Shown here: positions 1 to 63,407 of the stretch, piece after piece
Layout: each line of letters opens with the position of its first letter
Numbering within the stretch: the first letter of the stretch is position 1
From: an uncultured Leptolyngbyaceae cyanobacterium
GTDB taxonomy: Bacteria; Cyanobacteriota; Cyanobacteriia; Leptolyngbyales; Leptolyngbyaceae
NCBI GenBank assembly: GCA_938023035.1
Contig: CALIDI010000032.1
Location: 1-63,407 of the forward strand
Direction of reading: 5' to 3'
DNA: 63,407 nucleotides
Notes under the pieces: generated by a model
What the model saw: the letters and a program-made list of their open reading frames with translations, nothing else
Told to the model about the DNA's origin: nothing
Database searches by the model: none
Translations under genes and position numbers: made by a program

Positions 1-296
1 GGAGTCCGTTGGATGGGTGAGGCCAGGGGTGGGGGCGATCACCCCTTTGGGACATTGTCGCTCAGCATCGAACCCACCGGATGGGTAGAAACCAATAGGC
101 AGGCATTGTTTTCAGGGTGCTGCGTCGATGCTTTTGCTGCAATACCACTGGATGTTAGATCGCGATCGCCCGGTGGCTAAGTCTCTTAGGGGTAAGGGGG
201 GAGGATAGCAGCGGCCAGCGCGGGGTTCCATCTCTGGATCTGATTCCACACCCGGTGGCGACGGCTATTTACAGTGTAAGACAACGAGTCAGCCCC

Positions 297-320
297 AATA
301 AAAAGGGGGCGATCGCCCCC
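297..320 (-). terminator. Rho-independent terminator of the secreted-protein gene
   Basis: A perfect 16-bp palindrome at 305-320 (six G/C pairs around GATC, a HIP1 core) is followed on the minus strand by a run of five T. It lies about 80 bp past the stop of the minus-strand gene ending at 402. The rest of 1-401 shows no recognisable gene. Confidence 0.6.
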
Positions 321-401
321 CTCCGTTACTGTTTACCCAATCTAAATAACTAGAACAGGGTATTTAGAGACCTGAGCATCTTAGACAGATGCTTTCATCT
401 C

Positions 402-2138
402 TTAATTGTCACCACCACTGGTCGAAGTATTCGTCGAGGTATTGTTCGAGTCGTTATTCGAGGTGTTGGTTGATGAGTTGGTCGAGGTGTTATTTGACTC
501 GTTATTCGACGTATTGGTCGAAGTATTGTTCGAGTCGTTATTTGAGGTGTTGGTTGATGAGTTGGTCGAGGTGTTATTTGAGGTATCGTCATCGCTATCA
601 GGAGCATTAGGGATCTGCTTCAACCCGGTTAAACCGGGGAAGACACGACTGGGTAACCCAATCACCTGATAGGTCGAAAGTACTCTCCGTTTGCTACCCC
701 GAGCGCGAGGTCCTTTTTCACGTTCTACTACGACAATCCGACCTTTTTTATCCTGCTCGACGACAACCTGCACAGGGCGATTGACATAAACTGTGTAGGT
801 GAGGTTGCCAAAGATAACATCATCATCGCGATCGTCATCATCGCGATCGCGGCCAGAGCTACCCATTACCAACTGAGTGGGATTAAACGTCCGCACATAG
901 GTGGTATTAGCGCTGGTATTGATAAGGGTGATATTTGTGACAGCCGTTAGGGTTGTGCTCGTGGTAGTAACCACCGCGGTGCCGCCACCGGTGCTGCCAC
1001 CACTGGGTAGGGGAGCCACCGGGGTAAAGGTGGTACCGTTATTATTCACCCCAACAACAGGAGTGTAGGTGGTGAAGGTACCACCGGGACTGACATTAAA
1101 GGAAATATCCCCGGATGTCTTTCCTTCGAGCTTGTTATTTGCCTGCTCAAACTTAAACTCAGTTTGGCGGCGAGAGGTACCTGTAAAGGAAACGGAGTTG
1201 TTGCCAAAAGCGACGTAACCTGGGCCTTCACCCTTAATTTCATACTTAGTGGTCGCGTTGTTTGAGAGCGTCCCATCCTGGCGAATGGTCGCAGGGGCCG
1301 CAATGCCAATGGTAGTATCCAGTACCCCCAGGTTGCCTTCAATCTTAAACTCCTGCGTACCTCGAGTTCCAACACTTTCTACCTTAAAGTTAGTTGTTGG
1401 CCCAAAGTAGGAAATTTGCCCATTGGCAGGGTTGAGATTGGTGCCTGCGCCGGGTAAGACATTATCTCCCTTAAATTCGAATTTTACCCGCCGTCCTAGG
1501 ATAACGGGTAAGTTACCGCTGTCAGAAACAGGCCGCAGTTGCAGGTCAGAAGGTAGACCAATAAAGTCGCCGGTCAAATTAGCCGCAAAATCACCCACAC
1601 TCAAGGAACCGGTTTGGGTGGTGAAATTAGCGCTTGATTCAGTTGAGAGGGTGACCGAGGTGCTGGGGAGAAATACAAGAGGAGCTGCGCCTGTTGTCTG
1701 TGGGCTAACTAAGGTTCCTCCCTGAATAAAGGCGGGGGTGTAGGAACTGAGGGTGAAGTTAAGAGCCGCAGGCACCCCCTGAAACAGCACAGGACTGCCT
1801 GTACTGGTAAAGGCAACCCCTGACAGTCGACCTTCGAGCCTGCCGGTATCGCCAGCATTGGGTAAGCCATTGTTATCGGTATCGGTGAAGCTGCTGGCAT
1901 TGGGAATAAAGCGCGAATTGGTGGAAGTTCCATTAGGGGTCACCAAACGCAGCGTTTGCACAGCCGCATCAAATAAGACAGGCGCAGCCGTGGTGGCACT
2001 GCTACCGGGTAAGAAAAAGGCCGCTTGTCCAGAGGCTTGACCACTGGTAACTGGGATATCAGCCCGGACGGTGGGCGCGATCGCCACAGACCCAGCTAAT
2101 AAGCCTAAACAAACGGTAAACCGCATCGACTGATTCAT
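402..2138 (-). CDS. Secreted protein with Asn/Ser/Thr-repeat C-terminus, function unknown
   Basis: A 578-residue protein with no family I recognise. I chose the start at MNQSMRFTV because it gives a clean Sec signal peptide (charged start, hydrophobic stretch, cleavage near ADIP). The body is rich in Thr, Gly, Ser and Asn, which suggests beta structure, and contains a Thr/Gly-rich linker near residue 400. A short acidic/basic stretch (RDRDDDDRDD) near residue 440 precedes a small domain that ends in basic residues. The last ~60 residues are almost only Asn, Ser, Thr and Asp in a 28-residue tandem repeat, typical of a flexible surface stalk or linker. The neighbour on the same strand is an SLH porin, so an envelope or exopolymer role is likely but is inference. 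Confidence 0.8.
   Translation of the reverse strand: MNQSMRFTVCLGLLAGSVAIAPTVRADIPVTSGQASGQAAFFLPGSSATTAAPVLFDAAVQTLRLVTPNGTSTNSRFIPNASSFTDTDNNGLPNAGDTGRLEGRLSGVAFTSTGSPVLFQGVPAALNFTLSSYTPAFIQGGTLVSPQTTGAAPLVFLPSTSVTLSTESSANFTTQTGSLSVGDFAANLTGDFIGLPSDLQLRPVSDSGNLPVILGRRVKFEFKGDNVLPGAGTNLNPANGQISYFGPTTNFKVESVGTRGTQEFKIEGNLGVLDTTIGIAAPATIRQDGTLSNNATTKYEIKGEGPGYVAFGNNSVSFTGTSRRQTEFKFEQANNKLEGKTSGDISFNVSPGGTFTTYTPVVGVNNNGTTFTPVAPLPSGGSTGGGTAVVTTTSTTLTAVTNITLINTSANTTYVRTFNPTQLVMGSSGRDRDDDDRDDDVIFGNLTYTVYVNRPVQVVVEQDKKGRIVVVEREKGPRARGSKRRVLSTYQVIGLPSRVFPGLTGLKQIPNAPDSDDDTSNNTSTNSSTNTSNNDSNNTSTNTSNNESNNTSTNSSTNTSNNDSNNTSTNTSTSGGDN
423..581 (-). repeat. 84-bp tandem repeat (about 1.9 copies) encoding the Asn/Ser/Thr tail
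   Basis: The unit encodes 28 residues of S, N, T with one D and one E. It occurs once fully and once for 25 residues, with shorter sub-periods inside. On the opposite strand the repeat yields long spurious ORFs rich in Leu, Glu and Val. Copy number may vary between strains. Confidence 0.8.
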
Positions 2139-2572
2139 CACAGTAGGAATCCTCAATGTGTAGGTGAACACAAAGCTAGTAAATAGACGGCGTAGGCAGG
2201 CAGCAATTTTGAAATTTTTATCCGGATGAAGCCGTAATTAGAGAGAACTAAGTCAGCATCGGGCATCTAAGCAACCTCATCAAGTAAGCCATGCCCCGCG
2301 GTTGAGCTGGATGGGGCTACACTCCAGCCAGAGAAGCATCCCTGCAATCAACCTAGGCGGGGGATTCATCAATCAATCCCCGAGCCTAGAATTTTGAATG
2401 GAACATCACTCGCCGTCCTCACCTTAGTAGCAGTAACTACTAAGATAGAGGCCTGCCTACGGAGATGGAAAGACGACTCGTAGGCCCTTAGAAGGGTTGG
2501 CATCGGTAAAAGTTCCCGCAGGTGGCACAAGTTTATACCTTTCTGAAAGCTTTATGGAGTTAGCCTTCTTTC
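2139..2572. other. Intergenic spacer with a strong hairpin
   Basis: No gene is seen between the two minus-strand surface genes. An inverted repeat at 2353-2389 has arms CTAGGC-GGGGGATT and AATCCCC-GA-GCCTAG around an 8-nt loop. It has no T-tract on the minus strand. It could end porin transcription or stabilise the transcript, but this is not shown. Confidence 0.5.
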
Positions 2573-4306
2573 CTAGAAAGAGAACGTAGTTCTCAGAGCA
2601 CCAATGTAGATCGTGTCGTTGGCAGAATTTTGCCGCGGGTTGAATACCACAATAAAGCCAGGCGTCACGCTGATGTTGTCATTCAGGCGAATCCGGTAGA
2701 AGGCTTCCAGATGATAGGTGGCACTGGGTTGGCCCCCTGGCCCGGCCAGGAGGTTGCCGTTACTGGCAAATTCAGGAATGTTTCTGCCATTGGGGAGATC
2801 GCTGCTGGTAATGCGTGGTGGCTGACCAAAATAAAGACCGGCTAAGTTACCGCGCCCACCAAAATCTGGCAGGTTGAGGAAGGCCATCCAGTTAATGGTT
2901 TCGACATTGCCACTTTCGCCTTTGAGGCGCGAATTAGTGTAGCCGGCCCACCCCCCCAGGGTGATGCCAGGGTTAATGCGCCAAGAGGCGGTTAAGCCAA
3001 CCGCATTGGTGTGGATAGGGGCACGCCCTGTAAAGGGATGGGCGATCGCCAACTGGTCATCTCCGACAGAAGTCCCGAGCGTTCCCAGGGGCGAGTAGGC
3101 ATTGACATACTGCAGGGCCAGGTCAATCGTTTCGGTCGGGGCAAAGGTTAACTGAGCACCCAGGGCATTTCCCCCCAGGCGGCTACCAAACAGACCGCCA
3201 TTTTCTGGATCATTGGCCCGGTTTGCAAAGTAAACCCCTTGCAAGCTCAAGGCCGGTGCAATTTGCCAGTCAAAACCGGCCCCAGCGCCACTGCCATTAA
3301 TGTTGATGATTGGGTTGCGTTGAGCAAAGAAAGAAAGTGGCCCCTGGCCGGCGCTTTCAATGCGGTTGGCTCCCCGGAAAACATTCACCATATTCACCCC
3401 AACGGGGCCAGCAATCACAGCTAGGTTATTGGCCACCAGATGTCGATAGGTGAGGTCACTCAGTACAACATTGCTGTTGGTATCGCCGGTATAGCCCAGT
3501 CGCACATCGTTGGTCAGTTGCAGAGAACCAAAGGTGCTGCCCGTACCGGCCTGCAAGCCCGTAAACAACAGGCCGCGATCGCTCAACTGAGTCAACAAGC
3601 TCAACTGGACGTTGGTAATCACATTGACCTGATCCGCATCATCCCGAAAGTTAAAGCCTGCCAGGGTCACATCACCAGCGCTCCGCCCCTGGATCCCCAC
3701 AATGGCTTGCCCAAAAAGCTTAGTCGTGGTCGAAAATTGTTGCTTTTCCAGCGTTGTCGTCCGGGCTTCTAGCGCATCGACCCGGCCTCTGAGTGTCGCT
3801 AACTCAGCGCTAAACTCTTGCTGCAAGCGGCGAATTGCATCCAGGTCTTCTTTTTTAAGAAAATTAGAACTGTTGGCAGTCAAGATTTGAGTGATGCGAT
3901 CTAAGCAAGCATTTAACCCTGCCGCAAATTCATAGCGGGTGATGGCCTGATTGCCACGAAAACTGCGGTCGGGATAACCCGCAATGCATCCATACCGCTC
4001 TACTAGAGACTGTAACGCCTGAAAGGCCCAGTCTGTCGGGCGGACATCGGTAAGCTGAGAAACCGATGTGACTTGATCCATTCCCAGGGTGTCAAGTCCT
4101 GGATTGACCTGTGAAAGCTCAGCAACAGCGATCGGCGGTGTTGCTGTTTCGGTTTCCACCTCCGCAGAAGCGGGGGTGGGCGCGATCGCCCCAGCCACCA
4201 TAAAAATCCCCAACACTGACAGGGGCAGCATTGGGGTAACGTATTGAAACACTTTGAATCGTGATGCTTTTAATAAGTTCTCTCGATTCTGAGAATTTTT
4301 TCGCAT
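2573..4306 (-). CDS. SLH-domain OprB-type outer-membrane porin (iron uptake porin family)
   Basis: The 577-residue protein has the standard layout of cyanobacterial major porins (SomA/SomB-like). A long signal peptide ends near ASAEVE. One SLH domain spans about residues 70-130 (core DVRPTDWAFQALQSLVERYG, then GYPDRSFRG) and anchors the protein to the peptidoglycan polymer. A short coiled coil follows (ELATLRGRVDALEART). The rest is an OprB-like beta-barrel ending in Phe (TTFSF), the usual outer-membrane insertion signal. It should form a passive channel for small solutes or inorganic ions; related proteins are linked to iron uptake. The start at MRKNSQ is preferred over an in-frame codon six residues upstream because it gives the shorter, typical signal. 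Confidence 0.9.
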   Translation of the reverse strand: MRKNSQNRENLLKASRFKVFQYVTPMLPLSVLGIFMVAGAIAPTPASAEVETETATPPIAVAELSQVNPGLDTLGMDQVTSVSQLTDVRPTDWAFQALQSLVERYGCIAGYPDRSFRGNQAITRYEFAAGLNACLDRITQILTANSSNFLKKEDLDAIRRLQQEFSAELATLRGRVDALEARTTTLEKQQFSTTTKLFGQAIVGIQGRSAGDVTLAGFNFRDDADQVNVITNVQLSLLTQLSDRGLLFTGLQAGTGSTFGSLQLTNDVRLGYTGDTNSNVVLSDLTYRHLVANNLAVIAGPVGVNMVNVFRGANRIESAGQGPLSFFAQRNPIININGSGAGAGFDWQIAPALSLQGVYFANRANDPENGGLFGSRLGGNALGAQLTFAPTETIDLALQYVNAYSPLGTLGTSVGDDQLAIAHPFTGRAPIHTNAVGLTASWRINPGITLGGWAGYTNSRLKGESGNVETINWMAFLNLPDFGGRGNLAGLYFGQPPRITSSDLPNGRNIPEFASNGNLLAGPGGQPSATYHLEAFYRIRLNDNISVTPGFIVVFNPRQNSANDTIYIGALRTTFSF

Positions 4307-4729
4307 AATCAACTCCTTCACCAAGGCCAGTTTATTGCTTGAGTTCAGTCAGCTTGCGATCGCCCTAAACAGCCAGATTTGGCAAATGAAACCTTCCAGC
4401 CCAGACCGGTTGCTTGACCTGTCGAGAAAGACAGGCTCTGAGTCGGGTCGGGTTTAGGGTAACTGACTCCTGTTATTCTTCAAAAACGACACCCCCATTA
4501 CCTGAGAAATGCCCACAGAAAGATGCCGACCGCTGATAGGAGCTACCCTAGCAAAAGGCACTCCTCGCCCAAACTGAGGACAAGGATAACTCAACAAGCG
4601 GTACGACTCGCCAGTGATTGGCTAAATCAAGAACATGGACGCCTAGCGCTTCCAGAAGTTCCTGGCTCTGTTAAGGTTCCCCAGATTGATCAATACCCAT
4701 CAGGATTTCTTAGAAAAGCTTTGCAATTT

Positions 4730-4866
4730 GGGTGCATGGCACTTTTGCCCTCACCCTCAATCCCGCTCCCAATTTGGGAGAGAGACTTTGAGACGGCTCG
4801 CCTCCCCTTCGCCCAGGTTGGGAGAAGGGCCTAGGGGATGAAGGCCTGCAAAGGTGATAGGCTCTC
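4730..4866. mobile_element. MITE-like element, copy A (137 bp)
   Basis: One of six related copies in this window. It begins GGGTGCATGGCAC and ends with GCTCTC, the mirror image of copy B. It contains the hairpin around CTCCCAATTTGGGAG and a second one around CCCAGGTTGGGAGAAGG. The flanks TGCAATTT and TGTAATTC match at 6 of 8 bases and may be a decayed target duplication. Confidence 0.75.
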
Positions 4867-5437
4867 TGTAATTCTAAAAACACGCCTGAGAAAAGAAATC
4901 TTTTACAGATTCATCTGAAATTAGCTTGGGGTCGGGGAATGGGGTGCTGCGAGAAAATCGCCCTCACCATACAGGTTAAGACACCTTCGCATCCACAAAC
5001 CTTTGTCACGCTTTCTTTTCGCCCCTGTTTCCTGTCATCTATTCCCTATCTACTGCATACATCTCAAGGATCTTTCTTTATTCTTTAGGGTAGCGCTCAT
5101 TCAGGGGCAACTGGGATACAAGGCCCAGATTTTTGAACCGCAAGTCAGGTCAGCCATATAGACTAACCTATAGCTTTTATGAGAAACATTGATTTTAAGT
5201 GATACTTCTTGTGCCCTATGCTTTTTATAGAGGGTTTGTTCTTGTCATTGCCAAGGCCATCTCCGGTGAGACAATGGTGACTAGTCAGCGCTCACATTCG
5301 GCATTCGAGTGATTCGTCTTGCTCTGAGCTAACTGGTTAAGGTGATGCTTAAAGCCGTTACCCCTGTTCACAGTTCTGTGCAGTAGCACCCTTGGCCACT
5401 GGGTGAGTTGTGCGCTGTGTTGTTTTTCGCCATTCCA

Positions 5438-5467
5438 TTTTCTTTGTAGTCCTTTTCTTTGTAGTCT
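5438..5467 (+). repeat. 15-bp tandem direct repeat in the ndhF3 leader
   Basis: TTTTCTTTGTAGTCC occurs twice head to tail, the second with a final T, ending 15 bp before the ndhF3 start codon. It lies in the 5' leader or promoter and could bind a regulator. It could equally be a slippage product. Confidence 0.6.
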
Positions 5468-5482
5468 TACAGGTGAAGCTGC

Positions 5483-7324
5483 ATGGCTCAATTTTTGCTA
5501 CACACTGTTTGGCTGATTCCCTGCTACGCGATCTCGGGGGCGGTTCTATCAGCCCTCTGGTCTCCTGCACTGATTCGGCGAACCGGCCCGCGCCCAGCAG
5601 GCTATATCAATTTAGGCATGACTTTTCTGGCTTTTCTTCATAGTCTGTTGGTGTTTCCGATGGTTTGGCATCAGCCAGCAGAGTATGTTTCGCTGCCTTG
5701 GGTAGAGGTGGCAGGCTTAGATTTAAGCTTACCCATTGAAATTTCAGCGGTAACCGTAGGTGCTAGCCTGGTTGTTACCGGCCTTAACTTACTTGGACAA
5801 ATTTACGCGGTGGGTTACCTGGAAATGGACTGGGGCTGGTCGCGGTTTTTCTCCCTACTAGCCTTATTTGAAGCTGGGATGTGTAGCCTGGCGTTTTGCA
5901 ACTCCTTATTTTTCAGCTATATCGTCCTCGAAATTTTGACCCTGGGTACCTACCTAATTGTGGGAACCTGGTATAACCAGTCTCTGGTGGTGACCGGTGC
6001 CCGCGATGCCTTTTTAACTAAGCGGGTGGGGGACTTGTTCTTGCTGATGGGGGTTTTGGCTATCTACCCCTTGGCGGGAACCTGGGATTTTGATCGGTTG
6101 GCTCACTGGGCGGAAACGGCAAATGTGAACGCTACTACGATCACGCTTGTGGGTCTGGCGTTAATGGCGGGGCCAATGGGTAAATGTGCCCAGTTTCCCT
6201 TGCATTTGTGGTTGGATGAAGCGATGGAAGGCCCGGTTCCCAGCACGGTTTTGCGAAACTCGGTGGTGGTGGCGACGGGAGCCTGGGTGCTGATCAAACT
6301 TGAACCGGTGCTGGCGCTCTCTCCTGTGGTGCTAGCGGTCATGATGGCGGTCGGGGCGTTGACGGCTCTGGGCGGCACCCTCATTGCGATCGCCCAGATT
6401 GACGTTAAGCGCGCTCTATCCTACTCAGTCAGTGCCTACATGGGGTTGGTGTTTGTTGCAGTAGCTACTGGCCAGACTGATGCGGCTTTATTGCTAATTC
6501 TGAGCCATGCCTTGGCCCAGGGCTTGCTGGTTATGAGTACTGGCTCAATTGTGTTGAATAACATTACTCAAGATCTCACCCAATTGGGGGGATTGTGGAG
6601 CCGTCGCCCGATTTCAGGCCTGTGCTATCTAGTGGGTACGGTTGGATTGGTCGGCTTACCTCCCTTGGGAGGCTTTTGGGCCTTGCTAAAACTGGCTGAC
6701 GGCCTGTGGAACACCCATCCTTGGTGGGTGGGCCTGCTGCTAGTAGTGAATGGATTAACGACATTTAGTTTGGTGCGCGAGTTCGGGCTAATTTTTGCTG
6801 GTTCACCTAAGCCGATGACAGAGCGATCGCCGGAAAATTTCTGGCTGATTACCCTGCCGATGCTGCTGCTGGCAGGTTTTACCTTACATCTGCCAATGAT
6901 TTTGCAAAGCCTTGCGCTGTTGCCTAGTTGGGCGGCCTTAAACAAAGATGTGGCGTTGTTGCTTCTTTGGTCGAGCGTGTTTGGCGGTGGTATTGGGGCT
7001 GTTGTTTATGTCGGGCAAGCCATTCCAAAGCCAATCGAGTTGCCATGGAAGCCGCTTCAGTCCTTTTTTGCTTACGATCTCTACACTCCGCAGCTCTACC
7101 GCTCTAGTATTGTCTTTTGTGTGGATTGGGCCTCGCGCCTGAGTGATTGGTTTGATCGCCAAATTATTGACGGGGCGGTGAATTTGGTTGGGTTGGCGTC
7201 GGTGTTAAGTGGTGAAACATTGAAGTACAGTAACTCTGGGCAGGGGCAATTTTATGTTCTAACGATTACTTTGGGGTTAGCCGCGATCGCCCTAAGCATT
7301 AGTTGGGCTTTTATCTGGCATTGA
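5483..7324 (+). CDS. ndhF3: NAD(P)H dehydrogenase subunit NdhF3 (NDH-1MS CO2-uptake complex)
   Basis: A 613-residue polytopic membrane protein of the NuoL/NdhF proton-pumping family, starting MAQFLLHTVWL. The conserved transporter core is seen as KRVGDLFLLMG and GKCAQFPLHLWLDEAMEGPV, followed by KRALSYSVSAYMGL. Length and sequence fit the short NdhF3/NdhF4 class rather than respiratory NdhF1. The next genes are ndhD3, cupA and a fasciclin-type cupS, the order of the low-CO2-inducible high-affinity CO2-uptake operon, so type 3 is assigned. In thylakoids this module couples electron flow and proton translocation to conversion of CO2 to bicarbonate. The gap to ndhD3 is about 100 bp. Confidence 0.93.
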   Translation: MAQFLLHTVWLIPCYAISGAVLSALWSPALIRRTGPRPAGYINLGMTFLAFLHSLLVFPMVWHQPAEYVSLPWVEVAGLDLSLPIEISAVTVGASLVVTGLNLLGQIYAVGYLEMDWGWSRFFSLLALFEAGMCSLAFCNSLFFSYIVLEILTLGTYLIVGTWYNQSLVVTGARDAFLTKRVGDLFLLMGVLAIYPLAGTWDFDRLAHWAETANVNATTITLVGLALMAGPMGKCAQFPLHLWLDEAMEGPVPSTVLRNSVVVATGAWVLIKLEPVLALSPVVLAVMMAVGALTALGGTLIAIAQIDVKRALSYSVSAYMGLVFVAVATGQTDAALLLILSHALAQGLLVMSTGSIVLNNITQDLTQLGGLWSRRPISGLCYLVGTVGLVGLPPLGGFWALLKLADGLWNTHPWWVGLLLVVNGLTTFSLVREFGLIFAGSPKPMTERSPENFWLITLPMLLLAGFTLHLPMILQSLALLPSWAALNKDVALLLLWSSVFGGGIGAVVYVGQAIPKPIELPWKPLQSFFAYDLYTPQLYRSSIVFCVDWASRLSDWFDRQIIDGAVNLVGLASVLSGETLKYSNSGQGQFYVLTITLGLAAIALSISWAFIWH

Positions 7325-7425
7325 CTTTCAGGCGTGAGGGCTGTATTGCCTGACATGTCACTGGATAGTGATGCATCTTTTCTTGATCTCCTCCTGACTC
7401 ACTCACCTGCTGACTTCTTATTACC

Positions 7426-8931
7426 ATGCTAAGTACACTGATTTGGTTTCCCTTTTTAGGAGCGATCGCGATCGCCCTCCTGCCGCCCCGTCCACTCAAA
7501 CTGGTGGCATTAGCCATCAGCGGTTTTGTTTTGTTGTGGAATGTGTGGATTGTGACCCAATTTGACTCCACCACTCCGCTATTACAACTTCAGGAATATT
7601 TACCCTGGCTGGAAACCTTGGGTCTCAATTACCAGTTGGGGGTAGATGGTCTGTCGCTACCGTTATTGCTGCTGAATAGCCTTTTAACCTGGATTGCGAT
7701 TTACAGCAGTCAAGAACAAACTGAGCGTCCCCGTCTGTTTTACAGCCTGATTCTGCTGGTGAGCGGGGCTGTGGCCGGAGCCTTGTTGGCGCAGAATTTG
7801 CTGCTCTTTTTCCTGTTCTATGAGGTCGAGTTAGTTCCCTTCTACCTGTTGATTTCTATCTGGGGTGGAGAAAAGTGCAACTATGCTGCTATGAAGTTTT
7901 TGCTGTACACAGCGCTTTCGGGGGCGCTGATTCTGCTGGCCTTTCTCGGTCTGGTCTGGCTGCAAGGGGCAGGCAGTTTTGCCTATGAGGCGGCGATGGG
8001 TGACACTCTGCCATTGTGGATTCAGTTGGTATTGTTGGGTTTGGTGCTGGTTGGATTTGGCATTAAAATTCCGCTGGTGCCTTTGCATACCTGGTTGCCC
8101 GATACCTATGTTGCGGCTTCTGCCCCCGTTGCGATTTTGCTCGGTGGCGTGCTGGCAAAACTGGGTGCTTACGGGATTTTCCGGTTTGGGTTAGGGCTGT
8201 TCCCGATGGCCTGGGCAAACTTGGCACCGGTGCTGGCAACCTGGGCGACGGTGAGTGTGCTATACGGTGCGACTGTGGCGATCGCCCAAAAAGATATTAA
8301 GCGTATGGTTGCTTACAGTTCTATTGGCCATATGGGCTACATCCTCTTAGGTGGGTCTGCCCTAACGGCCCTCAGTCTCGTAGGAGCGATTGCTCAGATG
8401 GTGGCCCACGGCTTGATTTTGGCAATCTTGTTTCACCTCGTCGGTGTAATTGAAACCAAAGTCGGCACCCGTGAACTGGATGTATTAAATGGCTTGATGA
8501 ACCCGATTCGGGGCTTGCCCCTCGTCAGTGCCCTATTGATTTTGGGTGGCATGGCTAGTGCTGGCATTCCTGGCTTAGTTGGCTTCGTTTCTGAATTTCT
8601 AGTTTTCCAGGGGAGCTATGCTGTGTTTCCTTTGCAAACCCTCCTTTGCGTCGTAGGGACGGGCCTGACTGCTGTTTATTTTGTTATCTTGCTCAACCGC
8701 ACTTGCTTCGGCAAATTGGACAATGCGATCGCCTACTTCCCCAAAGTCGAATGGCGGGAGCGGGTTCCTGCCTTGATTCTGGCAATCATTATTTTCTTCC
8801 TGGGTATTCAACCTGCCTGGCTTGTCCGCTGGAGTGAATCGACTAGTACTCTAATGGTTGCAGCGGCCACACCAAGCCTGACTCAACCAGCACTCGCCCA
8901 AGCAGCGCAAATTGCCAAGGTGCAGAAATAA
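7426..8931 (+). CDS. ndhD3: NAD(P)H dehydrogenase subunit NdhD3 (NDH-1MS)
   Basis: A 501-residue NuoM/NdhD-family antiporter-like subunit with about 14 predicted membrane helices. Family signatures include FFLFYEVELVPFYLLISIWG (helix 5 with its key Glu), KIPLVPLHTWLPDTYVAA, and AQKDIKRMVAYSSIGHMGY. It pairs with NdhF3 in the membrane arm that carries CupA. The start ATG gives a hydrophobic first helix (MLSTLIWFPFLGAIAIALLP). The tail is Ala/Gln-rich and ends QIAKVQK. Position within the operon fixes the paralogue as D3. Confidence 0.93.
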   Translation: MLSTLIWFPFLGAIAIALLPPRPLKLVALAISGFVLLWNVWIVTQFDSTTPLLQLQEYLPWLETLGLNYQLGVDGLSLPLLLLNSLLTWIAIYSSQEQTERPRLFYSLILLVSGAVAGALLAQNLLLFFLFYEVELVPFYLLISIWGGEKCNYAAMKFLLYTALSGALILLAFLGLVWLQGAGSFAYEAAMGDTLPLWIQLVLLGLVLVGFGIKIPLVPLHTWLPDTYVAASAPVAILLGGVLAKLGAYGIFRFGLGLFPMAWANLAPVLATWATVSVLYGATVAIAQKDIKRMVAYSSIGHMGYILLGGSALTALSLVGAIAQMVAHGLILAILFHLVGVIETKVGTRELDVLNGLMNPIRGLPLVSALLILGGMASAGIPGLVGFVSEFLVFQGSYAVFPLQTLLCVVGTGLTAVYFVILLNRTCFGKLDNAIAYFPKVEWRERVPALILAIIIFFLGIQPAWLVRWSESTSTLMVAAATPSLTQPALAQAAQIAKVQK

Positions 8932-9183
8932 TGGAGAGATGCGATCGCAGAGTAAGGAGGAAACCGCTTTCCCAACTTGACTCCTTTTCTCACCTATATT
9001 CTTCCCACGGCACTGCTGAACGTAGGGATGCATTGCCCTCATTCCCTTTCTTGAGCGATTTGCTGCCCTCTCCTTTTAGGAGAGCGCTAGGGTGAGGGCG
9101 AACTAGGTGATTCCTATTCCTATTCAGATTCAGTAACGTCCTTGCCCCTTCTTCTCTTTCTTACCTTTCCACCTGTATTTGCC

Positions 9184-10479
9184 ATGACGACCACGACCCT
9201 CCCCCCAATCACCCTGCCTCCCTCTACCCACGAATTTGCCGACGTTGTTCATCGCCTAGAAGCGGGTGGTTCGATGCTACCCGATACGCCAGAAAACCTG
9301 ATGCAGATCATTGGTATCTACAAGGCTTATGCTGTGCCAATGGATTTCTACTGGCGTGATCTGCTCTACATCGCTGAACGGGTGTTTCTCAATCCCTTAC
9401 CGGCGTTTAAGTACTTTCTGCCACAGGAGTATTTGGATCTTCCCAATCACTACGCTGGAGAACATGCAGATCTCCGTATCTGGCGAGGTGAAGCCACGGC
9501 CCATCCTGAATTGTTGGAATTTATGAAAACCGGGGAAATGAAGCAGAAACTCCCCCGATTGTTTCATCATCTCTGGCACGATCGCATCAACATGGAATTT
9601 GCTGAAGCCTGTATGCGGGCAATGTTCTGGCATCGTGGGATGGGGGGGCAGTTTGATCCGTACCTGGATAGCGCGGAATACAAAGCCAATGCGGATCGCG
9701 CAATTCGTGCCTATTTTCAGGGTAATCCGGTAATGCTGGGTCTCTATCAACTCTTTCCCGAGATGTTTTTGGAGCAAGTGCGGCAATTATCCTACTACGC
9801 AAATCTGGGGCTGTTTTGGGAAGTCATGGCTCCTGTCTTTTTTGAAATGTCAGATTTGTATGATGAGGGCAAAATTACGACGGTTCCTGAGGCGATGAAT
9901 TTTCTGGTGAATGGCATTTTTGCGATCGCCGGTCGTCCGATTTACCACCATGTCTATATCCGGGGAGAATGCTACGAAATTATCCCTAAATCAAAGGGGT
10001 TTATGTGGCTCTACGAAGCCGCTCTGCCCTATGTAGAAGCAGTGTTCTACCGGACTTCGCCGTTCCGTGGCACTAAATCCTACAATGCCCAGGCAAAGCA
10101 AGTTCCCGACAATCAGGCGGACTTTCACTATGGCATCCTCTATGCTGATGTGTTTCCGGTTGGTTCTGCTGGCATTCCCCCGACGCTGCTCATGCAAGAC
10201 ATGCTGCACTTTTTGCCCCCCTATCTAGTGGACTATTACAAGCAGCATTGCCGGGGGGAAGACGACATGCTGATCCAGTTGGGGATTAGCTTTCAGCGGT
10301 CAATGTATAACGTGACTTCAGCGGTCATTCAGGCGCTGCGGACGGCGTTGCTCTATCCATTAGATGACCCTAACCCTAGACATCTCATGGCGAACCGCCA
10401 ATTTTTTGAAGGCCAACTTGATCGCTTCAAACGCCCCGAAGCGCGGTTAAGGGATATTCAGCGGCAGAATTATCGGTAG
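9184..10479 (+). CDS. cupA: CO2 hydration protein CupA (ChpX)
   Basis: A 431-residue member of the cyanobacterial ChpX/ChpY (CupA/CupB) family. It is the subunit of the NDH-1MS complex thought to hydrate CO2 to bicarbonate in a carbonic anhydrase-like manner driven by the complex. The start MTTTTLPPITLPP is preferred over an upstream in-frame codon because it matches the hydrophilic family N-terminus. The protein is soluble and rich in His, Trp and Tyr, for example FHHLWHDRINMEFAEACMRA and PIYHHVYIRGECYEI. It lies 250 bp after ndhD3 and 67 bp before cupS. CupA rather than CupB is inferred from the type-3 operon and the fasciclin neighbour. Confidence 0.92.
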   Translation: MTTTTLPPITLPPSTHEFADVVHRLEAGGSMLPDTPENLMQIIGIYKAYAVPMDFYWRDLLYIAERVFLNPLPAFKYFLPQEYLDLPNHYAGEHADLRIWRGEATAHPELLEFMKTGEMKQKLPRLFHHLWHDRINMEFAEACMRAMFWHRGMGGQFDPYLDSAEYKANADRAIRAYFQGNPVMLGLYQLFPEMFLEQVRQLSYYANLGLFWEVMAPVFFEMSDLYDEGKITTVPEAMNFLVNGIFAIAGRPIYHHVYIRGECYEIIPKSKGFMWLYEAALPYVEAVFYRTSPFRGTKSYNAQAKQVPDNQADFHYGILYADVFPVGSAGIPPTLLMQDMLHFLPPYLVDYYKQHCRGEDDMLIQLGISFQRSMYNVTSAVIQALRTALLYPLDDPNPRHLMANRQFFEGQLDRFKRPEARLRDIQRQNYR

Positions 10480-10546
10480 CGGTTGGCAACGAGTTGCGTA
10501 GGCATTGAATCATTGCATTGAATCAACATGGAGTGGATATCGTCAA

Positions 10547-10948
10547 ATGGCAGATATTGTAGATATTGCCGTCAACACGGACGGATTTAAAACCCTTGTG
10601 ACCGCTGTCCAAGTGGCTAACTTGGTTGAGACCTTAAAAAGTCCAGGGCCATTTACGGTCTTTGCCCCCAATGATGCGGCGTTTGCGCAGTTACCACCCG
10701 GAACAATTCAAACCCTGGTACAAAATATCCCCCAACTGCGGCGCATTTTGACGTTTCATGTGGTTCCAGGTAAGTGGATGAAGGCAGACCTAGAGCAAGT
10801 CAGTTCCCTCACCTCTGTTGAAGGCTCGCCAATCACCATCAACTTAGCGGATGGCTTTGAGGTGAAAAATGCAACCGTGCTGACTGCTGATATTGAGGCG
10901 GATAATGGCGTTATCCATGTTCTTGATCGTGTGATTTTGATGGGTTGA
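10547..10948 (+). CDS. cupS: Fasciclin-domain protein CupS
   Basis: A 133-residue single fasciclin (FAS1) domain, starting [17 protein letters not shown]. The two FAS1 signatures are clear: [17 protein letters not shown] and, at the end, [12 protein letters not shown]. There is no signal peptide, as expected for CupS, which binds NDH-1MS on the cytoplasmic side. It is the last gene of the CO2-uptake operon and converges on the next gene, with 18 bp between the stop codons. The ATG at 10547 is chosen because the 14 upstream residues have no family counterpart. Confidence 0.88.
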
Positions 10949-10966
10949 GGCTCGCAACAATTACGC

Positions 10967-12469
10967 TTAACCACGACAAAACTTGCGATCGCGTTCCCAG
11001 TTCGGTTCCTGCCAACCAAAGGAAAAATGACTCACACCCTGTATCGTGGGCAGTTGCGATCGCAAGGCAAACATTTGGGCTTCTAGCGCGGGTCGTTCTG
11101 CAGTTGCCTGTCGCCACATTCCTGCCAATACTGGGAAGACTCGTGTACCAGCGGGAGCTTGCTCCATTACCCGTTGTACCTGCTCCACAATGCAACCGAC
11201 ATGGCCACAAACCCCATAGGCCATAGGGTGCCACTCAATTGTGGGAGGAAAGCGATCCCAGGCCTGCAGACGTGAGTCAAAGCCTCTGCCAACCGTTTGA
11301 TTGGCTTCTGGAAAGAATACGGCCCCGGCAGGCACCCCCTGCTCATGGGCTAGATTCGCAAAGAGCGTTAAAAAATCCACTGGCCCCTGCATTGCATGGG
11401 CTACCGTCAACAGCCAAAGCTCCTGTTGAATCAGCGGCAAGCGTTTGGCGACTGGCTCTGTTCCAGGAACTGAGGAAACCCTTCCCTGCCAGAGGGGTTC
11501 TTTCTCGCCGGGGTAAAGCTTGTCAACTGTGATTAAATCCTCTGCGGTCACATAGCCCTGAGTCAGATAGCGCCGAATCAATTCCAGCCCCTTTTGGTTC
11601 AAGGCGCGTTCATACAGTGCTTGCTGGGAAGCTTCTCCATAAATCCACAAATCTTTGACCTTGCTAGCAACTGAGGCACTCCCAACCCCCTTGGGGTAAC
11701 GAATGTAGTCAAACAAAATGCCATCGGGGCGACGTTTGAGAATTGCCTGTATGAGTTGACGATAATCGCTTCGTACCTGGGGATGGTAAGGATCTACAAA
11801 AATTTCATCGCTCGTTGTGATAGCACGCCCGGTTTCCAGGCTAGCTTTTACGGCAGTACTCGCTGTTGTTTCGCCACTGCCATTGCGAGCGAGGACTGCC
11901 TGTCGCTCAGGTCGCATCGCATAGGTATAGCCAAAATTCAGGCTAAAAACCCAGGCATAGACTTTAAGGCCGCGCTGGTGACCTTTTTGAATGGCTAGCG
12001 CTAGGAGGTCGGTATGTTCTGCCCCTGGTTCTTGTAAAACAGAGGCCCAAACGGTGGGGTTATCTGCGGCAGGCAGCAACACCTGACCATTTGAAAAGGC
12101 ATCAATGTAGACCTGGTTATAGCCGCGGTTCACAATTTCATCCAGCAATGCATCTAACATGCCGGGATGGCGATCACAGGGGTAAAGGCGCAACCAAGTG
12201 GCCTGGGTGGTTATCTGACTTTGCTGCCGGCACTGGTTTAAACGTTGGGCTTGCTGGGCTAAGAGCGTTTGATAGGAGCGAGCCGCATTGCCATCTCCTG
12301 CGATCGCGGCCTGCAAAACCGCCAACTTTTGACCCCGCTCGTGGGGCGGCACCTGGCACTCATCTCCCACCTCAGCCAGGGCTGGTCGGGCAACGGCCAA
12401 CCCGTAAATTATTAGCGGGAAATAAGCGATCGCGACACCCGGTCGCCAAAAACTTTTCCAATTCATCAT
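10967..12469 (-). CDS. Secreted family 10-like glycosyl hydrolase (GHL10)
   Basis: A 500-residue exported protein. The signal peptide spans about residues 1-33, ending ARPALA. An N-terminal helical segment is followed by the GHL10/YngK-like barrel with RLYPCDRHPGMLDALLDEIV, VYAWVFSLNFGY and GILFDYIRYPKG, the family hallmark. The C-terminal half continues the barrel (AVFFPEANQTVGRGFDSRLQ, EWHPMAYGVCGHVGC). The family is predicted to act on cell-wall or exopolysaccharide glycans outside the cytoplasm; the substrate is unknown. Two Met codons start the frame; the second is equally possible. Confidence 0.85.
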   Translation of the reverse strand: MMNWKSFWRPGVAIAYFPLIIYGLAVARPALAEVGDECQVPPHERGQKLAVLQAAIAGDGNAARSYQTLLAQQAQRLNQCRQQSQITTQATWLRLYPCDRHPGMLDALLDEIVNRGYNQVYIDAFSNGQVLLPAADNPTVWASVLQEPGAEHTDLLALAIQKGHQRGLKVYAWVFSLNFGYTYAMRPERQAVLARNGSGETTASTAVKASLETGRAITTSDEIFVDPYHPQVRSDYRQLIQAILKRRPDGILFDYIRYPKGVGSASVASKVKDLWIYGEASQQALYERALNQKGLELIRRYLTQGYVTAEDLITVDKLYPGEKEPLWQGRVSSVPGTEPVAKRLPLIQQELWLLTVAHAMQGPVDFLTLFANLAHEQGVPAGAVFFPEANQTVGRGFDSRLQAWDRFPPTIEWHPMAYGVCGHVGCIVEQVQRVMEQAPAGTRVFPVLAGMWRQATAERPALEAQMFALRSQLPTIQGVSHFSFGWQEPNWERDRKFCRG

Positions 12470-12848
12470 GCACTTAACCCAACCTACACCTATGATTATT
12501 TGTGTCTTCAGTCAGACTGCATCGTTTCAGGCAATTTAGGCTAAGGTTGGCCACAGGCACCTGATTGAGGCCAGAGTATAGGGGTGGCTCCCCTTGCTGG
12601 GGGTAACGCCCCTTAACTGTCAAGAAACTCCGCCACCGGGCGATGGCCTAACAACTGGCTAACCATTCTAGGCGCGATTGGCCAGTTGAATTTTTTATCC
12701 GCCCTAACAACTACGGTCAATTTGTCGCAGCACTCACTGAATAGAGCACTCCGCCCTTTTACCCAAATGTCCTCAAATGCTTGTGTCATGCGATGTTCGG
12801 CTGACTGCCGCCGTTACTCCGCAATGCGGCCAATTGCAGCGGAGTCGT
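12470..12848. other. Spacer with a dispersed-repeat copy
   Basis: No gene is seen. Most of the left half is a degenerate copy of the repeat family annotated at 12558-12648. The right half holds a short inverted arrangement, GCCGTTACTCCGCAATGCGGC, near the end of the helicase gene. Confidence 0.5.
12558..12648. repeat. Dispersed repeat family 2, copy 1
   Basis: It shares the blocks CACCTGATTGAGG, TGCTGGGGGTAACGCCCCTTA and ACCGGGCGATGGCC with copies at 17154-17261 and 58577-58680. It is diverged and probably old. Confidence 0.55.
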
Positions 12849-15800
12849 TTATTCCTCACCAATAATGGCGCGGCGATCCAGTAGTAACAAATCCCTAAGT
12901 TGATCTGTATCAAGCTCGGTCAGCCAGTTTTCCCCAGTTCCAACGACCTGCTCTGCCAGTGCTTTTTTGCTCTCAATCAAGTCGTGGATTTTTTCCTCTA
13001 GGGTGCCTGTAGAGACAAACTTATGAACTTGGACATTGCGAGTTTGCCCAATCCGAAACACTCGATCCGTCGCCTGATTTTCAACGGCAGGGTTCCACCA
13101 GCGGTCAAAGTGAAAGACATGATTGGCGCGGGTCAGGTTTAAGCCAACCCCTCCTGCTTTAAGAGAAAGGATAAACAAGGGAGGGCCTTGGGGATCTCGT
13201 TGGAACCGATCAATCATTTCTTCCCGATGTTTGCGGGAGGTGCTGCCGTAAAGAAACAACACTTCTCGCCCCAGTTGGGCTTGTAAATGAGGTTGGAGCA
13301 ATTTGCCCCACTCGGCAAATTGGGTGAAAATCAGAGCGCGATCGCCCTCCGCCACGAGTTCTTCTAGCATTTCTTGTAGGCGCAAGAGCTTGCCAGAACG
13401 GAGATGAAAAGCAGGCCCCTGTTCCTCAGAAGTCGGATTTTGATCGGTTGCGATCCTCTCAGCGAATGCTTCTTCTCCATTCGCGGCTTTCAAGAACAGA
13501 GCCGGGTGATTGCAGATCTGCTTGAGCTTCACTAACACCGCTAAAATCATCCCCTTCCGCTGGATGCCCTCTGCCGCCTCAATATCTGCTAAGGACTGAT
13601 CTACTACCCGTTGATAAAGCGCAGCTTGCTCTGCGGTTAAACCACAAAACACCGCCATCTCCTGTTTTGCAGGTAAATCCTGAATAATGGCTTTGTCGGT
13701 CTTGAGCCGCCGCAAAATAAAAGGCTGTACCAGCGATCGCAAGGTTTTTAGCGAATCTGTGTCACCATACCGTTCAATCGGTGTCGCAAACCGACGCTGA
13801 AAAAAATTCTTTGGCCCTAAATAACCTGGATTCAGAAAATCCATAATCGACCAAAGCTCGGTCAGGCGATTTTCCACCGGGGTACCCGTCATCGCAATGC
13901 GAAACTGGGTTTCTAGCTGGCGGACAGCCTGGGACTGCTTAGCCTCGGCATTCTTAATGTTTTGCGCCTCATCTAACACGACCCCCTGCCAGGAGACGGT
14001 TTGCATCTCCTTCAAATCCCGTTGTACCAGGGCATAGCTGGTAATGACCAAATCCTTTTGCTGTACAGCTAGAGCAAACTGCTTGCCGCGGGGGCGAGCG
14101 TCTCCATGGTAAATGAGAAACTGGAGGTCGGGAGTAAAGCGTTTTACCTCCCGTTCCCAATTACCCAACACCGAGGTCGGGCACACCAACAAAACCGGAG
14201 CCTGTAGAGATTCCTGCACCTTGAGGTGGAGCAAAAAAGCAAGGAGTTGAACCGTTTTGCCCAGACCCATATCATCTGCCAGACAGGCTCCTAAGCCCCA
14301 TTGTTCTAAAAAGGCCAGCCAACCTACGCCCCGACCTTGATAGGGCCGCAATTCTCCCCGAAATCCAGGAGGCTCTGGCAAGGGTGAGAGCACCCGATTA
14401 CCCGTGAGGGTATTAATCAGCTCTTGCAGATTACCAGCGGCTTCAAACCCAACCACTGGTAATTTTTCTATCATTTGGGTATCGCCCATGCTAATGCGCA
14501 GCGCATCTTCCAGGGAAAGGGCGGGTTGCTCTTTGCGGGTTGCAAAAAACTGCTGTGCAGCGCGAATATCGGCAGGACGCAGCTCAACCCATTCCCCATT
14601 AACTTCAACCAGGGGAGTATTCAAGCTGACCAGATGGTCGAACTCTGCCTTAGAGAGGGTTTGACCACCAATCGAGAGTTCCCAACGAAAGTTCAGTAAG
14701 CTTTGAAGCCCCAGGCGCTGGCCTTTTTTCAGCTTACCTGTCTGTGCCTGGATCCGGAGGCCTAATCGGTTGGCCCAGCCCCCCTGGCTGGATAGACTCT
14801 CTGGCATGATGACGCCGAGGCCACTATCTTGCAGACGCCAGGCCATTGTTTTAATGAATTCGTATGCCTGAAAGGGGTCTAGCCGACAAAATTGGGGACG
14901 GGCTGTTTGGAGGCTTGGCTCAATCGGCGGGCAAAGCCGTGAAGCCAGCCCTAAGCCCATCAAAAACGTTTCCTGGGGATGGGGAATGATACGCCCTTGA
15001 TAGCGCAACTGCTCGACTGGGTTATTCCAGATGGTTGAGGCACTCACTAGCAAAGTGGCATCATCAACAGCTTGCAAGAAGTATTCCAGTTGCCAGTGGG
15101 TTTCGCCAGTTTGGGGTGGGTGTAAATAGAGACAGGTGCGAAATAAATTTTGCTGAAAGCCCTGGTTTTGCAGGGGAGTTGTCCAGATTGTGAGAGCCTG
15201 CGCTAGGGACTCTAAACCAGCTTGCTCCACCGGGGTGGGGGTAGGCTGGCTGAGGGCTGCTAGCCACTCGTGGAGGGGAGGTAAAATGGCAGTTCCACTT
15301 TTCGGCGCTTTGCCCTTTTCGACCCCGGGCCAGGCCGATTGACTGGCTGTTGCCCGGATTTGAGTCTCTAACAGGGTGCTGAGAAAACTCTGGAGTAGCT
15401 GTTGCGGTTCTGTCGGCAGGGCGATCGCGGGTGCCACCCCGGCCTCAGTTACCTCTGAAACCGAGTCATACATGCGGCAGACCGAAGGCATCGTGCTGCG
15501 AAAGTGTAACAGGCGCTGTTGGTCGGTACTACTGTCTAGCAGGGGGTGCCAGCCTGCCCGCCCACTTTGTGAGTCAGTCAGCGTCAGGGTAGGTAGAAAT
15601 TTTGACCGGGCCAGCAGATCCAGGCTCCAGCGGGCAACATGACTCCAAAACCTCAAGTCCCCACCCATCCAGGCATCTTGATTAACCGCATTGAATGGCA
15701 GGGAATTCAATAGGGCGATCGCGCTGGGAGCTTCTAACCAGAGTCCTTCGACATACCAGGGATAAAGGACTGGGTCAGCAGGTACCTCGGCAGCCGCTGA

Positions 15801-16262
15801 ATGGTAAGGCAAAATCAGCGCTTCGGCTGTTGGCCCAGCCTCTGACCCAGAGACTTCAGCCAATAGGGCCAGTTGAACCGATTGCCAAGCGATCGCTGAA
15901 TCAGTAGCCCCCCTTTCTACCTCAGGAGCGATTTGTTGCAACTGCCGTCGTGTTGACTTTTTCGCTGGAGCCGTCGCCAGGGCTAATAGGGCTGTAGGTA
16001 AGCGTAACTGCCCTGCAACTGCCAATTGATTGAGAAACTTGAGCAATTCATCACGCCCCATGCTGTACGGATGGCGCACAGCCACCCCCTGGTCAAGCGG
16101 TTGGGCTGGAACGCTGCGCCAAACCTCGCCCCAGAGAAATAGACCCCCCTCACCAGCACGGGCGGCAGCTTCCACCTCAGTGTCATTGTGGATGGAGCGT
16201 AGTCCCTGGTGGGCTACTTTTTGTTGTGAGTTTAATAACCAGCTACCATGCAAAAACGCCAT
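12849..16262 (-). CDS. SNF2-family DNA-dependent ATPase/helicase
   Basis: A 1137-residue Swi2/Snf2 (HepA-like) protein. The first ~640 residues are the extended N-terminal region typical of bacterial SNF2 proteins (SNF2-associated/DUF3670 type). The ATPase core follows: Walker A in DDMGLGKTVQLLAF, motif II as LDEAQNIKN (DEAQ rather than DEAH), motif III in MTGTPVENRLTELWSIMDFL, then the helicase C lobe with SLKAGGVGLNLTRANHV and QATDRVFRIGQ. Such proteins translocate on double-stranded DNA and remodel protein-DNA complexes. It stands alone, with long spacers on both sides, so no partner is implied. Confidence 0.92.
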   Translation of the reverse strand: MAFLHGSWLLNSQQKVAHQGLRSIHNDTEVEAAARAGEGGLFLWGEVWRSVPAQPLDQGVAVRHPYSMGRDELLKFLNQLAVAGQLRLPTALLALATAPAKKSTRRQLQQIAPEVERGATDSAIAWQSVQLALLAEVSGSEAGPTAEALILPYHSAAAEVPADPVLYPWYVEGLWLEAPSAIALLNSLPFNAVNQDAWMGGDLRFWSHVARWSLDLLARSKFLPTLTLTDSQSGRAGWHPLLDSSTDQQRLLHFRSTMPSVCRMYDSVSEVTEAGVAPAIALPTEPQQLLQSFLSTLLETQIRATASQSAWPGVEKGKAPKSGTAILPPLHEWLAALSQPTPTPVEQAGLESLAQALTIWTTPLQNQGFQQNLFRTCLYLHPPQTGETHWQLEYFLQAVDDATLLVSASTIWNNPVEQLRYQGRIIPHPQETFLMGLGLASRLCPPIEPSLQTARPQFCRLDPFQAYEFIKTMAWRLQDSGLGVIMPESLSSQGGWANRLGLRIQAQTGKLKKGQRLGLQSLLNFRWELSIGGQTLSKAEFDHLVSLNTPLVEVNGEWVELRPADIRAAQQFFATRKEQPALSLEDALRISMGDTQMIEKLPVVGFEAAGNLQELINTLTGNRVLSPLPEPPGFRGELRPYQGRGVGWLAFLEQWGLGACLADDMGLGKTVQLLAFLLHLKVQESLQAPVLLVCPTSVLGNWEREVKRFTPDLQFLIYHGDARPRGKQFALAVQQKDLVITSYALVQRDLKEMQTVSWQGVVLDEAQNIKNAEAKQSQAVRQLETQFRIAMTGTPVENRLTELWSIMDFLNPGYLGPKNFFQRRFATPIERYGDTDSLKTLRSLVQPFILRRLKTDKAIIQDLPAKQEMAVFCGLTAEQAALYQRVVDQSLADIEAAEGIQRKGMILAVLVKLKQICNHPALFLKAANGEEAFAERIATDQNPTSEEQGPAFHLRSGKLLRLQEMLEELVAEGDRALIFTQFAEWGKLLQPHLQAQLGREVLFLYGSTSRKHREEMIDRFQRDPQGPPLFILSLKAGGVGLNLTRANHVFHFDRWWNPAVENQATDRVFRIGQTRNVQVHKFVSTGTLEEKIHDLIESKKALAEQVVGTGENWLTELDTDQLRDLLLLDRRAIIGEE

Positions 16263-16881
16263 GCTTAATCTGGAGCCTTAGGGAACGTAACCTTAGCAAA
16301 CGTAACAAGGAAGAAGCCTGAATGATCTGCGCCCAAATGCAGCTACATAATCACCCCAAGCGCAGCCACACCATTGAAACATCGACTTCCTCCAGTCAAA
16401 GACTTGTCTGAAAATTGAGCCACCTCCCTCAGCAAACAAATGTCATTCAGACTAAAAGATGATTACAGGAAATGTGAACAACCATGACATACCCGCTTCA
16501 TGTTCATCAAATAGCCAGCAAACAGTTCCGTCATTCAAACCGAACAGCTCTAATTAGTGAATGCAGTTTAGTGAATACGGTTTCACTTCAGGGCTATTTT
16601 AGCCGCTCACCTTAGCTGCTTTTGTGCAGAGCCTTGTCAGCAAGGTTGGCTTTGTCTCAAAATTAGGGTGCAATCAACAGAACACCCTTCATTCAAGACC
16701 ATTGCAAGCAAGATCATTGCAAAAATAGCCAGTGCTAGAAGTAGGCTTTACCTACTTACCCAGCCCAGCACTTATTTGAATCACCGTTTCTATACTAGCC
16801 TACTCTTTTTCTGAGCTGTATCTACTTGCACAGAAGCAAGAGCATTACACCCTCACCCTTACCCGATCGACTCCGCAGTTC
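16263..16881. other. Intergenic spacer, no gene recognised
   Basis: AT-richer than its surroundings. It holds short imperfect direct repeats (CATTGCAAGCAAGATCATTG) but no supported ORF, RNA or element. Confidence 0.4.
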
Positions 16882-17148
16882 CTATTCAACCTTGTTGGTC
16901 TGAGGCGGTTTCTCGAATGTGGAAATGGAAATCGCTGGCAGCCGCTTTCTTCTGAAGATATAAGCCCGACTCAATAACATCCCGGTAATAATTAGGCCGA
17001 CCGTTGCTGGTGGTTCTAGAATTGCCGTGGCCTCAATGCGGCGGTAGGCTAAATCAGCGATCGCCCGATGCGCGGCTGTCGTTGGGTGCAGGCTATCCCA
17101 AAACAAATACGCATCGGAATGGTGGATTGTGCCTTGCCGATTGTATGG
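16882..17148 (-). pseudogene. C-terminal remnant of an SGNH/GDSL esterase with PEP-CTERM tail
   Basis: Reading back from the stop at 16882, the frame stays open to about 17148. It encodes DAYLFWDSLHPTTAAHR, the last catalytic block of SGNH hydrolases (Asp-x-x-His), then a tail EPPATVGLIITGMLL with a basic end RRKR. This matches a PEP-CTERM sorting signal. The upstream 250-300 residues with the nucleophile block (GDSL) are missing. A stop codon lies at 17149-17151 and a dispersed repeat begins at 17154, so truncation at the repeat is likely. The only start codon is a TTG inside the block. It was probably a secreted esterase and is now dead. Confidence 0.75.
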
Positions 17149-17153
17149 TCACC

Positions 17154-17261
17154 GCCACCTGATTGAGGATGGGGTGCAGGGGTGAAACCCCTACCCCTGG
17201 CTGGGGGTAGTGCCCTTACGCCCCCTAACCCTCGAATGGACTCAGTAATCTGGCGATCGCT
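17154..17261. repeat. Dispersed repeat family 2, copy 2
   Basis: It begins GCCACCTGATTGAGGATGGG and carries the GCAGGGGTGAAACCCCT hairpin, then GGCTGGGGGTAGTGCCCTTA, ending at a HIP1 site. It matches 58577-58680 well and 12558-12648 more weakly. It abuts the SGNH pseudogene. Confidence 0.7.
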
Positions 17262-17604
17262 CTAGGAACAAAGAGTTGGGTCATTGATCGGGCAAACTTC
17301 CGGCAAGGTCGCCTGATTTCTGGATTTCATGTGTTGAGCAGCCGAAAATCTTAAAGATGAAGCCGGAGACCTTAGGGATTCCGATGCGGCGTCAGCAAGG
17401 CCGACAAATCAATTTCTTTAGCCTAGGATTATTTCGAGGTGAAAACAGCACCTTTATGAAGTCTTTAAGTAGGGCAGGGGGGATCTGCCTAGCTTGCCCC
17501 TGTTATCGGTTGAGTTGGTTCGTTTAGCTGTCGGCTGCCGATTCAGTGCTCTCTATTCTGAGAAGCTGGATCCCGTGTCATATCAGGCGAGTTTTTTCTG
17601 CTTT

Positions 17605-17677
17605 AAAAAGGAACCGCCCGAACGTACGTTCAGGCGGAGTGTGGTGTGAGGAGTGAACGGAAACTTGCGTCTCCGCT
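17605..17677 (-). ncRNA. yfr1: Small regulatory RNA Yfr1
   Basis: The minus strand encodes a 5' hairpin (CGGAGAC-GCAA-GUUUCCG, 7 bp with a GCAA loop). Next comes the unpaired Yfr1 hallmark ACUCCUCACAC at about 17645-17657, then a strong terminator hairpin (CCGCC-x-GAACGU / ACGUUC-x-GGCGG, 17614-17637) and a U-run at 17605-17609. A TACAAT box at 17684-17689 places the 5' end near 17677. Yfr1 is a conserved cyanobacterial trans-acting RNA whose loop binds target mRNAs; porin mRNAs are known targets in Prochlorococcus. In marine strains it lies next to guaB; here it lies 240 bp downstream of guaB3 on the same strand. Confidence 0.9.
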
Positions 17678-17807
17678 AAAACTATTGTAAACGACCCTTT
17701 CAACTTTGCCAGTCAATGTCAGCGACAGAGCTGCAAGTCTTAAACATTTACTTAGGTTCGTTGACAACCCTACAGGCTAAGCGCGATCGCCTAAGCGGGC
17801 GTTTAAG

Positions 17808-17860
17808 CAGTATCCAGTAGTAAAACCGCGACTCCAAAGGTCTAGTCTGCCATGCAGACT
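17808..17860. repeat. Dispersed repeat family 3, copy 1 (short)
   Basis: It contains GTATCCAGTAG, TAAAACCGCGACTCCA and the small hairpin AGTCTGCCATGCAGACT. It matches the left halves of the elements at 30767-30930 and 37792-37960. It lies between Yfr1 and guaB3. Confidence 0.6.
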
Positions 17861-17916
17861 AAAACCAACCGAAATCTGCCAACTCAAGTGCGTATACCGA
17901 CACTTTCTTCTCCGGG

Positions 17917-19080
17917 TTATTTCCCCATCCCCAACTGCTGAGCCTTTTGATAGACTTTGCCTTCGGTCAACAAAGAGGGCGCAATCACCACTTCAACTTG
18001 TTGCATTTCTTGGATATTTTTAGCTCCCAGCGTCCCCATGCTGGTTTGCAAAGCTCCTAGCAGATTATGGGTGCCATCATCCAATTGAGCGGGGCCTCTT
18101 AGAATCTGTTCTAGGGTGCCCGTGGTGCCTACTCGAATGCGTGTACCACGGGGAAGTACTCGGCTAGGGGTGGCCATGCCCCAATGAAAGCCTCGCCCAG
18201 GGGCTTCTTTGGCGCGCGCAAAGGGAGAACCAATCATAACGGCATCAGCACCGCAGGCAATACATTTACAAATATCTCCCCCCGTCACTAGACCACCGTC
18301 TGCAATCACGGGCACGTATTTCCCAGTTTCTCGCTGGTAGTCGGCGCGGGCAGCGGCACAATCGGCGATCGCGGTTGCCTGGGGCACTCCCACCCCCAGG
18401 ACTCCGCGTGAGGTACAGGCCGCCCCCGGGCCAATGCCAACCAAAATGCCAGCCGCTCCAGCCTTCATCAGATTGAGGGCCACTTCATAAGTGACGCAGT
18501 TACCGAGGACAACCGGGATCGGCATTTCCTGACAAAAGTTAGCTAAATCCAAAGGTGTCACCGACTCTGGGGAAAGGTGAGCAGTGGAAACCACCGTCGC
18601 CTGCACAAAGAATATGTCGGCCCCGGCTTTGGCCACACTGGCACCTAGCTTAAGTGCCCCAGCAGGAGTGGCACTCACAGCAGCAATGCCACCCTGTTGT
18701 TTGATTTCCTGAATGCGTGTCTCGATTAACTCTGGTTTAATCGGCTCTGCATAAATCTCTTGCATCAGTGGCACAAACTCATGGGTGCCAACAGAGGCAA
18801 TTCGATCCAAAACAGGCTCTGGCTCTGCATATCGGGTTTGAATCCCTTCTAAATTGAGTACCCCTATGGCTCCTAATTCTGATAAGCGTACAGCCATGCG
18901 TACATCAACAACGCCATCCATCGCGCTGGCAATAATAGGAATTTCTCGCTCAATGCCGCCAATCGTCCACCGAGTATCCGCCAATATAGGATCAAGCGTT
19001 CGCGTTCCCGGTGCTAACGCGATTTCGTCAATACCGTAAGCCCTACGGGCAGATTTGCCCCTGCCAATTTGAATGTCCAC
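17917..19080 (-). CDS. guaB3: GuaB3-type IMP dehydrogenase
   Basis: A 387-residue TIM-barrel enzyme of the IMPDH/GMP-reductase superfamily, starting at a GTG codon with [20 protein letters not shown]. It has no CBS (Bateman) domains, which fits GuaB3 rather than canonical GuaB (~490 residues). The catalytic loop is [20 protein letters not shown] with the nucleophilic Cys, and the phosphate loop is [20 protein letters not shown]. Cyanobacterial GuaB3 has been characterised as an IMP dehydrogenase that oxidises IMP to XMP in guanine nucleotide synthesis. It is preceded by the GGDEF-EAL gene on the same strand with a 70-bp gap, and Yfr1 lies downstream. Confidence 0.92.
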
Positions 19081-19150
19081 GCTCTTTCCCGCTAAACGTC
19101 TATTCCATTTAGACTACCAACTTTTGGATAAACCGTTGTTGAATCCGCTG

Positions 19151-21265
19151 CTACTGGCTAAGCCAGGGCTTATTCGGGTTTGCCAGGAGGGCACTGGCAA
19201 GCTCAGGCGTCAACGGTTTGGCAAAGAAATAACCTTGCGCATAGTCGCAGCGGAGCGATCGCAGTTGGTTAAGGTGCTTCACAGTTTCCACCCCTTCAGC
19301 CACGGCATCAATTCCTAAATTCCAGGCGAGGGTAATAATCGTGCGGACAATTTCCAATTGTTCCCCGGCTTCATCGACATGCCGAACAAAGGAACGATCA
19401 ATTTTCAGAGTATCGATGGGAAACCGATGTAAGTAGGAAAGGGACGAATAACCAGTACCAAAGTCATCCAGGGAAATGAACACCCCTAACTGCTGTAGCT
19501 CAGCCAGCATCTGAGCGGCCATTTCCGGGTTTTCCATCAAAGCACTTTCGGTAATTTCAAGCCGCAAATCGCAAGGCTTTAGCCCGTTCTCTTGTAAAAC
19601 TTGGTGCACTTGAGCCACCAGATCGGGTTGGGCAAACTGCTTGACTGAAAGGTTAACGCTCATGGTCAAGCCCGATTGATTTGGAAAATAAACTTGCCAC
19701 TGTCGGAGTTGCTGGCAAGCTTTTTGCAGTACAGTCCGGCCAAGGGGTACAATCAGGCCTGTTTCCTCCGCAATGGGAATAAATTCCGCAGGTGATACTA
19801 ACCCTCGTTCTGGATGATGCCACCGCACCAACGCTTCAAACCCAGTTATCTGTAGGGTGCTGAGTTTAACAATCGGTTGGTAGTAAATGATGAATTGCGT
19901 TGATTGCAGCGCTGCTAGCGATAAGCGAGCAGATGGCTCAGCGACCTCTGCCAAAGCACGCCGCAGATCACTTTCTAGGCGCAGACGTGACGTCGTGCGA
20001 TTGTACATTTCGCCATCAAACACGGCATAGCGATTTCCCCCCAAAGCTTTGGCACAGTAGAGAGCAGTATCAGCACTCCGAAGAAGGTCTTCGGGTTGAG
20101 TCACCGCAGCAGTGCTAAAAACAATCCCAATACTGGTGGTGGAGTACACATCTTGCTCTCTTAATCGAAAAGGGCGAGCTAATTCTTGCTGGATGCGCTC
20201 AGCTAACTGGATGACCCTATTGTTATCCTGGATATGCTCTAACAAAATGGTAAATTCATCCCCACCAAACCGGGCCAAAATATCCTCTGAACCTAAGCAG
20301 GTGGACAATCGTTGGGCGATCGCCATCAGCATTTGATCCCCAACTAGATGGCCGAAACTGTCGTTGATCAGCTTAAAGCTATCCAGATCCAAAAACAGCA
20401 CTGCAAACTGGTAATCCGGTTTGCTCTGAGCTAACCGCAGCGAGCGCCGCAATTCCTCTAGGAATAGGTTGCGGTTAGGTAAATTAGTCAGGTTATCGTG
20501 AAATGCACTCCGAAACAATCGTTCTTCCGAGCGTTTGCGCGAAGTAATGTCACGAATAATCGCCAGTAAGAGGGTCTCTGTTTCTGTCCTACTCCCCTGA
20601 ATGCTAATTTCCACCGGGAAACAGGTCTGGTCTTTACGGCAATGAATGGCCTCGTAGAGTACTCCCCCCTGATAGGCCTGCTCAATTTGCTCTGAAGCTA
20701 ACATTGTCGAGTTGATGTCATGCAATTCTCGAAAGTTGAGCGATCGCCACTCTTCTACAGAGTATCCGTAGGCTTCAATCGCTGACCGATTCGCCTCAAT
20801 AATGCGCCCATCCGGATACATAAACAACAGAATATCGCGTGTATGATAACTCAGGAGTTGATAACGCTTAAGAACCGAGTCGATTTGCGAATCACTCGTC
20901 GAGTCATAAACCAGCAGCAATACTTCATCATTCGCACAGGGCACCAACTGCACTGCATAAGTACGGCGAACTTGATCAACCTGTTGAGAATACCCCCACT
21001 GCCGAGCTTGCCGAGTCTCACAGACCTGTTCAATCTGATCTAAAAGACTTGAGGCAACATCTGGGGAAAATCGCTCTCCTATTGGATGATTCACCAAATC
21101 ACGATAGAGCCTACTATCTGGTGCTTTAGCAAATACTGGCGCTTTAGCAAATACTAACTCGCAGCACAGCCCTGCCTGGTTAACCCTCAAAACCAGATCT
21201 GGGAGCGCTTTTGCCTGAGTGTCATGACCTTCAAATGGGTTGATTTTCAAATTAATACAGTTCAT
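19151..21265 (-). CDS. PAS-GGDEF-EAL bifunctional c-di-GMP protein
   Basis: A 704-residue soluble protein. Residues 1-130 are unassigned. A PAS domain covers about 132-245 (ILLFMYPDGRIIEANRSAIE ... LLAIIRDITSRKRSEE). The GGDEF domain covers about 250-415 with an intact RFGGDEF motif at 332-338, so diguanylate cyclase activity is possible. The EAL domain runs from about 455 to 695 with EAL at 477-479, DDFGTGYSSL, LKIDRSFV and AEGVETVKH, which is consistent with phosphodiesterase activity. The PAS domain probably senses a ligand or redox state. No helices or signal peptide are seen. It lies 70 bp upstream of guaB3, which consumes IMP to make the GTP precursor, but a functional link is speculation. 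Confidence 0.93.
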   Translation of the reverse strand: MNCINLKINPFEGHDTQAKALPDLVLRVNQAGLCCELVFAKAPVFAKAPDSRLYRDLVNHPIGERFSPDVASSLLDQIEQVCETRQARQWGYSQQVDQVRRTYAVQLVPCANDEVLLLVYDSTSDSQIDSVLKRYQLLSYHTRDILLFMYPDGRIIEANRSAIEAYGYSVEEWRSLNFRELHDINSTMLASEQIEQAYQGGVLYEAIHCRKDQTCFPVEISIQGSRTETETLLLAIIRDITSRKRSEERLFRSAFHDNLTNLPNRNLFLEELRRSLRLAQSKPDYQFAVLFLDLDSFKLINDSFGHLVGDQMLMAIAQRLSTCLGSEDILARFGGDEFTILLEHIQDNNRVIQLAERIQQELARPFRLREQDVYSTTSIGIVFSTAAVTQPEDLLRSADTALYCAKALGGNRYAVFDGEMYNRTTSRLRLESDLRRALAEVAEPSARLSLAALQSTQFIIYYQPIVKLSTLQITGFEALVRWHHPERGLVSPAEFIPIAEETGLIVPLGRTVLQKACQQLRQWQVYFPNQSGLTMSVNLSVKQFAQPDLVAQVHQVLQENGLKPCDLRLEITESALMENPEMAAQMLAELQQLGVFISLDDFGTGYSSLSYLHRFPIDTLKIDRSFVRHVDEAGEQLEIVRTIITLAWNLGIDAVAEGVETVKHLNQLRSLRCDYAQGYFFAKPLTPELASALLANPNKPWLSQ
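21118..21153 (-). repeat. 18-bp tandem duplication inside the GGDEF-EAL gene
   Basis: CTGGYGCTTTAGCAAATA occurs twice in tandem with one mismatch. It is in frame and duplicates the peptide FAKAP near residues 39-48 of the N-terminal region. A recent slippage product is likely. Confidence 0.7.
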
Positions 21266-21647
21266 TCTGATTGAATAATTTTATGCAACGTATGGTTAAA
21301 ACAGTCGATGATGCACCGAGACACAACCATCGCCAAGCACGATAAGCTCATCAGAAGAGTCGTCAACGGTCACGCTCAATAGAGTCACAGATCCGCTTGC
21401 CCCCTTGAAGAGAATCACACAATTTAAGGTGATTCACTGGATAAGTCGCAAACACAGACTCGTCCTGATCAGGAAGATGAGATGGTTCTCCCATCTTCAG
21501 AAACAAGGCTGTCGGGCGCTTTTGCCAGATACATGGAGGTTAAATTTCCTGAGAATCTACGGGTTAATCAGTACTGCCATTGAAGGTTGAGGTTACCATT
21601 TTGGCTGCGTGGTAGGAGATGCAAAGCATCTCAACGAAAAACCCGAT

Positions 21648-21784
21648 GAGAGCATGTCACTCTTTCAGGCCCTCATTCCCCAGCCCCTTCTCCCAACCTG
21701 GGAGAAGGAGGGCCGAGCTATCTCAAAGTCCCCCTCCCAAATTGGGAGAGGAATTTAGGCTGAGGACAAAAGTGATATGCACCC
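21648..21784. mobile_element. MITE-like element, copy B (137 bp) with 9-bp target duplication
   Basis: It begins GAGAGCATGTCAC and ends GATATGCACCC. It is flanked on both sides by AAACCCGAT (21639-21647 and 21785-21793), a perfect 9-bp direct repeat. Internal hairpins are CTTCTCCCAACCTGGGAGAAG and CTCCCAAATTGGGAG. It encodes nothing; the frame beginning MRACH is a by-product of the repeat. Confidence 0.85.
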
Positions 21785-22684
21785 AAACCCGATCAACAGA
21801 TATGTCATTGACCATGCAATTTTTCCAGTGCTAAGTCACGCCTAAAAATTAGGGTTGGCTGTAAGTGATAGCGCTGAAGTGCTGACTACGAACTAAGACT
21901 TCACCCTAAAATCATCGGTTGACAAAGCCTTAGCATAGAACAGCAGAAACTTTTGAACTAGCCTCAGCTACTCTCGGCCCCTAGCCCTTCTTCTCCCGAA
22001 GTAGGAGAGGGACTGGGGTAAGGGTAGTCAGACTAATTCCTTAGTCTACTAGCGGCAAGAATTGAAACATGATTTCTTCATCATAAGAGGTGATTTGGAC
22101 TTACGCAGAGCCTACCAACGGTAGTCTCGCCAAAAGGTTTTTCTGCAATTAGTAATAGAATTCCCCCACCGTTGGAAAAAATCACAGTCACCAAGATGCA
22201 TCTCACCTCAGGTATTTTATGGCGATCGTGAAATGGCCACCCTCAGCTAACCTAAATCGTGAGGAGCACAGATGTCATCACTCGTAAAACTCAACATAAA
22301 GATACACAGCAAGCACTTGGTGCTTTTGGCATCTTGTAGTTTTGCTTGAGAACGACATCTTAATTTGTTTACACTTCTTTGCCATCAGTTAGAGTGTTGC
22401 CATACGTTTTAAGGCTTTGAAGTAGGTAGTCCTAGTTAACTGTGAGAAGGGAGCAGTAGGTGCTACGCCGCTGGCAGGGAGTTTCACATCCCTCCACACC
22501 CAAAACCAGCTTCAATTTAATTGTGCCTAGCTACTTATAAGAATTTCTTAAAAACCTAAGCTTAATGTATTTTATAGGCAGGTTGCCCTATGCAGGTTGC
22601 AATCTGTTTTTATTCCACAGGCAAGGCTCTATGCTTAGACTCAGTCAAGGTTAAAATTGGGTTCTTTAAGTCAGAAAACCCCAG

Positions 22685-22723
22685 AAAGACCCAGCAGTTA
22701 TTAATAGAAACCACTGGGTCTTT
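22685..22723 (-). terminator. Hairpin terminator after the DUF2808 gene
   Basis: A perfect 10-bp stem (AAAGACCCAG / CTGGGTCTTT) closes a 19-nt loop 36 bp past the stop codon. On the minus strand it is followed by CTGGGGTTTTC. It could work in both directions. Confidence 0.55.
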
Positions 22724-22758
22724 GTTCTGTCATTGAAATTCTAGACTTGTCTTAAACC

Positions 22759-23259
22759 TTAACTTCGGCTGGGCAGTTGAATTCTAGCTGTACCAATGGG
22801 AATTTCTCCTCTCAAGCCAACCCGTTGCCCTGTGATGCTATAAAGCAGGGTACTTCCGCCAGCAGTGAACATCCGCACGCCTACAAACTCCACTTGTAAA
22901 TAGGTACCAGCCATAATCGGTTGATCAAAAGTGATCGCTAGTTTGTCTTTGCTCAGGTTGATTTTTGAGGGGATTTCTTTACCGGTCTGATCAATTACCC
23001 GAACAGACTGGAAGCGCTCCATTTCACCGGGGATAGAAACCATCAAGTCCTGCAAGTCCATACCGATTACGGCAATTCGAATGTAGTGGGTGTTATTGAT
23101 TGCCCCTGAATTAATTATCATTGGTCCAGTGAAATTGAAGACCATTGCGGTATCTGGTTGATTGACCTGCGCTCTTCCTCGCGCCGCAGGTTCAGCCATG
23201 ACCGCCGTCGAAGTTGTCAGCAGCAATGCAGATAAGCCGCCATAGATGAATCTTTTCAT
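22759..23259 (-). CDS. DUF2808 secreted protein
   Basis: A 166-residue protein with a Sec signal peptide (MKRFIYGGLSALLLTTSTAVMAEP) followed by one DUF2808 domain of about 140 residues. This family is common in cyanobacteria and its function is unknown. It has the predicted beta-sandwich look (HYIRIAVIGMDLQDLMVSIP, FDQPIMAGTYLQVEFVGVRM). It is probably periplasmic or outer-membrane associated. A 137-bp mobile-like element ends 37 bp before the start codon, so the promoter lies within or beyond the element. Confidence 0.85.
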   Translation of the reverse strand: MKRFIYGGLSALLLTTSTAVMAEPAARGRAQVNQPDTAMVFNFTGPMIINSGAINNTHYIRIAVIGMDLQDLMVSIPGEMERFQSVRVIDQTGKEIPSKINLSKDKLAITFDQPIMAGTYLQVEFVGVRMFTAGGSTLLYSITGQRVGLRGEIPIGTARIQLPSRS

Positions 23260-23295
23260 TGGGAAATCCTCGAAGTTGATAGGGGTTAATGTCCT

Positions 23296-23432
23296 GGGTG
23301 CATGTCACTTTTGCCCTCAGCCTAAATCCCTCTCCCAAATTGGGAGAGGGACTTTGAGATGGCTCGGCCCCTCTTCTCCTGGGTTGGGAGAAGGGGCTGG
23401 GAGATGAGGGCCTGCAAAGATGACATGCTCTC
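23296..23432. mobile_element. MITE-like element, copy C (137 bp) with 8-bp target duplication
   Basis: It is inverted relative to copy B, beginning GGGTGCATGTCAC and ending GACATGCTCTC. Perfect flanking repeats AATGTCCT lie at 23288-23295 and 23433-23440. It has the same two internal hairpins and sits directly upstream of the DUF2808 gene. Confidence 0.87.
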
Positions 23433-23782
23433 AATGTCCTTCTCGTTAAATGCCTGTGTCAGCACTAAGCTTCAGAATCATTCATGTTGATGAGGTAGTA
23501 CCCATGAATAGATGAGAGCAATCTGAGAAGTTAAGGGGTATATGCTTAAGGATAGGAACCGGCAAGAGCGGTATTAAGATTCGTTGAATTGTGTATAAGT
23601 CGGTGTAGAAAAGTGAAATAAAGCTTAATTTTCTCCACCTAGGATGGATGTTTAAGGGGTGTTGAACGGGGGAGTTGCCACAAGATGCTGAAAAGAGCCG
23701 CAAAGTGATACGAGAAAAAGCCCTCGTTTTTACGGCTTCTAAGCTAGAATATGGCGCGTTACGTCCTGATGGGGCAGCAACC

Positions 23783-24253
23783 ATGTGGTCGGCTTTTCTA
23801 AAAGTGATTTTGGGTTTCTTCTTGGCGATCGCGCTTATTGCTGGTGGTGGTTACCTGTTGGCACGGCAGGTCATTGCACAACTCACGGCACCACCGCCGA
23901 AGCCAATGTTTCCCAACGACAACCCGGCGGTGCGCCAAGCTCAGAAAAAGATTGCGGCTAAACCAAGTCCGAGTCATGTGGCATCCGCCAGTCCTAGCCC
24001 CAGCCCTGTACCAGTGTCTAGCCCTAGCCCTAGTCCCAGTCAAGAGAGTTACTCGGTGCGTGTTACCTTAAAGCGGGGGCTTAACCTGCGGGAAGGGCCT
24101 AGCCGCAGTGCCAATAAAATTGGAGGGCTTACTTACAGTCAGCAAGTTACTGTTCTGGAAGAAAGCCAGGATAAGCAATGGGTGAAAGTACGCCTGCAAC
24201 CCAGTGGCCAGGAGGGCTGGGTTTTCTCAAGCCACACAGAGCGAGTCCCCTAG
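23783..24253 (+). CDS. Membrane-anchored SH3-domain protein
   Basis: A 156-residue protein: one N-terminal transmembrane helix (about residues 4-30, ILGFFLAIALIAGGGYLLAR), a Pro/Ser linker of SPSP repeats (about 75-95), then a bacterial SH3 domain (about 97-155, LKRGLNLREGPSRSANKIGG ... EGWVFSSHTERV). SH3b domains often bind peptidoglycan, so a cell-wall sensing or anchoring role is plausible. I chose ATG at 23783 since the upstream 36 in-frame residues are hydrophilic, have no family match and would bury the helix. The next gene on this strand is csaB, about 100 bp on. Confidence 0.8.
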   Translation: MWSAFLKVILGFFLAIALIAGGGYLLARQVIAQLTAPPPKPMFPNDNPAVRQAQKKIAAKPSPSHVASASPSPSPVPVSSPSPSPSQESYSVRVTLKRGLNLREGPSRSANKIGGLTYSQQVTVLEESQDKQWVKVRLQPSGQEGWVFSSHTERVP

Positions 24254-24349
24254 TGCTACTACATGGAATACAAAGTTTAAACCTCGGCAGCGCGGCTTTT
24301 CAAGCATTGTGAAGGGTCGCTTGATTGATGCTGTGCTGGATTGGAACCA

Positions 24350-25456
24350 ATGGGCAAAGGAATAGGCCAAATTCGAGCGGTTTTGTGTGGTTACTATGGC
24401 ATGGGGAATGGCGGAGATGAGGCGCTATTGGCTGCGATGCTTCAGGCATTGCCTGCCTCTGTAACAGCGGTTGTACTCTCAGGAGATCCCGCAACAACGG
24501 CGCATCGCTATCCGCAGGTGGAGGTTGTGGCTCGTAAAGATTTGGGCGCTGTGATTCGGGCTTTGCAAGGAGCAGAAGTGTTTATCTGGGGGGGGGGCAG
24601 CTTGATTCAGGATGCTACCAGTTGGGTTAGCCCAATTTATTACACCGGTTTAATGCTCCTCGCTCAACGACTGGGGCTAAGAACGATCGCCCTGGCTCAG
24701 GGGATTGGGCCACTCCATCGCCCCTTGAGCCGGTGGCTGGCACGATTGGCTTTTCAGGGATGCATGGCAGTGACGGTTCGCGATCGCGGCTCTGCCAGTT
24801 ACTTATCGCGTTGGGGTATTCCCTTTACGCTTGCTCCCGACCCTGTCTGGGCGCTGGAGTCAGTGCCGGTAGAGGGATTGTGGAAGTTACCGGCTCCGCG
24901 AATTGCAGTTAGCCTGCGGAGTCATCCCCAACTAACAAATGAGCGGCTTCAATCTTTGATCCAGGCGCTTGTGTTGTTTCAGCAAGCTAGCCAGGCCTAT
25001 ATTTTATTGGTACCGTTTCAGAAATCCCAGGATTTGGCGATTGCGCAACAGATTCAGCCTCACTTATCAGGGAATAGCCAGATTCTGATGCTAGAAGACC
25101 CGGAGCAACTGAAAGGGATCTTTCGAGGTGTAGAAATGGCGATCGCCATGCGCTTGCACGGGTTGATTATGGCTGCCGCTGAAAGTTGCCGTTGTTTTGC
25201 CCTGAGTTACGACCCCAAAGTTAGTCAACTGATGACAGAAATCGAACTACCGGGCTGGGAGATTGATCAGATGCCCAATGACCCTAACCAGATCTGCCAA
25301 ACCTGGCTTGAGGTTTATGCGAATGGATCGCCGCTGTCGCGCGATCGCCTCCAGTTTTTGATTGACCGCGCCCTGGTACATCAGGAGGTTTTGCGCCAGG
25401 TAGTGGCCCAAGTCGAGTCACCATCATTAGGGAAAAAGATCAACCGCAACCCATAG
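24350..25456 (+). CDS. csaB: Polysaccharide pyruvyl transferase CsaB
   Basis: A 368-residue GT-B-like pyruvyl transferase. The family signatures are present: the N-terminal CGYYGMGNGGDEALL, then VFIWGGGSLIQDATS, LAQGIGPLHRPLSRWL, VTVRDRGSASYLSRWG and the C-terminal AMRLHGLIMAAAE. CsaB transfers pyruvate from PEP to secondary cell-wall polysaccharide, creating the ligand for SLH domains. This fits the SLH porin in this window, although it lies 20 kb away. The ATG at 24350 is preferred to a TTG three codons upstream. Confidence 0.92.
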   Translation: MGKGIGQIRAVLCGYYGMGNGGDEALLAAMLQALPASVTAVVLSGDPATTAHRYPQVEVVARKDLGAVIRALQGAEVFIWGGGSLIQDATSWVSPIYYTGLMLLAQRLGLRTIALAQGIGPLHRPLSRWLARLAFQGCMAVTVRDRGSASYLSRWGIPFTLAPDPVWALESVPVEGLWKLPAPRIAVSLRSHPQLTNERLQSLIQALVLFQQASQAYILLVPFQKSQDLAIAQQIQPHLSGNSQILMLEDPEQLKGIFRGVEMAIAMRLHGLIMAAAESCRCFALSYDPKVSQLMTEIELPGWEIDQMPNDPNQICQTWLEVYANGSPLSRDRLQFLIDRALVHQEVLRQVVAQVESPSLGKKINRNP

Positions 25457-25463
25457 CAGACCG

Positions 25464-26144
25464 TCACAACCCCCCTTGAAAGGGTACAGGATCTTCCTGG
25501 GAGGCAGGAGATCGGCTTTCGTCAAGCAAGGGGGCATCTGAGGGAAGCTGGCGCTTGTTCAAGGCTGGCAGTTGATCAAGTGGCGGCAACCCGATTGAGG
25601 GAGAGGGGCTAGGAATCGTCAATGAACCGGAAGATGGAGGAGGCTCTCGATTAGCTGCCAGGGTGTTGCTTACCAGCCGATACCCAAAGTAGGCCGGTAC
25701 AATCAACGCCAGCAGAAATGCGATCGCCATCCCCACCCTGGCCCCATCACCGGTTGAGCTGTAGACAGTGCGATAGGGGTCAAAGGGCAACCCGTCCGGA
25801 TTGATGATTTCTCGCAGAGCGATGGGACGCTTAAATCGCACTCGATGGTCATCAAACTTTTCTAGCAAGACCCAACCCGCCTGCGCCTCCTCTTCGCAAA
25901 GCTGTTGAAATACAGCCGGATCGCGAAAGATATTCCGCTTTGCCCGCACAATTTTAAATTCCCATCCCGACAGGCCCGCCACCTTTACCGCCCTAGCTTG
26001 ATGCTGCGGGGGCGTCGAGGGCTGAGCAGGGGGCACAAACTCAGAAGAGGGTGATGTTTCCTGAGATTGGTAAGGGGTCAAGCGTTCTTCCTCCTCATGC
26101 AATGCGTGGTGACGATGGGAGTGTGAAAGCAGCCAGGTCATCAT
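25464..26144 (-). CDS. Conserved membrane protein, function unknown
   Basis: A 226-residue protein I cannot assign. It has a His/Glu-rich start (SHSHRHHALHEEEE) and a Pro-rich linker. A compact domain follows at about 60-120 (WEFKIVRAKRNIFRDPAVFQ ... AGWVLLEKFDDHRVRFKRP) and looks like the small DUF4177-type fold. One transmembrane helix (about 145-165, ARVGMAIAFLLALIVPAYFG) and a Pro/Ser-rich tail complete it. The stop lies 8 bp from that of csaB on the other strand, so the two converge. Start uncertain: two adjacent ATG codons or an upstream GTG. Confidence 0.7.
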   Translation of the reverse strand: MMTWLLSHSHRHHALHEEEERLTPYQSQETSPSSEFVPPAQPSTPPQHQARAVKVAGLSGWEFKIVRAKRNIFRDPAVFQQLCEEEAQAGWVLLEKFDDHRVRFKRPIALREIINPDGLPFDPYRTVYSSTGDGARVGMAIAFLLALIVPAYFGYRLVSNTLAANREPPPSSGSLTIPSPSPSIGLPPLDQLPALNKRQLPSDAPLLDESRSPASQEDPVPFQGGL

Positions 26145-26260
26145 TAGTAAGGACGGCCTCACGGCTTCGTGAGAATGTTTGAACGTGCTCGGCAGTTAAA
26201 ACCGCAAGTACAAAAAGCAACCTGCCTGCATAGACTCCAAGGTATTCACCCCACCTGAGG

Positions 26261-26286
26261 AAAAAACGCTTAGGCTTTTAGAGCCT
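26261..26286 (-). terminator. Possible terminator of the CDF gene
   Basis: A short stem AGGCT / AGCCT with a 5-nt loop is followed by AAGCG and six T on the minus strand, 84 bp past the CDF stop. The stem is weak. Confidence 0.35.
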
Positions 26287-26369
26287 TGCCGCCAGAGCCA
26301 CAGCAGGAGAGGCACTAAAAGTAACCCTGAAACAGATGCAGACTAAGGTTATGCTATGCTAGTGCTTTT

Positions 26370-27086
26370 TTAGGATTTTGCCCTCTGCCTTCTGGCACTT
26401 CTTGCTAACTTTGCTGCGCTGGGTTGAATCAGTTGTTGGCTAGTTTGCCAAACCAGTGGCACCGCATTGCTGGCGACTAAAAGTGCAACCAAGAGACTAA
26501 TGACCCCATCAGCCCAGAGCCAGCCCCACAAGGCCACAGCGATCGCGGCAAAAATCACGCCAATAGAGCTAATAGCATCTGCCATGACGTGTAAAAAAGC
26601 TGCCCGCAAATTTAAGTCATGGTCACTGCCTCGGTGCAACACCACAACATTCACGCCATTCACCACAAATCCTGCCATCGCAGTTAACAACATGGGCAGA
26701 CTGGCAATCTCATCCGGCACCGTTTGCAAATGTTGCAGAGCTTCCCAGGTAATCCAACCAGATAGTAAAAGCAACCCCAACCCATTGACAAAAGCGGCCC
26801 ATAGCTCCCAGCGGGGGGCCTTAGGTCGAGGTAAGGAATCACTCAAGGATTCTGGTTGCCTCATTCGGGTCAGCCAGGTCGCCCCCAGAGCCAGAATGAG
26901 GGCAAAACTATCCGAAACCATGTGCCCGGCTTCGGCGAGTAACGCCAAACTGTTGCTGTAAAGCCCTACCCCAAACTCGGCCATGGCAAAAGTAGCAACC
27001 AAGAGAAGGGCGATCGCCAACTGTTTTTGCTTCGCCAGAGCCGCCGCCGATTGATGTATACAGTGTTCAGAACAGGCATGATGCAT
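26370..27086 (-). CDS. Cation diffusion facilitator (CDF) transporter lacking the C-terminal domain
   Basis: A 238-residue six-helix CDF-family metal/proton antiporter. The two metal-site motifs are intact: HMVSD in helix 2 (AEAGHMVSDSFALILALG) and HVMAD in helix 5 (AAFLHVMADAISSIGVIFA), the zinc-type HxxxD pair. A metal-binding-looking N-terminus has HHACSEHCIH. The cytoplasmic C-terminal dimerisation domain (about 80-90 residues) is absent: the frame ends about 25 residues after helix 6 with a basic tail. C-terminal-domain-less CDFs are known, so it may be functional. Likely role: Zn(II) or Co(II) export. ATG at 27086 is preferred over an upstream TTG. Confidence 0.88.
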   Translation of the reverse strand: MHHACSEHCIHQSAAALAKQKQLAIALLLVATFAMAEFGVGLYSNSLALLAEAGHMVSDSFALILALGATWLTRMRQPESLSDSLPRPKAPRWELWAAFVNGLGLLLLSGWITWEALQHLQTVPDEIASLPMLLTAMAGFVVNGVNVVVLHRGSDHDLNLRAAFLHVMADAISSIGVIFAAIAVALWGWLWADGVISLLVALLVASNAVPLVWQTSQQLIQPSAAKLARSARRQRAKS

Positions 27087-27157
27087 AGACAGGACATGAA
27101 CCCCAAACAAGTTGCCAAACCCGGTTTTATGCGAAATCGGGCATTTCCCCCAACAAA

Positions 27158-27183
27158 ACTCGCCTTCTAGACTCGCCTTCTAG
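27158..27183. repeat. 13-bp exact tandem repeat in the CDF/tsaE spacer
   Basis: ACTCGCCTTCTAG occurs twice head to tail in the divergent promoter region. It could be an operator for the metal transporter gene or simple slippage. Confidence 0.6.
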
Positions 27184-27418
27184 AACGGATCAAGTTGATG
27201 CTGAGAACCAAAGACTCAACAATTTTGCTTATTGTGCCGCAGAAACGCTAGCCAAAACCACAAAAGTTTCGCTAAGTTGGGTGCTTCTGGCCTACCGGTG
27301 CCGGCGCCGCGCCAGCTACTCTCTCACTTTTAATAAAACTCCTAGACGATTGACTGGATTGAGCAGTAGTATTTGCGGATTACCCAAATTCCAGGATAGC
27401 CTTCGGGTTGAAAGCAGC

Positions 27419-27904
27419 ATGCAGGTCATTACGGTTTTACTCCCTGATGCAGAGGCAACGCGATCGCTGGGCAGACAATTGGGCCAGCGTCTTCCTCCCG
27501 GCACCGTGCTGCTGCTAGAAGGCGATTTAGGTAGCGGTAAAACCACCTTCGTTCAGGGTTTGGGTGCCGGGTTAGGCATTTCTACCCCAATTGATAGCCC
27601 CACCTTTGCTTTGATCAATGAGTATGTAGAAGGGCGCGTTCCCCTCTACCACTTTGACCTGTATCGGCTCAACCCAGAGGAAACGGTTCGTCTCTATCCA
27701 GAACTTTATTGGGAAGGGATTGAAACAGCACCTGGCCTTGTCGCGATCGAATGGGCTGACCGTTTAAGTTATCTGCCCGAGAGTTATCTCCACCTGCATT
27801 TTCACCATCAACCAGAGGCCGGTCGCCAGGTAGAAATCATGGCCCAGGGTGAAACCGCGATGGCTCTTCTCGCAGCGATAGACTTGCCAGCTTACAACCC
27901 CTAA
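27419..27904 (+). CDS. tsaE: tRNA threonylcarbamoyladenosine biosynthesis ATPase TsaE
   Basis: A 161-residue P-loop protein of the TsaE family. The Walker A motif is EGDLGSGKTTFVQGL at about residues 34-48. The switch/binding signature SPTFALINEY is followed by PLYHFDLYRL and a Walker B-like VAIEWADRL. TsaE works with TsaB, TsaC and TsaD to make t6A37 on ANN-decoding tRNAs. The upstream 46 in-frame residues (from 27281) are Arg/Ser-rich without family match, so the start at MQVITVLLPD is used. Confidence 0.92.
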   Translation: MQVITVLLPDAEATRSLGRQLGQRLPPGTVLLLEGDLGSGKTTFVQGLGAGLGISTPIDSPTFALINEYVEGRVPLYHFDLYRLNPEETVRLYPELYWEGIETAPGLVAIEWADRLSYLPESYLHLHFHHQPEAGRQVEIMAQGETAMALLAAIDLPAYNP

Positions 27905-28414
27905 CACAGCAAGGCGGAAATTTCTAAACTCGTCTAAGCCACCTGCATCCTCTTTTCTTGAATGCCCGCCAGGGCTACGCCCCTACTCCCATCCAGGCAA
28001 AAGGGGAACCGGATCAAAGCCCCTCTCCTCGACCTCCTATGAAGGGAGGCAGAGTGGGGAGACAGGCTGATGCCCTTGTCTACGAGTGCCGCTAAGCGGA
28101 ATTCAAAGTAACAAAACTCAGGATGAAAAAGGCTGAGTGTCTTCGTATTGCAAAACGCTTCAATGGGCGACTCATTTCTGCTGTGGTGGGCTAATGGCAG
28201 ATTAGACTAGACTGAAGCGATAACCGAGCGCCCAAAACGTCGATAGGGGTTCAATTTTACGAGGTTGCGACTCGTCAAAACTTTTCTGACGGTACCTAAG
28301 AGCCGCTCTATCCGGCCAAAGATTCCAATCTCTAGATTGCTCTATTGAGAAAAATTTGCAGTTTTGTCTCCTGCGTGGTTATGTTGAGGGTATTCCGGTT
28401 TGATTTGAAGTCGC
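27905..28414. other. Spacer between tsaE and the cyclase gene
   Basis: About 510 bp without a gene. The region at 27961-28075 is rich in short G/C hairpin words (AGGGCTACGCCCCTACTCCC, CCCTCTCCTCGACCTCC) and may be decayed repeat material. Confidence 0.4.
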
Positions 28415-30661
28415 GTGAGAATTTCCATTCAGCCAACTATCAACCGCTTATTCTGGCAATGGCGTGGGGCAATCATTGCCGTACCGACGGTGACAGCAGT
28501 CGTGCTAGGGCTGCGATCGCTGGGGTTACTGCAACAACTAGAGCTATTTGCGCTGGATCAGTTTTTTTTGTTACGCCCGCGTGAACCTGTGGATGAGCGC
28601 ATTGTGATTGTGCAAATCGACGAAGCCGATGTGCAAGCCCAAAAGCGCTGGCCGATGACTGATGCCACTCTGGCACAAGTGTTAACAACAATTCAGCAGC
28701 AACGGCCTGCCGCCATTGGCTTAGACCTTTACCGCGACCTCTCGGTTGAACCGGGGCAAGCGCAATTAGAGCAACTTTTTCAAACCATGCCAAACCTGAT
28801 TGGGGTGCAAAAGGTGGTTGCCAGTTCCGATAGCGCTTCTGTCCAGCCGCCACCCGCATTGAAAGCCCTAAATCAGGTGGGGGCTAATGATTTGATTTTG
28901 GATGGAGACGGCAGAATTCGACGGGGCTTGCTCGCTCTGGATGATGAGCAAAGCGGTGAAACCATGCCTAGTTTTGCCGCTTATCTGGCAGGGATTTATC
29001 TAGAACGGCGGGGCTTAGAGTATGACTTTAGCGAACATGAAGTACGCATCATTGACTCCCAAACAGGTAAAGTGAAGGCGATGCTACCGGCCTTTGCACC
29101 CAACAGCGGCAGTTATGTCCATGCGGGAGAGGGCGGCTTCCAAATTTTGATGAATTATCGGGGTAGAATTCAGCAGTTTAAAACTGTGACGCTGACAGAG
29201 GTTTTAGAACAGCGATTTGCCCCAGAGTTGATGCGCGATCGCATTGTCATCATTGGCTCCACCGCCGAAAGTTTGAAAGATTTGTTCTTTGACCCCTACA
29301 GCAGCAATCTGACAGCTCCTAGCCGCACAGCGGGGGTGGTCATCCATGCCAACTTGGTCAGCGAGATTCTCAGTGCGGCCCTTGACCAGCGGCCAGTCTT
29401 GCACACCTGGAATGAACTAACGGAATTGGCCTGGATTTTTTTCTGCACGTTGCTAGGAGCGATCACAAGCTGGCAACAACGGCATCTCAGACACCCCTGG
29501 AATTTGATTGGCTTGGTGGGCGTTTTGATTCTCGCAGGTGGAATTGGCATCATCGGCTATGGAGCCTTTTTAATGGGTTGGTGGATTCCAGTGGTGCCGC
29601 CGGTTTTAGGCCTCCTAGGAGCCGCCTTTTCCATTACTGGCTATGTGGCTCGGTCGGTGGCTGATATGCGGCGTACCTTTGGGCGTTACCTCACTGATGA
29701 GGTTGTCTCAAGCCTGTTAGAAACGCCTTCGGGCTTGCAATTAGGGGGTGAGCGCCGCAAGGTCACCGTGCTCATCTCCGATTTGCGTGGCTTTTCAGCG
29801 ATTTCTGAACGGCTCCCACCGGAACAGGTAGTGACGATTTTGAACCTCTATCTCGGAGCAATGTCAGATGTCATCACACGCTACCAGGGCACAATTAACG
29901 AGTTCATTGGAGATGGCATTTTTGTCATGTTTGGTGCGCCAATCCAGCGGGAAGATGACGCCGAGCGGGCGATCGCCTGTGCGATCGCCATGCAAGCCGA
30001 GATGGATCGAGTCAACCAACAAAATAAACAGTACGGATTTCCACGCCTAGAAATGGGTATCGGCATTAATACAGGCGAAATGATTGTGGGCAACATTGGC
30101 TCCCAAAAACGCGCCAAATATACGGTCATTGGCAACCATGCCAATCTAGCGGCCCGCATTGAAACCTATTCCGTTGGTCGCCAAATCCTAATCTCAGAAC
30201 ATACCCTCAAGGATGCTGGGCAGGCCCTCGTTAAAGTCGATGCCCAAATGCGGGTAGAACCTAAAGGAATTCGTGAACCGCTGACACTCTATGAAGTTGT
30301 TGGGATTTACGGGCAATACGCGATTGATTTACCTGAAGAAAAAGAAACCTTCATCGACTTATCAGAGGCTGTGCCAGTACAGTATGTCGTCTTAGAAGGA
30401 AAACATGTCGTTGGCACCGTCTTTAAAGGGAGCTTGGTATGTGTGTCAGAAAGCGGAGCAGAGCTACGCTACGATGTTCCACTGATGCCCTTGAGTAATC
30501 TCAAGTTGAATTTGCTCATTCCCTCCGCTGGTAGCAATGACTCTGACTTTTATGCCAAGGTGCTCAATCGTCCCGCTGTCAACTCAGGCTGTGTCCGCAT
30601 TCGATTTACTTCGGCTCCCCAGGAATTATTGGATGCCATTCATCACTGGCGCACTAGCTAG
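28415..30661 (+). CDS. CHASE2-domain class III nucleotide cyclase with C-terminal PilZ-like domain
   Basis: A 748-residue membrane receptor cyclase starting at GTG. A first helix at ~17-40 leads into a periplasmic CHASE2 sensor (about 40-325). Two to three helices follow (about 330-400), then a linker and a class III cyclase domain (about 445-625). Metal Asp456 (ISDLRGF) and Asp500 (FIGDG) and the transition-state pair Asn577/Arg581 are all present, so it should be active. The base-specifying positions are Glu496 and Thr570, not the Lys-Asp/Thr of most adenylate cyclases. After ~640 a ~110-residue domain with CVSESGAEL resembles a degenerate PilZ fold. It likely makes cAMP or cGMP in response to an extracellular signal. 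Confidence 0.9.
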   Translation: MRISIQPTINRLFWQWRGAIIAVPTVTAVVLGLRSLGLLQQLELFALDQFFLLRPREPVDERIVIVQIDEADVQAQKRWPMTDATLAQVLTTIQQQRPAAIGLDLYRDLSVEPGQAQLEQLFQTMPNLIGVQKVVASSDSASVQPPPALKALNQVGANDLILDGDGRIRRGLLALDDEQSGETMPSFAAYLAGIYLERRGLEYDFSEHEVRIIDSQTGKVKAMLPAFAPNSGSYVHAGEGGFQILMNYRGRIQQFKTVTLTEVLEQRFAPELMRDRIVIIGSTAESLKDLFFDPYSSNLTAPSRTAGVVIHANLVSEILSAALDQRPVLHTWNELTELAWIFFCTLLGAITSWQQRHLRHPWNLIGLVGVLILAGGIGIIGYGAFLMGWWIPVVPPVLGLLGAAFSITGYVARSVADMRRTFGRYLTDEVVSSLLETPSGLQLGGERRKVTVLISDLRGFSAISERLPPEQVVTILNLYLGAMSDVITRYQGTINEFIGDGIFVMFGAPIQREDDAERAIACAIAMQAEMDRVNQQNKQYGFPRLEMGIGINTGEMIVGNIGSQKRAKYTVIGNHANLAARIETYSVGRQILISEHTLKDAGQALVKVDAQMRVEPKGIREPLTLYEVVGIYGQYAIDLPEEKETFIDLSEAVPVQYVVLEGKHVVGTVFKGSLVCVSESGAELRYDVPLMPLSNLKLNLLIPSAGSNDSDFYAKVLNRPAVNSGCVRIRFTSAPQELLDAIHHWRTS

Positions 30662-31048
30662 CACCAGAAAAGTTGGTCAAACCCTTTTCTGTAGTCATCG
30701 CCCCTAATTTCATGACCCTAAATCTACCGTTTGAAGCATACCGCTGCCACTAAAGAGGGCATTTCACAGTATCCGGTGGTTAAAACCGCGACTCCATGAG
30801 TCAAATTCGCCGACACGGACTCAATAAAAATCAGGTTTTCAGGAACCTACGACGTCGGCGGCTTTCTCTGTATAATCGCGACTTTAGTCGCTGGAGTAAC
30901 AGATAGACGGGCTTTTAAAGCAGCCTCTTTCTGACCAAAGCTGCATACTTAAAAATATTCAGAATACAACTGGCTAAAGAAAGGGTTTAATAGAAGCACA
31001 ATCAGGGTATTTGCTCCACCGAATCAGGGGATCTGCCTTCTTGCAAAA
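30662..31048. other. Spacer with a family 3 repeat
   Basis: No gene. Mostly occupied by the repeat at 30767-30930, followed by the 15-mer CTTTCTGACCAAAGC (30927-30941) and the acyltransferase promoter. Confidence 0.45.
30767..30930. repeat. Dispersed repeat family 3, copy 2
   Basis: It contains AGTATCCGGTGGTTAAAACC, CGCGACTCCATGAGTC, GCCGACACGGACTCA and, on the right, CGCGACTTTAGTCGCTGGAG. The same blocks occur in the same order at 37792-37960. Confidence 0.7.
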
Positions 31049-32437
31049 ATGCAGCCAGAAAAAATTACGCACACTATTTCCCCAAAATTTGATCCGCTTT
31101 TAGCCCTGCGAGGTGTCGCCTGCCTTCTGATTGTCGTGTCTCATTGTCGATCGCAAATGGGCAGCGTTTTTTTAGGGACGCTTGACATCAGTTGGCTATT
31201 TATTAATCGAGGTGCCCCCTTTGTCTGGGTATTTTTTTGCTTGTCAGGATATCTGGTAGGCAAGGTTTTTTATTGTCATCGTTACCGGTTCAACCGATCT
31301 GGAGTTGTCCGCTTTTGGTACAACCGGGCGCTGAGAATTGCCCCGCTGTATTATTTTGTGGTGCTGGTGACCCTACCCATTTATCCCCATTTGTTAACGG
31401 CCCAATATCGGGAAACCTTGATCCGCCTGCTCACGTTTACCTATCACCCCTATGCTACGGCGGAGGTTGCCTTTTACAATGCCCCCCTGTGGGCTGTTTC
31501 CACAGAGGTCAGCTTTTACCTGGTGGCTCCGTTCATTTATTTTGTCGCTAGCCGCTGGCTAAATAGCCGAAGGCGTCTGTTGATGACATATCTCAGCATT
31601 TTTCTGGGTGTTTTTTTATGGAAGGCGATCGCCTTTCACACCTACGGGGAAAGCATTAATCACATCCAGCTTTACTATCAACATATTTACGCACCCCTGT
31701 GGTCCAATCTGGATGTTTTTCTCTGTGGTTTTTTGGTGAATCCTTTGATTTTAATGCGACAGCGCCAGCCGCAGGATGCAGCAACCAGCCACTTGTTCTC
31801 AGTTGTTGAGTCTCCGTGTGCACTGGCTGGTTTTTCTCAGGGTGCTGCCAGCCAAACGACTCAGCCAAACGTCAGCCGTAAGGGTGATTGGGGTATGCCG
31901 TTTCTTGCGCCTCGCCAGCAGCCGTGGAGCAAGGGGTTAGGGGCTGCGATCGCCCTTGGTTACCTGGGTTTGAGTGCTTACTACTTTTTTATTGAAGCCG
32001 CTTTACCTGTCATGCTTTCAACCACAGTGAAACTGTTTGTTTTGCCGCCGCTATCAGCGATCGCAACCGCTTATTTTATCTTTATCTGCGAATCGGAGCA
32101 TTACCATCAGCCCCAACCAGCCCCTCTTGAGGGTTGGGCCAACATCATCAAACATCCTAGGCACTACTTGATTGCTCGATTGGGGGTTTTATCCTATGGC
32201 ATTTATGTCTGGCATTTTCCAGTAATGCTGTGGCTCAGCCAGGGCGTCGGGATCGAGCCAGAGGCCCCCGAGGCTTTTCTCCAACGCCTAACGGGCACCC
32301 TAGTTTTTTCCATCCTGATTGCGAGTGTAACCCATACGCTGGTTGAGCGTCCCTCTGCCCGCTATCGCAGATTCCTCACCCCCAAAACGCTTCCCTTGCC
32401 AGATTCTCAAAAAACTCCCCAGCCAGCCGGTCAATAA
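31049..32437 (+). CDS. Acyltransferase 3 family membrane protein
   Basis: A 462-residue integral membrane O-acyltransferase (OafA/AT3 type) with about ten helices. The first helix carries the conserved ALRGVACLLIVVSHCR, with the essential His, and the R of the next loop appears as WYNRALRIAPLYYFV. NAPLWAVSTEVSFYLVAPF is the family's Glu-Ser motif, and the C-terminal helices carry LGVLSYGIYVWHFPVMLW. It should transfer acetyl or succinyl groups to a surface glycan. A ~60-residue hydrophilic insertion at about 235-290 (rich in Gln, Ser, Pro) is unusual for the family. It converges on hemA with 26 bp between the stops. Confidence 0.9.
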   Translation: MQPEKITHTISPKFDPLLALRGVACLLIVVSHCRSQMGSVFLGTLDISWLFINRGAPFVWVFFCLSGYLVGKVFYCHRYRFNRSGVVRFWYNRALRIAPLYYFVVLVTLPIYPHLLTAQYRETLIRLLTFTYHPYATAEVAFYNAPLWAVSTEVSFYLVAPFIYFVASRWLNSRRRLLMTYLSIFLGVFLWKAIAFHTYGESINHIQLYYQHIYAPLWSNLDVFLCGFLVNPLILMRQRQPQDAATSHLFSVVESPCALAGFSQGAASQTTQPNVSRKGDWGMPFLAPRQQPWSKGLGAAIALGYLGLSAYYFFIEAALPVMLSTTVKLFVLPPLSAIATAYFIFICESEHYHQPQPAPLEGWANIIKHPRHYLIARLGVLSYGIYVWHFPVMLWLSQGVGIEPEAPEAFLQRLTGTLVFSILIASVTHTLVERPSARYRRFLTPKTLPLPDSQKTPQPAGQ

Positions 32438-32463
32438 CCTGCGATGGGGCGTTCAGAACCCCT

Positions 32464-33759
32464 CTAATTGCTGTATTGCTGCTCAGAAACCGTATCCAGG
32501 TTAAACAGGGTTGCTAAAGTCTGCATAGCATGGCGACGAGCTTCAATATCCTGCTGGGCGCGAAGCTGCACCATGGGGTCGTGCAAAATTTTGTTGACAA
32601 TGCCACGGGTCAGCGCTTCGATCACTTCCTGATGTTTTTCGCCAAACTCACTACCCAGACGTGACAGGGCTTTTTCAAGTTCCTGCACGCGGATGGCTTC
32701 TACTTTATCGCGAAGGCAACTGATGGTTGACACGGTTTCCAGCGATCGCATCCAGGCTTCAAAGGCCTCAATTTCTTGATCAAGTAGTGCCTCTGCCTCC
32801 ATTGCCATCTGACGACGGGCTTGCTGGTTTTGAGCCACGACCGCCTTGAGGTCATCCACGTTATAGGACTGAATGTGGGGCAAATCAGCCACATCGGCTG
32901 CCACATTCCGAGGCACTGAAATGTCGATCAACATCAGAGGCTGCCCTGGCTCCAAGGCAAGTTCCAATTTGGCGCGATCAAGCAAGATTTCAGTGGCCGC
33001 CGTACTGGTAAACACAATGTTAGAATGGGCGACCACACTCATCATCTCGTCCATAGAGTGGAGATGCAGTGTTGCGTCAGGGAACTGCCGGGCAAGTTCC
33101 TGCGCTCGTTCCAGTGATCGATTCACAATTGAAATGTCAACTGCCCCTTTAGAAAGCAAGTGTTGAACGAGCAATCGCGACATCTTACCAGCGCCGATAA
33201 TCGTAATTCGATGGGGAGCCAGGTTCTGCACCTTCATTTGGGCCAATTCTACAGCTGCCGAACTAATTGAGACCGCTCCGGTGCCAATGCTGGTTTCAGT
33301 ACGGACTCGTTTGCCTGCTGCCAGCGCTTGCTTAAATAGCTGGTTCAAGGTGCGGCCCACACCATTGTGCTGCTGCCCCAGCTTATGACAGTGTTTTACC
33401 TGGGCCAAAATCTGCCCTTCTCCGAGCACTAAGCTGTCAAGACCACTGGCAACCCGCATTAAGTGCATGACCGCATCAGCATGCAACAGGGTAAACAAAT
33501 AGGGGCGCAGCCTGTTCATTGGCAGTTTGCTGTGATCCGATAAAAACTGGGTGACTTCGCGCACCCCATGCTCGGTTTCACTAGTGACCAGATACAACTC
33601 TAAGCGATTACAGGTGCTTAAAATCGAGACTTCTTCAATATGGGGATAGCTCTTAAGCTGAGCGATCGCCCATTCACAATTCGTTTCGGGAATGCTCAGT
33701 TTCTCTCTCACTTCAACCGGGGCAGTTTTATGGCTCAGCCCTACAACGGCAATATTCAT
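32464..33759 (-). CDS. hemA: Glutamyl-tRNA reductase
   Basis: A 431-residue HemA, the NADPH-dependent enzyme that reduces glutamyl-tRNA(Glu) to glutamate-1-semialdehyde, the committed step to heme, chlorophyll and bilins. The N-terminus [20 protein letters not shown] is canonical, and the catalytic Cys50 lies in [11 protein letters not shown]. The NADPH domain carries [16 protein letters not shown], and the C-terminal helical dimerisation domain is complete. It is downstream of glpX on the same strand across a 117-bp gap that holds a strong inverted repeat. Confidence 0.96.
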
Positions 33760-33818
33760 ATTAAACTGGCTCTTTTATGTAAAACAGAATGCAACAGCAA
33801 CAGCAAGCAGACCGTGGA

Positions 33819-33862
33819 AATGGTTGCTAGGAGAAACGCACGCGCTCCTGCTAACAACCATT
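33819..33862. other. Long inverted repeat between glpX and hemA
   Basis: The arms AATGGTTGCTAGGAG and CTCCTGCTAACAACCATT pair over about 15 bp around an 11-nt loop. No T-tract follows on the minus strand. It may be a processing or stabilising hairpin, or attenuate readthrough from glpX into hemA. Confidence 0.5.
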
Positions 33863-33876
33863 TATAACGAACTCAA

Positions 33877-34911
33877 TTAAAGTTGAACGGTTTTAGGCTG
33901 CTCATACAAATGAATCGTGTCAACCGATCGCACCGTTTTCGTTTGGCTAGAAATAATCAGGGAATTCGTCTTAGCTCCTCCCTTGAAGAACTGCACCCCA
34001 CGCATCAGCGCCCCAGTCGTGATACCGGTTGCCGCAAACATCATGTGATTACCAGAGGCTAGCTCTTCCGTATTGTAGACGCGGTCAGGATCGGTGATAT
34101 TCATTTCCTGTAGGCGGGCCAGGTTATCTTCCTTGGTTTTATTGGCCCATTCTTTTGTTTGCACAATGGCCGGGTCATAGACAAGCTGACCCTGGAAGTG
34201 ACCACCCAAGCAACGATGGGCGGCGGCTGAAAGAACCCCTTCAGGAGCCGCCCCAATCCCCATCAAGGCATGGATATTGGTTCCTTCAAAGGCACAGCAT
34301 AGGGCCGCAGAAACATCGCCATCGGTGATCAAGGCCACCCGTGCCCCCGCCGCCCGAATCTCTTGAATCAATTCATTGTGGCGATCGCGCTTCATCACCA
34401 CCACCGTCAACTCATCAATGGGCTTTTCTAAGCACTCAGAGAGAATCTTGAGGTTTTCAGTAGCCGACTTCGTGATATCCACTTTGCCTTTCGCCGCAGG
34501 GGGAGCCGCCAACTTTTTCATGTAAAAGTCGGGGGCATTAAATAAGCCACCCTTTTCAGAGATGGCCAACACTGCCATCGAACCGGGCTGGGCATAGGCG
34601 CAGAGGTTGGTGCCTTCACAGGGGTCAACGGCAATATCAATTTCTGGATAGGTTCCGGCGGGTGCTGTTTTTTCGCCGCCACTCCGGTACAGGCCCACCT
34701 CTTCACCGATATAGAGCATTGGGGCTTCATCCCGCTCCCCTTCACCAATCACAATTCGACCCAGCATTGGGATTTTGTTCATCCGTTCGCGCATGGCTTC
34801 AACAGCCGCTTCATCTGCTGCATCCTTGTCCCCCTTACCCGTCCAACGGGCAGAGGCGATCGCGGCCTGCTCCACAACTTCAATAATTTCTAAACCAAGC
34901 GTTGTTTCCAC
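33877..34911 (-). CDS. glpX: Class II fructose-1,6-/sedoheptulose-1,7-bisphosphatase (FBP/SBPase)
   Basis: A 344-residue GlpX-type phosphatase starting at GTG with the conserved [20 protein letters not shown]. Active-site metal and substrate motifs are intact: [13 protein letters not shown] at 54-66, and DPCEGTNL at 96-103. In cyanobacteria this bifunctional enzyme supplies both bisphosphatase steps of the Calvin cycle and is the essential form. It is divergent from cp12 with a 320-bp shared upstream region. hemA follows on the same strand. Confidence 0.96.
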
Positions 34912-35232
34912 GAGATCAATCCTCCCGACTGCTGATTTTGCGGCATTTTTTTAATGGTCTATAGAATCCTACCAAACAGGGGAGTCGCCCTTGAACGCGA
35001 TCCCCACCTGTAAGCTTGTTAAGTTTTACTGCACAGACCGTTTTACAGATTTTTTGGGATGCTGAGAAAGCTCAACAGGGCGGTGGTCCCCTGCGGTAAG
35101 GCACCTTTCTAGATAAAGTTACTCCCACTGGCAATCAGAGCGAACCACGCTAGAGTGAAGAGACCGGTAGGGTGAGAGCCAGAACCAACCGGTTTCTTCC
35201 CCCACCTAAAGATAGATAAAAGGATGACTCCA
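34912..35232. promoter_or_regulatory. Divergent control region of glpX and cp12
   Basis: The 320-bp spacer drives two Calvin-cycle genes in opposite directions. A purine-rich AAAAGGA at 35217-35223 is 9 bp before the preferred cp12 ATG and serves as its ribosome-binding site. No specific operator could be identified by eye. Confidence 0.5.
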
Positions 35233-35481
35233 ATGACTCAAGTGTGCACTCAAATCAATGCCGATGCTCTTGAAGCTGAGCTACAGAAAATTTTGGCCCA
35301 CGCGCGCTCCACCTGTGAAATCAATGGCAATGCCTCAGATGCCTGCGCAGCCGCTTGGGATGCGGTTGAGGAATTGCAAGCCGCGATCGCCGATCGGAAG
35401 CAACTAAAACATCGCACCTCCCTTGATATTTACTGTGAAACTCACCCCGACGCTTCTGAGTGCCGCGTCTACGATCTGTAG
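35233..35481 (+). CDS. cp12: Calvin cycle regulator CP12
   Basis: An 82-residue CP12. The N-terminal Cys pair (Cys28, Cys38) flanks the segment before the core AWDAVEEL (41-48). The C-terminal pair (Cys68, Cys77) lies in YCETHPDASECRVYD. In the dark, oxidised CP12 binds GAPDH and phosphoribulokinase into an inactive complex; thioredoxin reduction in light releases them. An extra Cys at position 5 is outside the family pattern. The second ATG (35233) is chosen because the Shine-Dalgarno AAGGA overlaps the first. It lies divergent to glpX. Confidence 0.95.
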   Translation: MTQVCTQINADALEAELQKILAHARSTCEINGNASDACAAAWDAVEELQAAIADRKQLKHRTSLDIYCETHPDASECRVYDL

Positions 35482-35815
35482 CCGGTAGTCCTATTGCTTA
35501 AAGAATAGGGATAGGGAATCATCAGGTATTTCCAGAAGCTTTTCAGCAAAAGTTTTCCGGTTCGCGGTTATTTTTCTCCGTCCTTTACATCAGGGCACTA
35601 CCCTTTAGCCGATGTAAACAGGTCATTCAGAAACCAGAAAAGCCGCCTTCACAAGCGATCTTGCTCAGAGATGAGGATTCTTCCCTGGGGAAATGAGCTT
35701 AGAGCGCCAGGCAGGACAACGGTATAGCGCTGTGACTTCTGTGCCTCTGTGGTCAAACCCTAGAGTTTTCAGTCTAATTAACCATCCAAGGTGGCAAAAA
35801 GGCGATGAGCGAGCG
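35482..35815. other. Convergent spacer after cp12
   Basis: No gene. The hairpin CCTATT / AATAGG (35490-35509) follows the cp12 stop but lacks a T-tract. Nothing else is recognised. Confidence 0.4.
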
Positions 35816-36523
35816 CTAGCGGGCTTTCAAAATCTCAATCAGGCTTTGGGGGCGAGTGAGTGCAGCACGGGCGTTCAGGCCTGCCTCAATTCCATCCAGA
35901 TGGCGCATTGCGGCGGCAACGGCACCCTCGACGTCCCCTGCCGCAATAAAATTCAGAATTTCGCTGTGCTCATCTTTTGTACAAATCGGCATATTTTTCA
36001 CTTCATAGAAAAAGGCCAGAGAGGTCTGTGGTACCAACTCCTTCAGAAATTTGCTTAGGTAGGGGTTACGGCAAAAATCAGCCAGCTTCATATGAAATTG
36101 GGCTGACAGACGTGTCAAGCGCGGCATATCCTTCTGGTCGCAGGCTTCTCGCTCCTCTGTGATCAACTTTTTCAGTGTGGCCAGTTGCTTTTTGGTCATG
36201 CTCTGAGCCACATCTCGAATAATCGCCGCTTCAAGGAGTCGCCATGCAGCATAGATTTGGCGGGCTGCTTCTAGAGAAAGACTTGCAACAAAGGCCCCTC
36301 GATTTGGCTCTAGCTTCACTAAGCAATCGTGAGCCAGCCGACTTAGCACTTGCCGGATGATCGTGCGACTGACGCCATAGTATTCCGCTAGAGGCTGTTC
36401 ACCCAGCTTTGTTTCCGGCGGTAAACGCCGCTCCAAAATTGCGTTGTACAGGTCTGTATAAATGTCTTCTTCAGTATTTTTGGGTTTTGCGTGAGTGGCG
36501 GCAGTTCGTTGAGCAGATTGCAT
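35816..36523 (-). CDS. GntR-family (FadR/FCD type) transcriptional regulator
   Basis: A 235-residue regulator. The N-terminal winged helix-turn-helix (about 20-85) shows DLYNAILERRLPPETKLGEQ, the recognition helix YYGVSRTIIRQVLSRLAHD and the wing LVKLEPNRGAFVASLS. The C-terminal all-helical FCD ligand-binding domain (about 95-220) carries the metal/ligand residues in FHMKLADFCRNPYLSKFL, DEHSEILNFIAAGD and AMRHLDGIE. FCD regulators usually bind a small acid and control its catabolism. No obvious target operon adjoins it, so the ligand is unknown. Confidence 0.93.
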   Translation of the reverse strand: MQSAQRTAATHAKPKNTEEDIYTDLYNAILERRLPPETKLGEQPLAEYYGVSRTIIRQVLSRLAHDCLVKLEPNRGAFVASLSLEAARQIYAAWRLLEAAIIRDVAQSMTKKQLATLKKLITEEREACDQKDMPRLTRLSAQFHMKLADFCRNPYLSKFLKELVPQTSLAFFYEVKNMPICTKDEHSEILNFIAAGDVEGAVAAAMRHLDGIEAGLNARAALTRPQSLIEILKAR

Positions 36524-36990
36524 TATCTCAATGGAATGTAGAGGAAGAAAAGCCTGATCACCGTTGCCCTATTTGGCATAGCAACGGCAAGTCAGAAAAC
36601 CTATTCTGTATTAGGGGTTGCACCCTTGGTTTTATCCTAAGCTTTCTGACCAAAGCTATAAACTCAGCCCCGATGCTAGAGCAAAAAGCGGGCACTGTCT
36701 ATGCTTTGAGACAGTTTTCTAGAGAATCTTTAGTAGAGCGCGGTTCTAAAGGGATGGGATTGACGATCGCTCAACTTTGTTAGAAAGATTTGCCGGAGAA
36801 AAAGCAACTCTCTCCTACTCAATTAGGGTAAGTCATCTCTATCTTTGGGTCATGTCTAAGATCGAATCGGTTCTGAAATCTCCTTCTTTTGATGACTGAA
36901 AAATCAAGGATCTCCCACCGTTTAGGAGAGCCATTGATCAGGCCGAGCTTGATACATTGATGATGTCATAATTGATAGGAAAATTTTTCT
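36524..36990. other. Spacer between gntR and the GlsB-like gene
   Basis: No supported gene. It contains the hairpin 15-mer CTTTCTGACCAAAGC at 36642-36656, shared with 30927 and 58548. Confidence 0.4.
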
Positions 36991-37263
36991 ATGAATATTA
37001 TTGCCTGGATTGTTTTGGGTTTACTCGCTGGCGCGATCGCCAAGGCCATTTATCCCGGTCGTCAGGGTGGTGGCATTTTAGGAACCATGTTGCTGGGTAT
37101 TATTGGGGCCTTTGTTGGTGGGAGCTTAGTCACCTTTTTAGAAACAGGTGCACTTCAACTAACAGCCGCAGGTTTAAGTGTTCCTGGCGTATTTGTTGCC
37201 GTTTTAGGGGCCATTCTTGCCATTTTCTTCTGGAATTTACTCACCCGTAGCAGAACTGTTTAA
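36991..37263 (+). CDS. GlsB/YeaQ/YmgE family stress-response membrane protein
   Basis: A 90-residue protein of three short hydrophobic helices with the family Gly-rich pattern: MNIIAWIVLGLLAGAIAKAI, then YPGRQGGGILGTMLLGIIGA FVGG, and VFVAVLGAILAIFFWNLL. Family members are small inner-membrane proteins induced by osmotic or acid stress; the exact role is unknown. A short acidic protein follows 233 bp downstream and may be co-expressed. Confidence 0.88.
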   Translation: MNIIAWIVLGLLAGAIAKAIYPGRQGGGILGTMLLGIIGAFVGGSLVTFLETGALQLTAAGLSVPGVFVAVLGAILAIFFWNLLTRSRTV

Positions 37264-37496
37264 CGAATCCTTTAAACAGCAGGCTAAGACAAGTTCCATT
37301 GTGTAGTGGGTATCGCTGATGGCTGATTCGTCGCCATTTTTGTTCTGGGAGGGAAGCGGCTTATATACCCTCCCTCTCAGCAACGCTATCTACCTGGTGG
37401 ATGAGAGTTTCAGTTTTACATTCCTGCTTGAGCGTTGTGTTGACGCTTTTGCTCAAGCCCTATTTACTGTTGTTTCATTGTTGCGTTGTGGAGTTA

Positions 37497-37790
37497 ATGA
37501 TGAGTGAGCAAGTGATTAAAAAAGATAGCTACGACCCGAATATGATTCCGGCAGAAACTGCCGCCCGCATTGAGCGTGAAGGTTCAGCCTATAAGCAAGT
37601 CCCCGAGTCAGGAGCCGATGAAGGGCTGGACACGACGGCTGGTTACACTGTTGATGGGGAAGGGCTGGTCAATAACTATGCAGTTGAGCCAGAAATATAC
37701 TATGAGGTGCCAGGCGATCGCACAGCGATGCTTGAGGCCGAAGCGGCTGAACAGGCTCATGCCGCAGACGAAGCAGAGCGTGCTTTGTAG
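37497..37790 (+). CDS. Small acidic protein, function unknown
   Basis: A 97-residue hydrophilic protein starting at paired ATG codons (MMSEQVIKKDSYDPN). It is rich in Glu and Ala, low in hydrophobics, and probably partly disordered, with an Ala/Glu helix at the end (RTAMLEAEAAEQAHAADEA). The 32 upstream in-frame residues are Leu/Cys-rich noncoding-looking sequence, so they are excluded. I do not recognise a family. It follows the GlsB-like stress gene and is immediately followed, one base after its stop, by a repeat element. Confidence 0.65.
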   Translation: MMSEQVIKKDSYDPNMIPAETAARIEREGSAYKQVPESGADEGLDTTAGYTVDGEGLVNNYAVEPEIYYEVPGDRTAMLEAEAAEQAHAADEAERAL

Positions 37791-37791
37791 A

Positions 37792-37960
37792 GGATGCTTG
37801 AAAAGTGTCCGGCGGTTAAACCGCGATGCTAGGAGTTCAAATTTGCCGATGCGGACTTCACCTAACTAGAGGCTGACGTCACCTGCAGAGGCTGGGTTTT
37901 GTCCGTATCGCTGCAACTGGAGTCATCCGGGCTAGCGGGAGACGGCTCTTTCAAGCATCC
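37792..37960. mobile_element. Family 3 repeat, copy 3, with 12-bp terminal inverted repeats
   Basis: The ends are GGATGCTTGAAA and its exact reverse complement TTTCAAGCATCC, 169 bp apart. Inside lie the hairpin GCGGTTAAACCGC, GCCGATGCGGACTTCACC, and GTCCGTATCGCTGCAACTGG, matching the block order of copy 2. It encodes nothing. It starts one base after the preceding stop codon and may serve as its 3' end. Confidence 0.7.
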
Positions 37961-38168
37961 GCTGAGTTTGAGTTAGAAGTAAGAAAGGAGAGGCCAACTG
38001 CCCTGTTCATCTCCAACATCAAGCATCTCCGTTAAGTATCCCTCCTTTCTGCAACAGGCGTATCCGTTGAATAGTACGAGCGGGTAAAGTTGGGTGATCG
38101 CTCTGCTCTTACGGCTTGCATCGATTCTTTAGCGTTGCTGGTTGGTGTTGGTTCAAGCTTGGGCGATC

Positions 38169-39053
38169 TCAAAAGAAGCGCCCCTGGGCAATCATGATCA
38201 CACGCCCTCCCACCTGCACCCGCATCGAGTTATCGGCTGGCTCAGCCTTTAGCCACAGTAGAGAAGGACGCCCTATTTCATAGCCTTGCTCAACCTGGAC
38301 AGCCACAGTTGTATCACCGAAATAGCGATGATGCGACAGGTAAGCGGCAAAACAGCCATTGGCACTGCCGGTTGCCGGGTCTTCGGGAATGCCGAGGTAG
38401 TGGGCAAACATGCGGGCGCTAAAGTGATGGCTCGGATGGCGGGTCTCAGGACAGAACACAAAGATTTCCTTAGCTTCTAAATTGGCGACGAGTTGAAACA
38501 ACCGTTCAATATTGATCTGAATGCGTTGGAGGGCGGCTAGTTGCCTCAGGGGCACTAGCAAAAAGGGAATACCAGTAGAAACCACCTGCACTGGAAAGCG
38601 GGTATCTATCTCATGGGCCTCTAGCCCTAACACAGGCGCGATCGCCTGCGGTTCCACCATTGCCCCAAACACGGGCGGATTTTGTTGCATCCAGAGCATC
38701 TCTGGCACCGCCCCCTGATAATGCAGGTACACGGGAATTGGCCCCACCGCTAGATTCAACACAATCCGCTCAACAGGCTGTTGTAGGATTGCCTGCTGTA
38801 ACACATAGGCGGTTCCTAGTGTCGGATGCCCCGCAAAGGGTAGTTCCTGCACTGGTGTAAAAATGCGTACCTCATAACCACCGTTGCTCGGCTCTGGCGA
38901 GAGGATAAACGTCGTTTCCGAGAAGTTGATCTCTTTGGCCAGCGCTTGCATTTGGGCAGTTGTGAGTTGGCCTGCATCGGTAAATACCGCCAGTTGGTTG
39001 CCGCTATACCGGGTTTCGGCGAAAACATCCACGATGTAAAACGGAAAACCCAT
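38169..39053 (-). CDS. PhzF family isomerase-like protein
   Basis: A 294-residue member of the PhzF/diaminopimelate-epimerase fold. Start MGFPFYIVDVFAETRYSGNQ is canonical, with the active-site Glu in KEINFSETTF. The GHPTLGTAYVL loop and, in the second half, EDPATGSANGCFAAYL complete the active site. PhzF proteins outside phenazine producers catalyse unidentified isomerisations. It is the third gene of a tight operon behind an ECF sigma factor and its anti-sigma factor, with a 12-bp gap. Confidence 0.93.
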   Translation of the reverse strand: MGFPFYIVDVFAETRYSGNQLAVFTDAGQLTTAQMQALAKEINFSETTFILSPEPSNGGYEVRIFTPVQELPFAGHPTLGTAYVLQQAILQQPVERIVLNLAVGPIPVYLHYQGAVPEMLWMQQNPPVFGAMVEPQAIAPVLGLEAHEIDTRFPVQVVSTGIPFLLVPLRQLAALQRIQINIERLFQLVANLEAKEIFVFCPETRHPSHHFSARMFAHYLGIPEDPATGSANGCFAAYLSHHRYFGDTTVAVQVEQGYEIGRPSLLWLKAEPADNSMRVQVGGRVIMIAQGRFF

Positions 39054-39065
39054 GGAAAACTCTGC

Positions 39066-39914
39066 CTAGGATTTGCTAATCATCACCATTGGCCCTTGGG
39101 GCGCTGTCATTGTGGGAGAATTTTCGACCGTAATTGCCAGTTGCTTTGAGTTTGAGGTGTTCGGCAATACCAGTTTGACAAAGACCTCCCCAGTTTCTGT
39201 GGCGGTGAATTTGCCACAGGCAACCTTTTGGCCCGCCTCGTTCGCCCATAGATAATAGTACTGCCCTGGTTGCAGCGGTGGCAGATTTTGCAGGGCCACA
39301 ATCACAGCGCGATCGCCAGGGGTCATCACCACATTGCCCTTCGCGGGTGCCTTAGTGTCCATGCTTTTGAGGGTAACCAACTGGGTTGTGGGTTGCTGCA
39401 ACATTGCAATCAAATCTTTTTGGGAGGCGAGTTGGGTTTCAGCCGCCGCTAAATCTTGGCGTAACAGAGCCGTCTGGCGACTAGCCTCCGCCTGGGCCGT
39501 CACCAGATCCTGCCGCAATCGCCAATTATCTAACCCCAGAGCCAGGGCGGTCAGGGCGGCCATACTTCCCAGTAGGAAAGGCCAATGCTGGCGATCGCGC
39601 CGGCGAGACGGTGCCGAGGCGATGGATCGCACCTCAGTCCCCCTCACAACAGGCTGCCCTGAAGAAGAATCTACCGGGGCCACGGTTGCTATCGTCCGCA
39701 GCAGGCGATCGCGCACATGGGCAGGAGGATGCACCACTGGCAGCGCATAGGGCATTGCCGCTAACGCTTCTTGCAGATGCTGTAGCTCAACTCTCAGCTC
39801 AGGCTGTTGCTGGAGGTGGTGTTGCAGAACTTCCGTTTCCTCTGGGGTGAGGTCTCCTAACACGTAGCCAGCTAGCAAATTTTGTAAAGGTTCAGGAGGG
39901 ATAAGGTCAGCCAT
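39066..39914 (-). CDS. Membrane anti-sigma factor (RskA-like)
   Basis: A 282-residue protein. An N-terminal cytoplasmic sigma-binding region (about 1-75, LLAGYVLGDLTPEETEVLQH) lacks the zinc HxxxCxxC motif. One helix (about 108-128, WPFLLGSMAALTALALGL) precedes a short coiled coil and an extracytoplasmic RskA-type domain (VVMTPGDRAVIVALQNLPPL ... ENSPTMTAPQGPMVMISKS). It should hold the ECF sigma factor encoded just upstream inactive until an envelope signal releases it. It lies 6 bp after the sigma gene, indicating translational coupling. Confidence 0.9.
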   Translation of the reverse strand: MADLIPPEPLQNLLAGYVLGDLTPEETEVLQHHLQQQPELRVELQHLQEALAAMPYALPVVHPPAHVRDRLLRTIATVAPVDSSSGQPVVRGTEVRSIASAPSRRRDRQHWPFLLGSMAALTALALGLDNWRLRQDLVTAQAEASRQTALLRQDLAAAETQLASQKDLIAMLQQPTTQLVTLKSMDTKAPAKGNVVMTPGDRAVIVALQNLPPLQPGQYYYLWANEAGQKVACGKFTATETGEVFVKLVLPNTSNSKQLAITVENSPTMTAPQGPMVMISKS

Positions 39915-39920
39915 AGCAAA

Positions 39921-40508
39921 CTACTCAAGTAACGTCTGTAACTGGTGACGGAGATTTAATAACCCCTGGCGTGACCAGGATTTGACCGTTCCCAGAGGGG
40001 CTTCTAAATGGGCCGCAATTTCAGACTGGCTCAGCCCCTGGTAGTAGGCCAGCTCTAACACTTGTCGCTGTTTATCTGGCAGTTGGGTGAGGGCGGCTCG
40101 CACTGATTCAGCCCGCTGTTCGAGGGATGCTGCCTCAAAAGGGTTAGAAGCCGATTGGGTCGGCATCAACTGACTCCACCGTTGAAGAAATCGCTGTTTG
40201 CTACTGCGCGATCGCAATCGATCAATGGCCCGCGATCGGGTCAAGGTTGTTAAGAAACTACTGAGGGAGCCGCGCTCCGGCTGGTAGGCTAAGCTCTGCC
40301 ACAGGTTTAGAAAAACATCCTGGGTTAAATCAGCCGCTTCCTCAGTATTAGTCAGGACTTTGAGCGCCAGACGAAACACCAGACTCGCATAGCGATCGTA
40401 AATCGTGGCCAATGCCTCCGCATCACCGGCTCGCATCGCTACAACCAGCTCTGTATCAGACCAGGCTAACCGACGATTGATATCCTCATCCACAGCATTC
40501 AACTCCAT
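39921..40508 (-). CDS. ECF-type RNA polymerase sigma factor
   Basis: A 195-residue sigma-70 of the ECF class with regions 2 and 4 only. Region 2: LATIYDRYASLVFRLALKVL ... EEAADLTQDVFLNLWQSL, with promoter-melting residues in region 2.3. Region 4: LPDKQRQVLELAYYQGLSQS and AAHLEAPLGTVKSWSRQGLL, the -35-reading helix-turn-helix. It is the first gene of a sigma / anti-sigma / phzF operon and probably controls its own promoter. The adjacent zinc dehydrogenase is divergent across 170 bp and could be a target. Confidence 0.93.
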   Translation of the reverse strand: MELNAVDEDINRRLAWSDTELVVAMRAGDAEALATIYDRYASLVFRLALKVLTNTEEAADLTQDVFLNLWQSLAYQPERGSLSSFLTTLTRSRAIDRLRSRSSKQRFLQRWSQLMPTQSASNPFEAASLEQRAESVRAALTQLPDKQRQVLELAYYQGLSQSEIAAHLEAPLGTVKSWSRQGLLNLRHQLQTLLE

Positions 40509-40678
40509 GGGGGCAAAGTAACCTTTGCATAGATTCGCTCGTCAAGATAGCCCAAGCCAGATAAAAGTTCTATTTTGAATACGCAACGCCATCCAGACTG
40601 GATGAGGGGATTTTTTCGACCCCAACCAGAGGCCCAAACCCGATACAATCATCCCCAGTGGCTTTTTAGGAAACTCCA

Positions 40679-41743
40679 TTGTTAGCAGCACTCCTCTACG
40701 GTAAAGAAGACTTGCGCTTGGAAACCGTCGCTGACCCTACCCCGGCTCCAGGGGAAGTGGTAATTCGGGTGAGAGCCGCCACCACCTGTGGTACCGATCT
40801 AAAGGTCTGGCGACGGGGGGGCCATGCCAAAATGTTGACGCTGCCGACGCTGTTTGGTCATGAGGCCGCGGGGACGATTGTAGCCCTGGGATCTGGCGTA
40901 ACGGGCTGGCAGGTTGGCGATCGCGTCGTTGCTAATAATTCTGCCCCCTGTAGAGAGTGCTTCTACTGTAAAAAGCACGAATATTCCCTTTGTGAAAACC
41001 TGCTCTTCAACAATGGCACCTTTGCCGAGTACCTCAAGATCCCTGCTGCGATTGTGGCGCAAAATTTGCTCCCTATTCCTGCTGACTTGCCCTATAGCCT
41101 GGCAGCAATGACGGAACCACTGGCCTGTGTGCTGCATGGTGCAGCTCGCTCAAATGTGCATCCGGGCGATCGCGTGGTGGTATTGGGGGATGGAGCCATT
41201 GGGCTGATGTTTGTGGCGGCTTTGGCGTCTGGGCTGGGCGACTGGACGGCAGAAACGGCCCAGACTGCGCCTTTTGCCGAGGTCATCCTCTTTGGGGGCA
41301 ATGCCTCCCGGCTGGCCGTGGGTGAAAAGCTTGGGGCCACTAAAACCTTTAATTATCGGCACATTGATGATGTGCCAGCCCTCGTCAAAGATCTCACCGA
41401 TGGCTATGGAGCCGATGTTGTGATTGAGGCAACAGGGGTTGCTGCTGTATGGGAGCAGGCGATCGCCTGTACGCGCCCAGGGGGGACGGTCAATCTGTTT
41501 GGGGGTTGCCCCCGAGACACGACAATTACGGTGAATACGGAGCAACTGCATTACAGTGAACTCACCCTCAAAGGCGTGTTTCACAATACGCCTAAATTTG
41601 TACGCGCTGCCTTAAAACTTCTAGCTAGTCGAGAGTTACCCCTTGATTGGCTGATTAGTGGTGAGCAGCCCTTGCCTCAGTTAGGTAAGGTATTTACGGC
41701 AATGCGCGATCGCCAGGTGATTAAAGTCGCCATTACTCCCTGA
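40679..41743 (+). CDS. Zinc-dependent alcohol/polyol dehydrogenase (MDR family)
   Basis: A 354-residue medium-chain dehydrogenase. Catalytic zinc ligands are Cys (TTCGTDLKVW) and His-Glu (FGHEAAGTIVALGSG). The structural zinc uses four Cys in CRECFYCKKHEYSLCENL. The Rossmann fold has VVLGDGAIGLMFVA. Closest in layout to threonine/sorbitol dehydrogenases; the substrate cannot be told. The start is TTG at 40679, since no ATG or GTG lies in frame before the conserved MLAALLYGKEDLRLE, and AGGAAA precedes it. It is divergent from the ECF operon. Confidence 0.9.
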   Translation: MLAALLYGKEDLRLETVADPTPAPGEVVIRVRAATTCGTDLKVWRRGGHAKMLTLPTLFGHEAAGTIVALGSGVTGWQVGDRVVANNSAPCRECFYCKKHEYSLCENLLFNNGTFAEYLKIPAAIVAQNLLPIPADLPYSLAAMTEPLACVLHGAARSNVHPGDRVVVLGDGAIGLMFVAALASGLGDWTAETAQTAPFAEVILFGGNASRLAVGEKLGATKTFNYRHIDDVPALVKDLTDGYGADVVIEATGVAAVWEQAIACTRPGGTVNLFGGCPRDTTITVNTEQLHYSELTLKGVFHNTPKFVRAALKLLASRELPLDWLISGEQPLPQLGKVFTAMRDRQVIKVAITP

Positions 41744-41776
41744 ACGGGCGAAACTCATGTTATTCTAATTAACTGC

Positions 41777-41848
<72 letters not shown>

Positions 41849-42189
41849 TACTTATTGAGTGTCGCCCGTGCGCTCAGCAAATCAAATTGCCATCGTCAGC
41901 ATGTTAGACACCTTACAGCAGTCATACGTGTGGTTACTGTAACCACCAGGCGTTTCCTCACAGCCCTAGCAGTCGTTTAAGCGCCAGTTCGGCAGCGGCA
42001 GCAGGAGCATCGTAGGGCAGAAGTCCATCACGCTCCATCGCAAACAGGATTGGCGACTGACCTTTGCCCCTCATAGGACAAGATGCCAGCGTGTAAAAAC
42101 ATTTGGGTGAACGGAGTAATGAGGGCATGAGCGACAGCGAAAGGGTTTACCCCCACACCCCGCGCAGACGCAAAGCCACAGACGCAGGT
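41849..42189. other. Spacer after the tRNA
   Basis: 341 bp without a supported gene. It contains GTTACTGTAACCACCAGGCG, a short palindrome, and nothing else recognised. Confidence 0.4.
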
Positions 42190-43272
42190 TCAAGCACTGA
42201 GGGCCTCTGAAAGGTAATCAGCAGCGGCTTCTACTAGGGCGATCGCATTTTCGTAGCGCATCCGAGTTGGGCCGATCACACCGACACTACCAACAGGTAC
42301 CGTGCGCTTGTGGTAAGTCGCAGCAATTAAGGTGCAAATGCGCATTGGTTCTAAAGGATTTTCAGACCCAATCCGAATCGTGATGCGGCGATCGGATCCC
42401 CCTTCACCGCTGGGTCGAAAGATCAAGGGAAGCAGTTGATCTTGCTCATCTTCTAGCAAATGCACGATGGTTTGTACCTGCTGAACTTCAGAAAACTCTG
42501 GCTGACGCAACACCTCTGACAGGCCGCTCATCAGCAGTTGAGTCGCCGCTGGAGTTTGAGAGCGCCGAGTTAACTCAGCCAAAATCAACTGCAAAAAGTC
42601 ACCATAGCGTTGAAACTCCCGATCTAACTCACTCCAGTCAAGCTGGGACAGTTCTGTAAGCACGCGCCCCCGAAACTGCGCATTTAAGAAATTCGAGAGC
42701 AGTTGCAACTCTCTTTCTAACAATTCGCCATGGGCAAATTCCTCTACCGCAGCGGGGGGTAAATCGATCAGAGCAGATTGGGTCTCGTAGGAATCTGTGA
42801 CAAAAATCAGCATCACCCGATTGGTATCGACCTGCACTAATTGCACATGCCGGAGACAGGCCGTGTGAGTCTGCGGCATGGTAATCAGAGCAATATAGCC
42901 GCTCACCGTCGCTAGAATTTGTGCTGCTCCTCGCAACATCGACTCCAGGCTGTAGTCTCCCTGGGAGAGGCGATCGCTCAACAGTTGTTCTACCTGGCGG
43001 TTTATATCACTGGAGGGCGTAATTAACTGATCCACGTAAATGCGGTAGCCCGAATCAGAAGGCACTCGCCCAGCAGAAGTGTGAGGCTGATATAGCAAGC
43101 CCGTTTTTTCCAAAACACCCATAGCATTGCGAATCGTCGCCGAACTCACACTCAGGTTATATTCTTTGACTAAAGCCTCTGAGCCAACGGGTTCTGCTGT
43201 TGCAATGTAGTGGCGCACCGTTGCCCAGAGCACTTGCTGTTGACGATGGGTCAGGTTTACTGAAGGAGTCAT
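42190..43272 (-). CDS. hrcA: Heat-inducible transcription repressor HrcA
   Basis: A 360-residue HrcA. The N-terminal winged helix (about 1-75) shows [40 protein letters not shown] and [23 protein letters not shown]-like domain and the C-terminal part with [20 protein letters not shown] follow. HrcA binds the CIRCE operator and, helped by GroEL, represses groE genes. No CIRCE (TTAGCACTC-N9-GAGTGCTAA) is visible upstream; a different inverted repeat lies there. Start MTPSVNLTH is preferred over a codon six residues upstream. Confidence 0.95.
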
Positions 43273-43713
43273 ATCTAACCAGAAAACCAAAAACGTTTAC
43301 TTATGTTAAGGAGTTAGCAATAGAGCACCGACTTTGGTGCTGAGGTTAATCAAGGCATGGACAACAATTTCAGTAGAGTAACAACCCTCATGAAGTGCTC
43401 GAAAATACACCTCCTGTAAAAATCCCAGTGCCCCCCTTAATTGAGGTCAAGCAATCTTGCAGGTGCGGGCGTTTCCTTTTTCGCTTCAGTTGAACAGATA
43501 CCTTTATTATTCCTTCTGATTTTAGGTCTTGCCGTATTCAATCCAACGAAAAAAGGGGGGGATCTTGTCTTCTACTTAACATTGTCTAGTGCTGGAAGAC
43601 TGCTACCGGATCGGGCTTGGATTGATTTTTCCCAACGACCTCAGGAATTCGCCGCACGTTGTCAGCAAACGGCACGGGTGGCCTGCAAACTTAGCCCTGA
43701 TGGCAGGCTGCTT
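43273..43713. other. Spacer upstream of hrcA
   Basis: It holds the inverted repeat at 43324-43341 and a pair of facing G/C runs (CCCCCCTTAATTGAGG near 43433; AAAAAAGGGGGG near 43550) that look like decayed ends of a small element. No supported gene; the plus-strand ORF here runs into the repeat. Confidence 0.4.
43324..43341. promoter_or_regulatory. Inverted repeat upstream of hrcA
   Basis: AGCACC-GACTTT-GGTGCT, a perfect 6-bp-arm palindrome 52 bp before the hrcA start. It is shorter than CIRCE and lacks its consensus. A role as operator is a guess. Confidence 0.3.
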
Positions 43714-43871
43714 GAGAGCATATTGCCTTTGCAAGCCCTCATCCCCTAGTCCTTCTCCTAGGTTAAGAGAAGGGGAGCCGAGCCATCTCAAAGTCTTGCT
43801 CCCAAATTGGCAGCGGGATTAGAGCAATCCGGGCATACCAGAAAAGGGTTGAGCAACAGTGACATGTACCC
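43714..43871. mobile_element. MITE-like element, copy D (158 bp, long form)
   Basis: It begins GAGAGCATATTGCC and ends GACATGTACCC. Relative to the 137-bp form it has an extra ~22 bp with CCGGGCATACCAGAAAAGGG near the right end, a feature shared with copy F. No clear target duplication. Confidence 0.75.
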
Positions 43872-43987
43872 GGTTTCTGCTCACCACGGCGAAATTTTAC
43901 CCGCCACCCAAGGCACTGGAAAAGCGCACCCAGTGAAAATTTTGTACGTTGCACTTTACTCCTTGCATTCCGCTGAGCCTTGGTGTG

Positions 43988-44335
43988 TCAGTAGCGCGGT
44001 ATGCTGGGGTCAATCCGCTGGGCATAGGCATCGATACCACCCATAACATTTTTGAGGTTGGTAAACCCTTGAGCGGCTAACCACTGACACATCTGGGCCG
44101 ATCGCAAGCCATGGTGGCAAAGAACGATCGTTTCTTGATGGGGGTCTAGACTCTGCAAAATCTGGGTTTCCCACACTCGAAATTGACTCAGCGAAAAAAC
44201 CTGGAATCCAGCGATCGCAGCTAGCTCAACCTCGGCGGGTTCGCGCACATCGATCAACTGCAGGGTTGATTCTGGCTCAGCCAATCGTTGGGCTAGCTCT
44301 GTGACCGTGATTTCTTGAAAAGGTTCCGGGAACAT
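43988..44335 (-). CDS. Rhodanese-like domain protein
   Basis: A 115-residue single rhodanese domain: LQLIDVREPAEVELAAIAGF and the active loop VLCHHGLRSAQMCQWL with catalytic Cys (loop CHHGLR). It should carry or transfer sulfane sulfur, or act as a small sulfurtransferase-type module. It lies 52 bp after the pentapeptide membrane gene and probably ends a three-gene minus-strand group starting with the HdrB-like gene. Confidence 0.9.
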   Translation of the reverse strand: MFPEPFQEITVTELAQRLAEPESTLQLIDVREPAEVELAAIAGFQVFSLSQFRVWETQILQSLDPHQETIVLCHHGLRSAQMCQWLAAQGFTNLKNVMGGIDAYAQRIDPSIPRY

Positions 44336-44387
44336 CGGCTACTTCTTGCTTTGGTTACTAGTGGTTGCTTCAGTATCTCTATTTTTT

Positions 44388-46595
44388 CTATTTAAAGTAA
44401 ATCAACAGATTCAACCCAGGAATGGTCCGGGATAGAGTCCACAACAACTGACCGATGAATAGAATACCAATGCCCCATTGGTACCATACCAGAGTGGTCA
44501 CAATTCCGGGTACATGTTGGTCGCGCAAGCGAATATCGTTGAAGCCAAATTTCAGCAAATTGTTGAGGCTAAAGTCAAAATAGTTAAGCCAACTCCAGCG
44601 CCGATCCCAAAGAATTGGGAGATAGCGCTCTTGAAACATCGGGTAGCGTGGAATGATGGGTAAGCGTCCTAGTAAAATCCGAAACTGGCGTAGGGTGCCC
44701 TCTTCACTAAAGTAGCTGGTGTTTAGCAGTGGGTGGTAGCGCCCCTGGGCGTAGAGCACAGTTAAAAGCACACTAGAGACCGGCACTGTAATCACAAATA
44801 GGCTGAGCAGGGTCAGCCAGGGTTGGTCGCCACTGCGAAAAATTGCAAAGATTCCTAAGATGGCCAGAGCTAGGGCGGTGACACTGACATAAACCGCCTC
44901 TGTAAGGGGCGGTCGAATCGGGTTTGGGACTTGCCGTCGCCAGCGATCTAGCAGCCAAAAAATCACCCCAAAATAGGCGATCGCCACCAGCCCAACACCA
45001 AAAATCAGGGCAAAACTGGTACCATACTGGCTCAGCCACAGAAGTTGACTCAAGATAAGACAGCGCCAAGCAAGTAGCAGTCGGTTAAAAAGCTCCAGGG
45101 GGGGAGTCAAGACCGGGCGTGCAACCAAGCGATCGCGCACATTGATGTAGGAAGCAATATCTACATTTGCCAGAGAGAGCAACTCCGTCAGGCTGCGAAA
45201 GGGCCGCTTCGCTCGCTGGGCCACGATCTGCTTAGCCTGGGTTGCCGTCAGCCCCAAAACCTGGAGTTGCCGGATTGAGGCTGTATTCACATTCACACCC
45301 CATAGCTGTTGTTGTAGCTCTTTGAGTCGTAAGCGCTGACAGGTGTAGTCAAGGTAGTTGGCATCCGGAATTTGTTCTTGCCGCCGAAAGTTACGGATAA
45401 GCTCCCGCAGCAGGTTCTCATTGCCTTGCAAGGTAGGCACAGAAATCACCCGGCTAATTTCGTTGGGGTTGCCGACAAATTTAGCGCGGTCAGAGTCAAA
45501 CCGCATCCCTGCCACATTGAGATAGGCCGCCGGGCTAAAGCTGGCATAGCCAAAGTCAATTTTGTCCATAATCGCGGCCCCGCGCAGATTGATGGGCCGA
45601 TTAAATTCCACTTCTCGCAAAAGCGCGGCTTTCTCGAAGGTCGCATCGGTTAAGAATAGACTTTGGTTAAAGGTGCTTTTGGTAAAGAGTACCTGATCCA
45701 ACCAATGGGCCTGGGCAAAGTCTACAGTGCCCTGCCATTGCACCCGTTGAAAGTTGGCAACCTGTTCAAAGAGACTCTGGTTAAAGCCAGCGTTTCCCTG
45801 AAATTCGCTACTTTGGAAGTTCGCCTCGGCTTGAAACTGGGCTTGCCGAAATTCTGCCTTGGCGAAAAAGATACTGCTGCGAAACCGAGTCGATTTCTTA
45901 AAAACCGCTCCAGTAAAGTTGGCCGCCTGACTAAAGCGAGTCTGGCTCCAGTCGGTGGGCTGGTTAAACTGAACGGTAGCCGCTTCGACGGGTTTCAAAA
46001 AAAAGGTGTTGGAGAAGTCAGCGATGCCCGCAAAGCGGGTTTGTACTAGCTTGAGGCTGCCCCGAAAGACAGAGATCTGAATGGGGGTGGAGTTTTGCTG
46101 CCCAGGAGTGGCCAGAAACAATTTTGAGAGGGTAACTAAGCGAGAAAGACGACGGCGATCGCGTTTAAGCTGCTCCTGCTCGGCAGGGGTAAAAATCGGC
46201 GAAAGGGAATCCCCAAACAACGGGGCGCGCAACCCCAGTTGGCTAATTTGGAAGTCGCCTTGAATGGCAGAATGACTCAAATCCAAACCCGTGGGGCTAC
46301 CAGGGCGCTGGAGTTGGTGGCGCAACTGCTGGTAAAACCCACTGCGGAAAGGTTCATTTTCGGGGCGCAGATCGATGCTAAAGCCCCGCAAATCGATAAC
46401 AGGCAGACCATCGACCAAGGCAGGTTGTTTAAGCCGCGCCTGGAGAATTTCCAGCGTCAGCGGCATCGGTTCAGGGGAAGTGCCGGCCCAGGCCAGAGGG
46501 AGTGGGTTAGCCCAAATCAACCACCCCACCCCTAGGGCGATCGCTAGTTTGAGCCAACACCAGATGGATGGTTTGATCCTGACCACTATCATCAA
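44388..46595 (-). CDS. Pentapeptide-repeat membrane protein with internal helix-hairpin-helix
   Basis: A 735-residue protein with an unusual layout. A signal-type N-terminal helix (about 10-37, ALGVGWLIWANPLPLAWA) is followed by ~120 unassigned residues. Pentapeptide repeats cover about 165-350 (ADFSNTFF, ANFTGAVF, AEFRQAQF, ANFQSSEF, AGFNQSLF), forming a right-handed beta-helix. A ComEA-like helix-hairpin-helix follows at about 430-490 (VNTASIRQLQVLGLTATQAK ... FRSLTELLSL). Then come three to four membrane helices and a C-terminal one (YQWGIGILFIGQLLWTLSR). The repeats are probably periplasmic. The helix-hairpin-helix may bind protein rather than DNA. Function unknown; it sits between HdrB-like and rhodanese genes. 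Confidence 0.85.
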   Translation of the reverse strand: MMIVVRIKPSIWCWLKLAIALGVGWLIWANPLPLAWAGTSPEPMPLTLEILQARLKQPALVDGLPVIDLRGFSIDLRPENEPFRSGFYQQLRHQLQRPGSPTGLDLSHSAIQGDFQISQLGLRAPLFGDSLSPIFTPAEQEQLKRDRRRLSRLVTLSKLFLATPGQQNSTPIQISVFRGSLKLVQTRFAGIADFSNTFFLKPVEAATVQFNQPTDWSQTRFSQAANFTGAVFKKSTRFRSSIFFAKAEFRQAQFQAEANFQSSEFQGNAGFNQSLFEQVANFQRVQWQGTVDFAQAHWLDQVLFTKSTFNQSLFLTDATFEKAALLREVEFNRPINLRGAAIMDKIDFGYASFSPAAYLNVAGMRFDSDRAKFVGNPNEISRVISVPTLQGNENLLRELIRNFRRQEQIPDANYLDYTCQRLRLKELQQQLWGVNVNTASIRQLQVLGLTATQAKQIVAQRAKRPFRSLTELLSLANVDIASYINVRDRLVARPVLTPPLELFNRLLLAWRCLILSQLLWLSQYGTSFALIFGVGLVAIAYFGVIFWLLDRWRRQVPNPIRPPLTEAVYVSVTALALAILGIFAIFRSGDQPWLTLLSLFVITVPVSSVLLTVLYAQGRYHPLLNTSYFSEEGTLRQFRILLGRLPIIPRYPMFQERYLPILWDRRWSWLNYFDFSLNNLLKFGFNDIRLRDQHVPGIVTTLVWYQWGIGILFIGQLLWTLSRTIPGLNLLIYFK

Positions 46596-46640
46596 GCCTC
46601 TGCTCCCGCTGGGGCCTGTATCATACCCCGATTTGGCGGT

Positions 46641-47543
46641 TTAGTAGCCCAGCTTTTCTAACACAGGCCGGGTCGAGACAATGTGGCGATCCAATCCCAA
46701 CTCCTGCGGCGCAACCCCCAGAGCCAGGGCAACCAGTTGCGGCAGGTGGATAATCGGCAGCCCTAGTTTAGCACCAATCACTTGTTCCACCTCTGGCTGG
46801 CGGGAATCAAGATTGAGGTGACAGAGGGGGCAGGGCGTCACGATGCAGTCAGCACCACTGGCGATCGCCGCTTGAATGTGAGTACCCGCCATCCGAAAAG
46901 ATTGCTCCGTCGCATAGCTCGAAAGGGGCCAGCCACAGCACTGGGTGCGCCCGCGATAATAAACAGGCGTAGCCCCCACTGCCATCACGACCTGCTCCAG
47001 CGACTGGGGATTGAAAGGATTATCGTAGGGCAAATGCTCCTGCCCCCGCAGCAGATAACAGCCATAGAAAGCCGCGCACTTTAGCCCAGAGAGTTGACGA
47101 GTGACTCTCGCGGCCAAAGCTGCTAAACCCACATCTCCCACCAGCGTCCAAAGAATATGCTTGACCTCAGAACGGCCCCGATAGGGAGAGCACCCTTCCT
47201 TTTTCAGCAAACCGTTGATTTGTTCGACATAGTTGGGGTCGCTACTTTGCCGGGCCTTCAGGCGCTCATCCACATGGCCGATCACCCCCTGACAGGTGCT
47301 GCAATGGGTGAGTAGGGGTAAATTTAATTCCTCAGCAAGGGCAATATTACGGGCATTCACTGTGTCCTCCAGCAGTTGGGAGTCTTCCTTAAAGGTTCCT
47401 GAACCACAACAGGAAGCTTGTTTGAGTTCCACTAATTCAATCCCCAAAGCCTTGGCCAGAGCTTTTGTAGATTGATCTAGCTCACGGCAAGCGCCCTGGG
47501 CCACACAGCCCGGGAAATAGGCGTACTTCAAAGAATTTGACAT
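46641..47543 (-). CDS. HdrB-like heterodisulfide reductase subunit B family protein
   Basis: A 300-residue protein with two complete CCG domains. The first has FPGCVAQGACRE, ASCCGSGTF and THCSTCQG. The second has FYGCYLLRG, TQCCGWPL and TPCPLCHLNLD. In HdrB these cysteines hold two noncubane [4Fe-4S] clusters that reduce disulfides. Cyanobacteria lack coenzyme M/B, so the substrate differs; homologues also occur as succinate/quinone-type partner subunits. It is the first gene of the minus-strand group with a pentapeptide membrane protein and a rhodanese, which suggests sulfur redox chemistry, an inference. Confidence 0.9.
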   Translation of the reverse strand: MSNSLKYAYFPGCVAQGACRELDQSTKALAKALGIELVELKQASCCGSGTFKEDSQLLEDTVNARNIALAEELNLPLLTHCSTCQGVIGHVDERLKARQSSDPNYVEQINGLLKKEGCSPYRGRSEVKHILWTLVGDVGLAALAARVTRQLSGLKCAAFYGCYLLRGQEHLPYDNPFNPQSLEQVVMAVGATPVYYRGRTQCCGWPLSSYATEQSFRMAGTHIQAAIASGADCIVTPCPLCHLNLDSRQPEVEQVIGAKLGLPIIHLPQLVALALGVAPQELGLDRHIVSTRPVLEKLGY

Positions 47544-47744
47544 AGGTTCGGTACTTTAGGATCGGCAGGTCGGCAATTGAAAACGCGCAATCATTCCTCA
47601 TTCAGCGTAGCAGCCCTTCTGGCTGAAGAACGCTATCGTTATCTGAGCATCAGCAGTCGGCAAACCCGGAAACCAGCGGGGGAACAATTCGGGCTAAGCT
47701 GTTAGCAGAAGTGTTTCATAGTCTTGTTCTATCAGGTTTGTCCT

Positions 47745-48179
47745 ATGTTCTTTCGAGCTATTGCGATCGCCCTTCTCACCATTAGTCTATGGGCCTTGAC
47801 AACCTGCTTTGCGCCATCGGCCCAGGCGCTTACCCAGGTTAAGTTATCCGAGTTAACCTACCACGAGTGCCCCAGTGAGTTAGCAGAAGGTGCAGTGACG
47901 AGTGGCGGCATGGCGATGCCCGCAAATTGTTTCATTATTACCGGAAAAACGGAAAATCCCTCTGGCAAGCCCGTCGTCAATGCTGATATTTTTGGACGTA
48001 TTTACGATGCCAATGGTGACTCTGTGATGCAAAACCGGACGCGACTTGGCTCCGTTGAAGAAATCCCCCCAGGAATTGGGCAGTTTGAATTGCGTGTGTC
48101 AGTGCCAGCCAACCAACCTACCCCTCTGAAGCTAGAGCAGTTTAAGGCAGCGGGTTTTACTGGAATGGTGCGACGCTGA
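47745..48179 (+). CDS. Small secreted protein, function unknown
   Basis: A 144-residue protein with a signal peptide (MFFRAIAIALLTISLWALTT, cleaved near AQA). The mature part resembles a small beta-sandwich domain (FIITGKTENPSGKPVVNADI ... FELRVSVPANQPTPLKLEQF) of the FxLYD-like type seen in bacterial periplasmic proteins. Two Cys (in YHECPS and ANCFII) could form a disulfide. ATG at 47745 is used instead of an upstream TTG. No operon partner. Confidence 0.75.
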   Translation: MFFRAIAIALLTISLWALTTCFAPSAQALTQVKLSELTYHECPSELAEGAVTSGGMAMPANCFIITGKTENPSGKPVVNADIFGRIYDANGDSVMQNRTRLGSVEEIPPGIGQFELRVSVPANQPTPLKLEQFKAAGFTGMVRR

Positions 48180-48379
48180 TCAACAGGAACACGGTCAATT
48201 GGCTGCTTGAATGGGGACTGCGCCGATCTTAGTGGCAAAAGAGTTTGACTGGCTAGAAATGAAAGCCGATAGGGCCCTTGGCCTGCTTGCTCAGCACAGC
48301 CATCTATACCTGAACAGTTCAAAATCCGAGTGAGAGTCGCTATGCTGGAAACGTAAACTTATATAACGGAGCGTTAGCC

Positions 48380-48529
48380 ATGGCAGAGATGAGCGATCGC
48401 AAGAAACGCATCATGGAGCATCTGGCTCGTAGCAGCGGCGAATTTATCAGACGCCCAACTTCCACCACCTCAGAGGAGCGAAAAAAGCAAATTCAGGATC
48501 ACATTCGCTTAAGCAAGGGTACAGCTTGA
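48380..48529 (+). CDS. 49-residue basic small protein, function unknown
   Basis: An ATG preceded by AACGGAGCG opens a 49-codon frame ending TGA at 48527. The product begins MAEMSDRKKRIMEHLARSSG and ends RLSKGTA. It is charged, with two predicted amphipathic helices (8-18 and 31-45), and has no membrane segment. The good ribosome-binding site and codon use like neighbouring genes support a real gene. I do not recognise the family. Confidence 0.6.
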   Translation: MAEMSDRKKRIMEHLARSSGEFIRRPTSTTSEERKKQIQDHIRLSKGTA

Positions 48530-48626
48530 GGCGTGTCTTCTGGTTATTCTTTAGAAAAAGTGAAGCAATGGGAGGGTTATCGCTTAAAAAGGGAGAAACC
48601 TGATCGCCCTCTCAGACTTGTTCTCC

Positions 48627-50240
48627 ATGGTGCCATTCCTCACTCATCCTCTTAAGTACCAGTATGTTTCGATAGTTGTTCAGTCCTTTGCCAGCCATCT
48701 ACATGAGGGCGTGGCTCTGTGGCAAAGGGCAGGCGTTGGGCTGGGGATGGTCACAGCTCTAGCGGGGTCAGGAGCGGCGATCGCCCAAGTTCAAGTTCCT
48801 GATTTAGATGTTGCCCCCCGTTTGTGTGCAGTGCAATTACCAAGGGCAATCAACTCGGTGATAGGCCAGCCAGCCTTTGAGCGATCGCGTTGGGGGGTGC
48901 TGGTTCAAACGTTGGGTAATCGTCCGGCTAGCCGCCAGACCCTGTTTACCTACGATGCCAGTAAACTGTTTACCCCTGCCTCAAATGTCAAACTGCTGAC
49001 TACTGCCGCCGCCCTGCACACCCTAGGTACTGATTACCGGATTCGCACCTCTGTCTATCAGGAGGGCACTGCGGCTAGTACCCGCCTATGGGTTGTAGGC
49101 CGGGGCGACCCCACTCTGGGGATGCCTCAATTGCAACAATTAGCACAACAGCTTCAGCAACGGGGGATTCGCCAGGTCACGACCCTCATCGGGCAAGACA
49201 GCTATTTTCTAGGGGATACAATTTCCCCCTATTGGGATTGGGAGGATGTGCAAGCGGGCTATGGAGCGGCTGTTAATAGCCTGATTTATGAGCAAAATGC
49301 GATTGATTTAACGCTATTCCCGCAACAGGTGGGCCAACCCCTCAGGGTGCAGTGGAAATATCCCAGTGACGCTAGCCAGTGGCAGGTCGTGAACCACTCT
49401 CGCACGGTTGATCGGCAAACAAAGGAATTTCTCAAGGTCAATCGCGATTTTGCAACACCGACGGTCGTCATTGCCGGTCAATTGCAGACAGGAGCATCTC
49501 CCGCTACGATCGCGATTTCGGCCCCAGCCCCTGGCCATCGTTTTTTACAACAGTTTCGGGTGGCTCTTGCAGCGGCGGGCATTCAAGTACAGCAGACTCA
49601 ACTAGCTAGTATGCCGCTTCCCCCTGGGTTGCCTGAGGTTGCAACACTAGCGTCGCCTCCCCTGGTTCAGCTAGCCCAGGTGGTCAATCAGGAGAGTGAT
49701 AACTTGGCTGCCGAAGTGTTGCTCAAAACTCTGGGGCGATCGCAACAACCAGAAACGCACTCAACTGAGGCGGGTCTTAGCGTCTTGAGCGCAGCCCTGA
49801 CCCAATTAGGTGTCAACCCAGAAAGCTATGCGATCGTCGATGGCTCTGGTCTGGCGCGCCGCAACTTAGTCAGCCCCGAAGCCCTGGTGCAAACGCTGCA
49901 AAATATGTACCAGACTCCCGCAGGACAGGCCTATCGATCATCTCTACCGGTAGCTGGAGTCAGCGGCACCCTGCGGTCACGGTTTCGCAATACCCCCGCC
50001 GCAACGATTGTGCAGGCTAAAACAGGCACCTTAACCGGAGTAACCGCCCTCTCTGGCTACATTACCCCCGTCAACTATCCCCCATTGGTATTTAGTATCA
50101 TCGTCAATCACACCACGGCACCAACGCTTGTATTACGACAAGCTGTAGACAAAATTGTCCTACATCTGGCAAATCTGCATCCCTGTGAGACTACACCCCA
50201 TGAGACCACATCCCTGGCCTATCCACCACAGCGGCAATAG
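48627..50240 (+). CDS. dacB: D-alanyl-D-alanine carboxypeptidase/endopeptidase (PBP4, DacB)
   Basis: A 537-residue penicillin-binding protein of the S13/PBP4 family. It has an N-terminal export signal (helix near 33-54, ending AIAQVQ) and the three active-site motifs: SNVK (in LFTPASNVKLLTTAAAL, near 120), SDN (QESDNLAAEVLLK) and KTG (VQAKTGTLTGVTALSGY). It trims peptide side chains or cross-links of peptidoglycan in the periplasm. Start at ATG 48627; an upstream TTG or later Met codons are alternatives, since the N-terminal region before the signal helix is unusually long. Confidence 0.93.
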   Translation: MVPFLTHPLKYQYVSIVVQSFASHLHEGVALWQRAGVGLGMVTALAGSGAAIAQVQVPDLDVAPRLCAVQLPRAINSVIGQPAFERSRWGVLVQTLGNRPASRQTLFTYDASKLFTPASNVKLLTTAAALHTLGTDYRIRTSVYQEGTAASTRLWVVGRGDPTLGMPQLQQLAQQLQQRGIRQVTTLIGQDSYFLGDTISPYWDWEDVQAGYGAAVNSLIYEQNAIDLTLFPQQVGQPLRVQWKYPSDASQWQVVNHSRTVDRQTKEFLKVNRDFATPTVVIAGQLQTGASPATIAISAPAPGHRFLQQFRVALAAAGIQVQQTQLASMPLPPGLPEVATLASPPLVQLAQVVNQESDNLAAEVLLKTLGRSQQPETHSTEAGLSVLSAALTQLGVNPESYAIVDGSGLARRNLVSPEALVQTLQNMYQTPAGQAYRSSLPVAGVSGTLRSRFRNTPAATIVQAKTGTLTGVTALSGYITPVNYPPLVFSIIVNHTTAPTLVLRQAVDKIVLHLANLHPCETTPHETTSLAYPPQRQ

Positions 50241-50512
50241 GCCATAAGGAGGCCTCCTGCTTTTGCAAGTTGCTTCACTCTGCGGAAAGAGTAGATCGCG
50301 AAGAGTAAAGCGCTCTATCCCGCTTGCTTAAGCGCCTGTCATGGCTATAAGCCTGCTATACACGCCCTTGCGATCAATTCCCAAAATGGGCGCAGGGAGA
50401 GTAATTTAAGGTAGAAGTTACGGAACTAGGAGGCACTCTGACTGTACACCTCAAAAATTGCCAGAAACCTGGAAAAAACATTCGAATAAAATTCACCAAA
50501 GTCAGCACAATC
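50241..50512. other. Convergent spacer dacB / NYN gene
   Basis: GGAGGCCTCC at 50249-50258, a 10-bp palindrome followed by TGCTTTTGC, may act as a weak terminator for dacB. No gene. Confidence 0.35.
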
Positions 50513-51031
50513 TTAAAAGTCAACCTTTTCAATAAAATCACGAATGCTATTGAGATCAATATAACGATCCGTAGCATTTCGCAACTCCCGGGCAATCATT
50601 CCATCCGTAGACACCACCGTAATGTGAGTATTTTTCCCACGTAATAACTCGATCGCCCGCTCAAAGTCACCGTCCCCACTAAAAAGGATGACATGATCAT
50701 ACTGATCCACTGTATTAAACATATCAACCACAATTTCAATGTCTAAATTTGCCTTTTGGGAGTATCGGCCCGACGCATCATCATAATATTCTTTGAGAAT
50801 CTTTGTTCTAACAGTGTAACCCAAGCTAATCAGGGCATCACGGAAACCCCGTTGATCCTGAAAATCTTTAAGCCCGGTGTACCAGAAGGCATTGACCAAA
50901 AGCACATCCGGATCCTTAGTAAAGTACTCAAGCACTCTCTTAGGGTCAAAAAACCAGCCATTTTTTTGCTGGGCGTAGAACATATTGTTGCCATCTACGA
51001 ATATCGATAAACGGGTAGAACCATATTGCAT
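50513..51031 (-). CDS. NYN domain protein (LabA/DUF88 family)
   Basis: A 172-residue PIN-like NYN domain protein. Conserved acidic residues of the predicted nuclease site are present: SIFVDGNNMFYAQQ (Asp13), LDIEIVVDMFNT, and ILFSGDGDFERAIELLRGKN. The family includes LabA of Synechococcus elongatus, which affects circadian gene expression, and many uncharacterised putative RNases. Whether this is the LabA orthologue cannot be decided without comparison of paralogues. Confidence 0.9.
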   Translation of the reverse strand: MQYGSTRLSIFVDGNNMFYAQQKNGWFFDPKRVLEYFTKDPDVLLVNAFWYTGLKDFQDQRGFRDALISLGYTVRTKILKEYYDDASGRYSQKANLDIEIVVDMFNTVDQYDHVILFSGDGDFERAIELLRGKNTHITVVSTDGMIARELRNATDRYIDLNSIRDFIEKVDF

Positions 51032-51451
51032 ACGAGTCTATAATTCCAGAGTTTTTCAGAACAAATAAAACGACCTAATCGCTGAGTAAAGCTAACTTAC
51101 ATACGTCAAATTAAGAATAAGGTAAGCCTCCTTTCACAGAGAGGGTATCACCTTTGTAAGCCCTCATCTCCAGTTTTTTCTTCTTCCCTGGTAGAAGGGG
51201 AGTCGAGCTATCTCAAAACTCTTCTCCTAAATTAGGAGAAAGCTCTAGAATGAGAGCAAAAAAGACATGCACCCTATTGGCAAGATTACTCAATAATCCT
51301 GCCAATACGCTAGCCAAAAACTTTCAACTACAGGTAATCAATAAGGTGTCAGAAAAAGTTATTGCAACACATAAACGGTTAAACCAAATTGGTTAAGAAT
51401 AGCAAGTAATCGCCTAAGCAACGTCTATCAAAAGATAGGTTTAGAAACAAT
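51032..51451. other. Spacer with mobile-like element copy E
   Basis: No gene; mainly the element at 51139-51274 and AT-rich sequence. Confidence 0.45.
51139..51274. mobile_element. MITE-like element, copy E (136 bp, diverged)
   Basis: It begins GAGAGGGTATCACC and ends GACATGCACCC. It has hairpins TTCTCCTAAATTAGGAGAA and the weaker left one, and more substitutions than copies A-C. It is therefore probably older. No target duplication is visible. Confidence 0.7.
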
Positions 51452-52219
51452 TCATACAGCGTCTGCCCAAAAAAGATTGGTCGTGTGAACTAAATCAACT
51501 GTGTTTTTACAGCTTCTGTAAAGATTATATAACTCAATTAAATCAGTAACTAACTGCTCATAATCATCCCCCTCTAGGGGAATATAAGAGATACTTTGAG
51601 TCCGCCCAATTAATGTTTCTAAGTCAACGGTTTGTCGATAGAGAAAAGAGTGTTGGCGCAAGTTGCAAAACAGTGGGCTATTTCCTAACGTGTTAAAGGA
51701 TAAGGCCTTGCTAAAGCGACCTTCCGCCGGGTTATTGTGAGATGCCCGGCAGATTAAGTTGCGATAGGCCGCCGTGAATGGATCGGTTAGATCCTTATCA
51801 TTCCATATCAGGGCAAGCCTTCCCTGGGGGAGGAGAATCCGATGAAACTCGACTAAGCTAGTCTCTGGCTCAAACCAATGAAATGACTGGAAACACGTTA
51901 CCAGATCGACGCTTTGGCTGCTTAAGCCAGTAGCCTCCGCTGTCCCTTCCCGATTTGTAACGCCTGGGTAATCAGTGGCGGCGGCACGCATGGCTGCATT
52001 TGGTTCAATCGCCCAAACCTTAGCTCCTCGCTCTGCCAAAAGCCGAGCGGAAATGCCAGTGCCAGCACCAACATCTGCAACGGTCAGGCTGGTTGGTACT
52101 CCCAACCTGGCAAAAATTTGGTCAATGGCCACTGTCGGGTAGCTAGGACGATACTTCGCATAGGTGGTTGCACGATTTGTAAACCGATCCAGCGGGTTCA
52201 TCCGATATAGAGTACTCAT
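51452..52219 (-). CDS. Class I SAM-dependent methyltransferase
   Basis: A 255-residue Rossmann methyltransferase (Methyltransf_11 type). Motif I is VADVGAGTGISARLLAERGA with the acidic post-I residue in VWAIEPN. The later motifs are VDLVTCFQSFHWFEPETSL and GRLALIWNDKD. The first residues NRATTYAKYRPSYP are typical of this small subgroup. Substrate unknown. It is isolated, with long spacers on both sides. Confidence 0.88.
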   Translation of the reverse strand: MSTLYRMNPLDRFTNRATTYAKYRPSYPTVAIDQIFARLGVPTSLTVADVGAGTGISARLLAERGAKVWAIEPNAAMRAAATDYPGVTNREGTAEATGLSSQSVDLVTCFQSFHWFEPETSLVEFHRILLPQGRLALIWNDKDLTDPFTAAYRNLICRASHNNPAEGRFSKALSFNTLGNSPLFCNLRQHSFLYRQTVDLETLIGRTQSISYIPLEGDDYEQLVTDLIELYNLYRSCKNTVDLVHTTNLFWADAV

Positions 52220-52738
52220 TTCTAGCTAATTTTATTCATTAAAGTTCGGGCAACACGCAGAAAATGCCGCCTGTTGATACCAGTTTGGCACTAATAAAGG
52301 TTGCGATCGCCCAAAGCATTCACTCTCAATTCATTAGGGCCAGCGTCTACACCCACTGTAGTGGAACCCACTCTTTCTTGCTTACAGTTTATTAGGGCTA
52401 CCTACCTAGGACTACCTACCTAGGGCTACCTACCAGGATTCAGGCATCTTAATCACGGCCAAAACTTCCTTGGCCAGGCTGTTACAGATTCTTACGTGGT
52501 GGACTCACGGGGGGTGTAGTTGCCCTGCTTCTAATAATTCGTTAAATTATTTAACAATTGGTCACTTTAAGCATCACAATAGTAGGAAGGGCAAACTGCA
52601 ACAAGGGTACATTGTGTTTGAGTCGCTGGTTCAGGCTCTGGCCTGTTGGCAGAAGAGTGGAGATAAAGCAGATGGAGTGGCTCAGACCTAGCCATTTAGT
52701 TCGCTACCCAGTTTGGTTATAGATGAGGGCGCTAGTTT
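52220..52738. promoter_or_regulatory. Upstream region of ftsH2
   Basis: A 519-bp spacer between divergent genes. It contains the 14-bp triplet at 52393-52434. FtsH2 is high-light and stress regulated in cyanobacteria, but no specific site can be assigned here. Short ORFs are not supported. Confidence 0.4.
52393..52434. repeat. Three 14-bp tandem repeats upstream of ftsH2
   Basis: TAGGGCTACCTACC, TAGGACTACCTACC and TAGGGCTACCTACC follow each other without gaps, about 300 bp before the ftsH2 start. Confidence 0.8.
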
Positions 52739-54625
52739 ATGAAGTTTTCTTGGAAAACCGTTTTACTTTGGACGTTGCCAGCATTGGTCGTTGGTTTTTT
52801 CCTATGGCAAAGTGTATTTTCAACCGCACCTGCGAGTGTCGGCAGAAATGCGGCAAGTACCCGCATGACCTACGGACGATTTCTGGAGTACCTCGATGCT
52901 TCACGGGTTGTTAGCGTTGACCTTTACGATGGCGGACGGACAGCAATTGTGGAAGCGGTTGACCCAGAGCTAGATAACCGATTGCAGCGTTTACGAGTGG
53001 ATTTGCCCGGTAACGCACCGGAACTGCTGAATCGCCTACGAACCAGTGCAGTCAACTTTAACATTCACCCTGCGCGCAACGATGGAGCGATTTGGGGTTT
53101 GCTTGGCAACTTGGTTTTCCCAATCTTGCTGATTGGTGGTCTGTTTTTGCTCTTCCGACGGTCTGGTAATCTCCCTGGTGGCCCAGGTCAGGCAATGAAC
53201 TTTGGTAAGTCGCGTGCTCGTTTTCAGATGGAAGCGAAGACTGGCGTGATGTTTGATGATGTGGCTGGAATTGATGAGGCTAAGGAGGAACTGCAAGAGG
53301 TTGTTTCTTTCTTGAAGAAGCCAGAAAAGTTTACTGCTGTGGGTGCTCGCATTCCCAAGGGGGTGCTTTTGGTTGGGCCTCCGGGAACAGGGAAGACGCT
53401 CTTAGCGAAGGCGATCGCGGGCGAGGCGGGTGTTCCTTTTTTCAGTATTTCTGGCTCTGAGTTTGTTGAAATGTTTGTTGGGGTTGGGGCCTCACGAGTG
53501 CGCGATTTGTTCAAAAAGGCGAAGGAGAATGCTCCTTGTATTGTCTTCATTGATGAAATTGATGCCGTTGGTCGGCAACGAGGGGCTGGCATCGGGGGTG
53601 GCAACGACGAGCGTGAGCAAACCCTTAACCAACTGTTGACCGAGATGGATGGGTTTGAAGGTAATACTGGCGTCATTATTATTGCGGCAACTAACCGCCC
53701 GGATGTGCTGGATGCGGCGCTTTTGCGTCCGGGGCGTTTTGATCGTCAGGTCACGGTGGATGCCCCCGATATCAAGGGCCGTTTGGAAGTATTAAATGTC
53801 CATGCCCGTAACAAGAAGCTGGCCTCGGAAGTTTCGTTAAGTGCGATCGCCCGGCGCACTCCTGGTTTTTCAGGAGCTGATTTAGCCAACCTGCTGAATG
53901 AAGCGGCCATTTTGACGGCTCGTCGTCGCAAGGAAGCGATTACCATGGCCGAAATTGATGATGCCGTTGATCGGGTTGTCGCAGGAATGGAAGGTACTCC
54001 CTTGGTAGATAGTAAAAGCAAGCGGTTGATTGCTTACCACGAAGTGGGTCATGCTATCATCGGCACCCTGGTCAAGCATCACGATCCGGTGCAGAAGGTA
54101 ACGCTGGTACCCCGTGGACAGGCGCGAGGGTTGACTTGGTTTATGCCAAGTGAAGATCAGAGCCTGATTTCTCGCTCTCAGATTCTGGCACGCATCACCG
54201 GAGCCTTAGGGGGACGCGCGGCTGAAGAGGTGATTTTTGGCGATGCCGAGGTGACGACTGGCGCTGGCAACGACTTACAGCAAGTCTCAAATATGGCACG
54301 TCAAATGGTGACCCGCTTTGGCATGTCAGACTTAGGGCCAATGTCTCTAGAAAGTCAGTCAGGTGAGGTGTTCTTGGGGCGTGACTGGTTGACACGCTCT
54401 GACTACTCAGAAGAAATTGCCTCCCGGATTGACGCCCAAGTGCGTTCAATCGTGGAGCACTGTTATGATGACGCCCGACGCATCATTCGTGACAATCGCG
54501 AAGTGATTGATCGCCTAGTTGATTTACTGATTGAGAAAGAGACGATTGATGGTGAAGAATTTCGCCAGATCGTGGCTGAGTATACAGATATACCTGAGAA
54601 GGAACAATATACTCCACAGTTATAA
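52739..54625 (+). CDS. ftsH2: ATP-dependent zinc metalloprotease FtsH2
   Basis: A 628-residue AAA+ membrane protease. Two N-terminal membrane helices (about 5-25 and 118-140) flank a lumenal domain. The AAA+ module has Walker A GPPGTGKT (213-220), pore loop FVGVG (246-250), Walker B IVFIDEID (268-275) and [16 protein letters not shown]. The zinc site is HEVGH (434-438), with the third ligand in [11 protein letters not shown]-terminus and C-terminus ([17 protein letters not shown]) closely follow Synechocystis Slr0228 as I recall it, so FtsH2 is assigned. FtsH2 with FtsH3 degrades damaged D1 during PSII repair in the thylakoid. It stands alone with its own terminator. Confidence 0.93.
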
Positions 54626-54652
54626 CCTCGAAACTCTCAGTAACGAAATGAG

Positions 54653-54678
54653 ACGGGGATGTTTCTATCCCCGTTTTT
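54653..54678 (+). terminator. Rho-independent terminator of ftsH2
   Basis: Perfect 8-bp stem ACGGGGAT / ATCCCCGT, 6-nt loop, followed by TTTT, 28 bp after the stop codon. Confidence 0.88.
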
Positions 54679-54704
54679 GTTGCTGAGATTTGGATTTTCC
54701 ATCT

Positions 54705-55049
54705 CTACGATGCCAGTACAGATTCTGCCTCTGGTTGAATGGCAGAAACAACTTCATAGATAGAAGTGGAGGGCAACTGGGTGAAGAGGGGAGCCATCTT
54801 TTTCAGAATTTGTTGATGGAGCGCTTCGCTCTGGCTTTCATCCATTTGATCAACACTATCCCAAAAAATCACTGAAATGCCGCGATCGGTACCTGGTTGT
54901 TGTAGCAGATAGGCACCCTTAAACCCTTCATGGTAAGTCGCAACGGCCTGCTCATAGAGCGCTTGAGCCTCTGAAAATCGACCAGGCTTGAATTCACCGA
55001 TCGCCACATGTACATACTGCCTTCTTAGAAAATCCTGAAACTCACTCAT
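54705..55049 (-). CDS. Small ABM-like dimeric alpha/beta-barrel protein
   Basis: A 114-residue protein with the pattern of antibiotic-biosynthesis-monooxygenase (ferredoxin-like) domains: YVHVAIGEFKPGRFSEAQAL ... GFKGAYLLQQPGTDRGISVI FWDSVDQMDESQ. Such proteins are usually small oxygenases or heme-handling dimers. No cofactor ligand can be named. ATG at 55049 (MSEFQDFL) is chosen over a codon seven residues upstream. Convergent with ftsH2. Confidence 0.7.
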   Translation of the reverse strand: MSEFQDFLRRQYVHVAIGEFKPGRFSEAQALYEQAVATYHEGFKGAYLLQQPGTDRGISVIFWDSVDQMDESQSEALHQQILKKMAPLFTQLPSTSIYEVVSAIQPEAESVLAS

Positions 55050-55685
55050 ATTGCTAACGTCCTTTATCACTGAACAACGCCCTTGCAGACAGACTGGATT
55101 GAGTTATCTAACCTGGAGTGAGGTTTCTCAACTGCAATCGCCTGGCTGATTTCAGCTTATCCCTAGCGATTCGCAGCATCACCATTCCAGTTCACAAATG
55201 TTGCAAATATTTGGAGAACTGCGCCAAGTCTAAATGCTTCTGAGCTGTGCTTAGCTTGCAACAAATTGCGCTTCGCTGTTTTGGCAGCCTCGCATGCCCG
55301 CGGAGATGATGCTCCTTACAGACTCTTAATAAAACCATCCCAGGCTTCGGTAATTCTTCAATGGGATTCGAATATTAAGCATGGTAAGTTTATTATCTAT
55401 TACTTAACGGTTGCAAAAAGCAAATGACCTACCTCTGTCTAAGAATTTGTTCCAGCTAGTCTACGATCCAACAAAAGACCCAGGTATCGTAAAAATAATG
55501 TTGGCCTTGATACATCAGTTTTAGCGGCAACCATTGGCCTGCTTTCAGGGCGGTTTGGCGCGGATAAGCTTGACGCGACTTTCTGTGTTTTCTGCTGGGT
55601 GACAAAACGGCTCTTCTTTAAGGCAGCACTCATTTAGCTAGATCCAAGGTAATCAAGCAAGGTAATCAAGTTTGAGGAGCTACAT
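55050..55685. other. Spacer upstream of the HisKA-EAL gene
   Basis: 636 bp. A 64-codon minus-strand frame (55439-55633, starting MSAALKKSRFV) exists but has no recognisable motif, so it is not called. GAGGAG at 55674-55679 is the ribosome-binding site of the next gene. CAAGGTAATCAAG occurs twice in tandem (55645-55672). Confidence 0.4.
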
Positions 55686-56741
55686 GTGACTGTAATGGAG
55701 CCACATCGACCTTCTAAGGTGTTCAGTAAAAAGATAGCAGCAAGCTCAGACTTCATTCCGGATATTAGTCATGAGTTGCGTACTCCTTTAACCGCTATTC
55801 AAGGTGCCTTAGAGCTTTTGCAGAGCGGACAACTGGGCACCTTATCTGAGAGAGAACGGCGCATGGTAGAGATTGCAGCCAGCAACACGGAACGTCTCCT
55901 GCGGCTTGCGGTTGCCATTGAGCAAACCACTCAGCCATCTGTCGATGTTTTATCTGCCACACAAATCGCCCAACTACGCCTGGAAAACGACTTGCGCTCT
56001 GCTTTACTGCGTCGACAGTTTCAGCTAGTTTATCAGCCAATTATTGAATTAGCCGGTGGGGATGTGATTGGGTTTGAAGCGCTGTTGCGCTGGAATCACC
56101 CTTATCTGGGCACGGTTCCACCATTACAATTTATCCCCTTGGCAGAGGCTAATGGATTGATTATCTCAATCGGTGCCTGGGTGATTGAGCAGGCCTGCTA
56201 CCAGTTGAGAGAGTGGCAAATTCAGTTTGATTCCGCCTTTGATGACATCAGTGTGAGTGTGAATCTATCCAGTCAGCAATTGGCTAATCCTAAACTGGTT
56301 GCCCAAATTGAGCAAACGTTACAGCGAACCGGTTTGGCACCCTCCTGTCTCAGACTGGAGATTACAGAAAGTGCCATTATCCAGAATCCTGGAACAGCTT
56401 ATACGGTGCTCGAACAACTGCGATCGCTGGGTATCCGCATTTATGTTGATGACTTTGGTACCGGTTACTCTTCCTTGGCCCGTTTACACGAGTTACCCCT
56501 AGATGCATTGAAGATTGATCGCTCCTTTGTGCAGCAAATTCACGACCCGAAGGGAAGTTGCCTGGTGCGTGCCATTATTGCCTTAGCCCGTAACTTGGGG
56601 CTGGATGTGATTGCAGAGGGAATTGAGACGACTGATCAGAGTGATCAACTCCAAGCCTGTGGATGCTTTCATGGACAAGGGTATGCCTTTGCCAAACCTC
56701 TGGCAGCGGCAGCGGCGGCGTTGATGGTTTGCCAGATGTAA
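55686..56741 (+). CDS. HisKA-EAL fusion: phosphoacceptor domain joined to c-di-GMP phosphodiesterase
   Basis: A 351-residue soluble protein. Residues 20-82 are a HisKA dimerisation domain with a full H-box, DISHELRTPLTAIQG, phosphoacceptor His29. There is no HATPase domain: after ~20 linker residues the EAL domain begins (about 100-345). Phosphodiesterase residues are all present: EAL at 131-133, Asn193, ITES (Glu228), VDDFGTGYSSL (Asp255, Asp256), Lys276, AEGIET (Glu311) and Gln331. It cannot phosphorylate itself by known means, so a partner kinase may act on His29. A REC-HisKA-HATPase gene lies 570 bp downstream. GTG at 55686 follows GAGGAG by 6 bp; ATG at 55695 is an alternative. Confidence 0.88.
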   Translation: MTVMEPHRPSKVFSKKIAASSDFIPDISHELRTPLTAIQGALELLQSGQLGTLSERERRMVEIAASNTERLLRLAVAIEQTTQPSVDVLSATQIAQLRLENDLRSALLRRQFQLVYQPIIELAGGDVIGFEALLRWNHPYLGTVPPLQFIPLAEANGLIISIGAWVIEQACYQLREWQIQFDSAFDDISVSVNLSSQQLANPKLVAQIEQTLQRTGLAPSCLRLEITESAIIQNPGTAYTVLEQLRSLGIRIYVDDFGTGYSSLARLHELPLDALKIDRSFVQQIHDPKGSCLVRAIIALARNLGLDVIAEGIETTDQSDQLQACGCFHGQGYAFAKPLAAAAAALMVCQM

Positions 56742-57309
56742 GGGCACTGTTTCGTAACCTAACAATTGGAATCCAGCGAAGGCCTGGAATGTTTGCTCTA
56801 GTGTTGTGGGGGCAGTTTTGGTACAACCGGTTGCGCTCGACGAATTGGCTCAATGGCAGCATCGTGGTACCATCCGCAGGGGCAGCGCCCCCCTTAATCT
56901 CCAATCGATTTAGCAACCTAGCGATCGCTACATTTGAGAGATAAATCGTGAGAGATAAATCGACTCTGAATCGTGATTTTCAGTCATCATTTCTGCTTTG
57001 GAGCCTTTGGTCAAAGCTATCCTTTACTTAACGATCTAGTTAAGAGCAGGGTCAGTTAGAGCAATCGCACCCTGTATCTTGGTGTTGAGTAGGTTAAGAT
57101 GCGGGAAAGGATATCAGGAAAGGCAGATCCCTGAGGCTGCTTTCATACATGTCATTGCCTATATCTACAGGCGGAGGTCAGTGGTTATAGGGCATTGGTG
57201 TGGAAATAAGCTTCTGTGTATGTCCACTGTTTAAAAGTCATGAGCTTCGACCCTATTCAGCCTGCAGTACATTATTCACCGACGATGCCTCCAGTGGTTG
57301 AATCACTAG
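56742..57309. other. Spacer between the two signalling genes
   Basis: 568 bp with no supported gene. The distance suggests the kinase gene has its own promoter. GCCTTTGGTCAAAGC near 57008 resembles the 15-mer hairpin repeat seen elsewhere, inverted. Confidence 0.4.
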
Positions 57310-58476
57310 ATGTCTGAGCTCGATCAATTTCAGTCTCAACAGAACATCTCTAAGGGGAGTCTCTTGATTGTTGACGATACACCCAACAATCTTCGGCTGC
57401 TCTCGAGCATGTTGGCTCAACAGGGGTATGAAGTGCGTAGCGCGATTAGTGGAGCGAACGCTCTAATGACGATCGCGATTGCTCCGCCCGATTTGATTTT
57501 ACTAGACATCAACATGCCTGAAATGGATGGCTATGAGGTTTGCAAACGGCTCAAGGCTGATCCAACTACTTGTGAAATTCCGGTTATTTTCTTGAGCGCG
57601 TTGGATGACTTATCTGACAAGGTCATGGCTTTTCAAGTTGGCGGAGTTGATTATGTCTCTAAGCCTTTTCATCTTGAAGAGGTTGTTGTCCGCGTTGAGA
57701 GTCAACTGGCGCTGCGGCGGATGCGCCTGCAGTTGCAACAGGCAAAGGCTGAAGCCCTAAGTGCTTTACAACAAGAGAGGGAACTGAATCGACTCAAGTC
57801 TGAATTTGTTTCCATGGTTTCTCATGACTTTCGCACTCCGCTGACGAGTATCCAGGGGTTTGCCGAATTACTGCGCGAAAACCTGGATAGCTTAACCCCA
57901 GAACAACGCGATCGCTATTTTCAGAAAATTAATGCGGCTGTGGAAAACCTGTTGGACTTATTGGATGAGGTGCTGCTGCTTGGCGGCTTAGATTCTGGCA
58001 AAATGCAGTGTCGCCCAACCCCCATTGCCTTAGAAGGGTTTTGTCGCGATCTCGTGGAATCGGTAAGCTTGGGGACAAACTACTCTCACCACATTGAGCT
58101 GAACTATAGCGGTAATTCAAACTTGGTGACCCTGGATGCAACACTGCTGCGCCAGATCCTGACGAATTTGTTGACCAACGCAATTAAGTATTCGCCCGAT
58201 TGTCACCGTGTTCGGTTTGACGTGCACTGTGAAACCCAGCAGGTGACCTTCCGTATTCAGGACGCTGGGATTGGGATTCCTGCTGACAATCAATCCCGTT
58301 TATTTGAAACCTTTTATCGCTGCAGTAATGTCGGCAAAATTAAAGGCACTGGGCTGGGGCTGGCCGTCACAAAGCGCTGCATTGATGCCCATCAGGGCAC
58401 TATTGCGGTTGAAAGCGCTGTAGGGATTGGGACAACTATGATCGTGACCCTACCGCTGCTACCCTCGTGCGCTTAG
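57310..58476 (+). CDS. Hybrid REC-HisKA-HATPase histidine kinase
   Basis: A 388-residue soluble kinase. The N-terminal receiver (about 15-135) has the acidic pocket VDDTP (22-23), phosphoacceptor Asp66 (ILLDINMPEMDG) and Lys118 (VSKPF). A coiled coil (about 135-160) leads to HisKA with MVSHDFRTPLTSIQGFAELL (His172). The HATPase domain has the N box (LTNLLTNAIKYSP), DAGIGIP and GTGLGLAV. No membrane segment: it takes its input through REC, so another kinase is probably upstream. The HisKA-EAL protein upstream is a possible partner. Confidence 0.94.
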   Translation: MSELDQFQSQQNISKGSLLIVDDTPNNLRLLSSMLAQQGYEVRSAISGANALMTIAIAPPDLILLDINMPEMDGYEVCKRLKADPTTCEIPVIFLSALDDLSDKVMAFQVGGVDYVSKPFHLEEVVVRVESQLALRRMRLQLQQAKAEALSALQQERELNRLKSEFVSMVSHDFRTPLTSIQGFAELLRENLDSLTPEQRDRYFQKINAAVENLLDLLDEVLLLGGLDSGKMQCRPTPIALEGFCRDLVESVSLGTNYSHHIELNYSGNSNLVTLDATLLRQILTNLLTNAIKYSPDCHRVRFDVHCETQQVTFRIQDAGIGIPADNQSRLFETFYRCSNVGKIKGTGLGLAVTKRCIDAHQGTIAVESAVGIGTTMIVTLPLLPSCA

Positions 58477-58576
58477 GTGTGCTAATTGCATCGCCCCCTT
58501 AGTATCAGCGCGTTGAAATCAACTCACCTGAACTGCACAACCGTGGGCTTTCTGACCAAAGCCATACATCGCCATA

Positions 58577-58680
58577 GCCACTTGCTTGAGGACGGGGTGC
58601 AGAGGGTCTCTACCCTGGCTGGGGGTGCGGCCCTACACCCCCTTACCTCCTCATGCACTCAGCAACCGGGGCGATTGCCA
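58577..58680. repeat. Dispersed repeat family 2, copy 3
   Basis: It shares GCCACTTGCTTGAGGACGGG, GTGCAGAGGGT, TACCCTGGCTGGGGGTGCGG and ACCGGGGCGATTGCC with the copies at 17154 and 12558. The 15-mer CTTTCTGACCAAAGC lies just before it at 58548-58562. Confidence 0.65.
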
Positions 58681-58839
58681 TCTCTTTGGGTTTTACTACG
58701 GGTGGCCCCCGATTTGAGCCGTGTGTATCGAGATGGTTTTGGCGTTTAGAGTGAGTGAATTTTCCCCTTTACCGCCTAACAATCGTAGGATAGAGAAGGA
58801 AAACGCTACAATGACGCGATTGGTCTGGGAGAGCAGCGA

Positions 58840-59835
58840 ATGGATCTGGTTCGGTTACAGGGCACGCTGGATAACATTTCCTTTGCGGTGCTGCTTATCA
58901 CAATGCTGGTTTATTGGGTGGGGGCGGCGTTTCCCCAGCTACCGACTTTGTCGGTTGTCGGCACGACTGGTATGGCGATCGCCAACCTATGTATGGCTGC
59001 TTTGCTGGGGGCACGCTGGTTAGAGGCCGGATACTTCCCCCTCAGTAACCTGTACGAGTCATTATTTTTTCTGGCATGGGGGATTACCGCCATCCATTTC
59101 CTCGCAGAACGTATGAGCCAAAGCCGCCTGGTTGGGGTTGTCACGGCCCCTGTTGCCATGGGTATTACTGCTTTTGCGGCGCTCTCCCTGCCGGATGATA
59201 TGCAACACTCTGCGCCCTTGGTGCCTGCCCTCAAGTCAAACTGGCTGATGATGCATGTGAGCGTAATGATGCTAAGCTATGCCACGCTAATGGTGGGTTC
59301 AGTGCTGGCGATCGCCTTTCTCTTTGTGACACGCGGGCAAAATGTGGAGCTACGGGGCAGCTCAGTTGGTACAGGGGCCTATCGCGATAAATCCTATAAG
59401 CTCAATCGCACCGAGAGCAGCCTGACAATGACTGAGCTAGGTTACACAAATGGGGGCAGTGCGACAGCAACCCTGACTGCAACGGCTGTGACCTCGCGGC
59501 TTTCTCCCCAACGGCTGACCCTGGCCGATACCCTCGACAATATTAGCTATCGCATCATTGGGTTAGGGTTTCCCCTGTTAACCATTGGCATTATTGCGGG
59601 AGCGGTTTGGGCAAACGAAGCCTGGGGGTCTTACTGGAGCTGGGATCCTAAAGAAACCTGGGCGTTGATTACCTGGTTAGTGTTCGCGGCTTACCTCCAT
59701 GCTCGGATTACTAAAGGGTGGCAGGGCCGTCGCCCCGCTATTTTGGCCGCTGCTGGTTTTCTGGTCGTCTGGGTCTGCTATTTGGGGGTAAATTTGCTCG
59801 GCAAAGGGCTACACAGTTACGGCTGGTTTCTCTAG
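58840..59835 (+). CDS. ccsA: Cytochrome c biogenesis protein CcsA (system II)
   Basis: A 331-residue polytopic membrane protein with the heme-handling WWD signature [18 protein letters not shown] and His residues in flanking loops ([13 protein letters not shown] and [14 protein letters not shown]). With CcsB/Ccs1 it delivers and attaches heme to c-type cytochromes on the lumenal side, including cytochromes f and c6. A ~60-residue hydrophilic Thr-rich stretch at about 165-225 is longer than in plastid CcsA. Annotation pipelines sometimes call this protein CcsB. Confidence 0.93.
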
Positions 59836-60089
59836 TTCTACTGGAAAATTGTGACGGGTCGCAATTACAATTTAACCCTCATTAACTTTCCGATGCTTCG
59901 TTACCCGTCAAATCTAGTTTGACAAGTCACTGGGTTTCGTCACAGTCTGGCAGAACATGGTTGGGTGATCTCAAGTCGTCATCATGGGTGGTGCAAACCG
60001 CCAGCATTGATATTTTCCCTATCATGACCCTTTGAGCAACTTTCGGGTGATATAGCTTTTGGATTGTTTAGCGTTTATGCGGTGATGTA

Positions 60090-60479
60090 ATGGATGAGCA
60101 ATTTGAGCCTTTAAAGGATGATGAAGTGCTGTATGTCCCCATTGGGCGGGTGTTGATGTCAAACCCGACGTTTAAGGTGGCAGAGTTTTTAGATGCCCTG
60201 GCGCAGGCCGTTAGCGATCGCGAGGGAGATTGGAGCGAAGAAAACGAGGGCTGGTTTACAGATGGTCTGGAATGCGAAGCGCTACGGTTAAACTCAAACG
60301 GCTGGCAGCGTGGGCGCGTGCGGGTGCGAGTCGAGTTTAGCCCTAACCAACGCCGCCCCAAAGCTTTGGAAGGCCGTCGGATTGAGAAACCCAGCGACCC
60401 CTATGCCGATAGCTATCGCTCTGAACGGGGAGACATTCGCTATGGTGATGTCTTGCGTCTGCCTGATGACGATTACTAA
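60090..60479 (+). CDS. KGK-domain-like protein
   Basis: A 129-residue soluble protein resembling the cyanobacterial KGK family: start DDEVLYVPIGRV and the core WFTDGLECEALRLNSNGWQ then RGRVRVRVEFSP. The namesake KGK is RGR here. The C-terminus is charged (EKPSDPYADSYRSERGDIRY). Function of the family is unknown. It lies 26 bp upstream of tilS and is probably co-transcribed with it. Confidence 0.65.
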   Translation: MDEQFEPLKDDEVLYVPIGRVLMSNPTFKVAEFLDALAQAVSDREGDWSEENEGWFTDGLECEALRLNSNGWQRGRVRVRVEFSPNQRRPKALEGRRIEKPSDPYADSYRSERGDIRYGDVLRLPDDDY

Positions 60480-60505
60480 CCCTTATCCAGGGTTAAGAGG
60501 AAATC

Positions 60506-61504
60506 ATGGGTACGTCCTGGTACTCTGGTGATGAAAAAGCCGCCCCTTGGGGAGTGCTTCAGGCCCAGGTGCATCAACAAATTAAGGAACGACGGCTCCT
60601 ACCCCAGGGAGCACCCGTACTAGTCGCGGTTTCCGGCGGGCAGGACTCCTTGTGCTTGTTTCGACTCTTGTTAGATTTACAACCCAAGTGGCAGTGGCGG
60701 TTGGCTGTGGCTCATTGTGATCATGGCTGGCCAGGCGATCAGGGGAATGCGGCCTTTGTCCAGGAAGTGGCTGATCGCTGGCAGGTGCCTTGGTTTCTAG
60801 CAACGACCACCGACTTGGCAGAAACCGAGGCCTCTGCCCGAACCTGGCGCTATCAGGCCCTAACAGCAATTGCCCAGGAGCAAAACTTTACCCATGTAGC
60901 CACCGGTCATACGGCGAGCGATCGGGCCGAAACACTGCTCTACAATCTGGTACGAGGCAGCGGCAGTGATGGCCTCCAGGCGATGACCTGGCAACGGGCG
61001 CTATCGCCGACGATTCAGCTAGTACGTCCCCTGTTGCGCCTCACCCGGAGGGAAACGGCTGAGTTTTGCCAGCATCGAGACATTATCCCTTGGCAAGACC
61101 CTACGAATAGCGATCGCCGCTTTGCTCGCAGCCGCATTCGGCAGGATGTGATTCCCTATTTGCAGGCCCATCTCAATCCCCAAGTGGAGACGACCCTGGC
61201 CCAGACAGCAGAGGTGCTCCAGGCAGAGGTCGCCTACTTAGAAGCAGAAGCCGCCCAATTGTTGCAGCAAGCCTGGGAAAAATCGACCCTTGGATTACAG
61301 CGGAGCCTTCTTGCTCAAGCTCCCTTGGCCTTGCAGAGGCGCGCCCTGCGGCAATTTTTGCAGCAACAACTAGCCACCCAGGTCAACTTTGAGCAGGTAG
61401 AAAAATTGGTGAAGCTCGTACATGCCCCCAACCGTTCGCAAACAGACCCGTTTCCTGGTGGGGCGATCGCAAGAGTCGAGGAGGGGTATCTGCGGTTGCA
61501 ATGA
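60506..61504 (+). CDS. tilS: tRNA(Ile)-lysidine synthase
   Basis: A 332-residue N-type PP-loop ATPase: LVAVSGGQDSLCLFRLL (P-loop SGGQDS at 43-48), AHCDHGWPGDQGNAAFV and HTASDRAETLLYNLVRGSGS, then RPLLRLTRRETAEFC. TilS adds lysine to C34 of tRNA-Ile(CAU), changing it to read AUA; it is essential. The protein ends soon after the TilS substrate-binding domain (ALQRRALRQFLQQQL) and lacks the long C-terminal domain of E. coli TilS, as in other cyanobacteria. Confidence 0.94.
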   Translation: MGTSWYSGDEKAAPWGVLQAQVHQQIKERRLLPQGAPVLVAVSGGQDSLCLFRLLLDLQPKWQWRLAVAHCDHGWPGDQGNAAFVQEVADRWQVPWFLATTTDLAETEASARTWRYQALTAIAQEQNFTHVATGHTASDRAETLLYNLVRGSGSDGLQAMTWQRALSPTIQLVRPLLRLTRRETAEFCQHRDIIPWQDPTNSDRRFARSRIRQDVIPYLQAHLNPQVETTLAQTAEVLQAEVAYLEAEAAQLLQQAWEKSTLGLQRSLLAQAPLALQRRALRQFLQQQLATQVNFEQVEKLVKLVHAPNRSQTDPFPGGAIARVEEGYLRLQ

Positions 61505-61805
61505 CAGGGGAGTAGGCAGTGGAAGATCCAGGCATTTTAAAAATGCAACATTAAAAATCCAACGGCCTTCGACTTCGCTCAAGACAAGTTGCTCAACCAA
61601 CTTCTGCCCTGAGTGTCGTCAAAGGGCACGTTTGGGTAGACAGCACCTTTCCAGGAAATCTCCTTAGCTACTGCCTGCGCTAAGTTTCCGATGAGGGCGG
61701 TGAGTCAGAAAGCCTACCCAGCATTGGCGGTTGAGCACTTGATTTTGTCCGACAGCTTTCTGACCTGATATATCCAGCATGACATCAAGTAGCTATGGGT
61801 CTCCC
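61505..61805. other. Spacer after tilS with a common inverted repeat
   Basis: It contains the inverted repeat at 61566-61625. GCTTTCTGACC near 61750 is a partial match to the 15-mer repeat. No gene. Confidence 0.45.
61566..61625. repeat. Inverted repeat of the CTTCGACTTCGCTCA type
   Basis: The arms CCTTCGACTTCGCTCA and TGAGTGTCGTCAAAGG are imperfect reverse complements around a 28-nt loop with its own AAGTTGCTCAACCAACTT hairpin. This palindromic word is common in cyanobacterial intergenic DNA; read on the minus strand it gives the familiar spurious peptide VLSEVEG. Confidence 0.65.
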
Positions 61806-61994
61806 CTATTCTGGGTGATCAGTCACGCTCATTTTCAAGCAGATCGGGCCTTCTACGCTGCTTTGGGAATGAGAAAACCAGCTTGCGCTACTTTTCTCAA
61901 CGTGAATAAGGGAAAGCGATAGCCATTTGTCATTTCGTAGCGAAAATGGCGGTCGTTGGCTCATCAATTCGGCACCATTATAGTTCTGGTTCAT
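61806..61994 (-). CDS. Possible small protein (62 residues), uncertain
   Basis: A frame from ATG 61994 encodes MNQNYNGAELMSQRPPFSLR, then LSLSLIHVEKSSASWFSHSQ, ending VTDHPE. Composition looks protein-like but I recognise no family and no clear ribosome-binding site. It could be a gene fragment. It lies just beside mobile-like copy F and is divergent from the Rieske gene. Confidence 0.25.
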   Translation of the reverse strand: MNQNYNGAELMSQRPPFSLRNDKWLSLSLIHVEKSSASWFSHSQSSVEGPICLKMSVTDHPE

Positions 61995-62016
61995 AGACGG
62001 TTCAGGAAAAGCACGT

Positions 62017-62196
62017 GAGAACGTGTCACCTTTGCAGGCCCTCATCCCCCAGCCCTTCTGCCAACCTGAGAGAAGGGGGGCAAGCTATCTCAAAGTCCTG
62101 CTCCCTGACCCCCATGAACGGCGACAGGGGGCAGGGAGAGGAATTAAAGCCCTCCGGGCATACCAAAAAAGGGTGAGGGCAAAAGTGACGTGCCCC
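62017..62196. mobile_element. MITE-like element, copy F (180 bp, long form)
   Basis: It begins GAGAACGTGTCACC and ends GTGACGTGCCCC. It shares the CCGGGCATACCA insertion with copy D and carries a further ~22 bp (CCCCATGAACGGCGACAGGG). AGCACGT occurs at 62010-62016 and 62199-62205, a likely 7-bp target duplication with two extra bases on the right. It lies 113 bp before the Rieske gene. Confidence 0.78.
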
Positions 62197-62309
62197 GCAG
62201 CACGTCGTTGCTCCTTTTCAATCTTTCAAAGAGCAAGCATTGTCCGCAATGAAATGAATGCCTTAACCCTAATTTTTCTTTGCTCACTATTTCTAGAGAG
62301 GAGGCCCAC

Positions 62310-63347
62310 ATGGTCAACACAATTCAAACGTCAATCTATCCTAGAGGCTGCACCTTTTCCGAATCTGACTGGGATGCACTCCATCGGTTTTGGTACCCCG
62401 TGGCCTTTAGCCACGAAGTGACCGAGCAGCCGGTAGCGGCCACGTTACTGGATCAGCGGCTGGTACTTTGGCGAACGGCAGCGGGTGTTTCAATCGCGAA
62501 TGATCTGTGCTTTCACCGGGGGGTGCCCTTAAGCATGGGCTATGTGGAAAAGGAGCATTTGATTTGCAAATACCATGGCTTCCACTATGCGGCTGATGGT
62601 CGTTGCACGTATGTGCCAGCTAACCCAGAGGCCAGCATTCCGGTTCGCCTCTGTCTCAAAACTTACCCAGCCAAAGAAGCCTATGGCCTGATTTGGACGA
62701 CGCTCGCTGGAGGAGAACTCTACAATTTCCCTGAATTTGATGAGTGGGATGACCCCAACTATCTGCAAATTCTACCCGATGCAGTGGATCTCAATGCTGC
62801 GGCGGGGCGGCAGGTGGAGGGTTTTTTGGATGTGGCTCATTTTGCTTGGGTGCATGTGGAAACCTTTGGCGATCGCAATAACCCTGTTGTGCCCCGTTAC
62901 GAGGTCGAACCCACACCCAAAGGGCTACGGGCCGAGTATCTCAGCACCGTGAGCAACTTCCCGAAGGCGTTGCAAGATCGGGCACCTGCCGATTTTCAGT
63001 GGTTGCGGGTATTTGAAGTGTTTCTGCCTTTTACCGCGCGACTCACCGTGCATTTTCCAGGAGAAGGACGGTTGTGTATTCTCAACGCGGCTTCCCCAGT
63101 TTCAGCCCGCAAGACCCGAATTTTTGTCCCGATTTGTCGCAACTTTGATCAAGATACCCCTCTGGAACCGGTGTATGAGTTTAACTACAAGGTGTTTGCC
63201 GAAGATAAGGAAATGGTGGAAGCCCAGTATCCGGAGGATTTACCCTTGGATTTATCAATGGAATCCCATGTTGGAGCCGATAAGACCTCAATCGCCTATC
63301 GTAAGGGCCTGATCAAACTGGGCTTGAGTAACGCTTACACCAGCTAG
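62310..63347 (+). CDS. Rieske-type mononuclear iron oxygenase
   Basis: A 345-residue terminal oxygenase. The Rieske [2Fe-2S] ligands are Cys67-x-His69 (LCFHRGVPLSMGY) and Cys86-x2-His89 (ICKYHGFHY). The catalytic Fe(II) site is Asp174/His177/His182 in FLDVAHFAWVH. The C-terminal domain is of the vanillate O-demethylase / aromatic ring-hydroxylating alpha-subunit type rather than the plant PaO type. It needs an external reductase or ferredoxin; none is encoded in the window. ATG at 62310 follows GAGAGGAGG by 7 bp. Substrate unknown. Confidence 0.9.
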   Translation: MVNTIQTSIYPRGCTFSESDWDALHRFWYPVAFSHEVTEQPVAATLLDQRLVLWRTAAGVSIANDLCFHRGVPLSMGYVEKEHLICKYHGFHYAADGRCTYVPANPEASIPVRLCLKTYPAKEAYGLIWTTLAGGELYNFPEFDEWDDPNYLQILPDAVDLNAAAGRQVEGFLDVAHFAWVHVETFGDRNNPVVPRYEVEPTPKGLRAEYLSTVSNFPKALQDRAPADFQWLRVFEVFLPFTARLTVHFPGEGRLCILNAASPVSARKTRIFVPICRNFDQDTPLEPVYEFNYKVFAEDKEMVEAQYPEDLPLDLSMESHVGADKTSIAYRKGLIKLGLSNAYTS

Positions 63348-63407
63348 GTTGCACGCCGTCGCGGCTAAGGGGTTCAGTTTGCACTGCGACAGCGCATCTC
63401 TGGCCCA
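63348..63407. other. Window end
   Basis: 60 bp after the Rieske gene; nothing recognised. Confidence 0.3.

Follow-up and report, generated by a model that had tools for sequence, protein, structure and literature searches.

The locus studied here raises the question of how a 137-bp non-coding repeat without a transposase of its own came to be dispersed in a cyanobacterial genome, which enzyme mobilized it and what its palindromic interior represents. A MITE is commonly taken to be the remnant of a single transposon, and among the MITEs Nezha is a cyanobacterial example that is short, present in many copies, bounded by inverted ends and mostly intergenic. In this study, the repeat was analyzed in the window, i.e. 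the whole stretch of 63 407 nucleotides, in its source assembly (G000; 4.75 Mb, 62 contigs, 95.9% complete) and in other genomes of the class. It is highly probable that the element is a MITE with ends recognized by an ISKra4-family transposase; its interior is a separate module and most likely passive cargo.

Copies of the element and evidence for insertion

Copy B (21648–21784, plus strand) was identified by direct reading and by a match to the element model; it is 137 bp long and is flanked by the perfect 9-bp direct repeat AAACCCGAT, read at 21639–21647 on the left and at 21785–21793 on the right. Copies C (23296–23432) and A (4730–4866), identified by the same two means, have the same length and lie on the minus strand, opposite in orientation to B. 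Copy C is bounded on its two sides by a perfect 8-bp repeat, AATGTCCT (23288–23295 and 23433–23440), and has its end 36 bp away from the start codon (ATG) of an open reading frame on the minus strand (22759–23259); the flanks of copy A, TGCAATTT (4722–4729) and TGTAATTC (4867–4874), mismatch at two of eight positions. The direct read thus bears out the lengths, repeats (perfect at B and C, with two mismatches at A) and relative orientations that an earlier sequence-only reading had reported. Its letters for two of the ends are corrected here: copy A starts with GAGAGCCTA rather than GAGAGCATG, and the terminus of copy B is TATGCACCC rather than CATGCACCC. The imperfect terminal inverted repeats that it described (GAGAGCATGTCACC versus GGGTGCATGTCACT in the consensus) and both internal hairpins are present, as are six copies in all. 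The other three lie on the plus strand and comprise a long form with a 23-bp insert (copy D, 43714–43871; best 8-bp flank match 5/8), a strongly diverged copy that differs from the consensus by 24% (copy E, 51139–51274; 4/8) and the longest form, of ∼181 bp (copy F, 62017–62197; 7/8). All six are located outside open reading frames of at least 150 amino acids, which make up 72% of the window. The element is also matched in part by decayed sequence at 27978–28048 (nhmmer E = 0.00024), and the window contains a tRNA at 41777–41848 (plus strand) and, at 17612–17676 (minus strand), a Yfr1 RNA, which marks it as cyanobacterial.

The sequence-only reading had named two outcomes that would speak against it, a lack of further copies and orthologous loci in relatives that carry the element at every site; neither was observed. 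A search of the source genome with a model built from 33 copies returned at least 150 matches, and the consensus right end, with up to three mismatches, was matched 145 times versus zero times for a reversed control pattern. Two main sizes were found among 121 copies, ∼137 bp (46 copies) and ∼160 bp (75 copies), the larger having a 23-bp insert close to its right end, so that the element is short, non-coding and dispersed in many copies, as is expected of a MITE. Shortened forms of ∼76–116 bp, in which at least one hairpin is gone and both ends are kept, were observed at L045, L046 and L049.

Target-site duplications were scored in these 121 unique copies with both ends, which were taken from loci L001–L061 and L124–L203 and from the window; matches below 40 bits, copies with incomplete ends, copies too near a locus end and duplicates were left out. 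Perfect duplications flank 38 copies, 19 at 8 bp and 19 at 9 bp, and when a single mismatch is tolerated the count rises to 67, again at 8 and 9 bp only; the other 54 copies have none at this tolerance. Only one perfect duplication in total was found at 4–7 and 10–12 bp, and the perfect-match rate for mis-paired flanks was at most 0.0002 at 8 and 9 bp. The fixed length of the target-site duplication that characterizes MITEs is therefore seen at 8–9 bp.

Furthermore, the joined flanks of two copies align unbroken to paralogous sequence lacking the insertion. Those of the L023 copy match the window at 17154–17254 and 58571–58670 as well as two other places (12–19 bp on the left and ∼80 bp on the right, with 74–77% identity), and those of the L150 copy match L179 (20 + 22 bp, 86%). 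The two window intervals belong to a separate repeat of ∼100 bp, further copies of which occur at L179 and L035/L049. Inspection of the joined flanks by eye gave no convincing open frame spanning any insertion. For the gene that neighbours copy C, 22 further genomes of the family yielded matches, which are at most 70% identical and in many cases paralogous; the full element was found at none of 29 loci near these distant, partly paralogous homologues, one of which (L221) has partial core matches, and this absence is weak evidence for empty sites. Taken together, the copy number, the inverted ends, the sharp 8–9-bp duplications and the uninterrupted paralogous sites support the earlier proposal of DNA-transposon-type insertion by an element without its own transposase.

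The transposition burst in the source genome looks old, because the mean divergence from the consensus is 10.9% (range 4.4–24.3%, 121 copies), the two most similar of the 26 copies that measure exactly 137 bp share 93% identity and the mean identity of the duplications, scored for each copy at 8 or 9 bp, whichever fits better, is 0.80, which by arithmetic is about the value expected if both sides had each decayed by 11%. Copy by copy, no correlation was found between duplication quality and divergence (Spearman −0.09, p = 0.33).

Candidate transposase and distribution

The transposase searches covered ISKra4 (NF033572) and RAYT. NF033572 is present in 161 of the 291 genomes of the class. Among 29 ISKra4 loci from 29 genomes, both ends differ from the MITE end at no more than four of 18 positions in ten, one end does so in three and neither does in 16; perfect 8–9-bp duplications were found at eight of the ten loci with both ends. 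In G142, a complete one-contig genome of the same family as the source that also carries the window-type MITE, MITE-like ends were found at 20 of 30 ISKra4 loci, with perfect 8–9-bp duplications at 17 of the 20. These elements are of three kinds (1154–1188 bp), with the ends GGGTGC(A/G)TGTCACC, GAGTGCATCCCA and GGGAGCGTGTCAC, and the window-type 137-bp MITE of the same genome has perfect duplications in 12 of 17 copies. The transposase from one same-ended ISKra4 element scored 263.5 bits, where the cut-off is 205. The search for full-length transposons with the same ends, which had been suggested as a check, thus led to ISKra4 elements in other genomes, which are intact, 1.15–1.19 kb in length and share the MITE ends (GGGTGCATGTCAC...). 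Since these intact elements share both the ends and the 8–9-bp duplications, the sequence comparison points to ISKra4 as the most likely family of the missing transposase.

The ends of the MITE and of the same-ended ISKra4 elements differ by 1–5 of 18 positions per end (1–4 for the IS whose ends are nearest), and no exact end partner was found among the ISKra4 elements compared. The 62-contig source assembly yielded no intact ISKra4 but two matches below the cut-off, both with stops; an intact transposase and the window-type MITE were therefore found together in G142 and not in the source assembly. The presence of only two decayed ISKra4 relics beside copies that are 4–24% off the consensus is a further reason why the burst looks old. 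A full-length transposon in the source genome was also sought at 16 consensus ends without a model match by scanning ∼3 kb beside each, and none was found; 14 of the 16 sites were inspected and look like shortened, rearranged or decayed MITEs. These ends were drawn from 100 of the 145 end matches, and four long-form copies were fetched alongside them.

Compared with the cyanobacterial ISKra4 IS (NF033572, ∼1.15–1.19 kb), the window element has similar ends (GGGTGC or GGGAGC followed by ATGTCAC...) and duplications of the same 8–9 bp, whereas it lacks a transposase. In a BLAST comparison of the MITE consensus with six ISKra4 IS the ends alone matched, with nothing detectable in the interior, and in these six elements no sign was found that the interior was derived by deletion from an autonomous element. 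A deletion-derived interior is not required of every MITE. The proposed mechanism is that an ISKra4-family transposase would recognize the MITE ends in trans and would insert the MITE at an 8–9-bp staggered cut, giving rise to the flanking direct repeats, and that this movement has probably ceased in the source genome.

The likeness to ISKra4 ends could alternatively reflect coincidence or convergence in a MITE moved by another family. IS families besides ISKra4 also make 8–9-bp duplications, and the lack of a detected intact ISKra4 in the source genome would fit such an origin; however, among the ISKra4 loci compared, the independent match of both ends and of the duplication length in ten genomes and at 20 loci of G142 renders it improbable.

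With E values of up to 1e−28, the window-type model matched six of the 291 genomes, namely the source itself (G000), G142, G195, G050, G018 and G020, the last with one copy. No match was obtained at this threshold in G001, a relative of the same genus, which gave two weak matches in another search. G050 appears to correspond to the MAG Synechococcales cyanobacterium M55_K2018_004, in which identical insertions occur. The distribution of the window-type MITE is patchy.

In the literature searched on ISKra4, MITEs and cyanobacteria, no description of an ISKra4-type MITE of this sort was found in the text accessible. The accessible text of PMC10969869 cites the Nezha MITE, and that of PMC3542288 describes MITEs of Anabaena sp. 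90 that are short, multicopy, mostly intergenic and bounded by inverted ends, and that have inverted repeats in three sets, as the window element does. Both resemble the window element, as far as their descriptions go, in being short and multicopy with inverted ends. The Anabaena sp. 90 elements differ from it in that, in the same text, they are reported without ends common to the IS of that genome (PMC3542288).

Predicted RNA folding of the element

The sequence-only reading had also proposed that each copy would fold as RNA into a three-armed structure. An outer stem with two hairpins, in line with this proposal, is predicted for both strands of copy C; one long hairpin is predicted for the minus strand of B and the plus strand of A, and a mixed fold for the plus strand of B and the minus strand of A. 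The z-scores of the predicted folds on the two strands are −4.4 and −5.8 for B, −6.1 and −6.1 for C and −1.6 and −2.4 for A. In the 121 copies, pairing in the two hairpins slightly exceeds that in shuffles [0.866 versus 0.850 (s.d. 0.004) and 0.898 versus 0.885 (s.d. 0.003)], as does the number of double changes (27 versus 17.1, reached by two of 300 shuffles, and 19 versus 11.9, reached by seven of 300), and no pairing excess was found in the outer stem or the inverted ends.

The strong predicted folds of B and C and the excess in the hairpins are what would be expected if the repeat were kept mainly as a structured RNA or a transcription signal, with its transposon-like features being secondary. 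However, the excess is small and confined to the hairpins, and kinship among copies can yield such an excess. Furthermore, there was no Rfam match at the gathering score (a second search gave chance-level hits only), no promoter- or terminator-like match was found within B or C, and no convergent gene pair flanks any of the six copies in the window when open reading frames of at least 150 amino acids are taken as genes. This explanation is very unlikely, and the pairing excess lends slight support to selection on a three-armed RNA. The favoured reading is that the element is a transposon with the core as its cargo, and there may be a weak constraint on the hairpins.

The two-hairpin core across the class

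By comparison with other genomes, the core of copy B is placed at 21669–21766 (plus strand). The core is 93–98 nucleotides in length and consists of GCCCTCA(T)CCC followed by two hairpins and then TTTAGGGTGAGGG; the linker between the hairpins mostly ends in AAAG or AAG. It has 69 invariant columns in nine genomes, a set biased to likeness since it comprises the eight best-per-genome matches to the window model and the consensus of the latter. At E values of up to 1e−6, with scoring limited to 28 copies per genome, 98 of the 145 class genomes, including the source, gave a match to the core; it also occurs in 13 of 72 556 plasmid records, all cyanobacterial by name, and no match was found among 50 697 phage records.

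At 80 further core loci from seven genomes the flanking ends differ. Two kinds of core element occur in G017, one with ISKra4-like ends and perfect 8–9-bp duplications in eight of nine, and the other with the ends TACAGCC...GGCTGTA and TA on both sides in four of the five rows read at full length (the end pattern stopped early in four of nine rows). Those of G029 end in CAATA(G/C)TTCGG...AGTATTG, with 6–7-bp duplications that are perfect in four of six. In G015 the ends are CTAATC(C/T)TGTAG...CTACA(A/G)GATTAG, the elements are located in the loops of other palindromes and the 9-bp duplications are perfect in two of four and have one mismatch in the other two. G142 has two core copies with CTAGT ends. 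At five G015 loci (L348, L349, L351, L352 and L357), CTAATCCTGTAGGGG-ended MITE-like elements flanked by 9-bp duplications (e.g. CTCCCAAAA) occupy the loop of a further core-type hairpin, as though the tips of palindromes were the target.

The mean core identity in G017 is the same between kinds as within each kind (0.95), whereas in G015 it is 0.92 between kinds versus 0.97–0.98 within them; in G142 the kinds differ more (0.84–0.90), and the cores of ISKra4 type are closer to same-ended cores elsewhere (0.91 to G000 and 0.96 to G036). Because of these identities, some of the sharing of the core between element kinds looks recent and some old. In addition, the core-adjacent sequence of the TA-flanked elements of G017 is partly like an ISKra4 end (46% identity versus 24–33% in three other within-genome comparisons), and this pair may represent a nested MITE and not an independent capture. 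A shared core would arise most simply through MITE nesting, which was seen in G015 and may have occurred in G017.

Of the 30 core loci that were the best in their genomes, about one-third have no ends that are recognizable by eye; an inverted-repeat test on the core flanks was passed by 39 of 110, at a threshold too strict to recover known elements. At L248 and L263, in two genomes, a core without recognizable ends lies in frame within a helicase-type open reading frame (859 and 848 amino acids open). Rickettsia palindromic elements also sit in frame inside open reading frames. At L077 in G008 (1501–1612), a repeat of GATCCCCC type is laid out like the core, with two hairpins and an outer stem; its stem sequences differ, and its junctions (TAAATCCC and GGGACTTTGA) resemble those of the core.

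The inverted hairpin pair with similar outer tags and the core copies without recognizable ends might point to a palindrome pair of the REP/REPIN kind, mobilized by a RAYT (Y1) transposase. This reading is scarcely credible for the 137-bp element, in view of its 8–9-bp duplications, which Y1 transposition is not known to make, of the lack of a RAYT match in the core-rich G000, G142 and G050 and of the presence of a core within ∼1.5 kb at only two of 30 RAYT loci; it may apply to core copies without ends. The accessible text of PMC3733652 describes REP/REPIN palindromes with RAYT as inverted hairpins that occur in pairs and are scattered through intergenic DNA, which the window element resembles in both respects; it differs in its target-site duplications and terminal inverted repeats and in that no link to a RAYT gene was found. 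Among the literature matches listed for core strings, none was by its title a paper on cyanobacterial repeats.

The interior of the ISKra4-type MITE would thus be a palindromic module separate from ISKra4, with two hairpins inside a GCCCTCA/TGAGGGC outer stem, and most likely passive cargo passed among MITEs by nesting or recombination. Only tentatively, and with the balance of probability against it, can the core be regarded as an independent mobile or selected module that gets into non-autonomous transposons belonging to several families, or is retained by them; if this were true, the core would be exchangeable shared cargo and not the interior of one MITE family.

The window element belongs to a known kind, the ISKra4-type MITEs, and the class-wide core makes this variant unusual. 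A likely and testable transposase can now be named for a repeat that is present at least 150 times in the source genome. Across a bacterial class, one palindromic core is framed by the ends of several types of transposon, and a core common to several families would make both the traffic of cargo between transposons and any benefit of the palindrome, for movement or for the host, directly testable.
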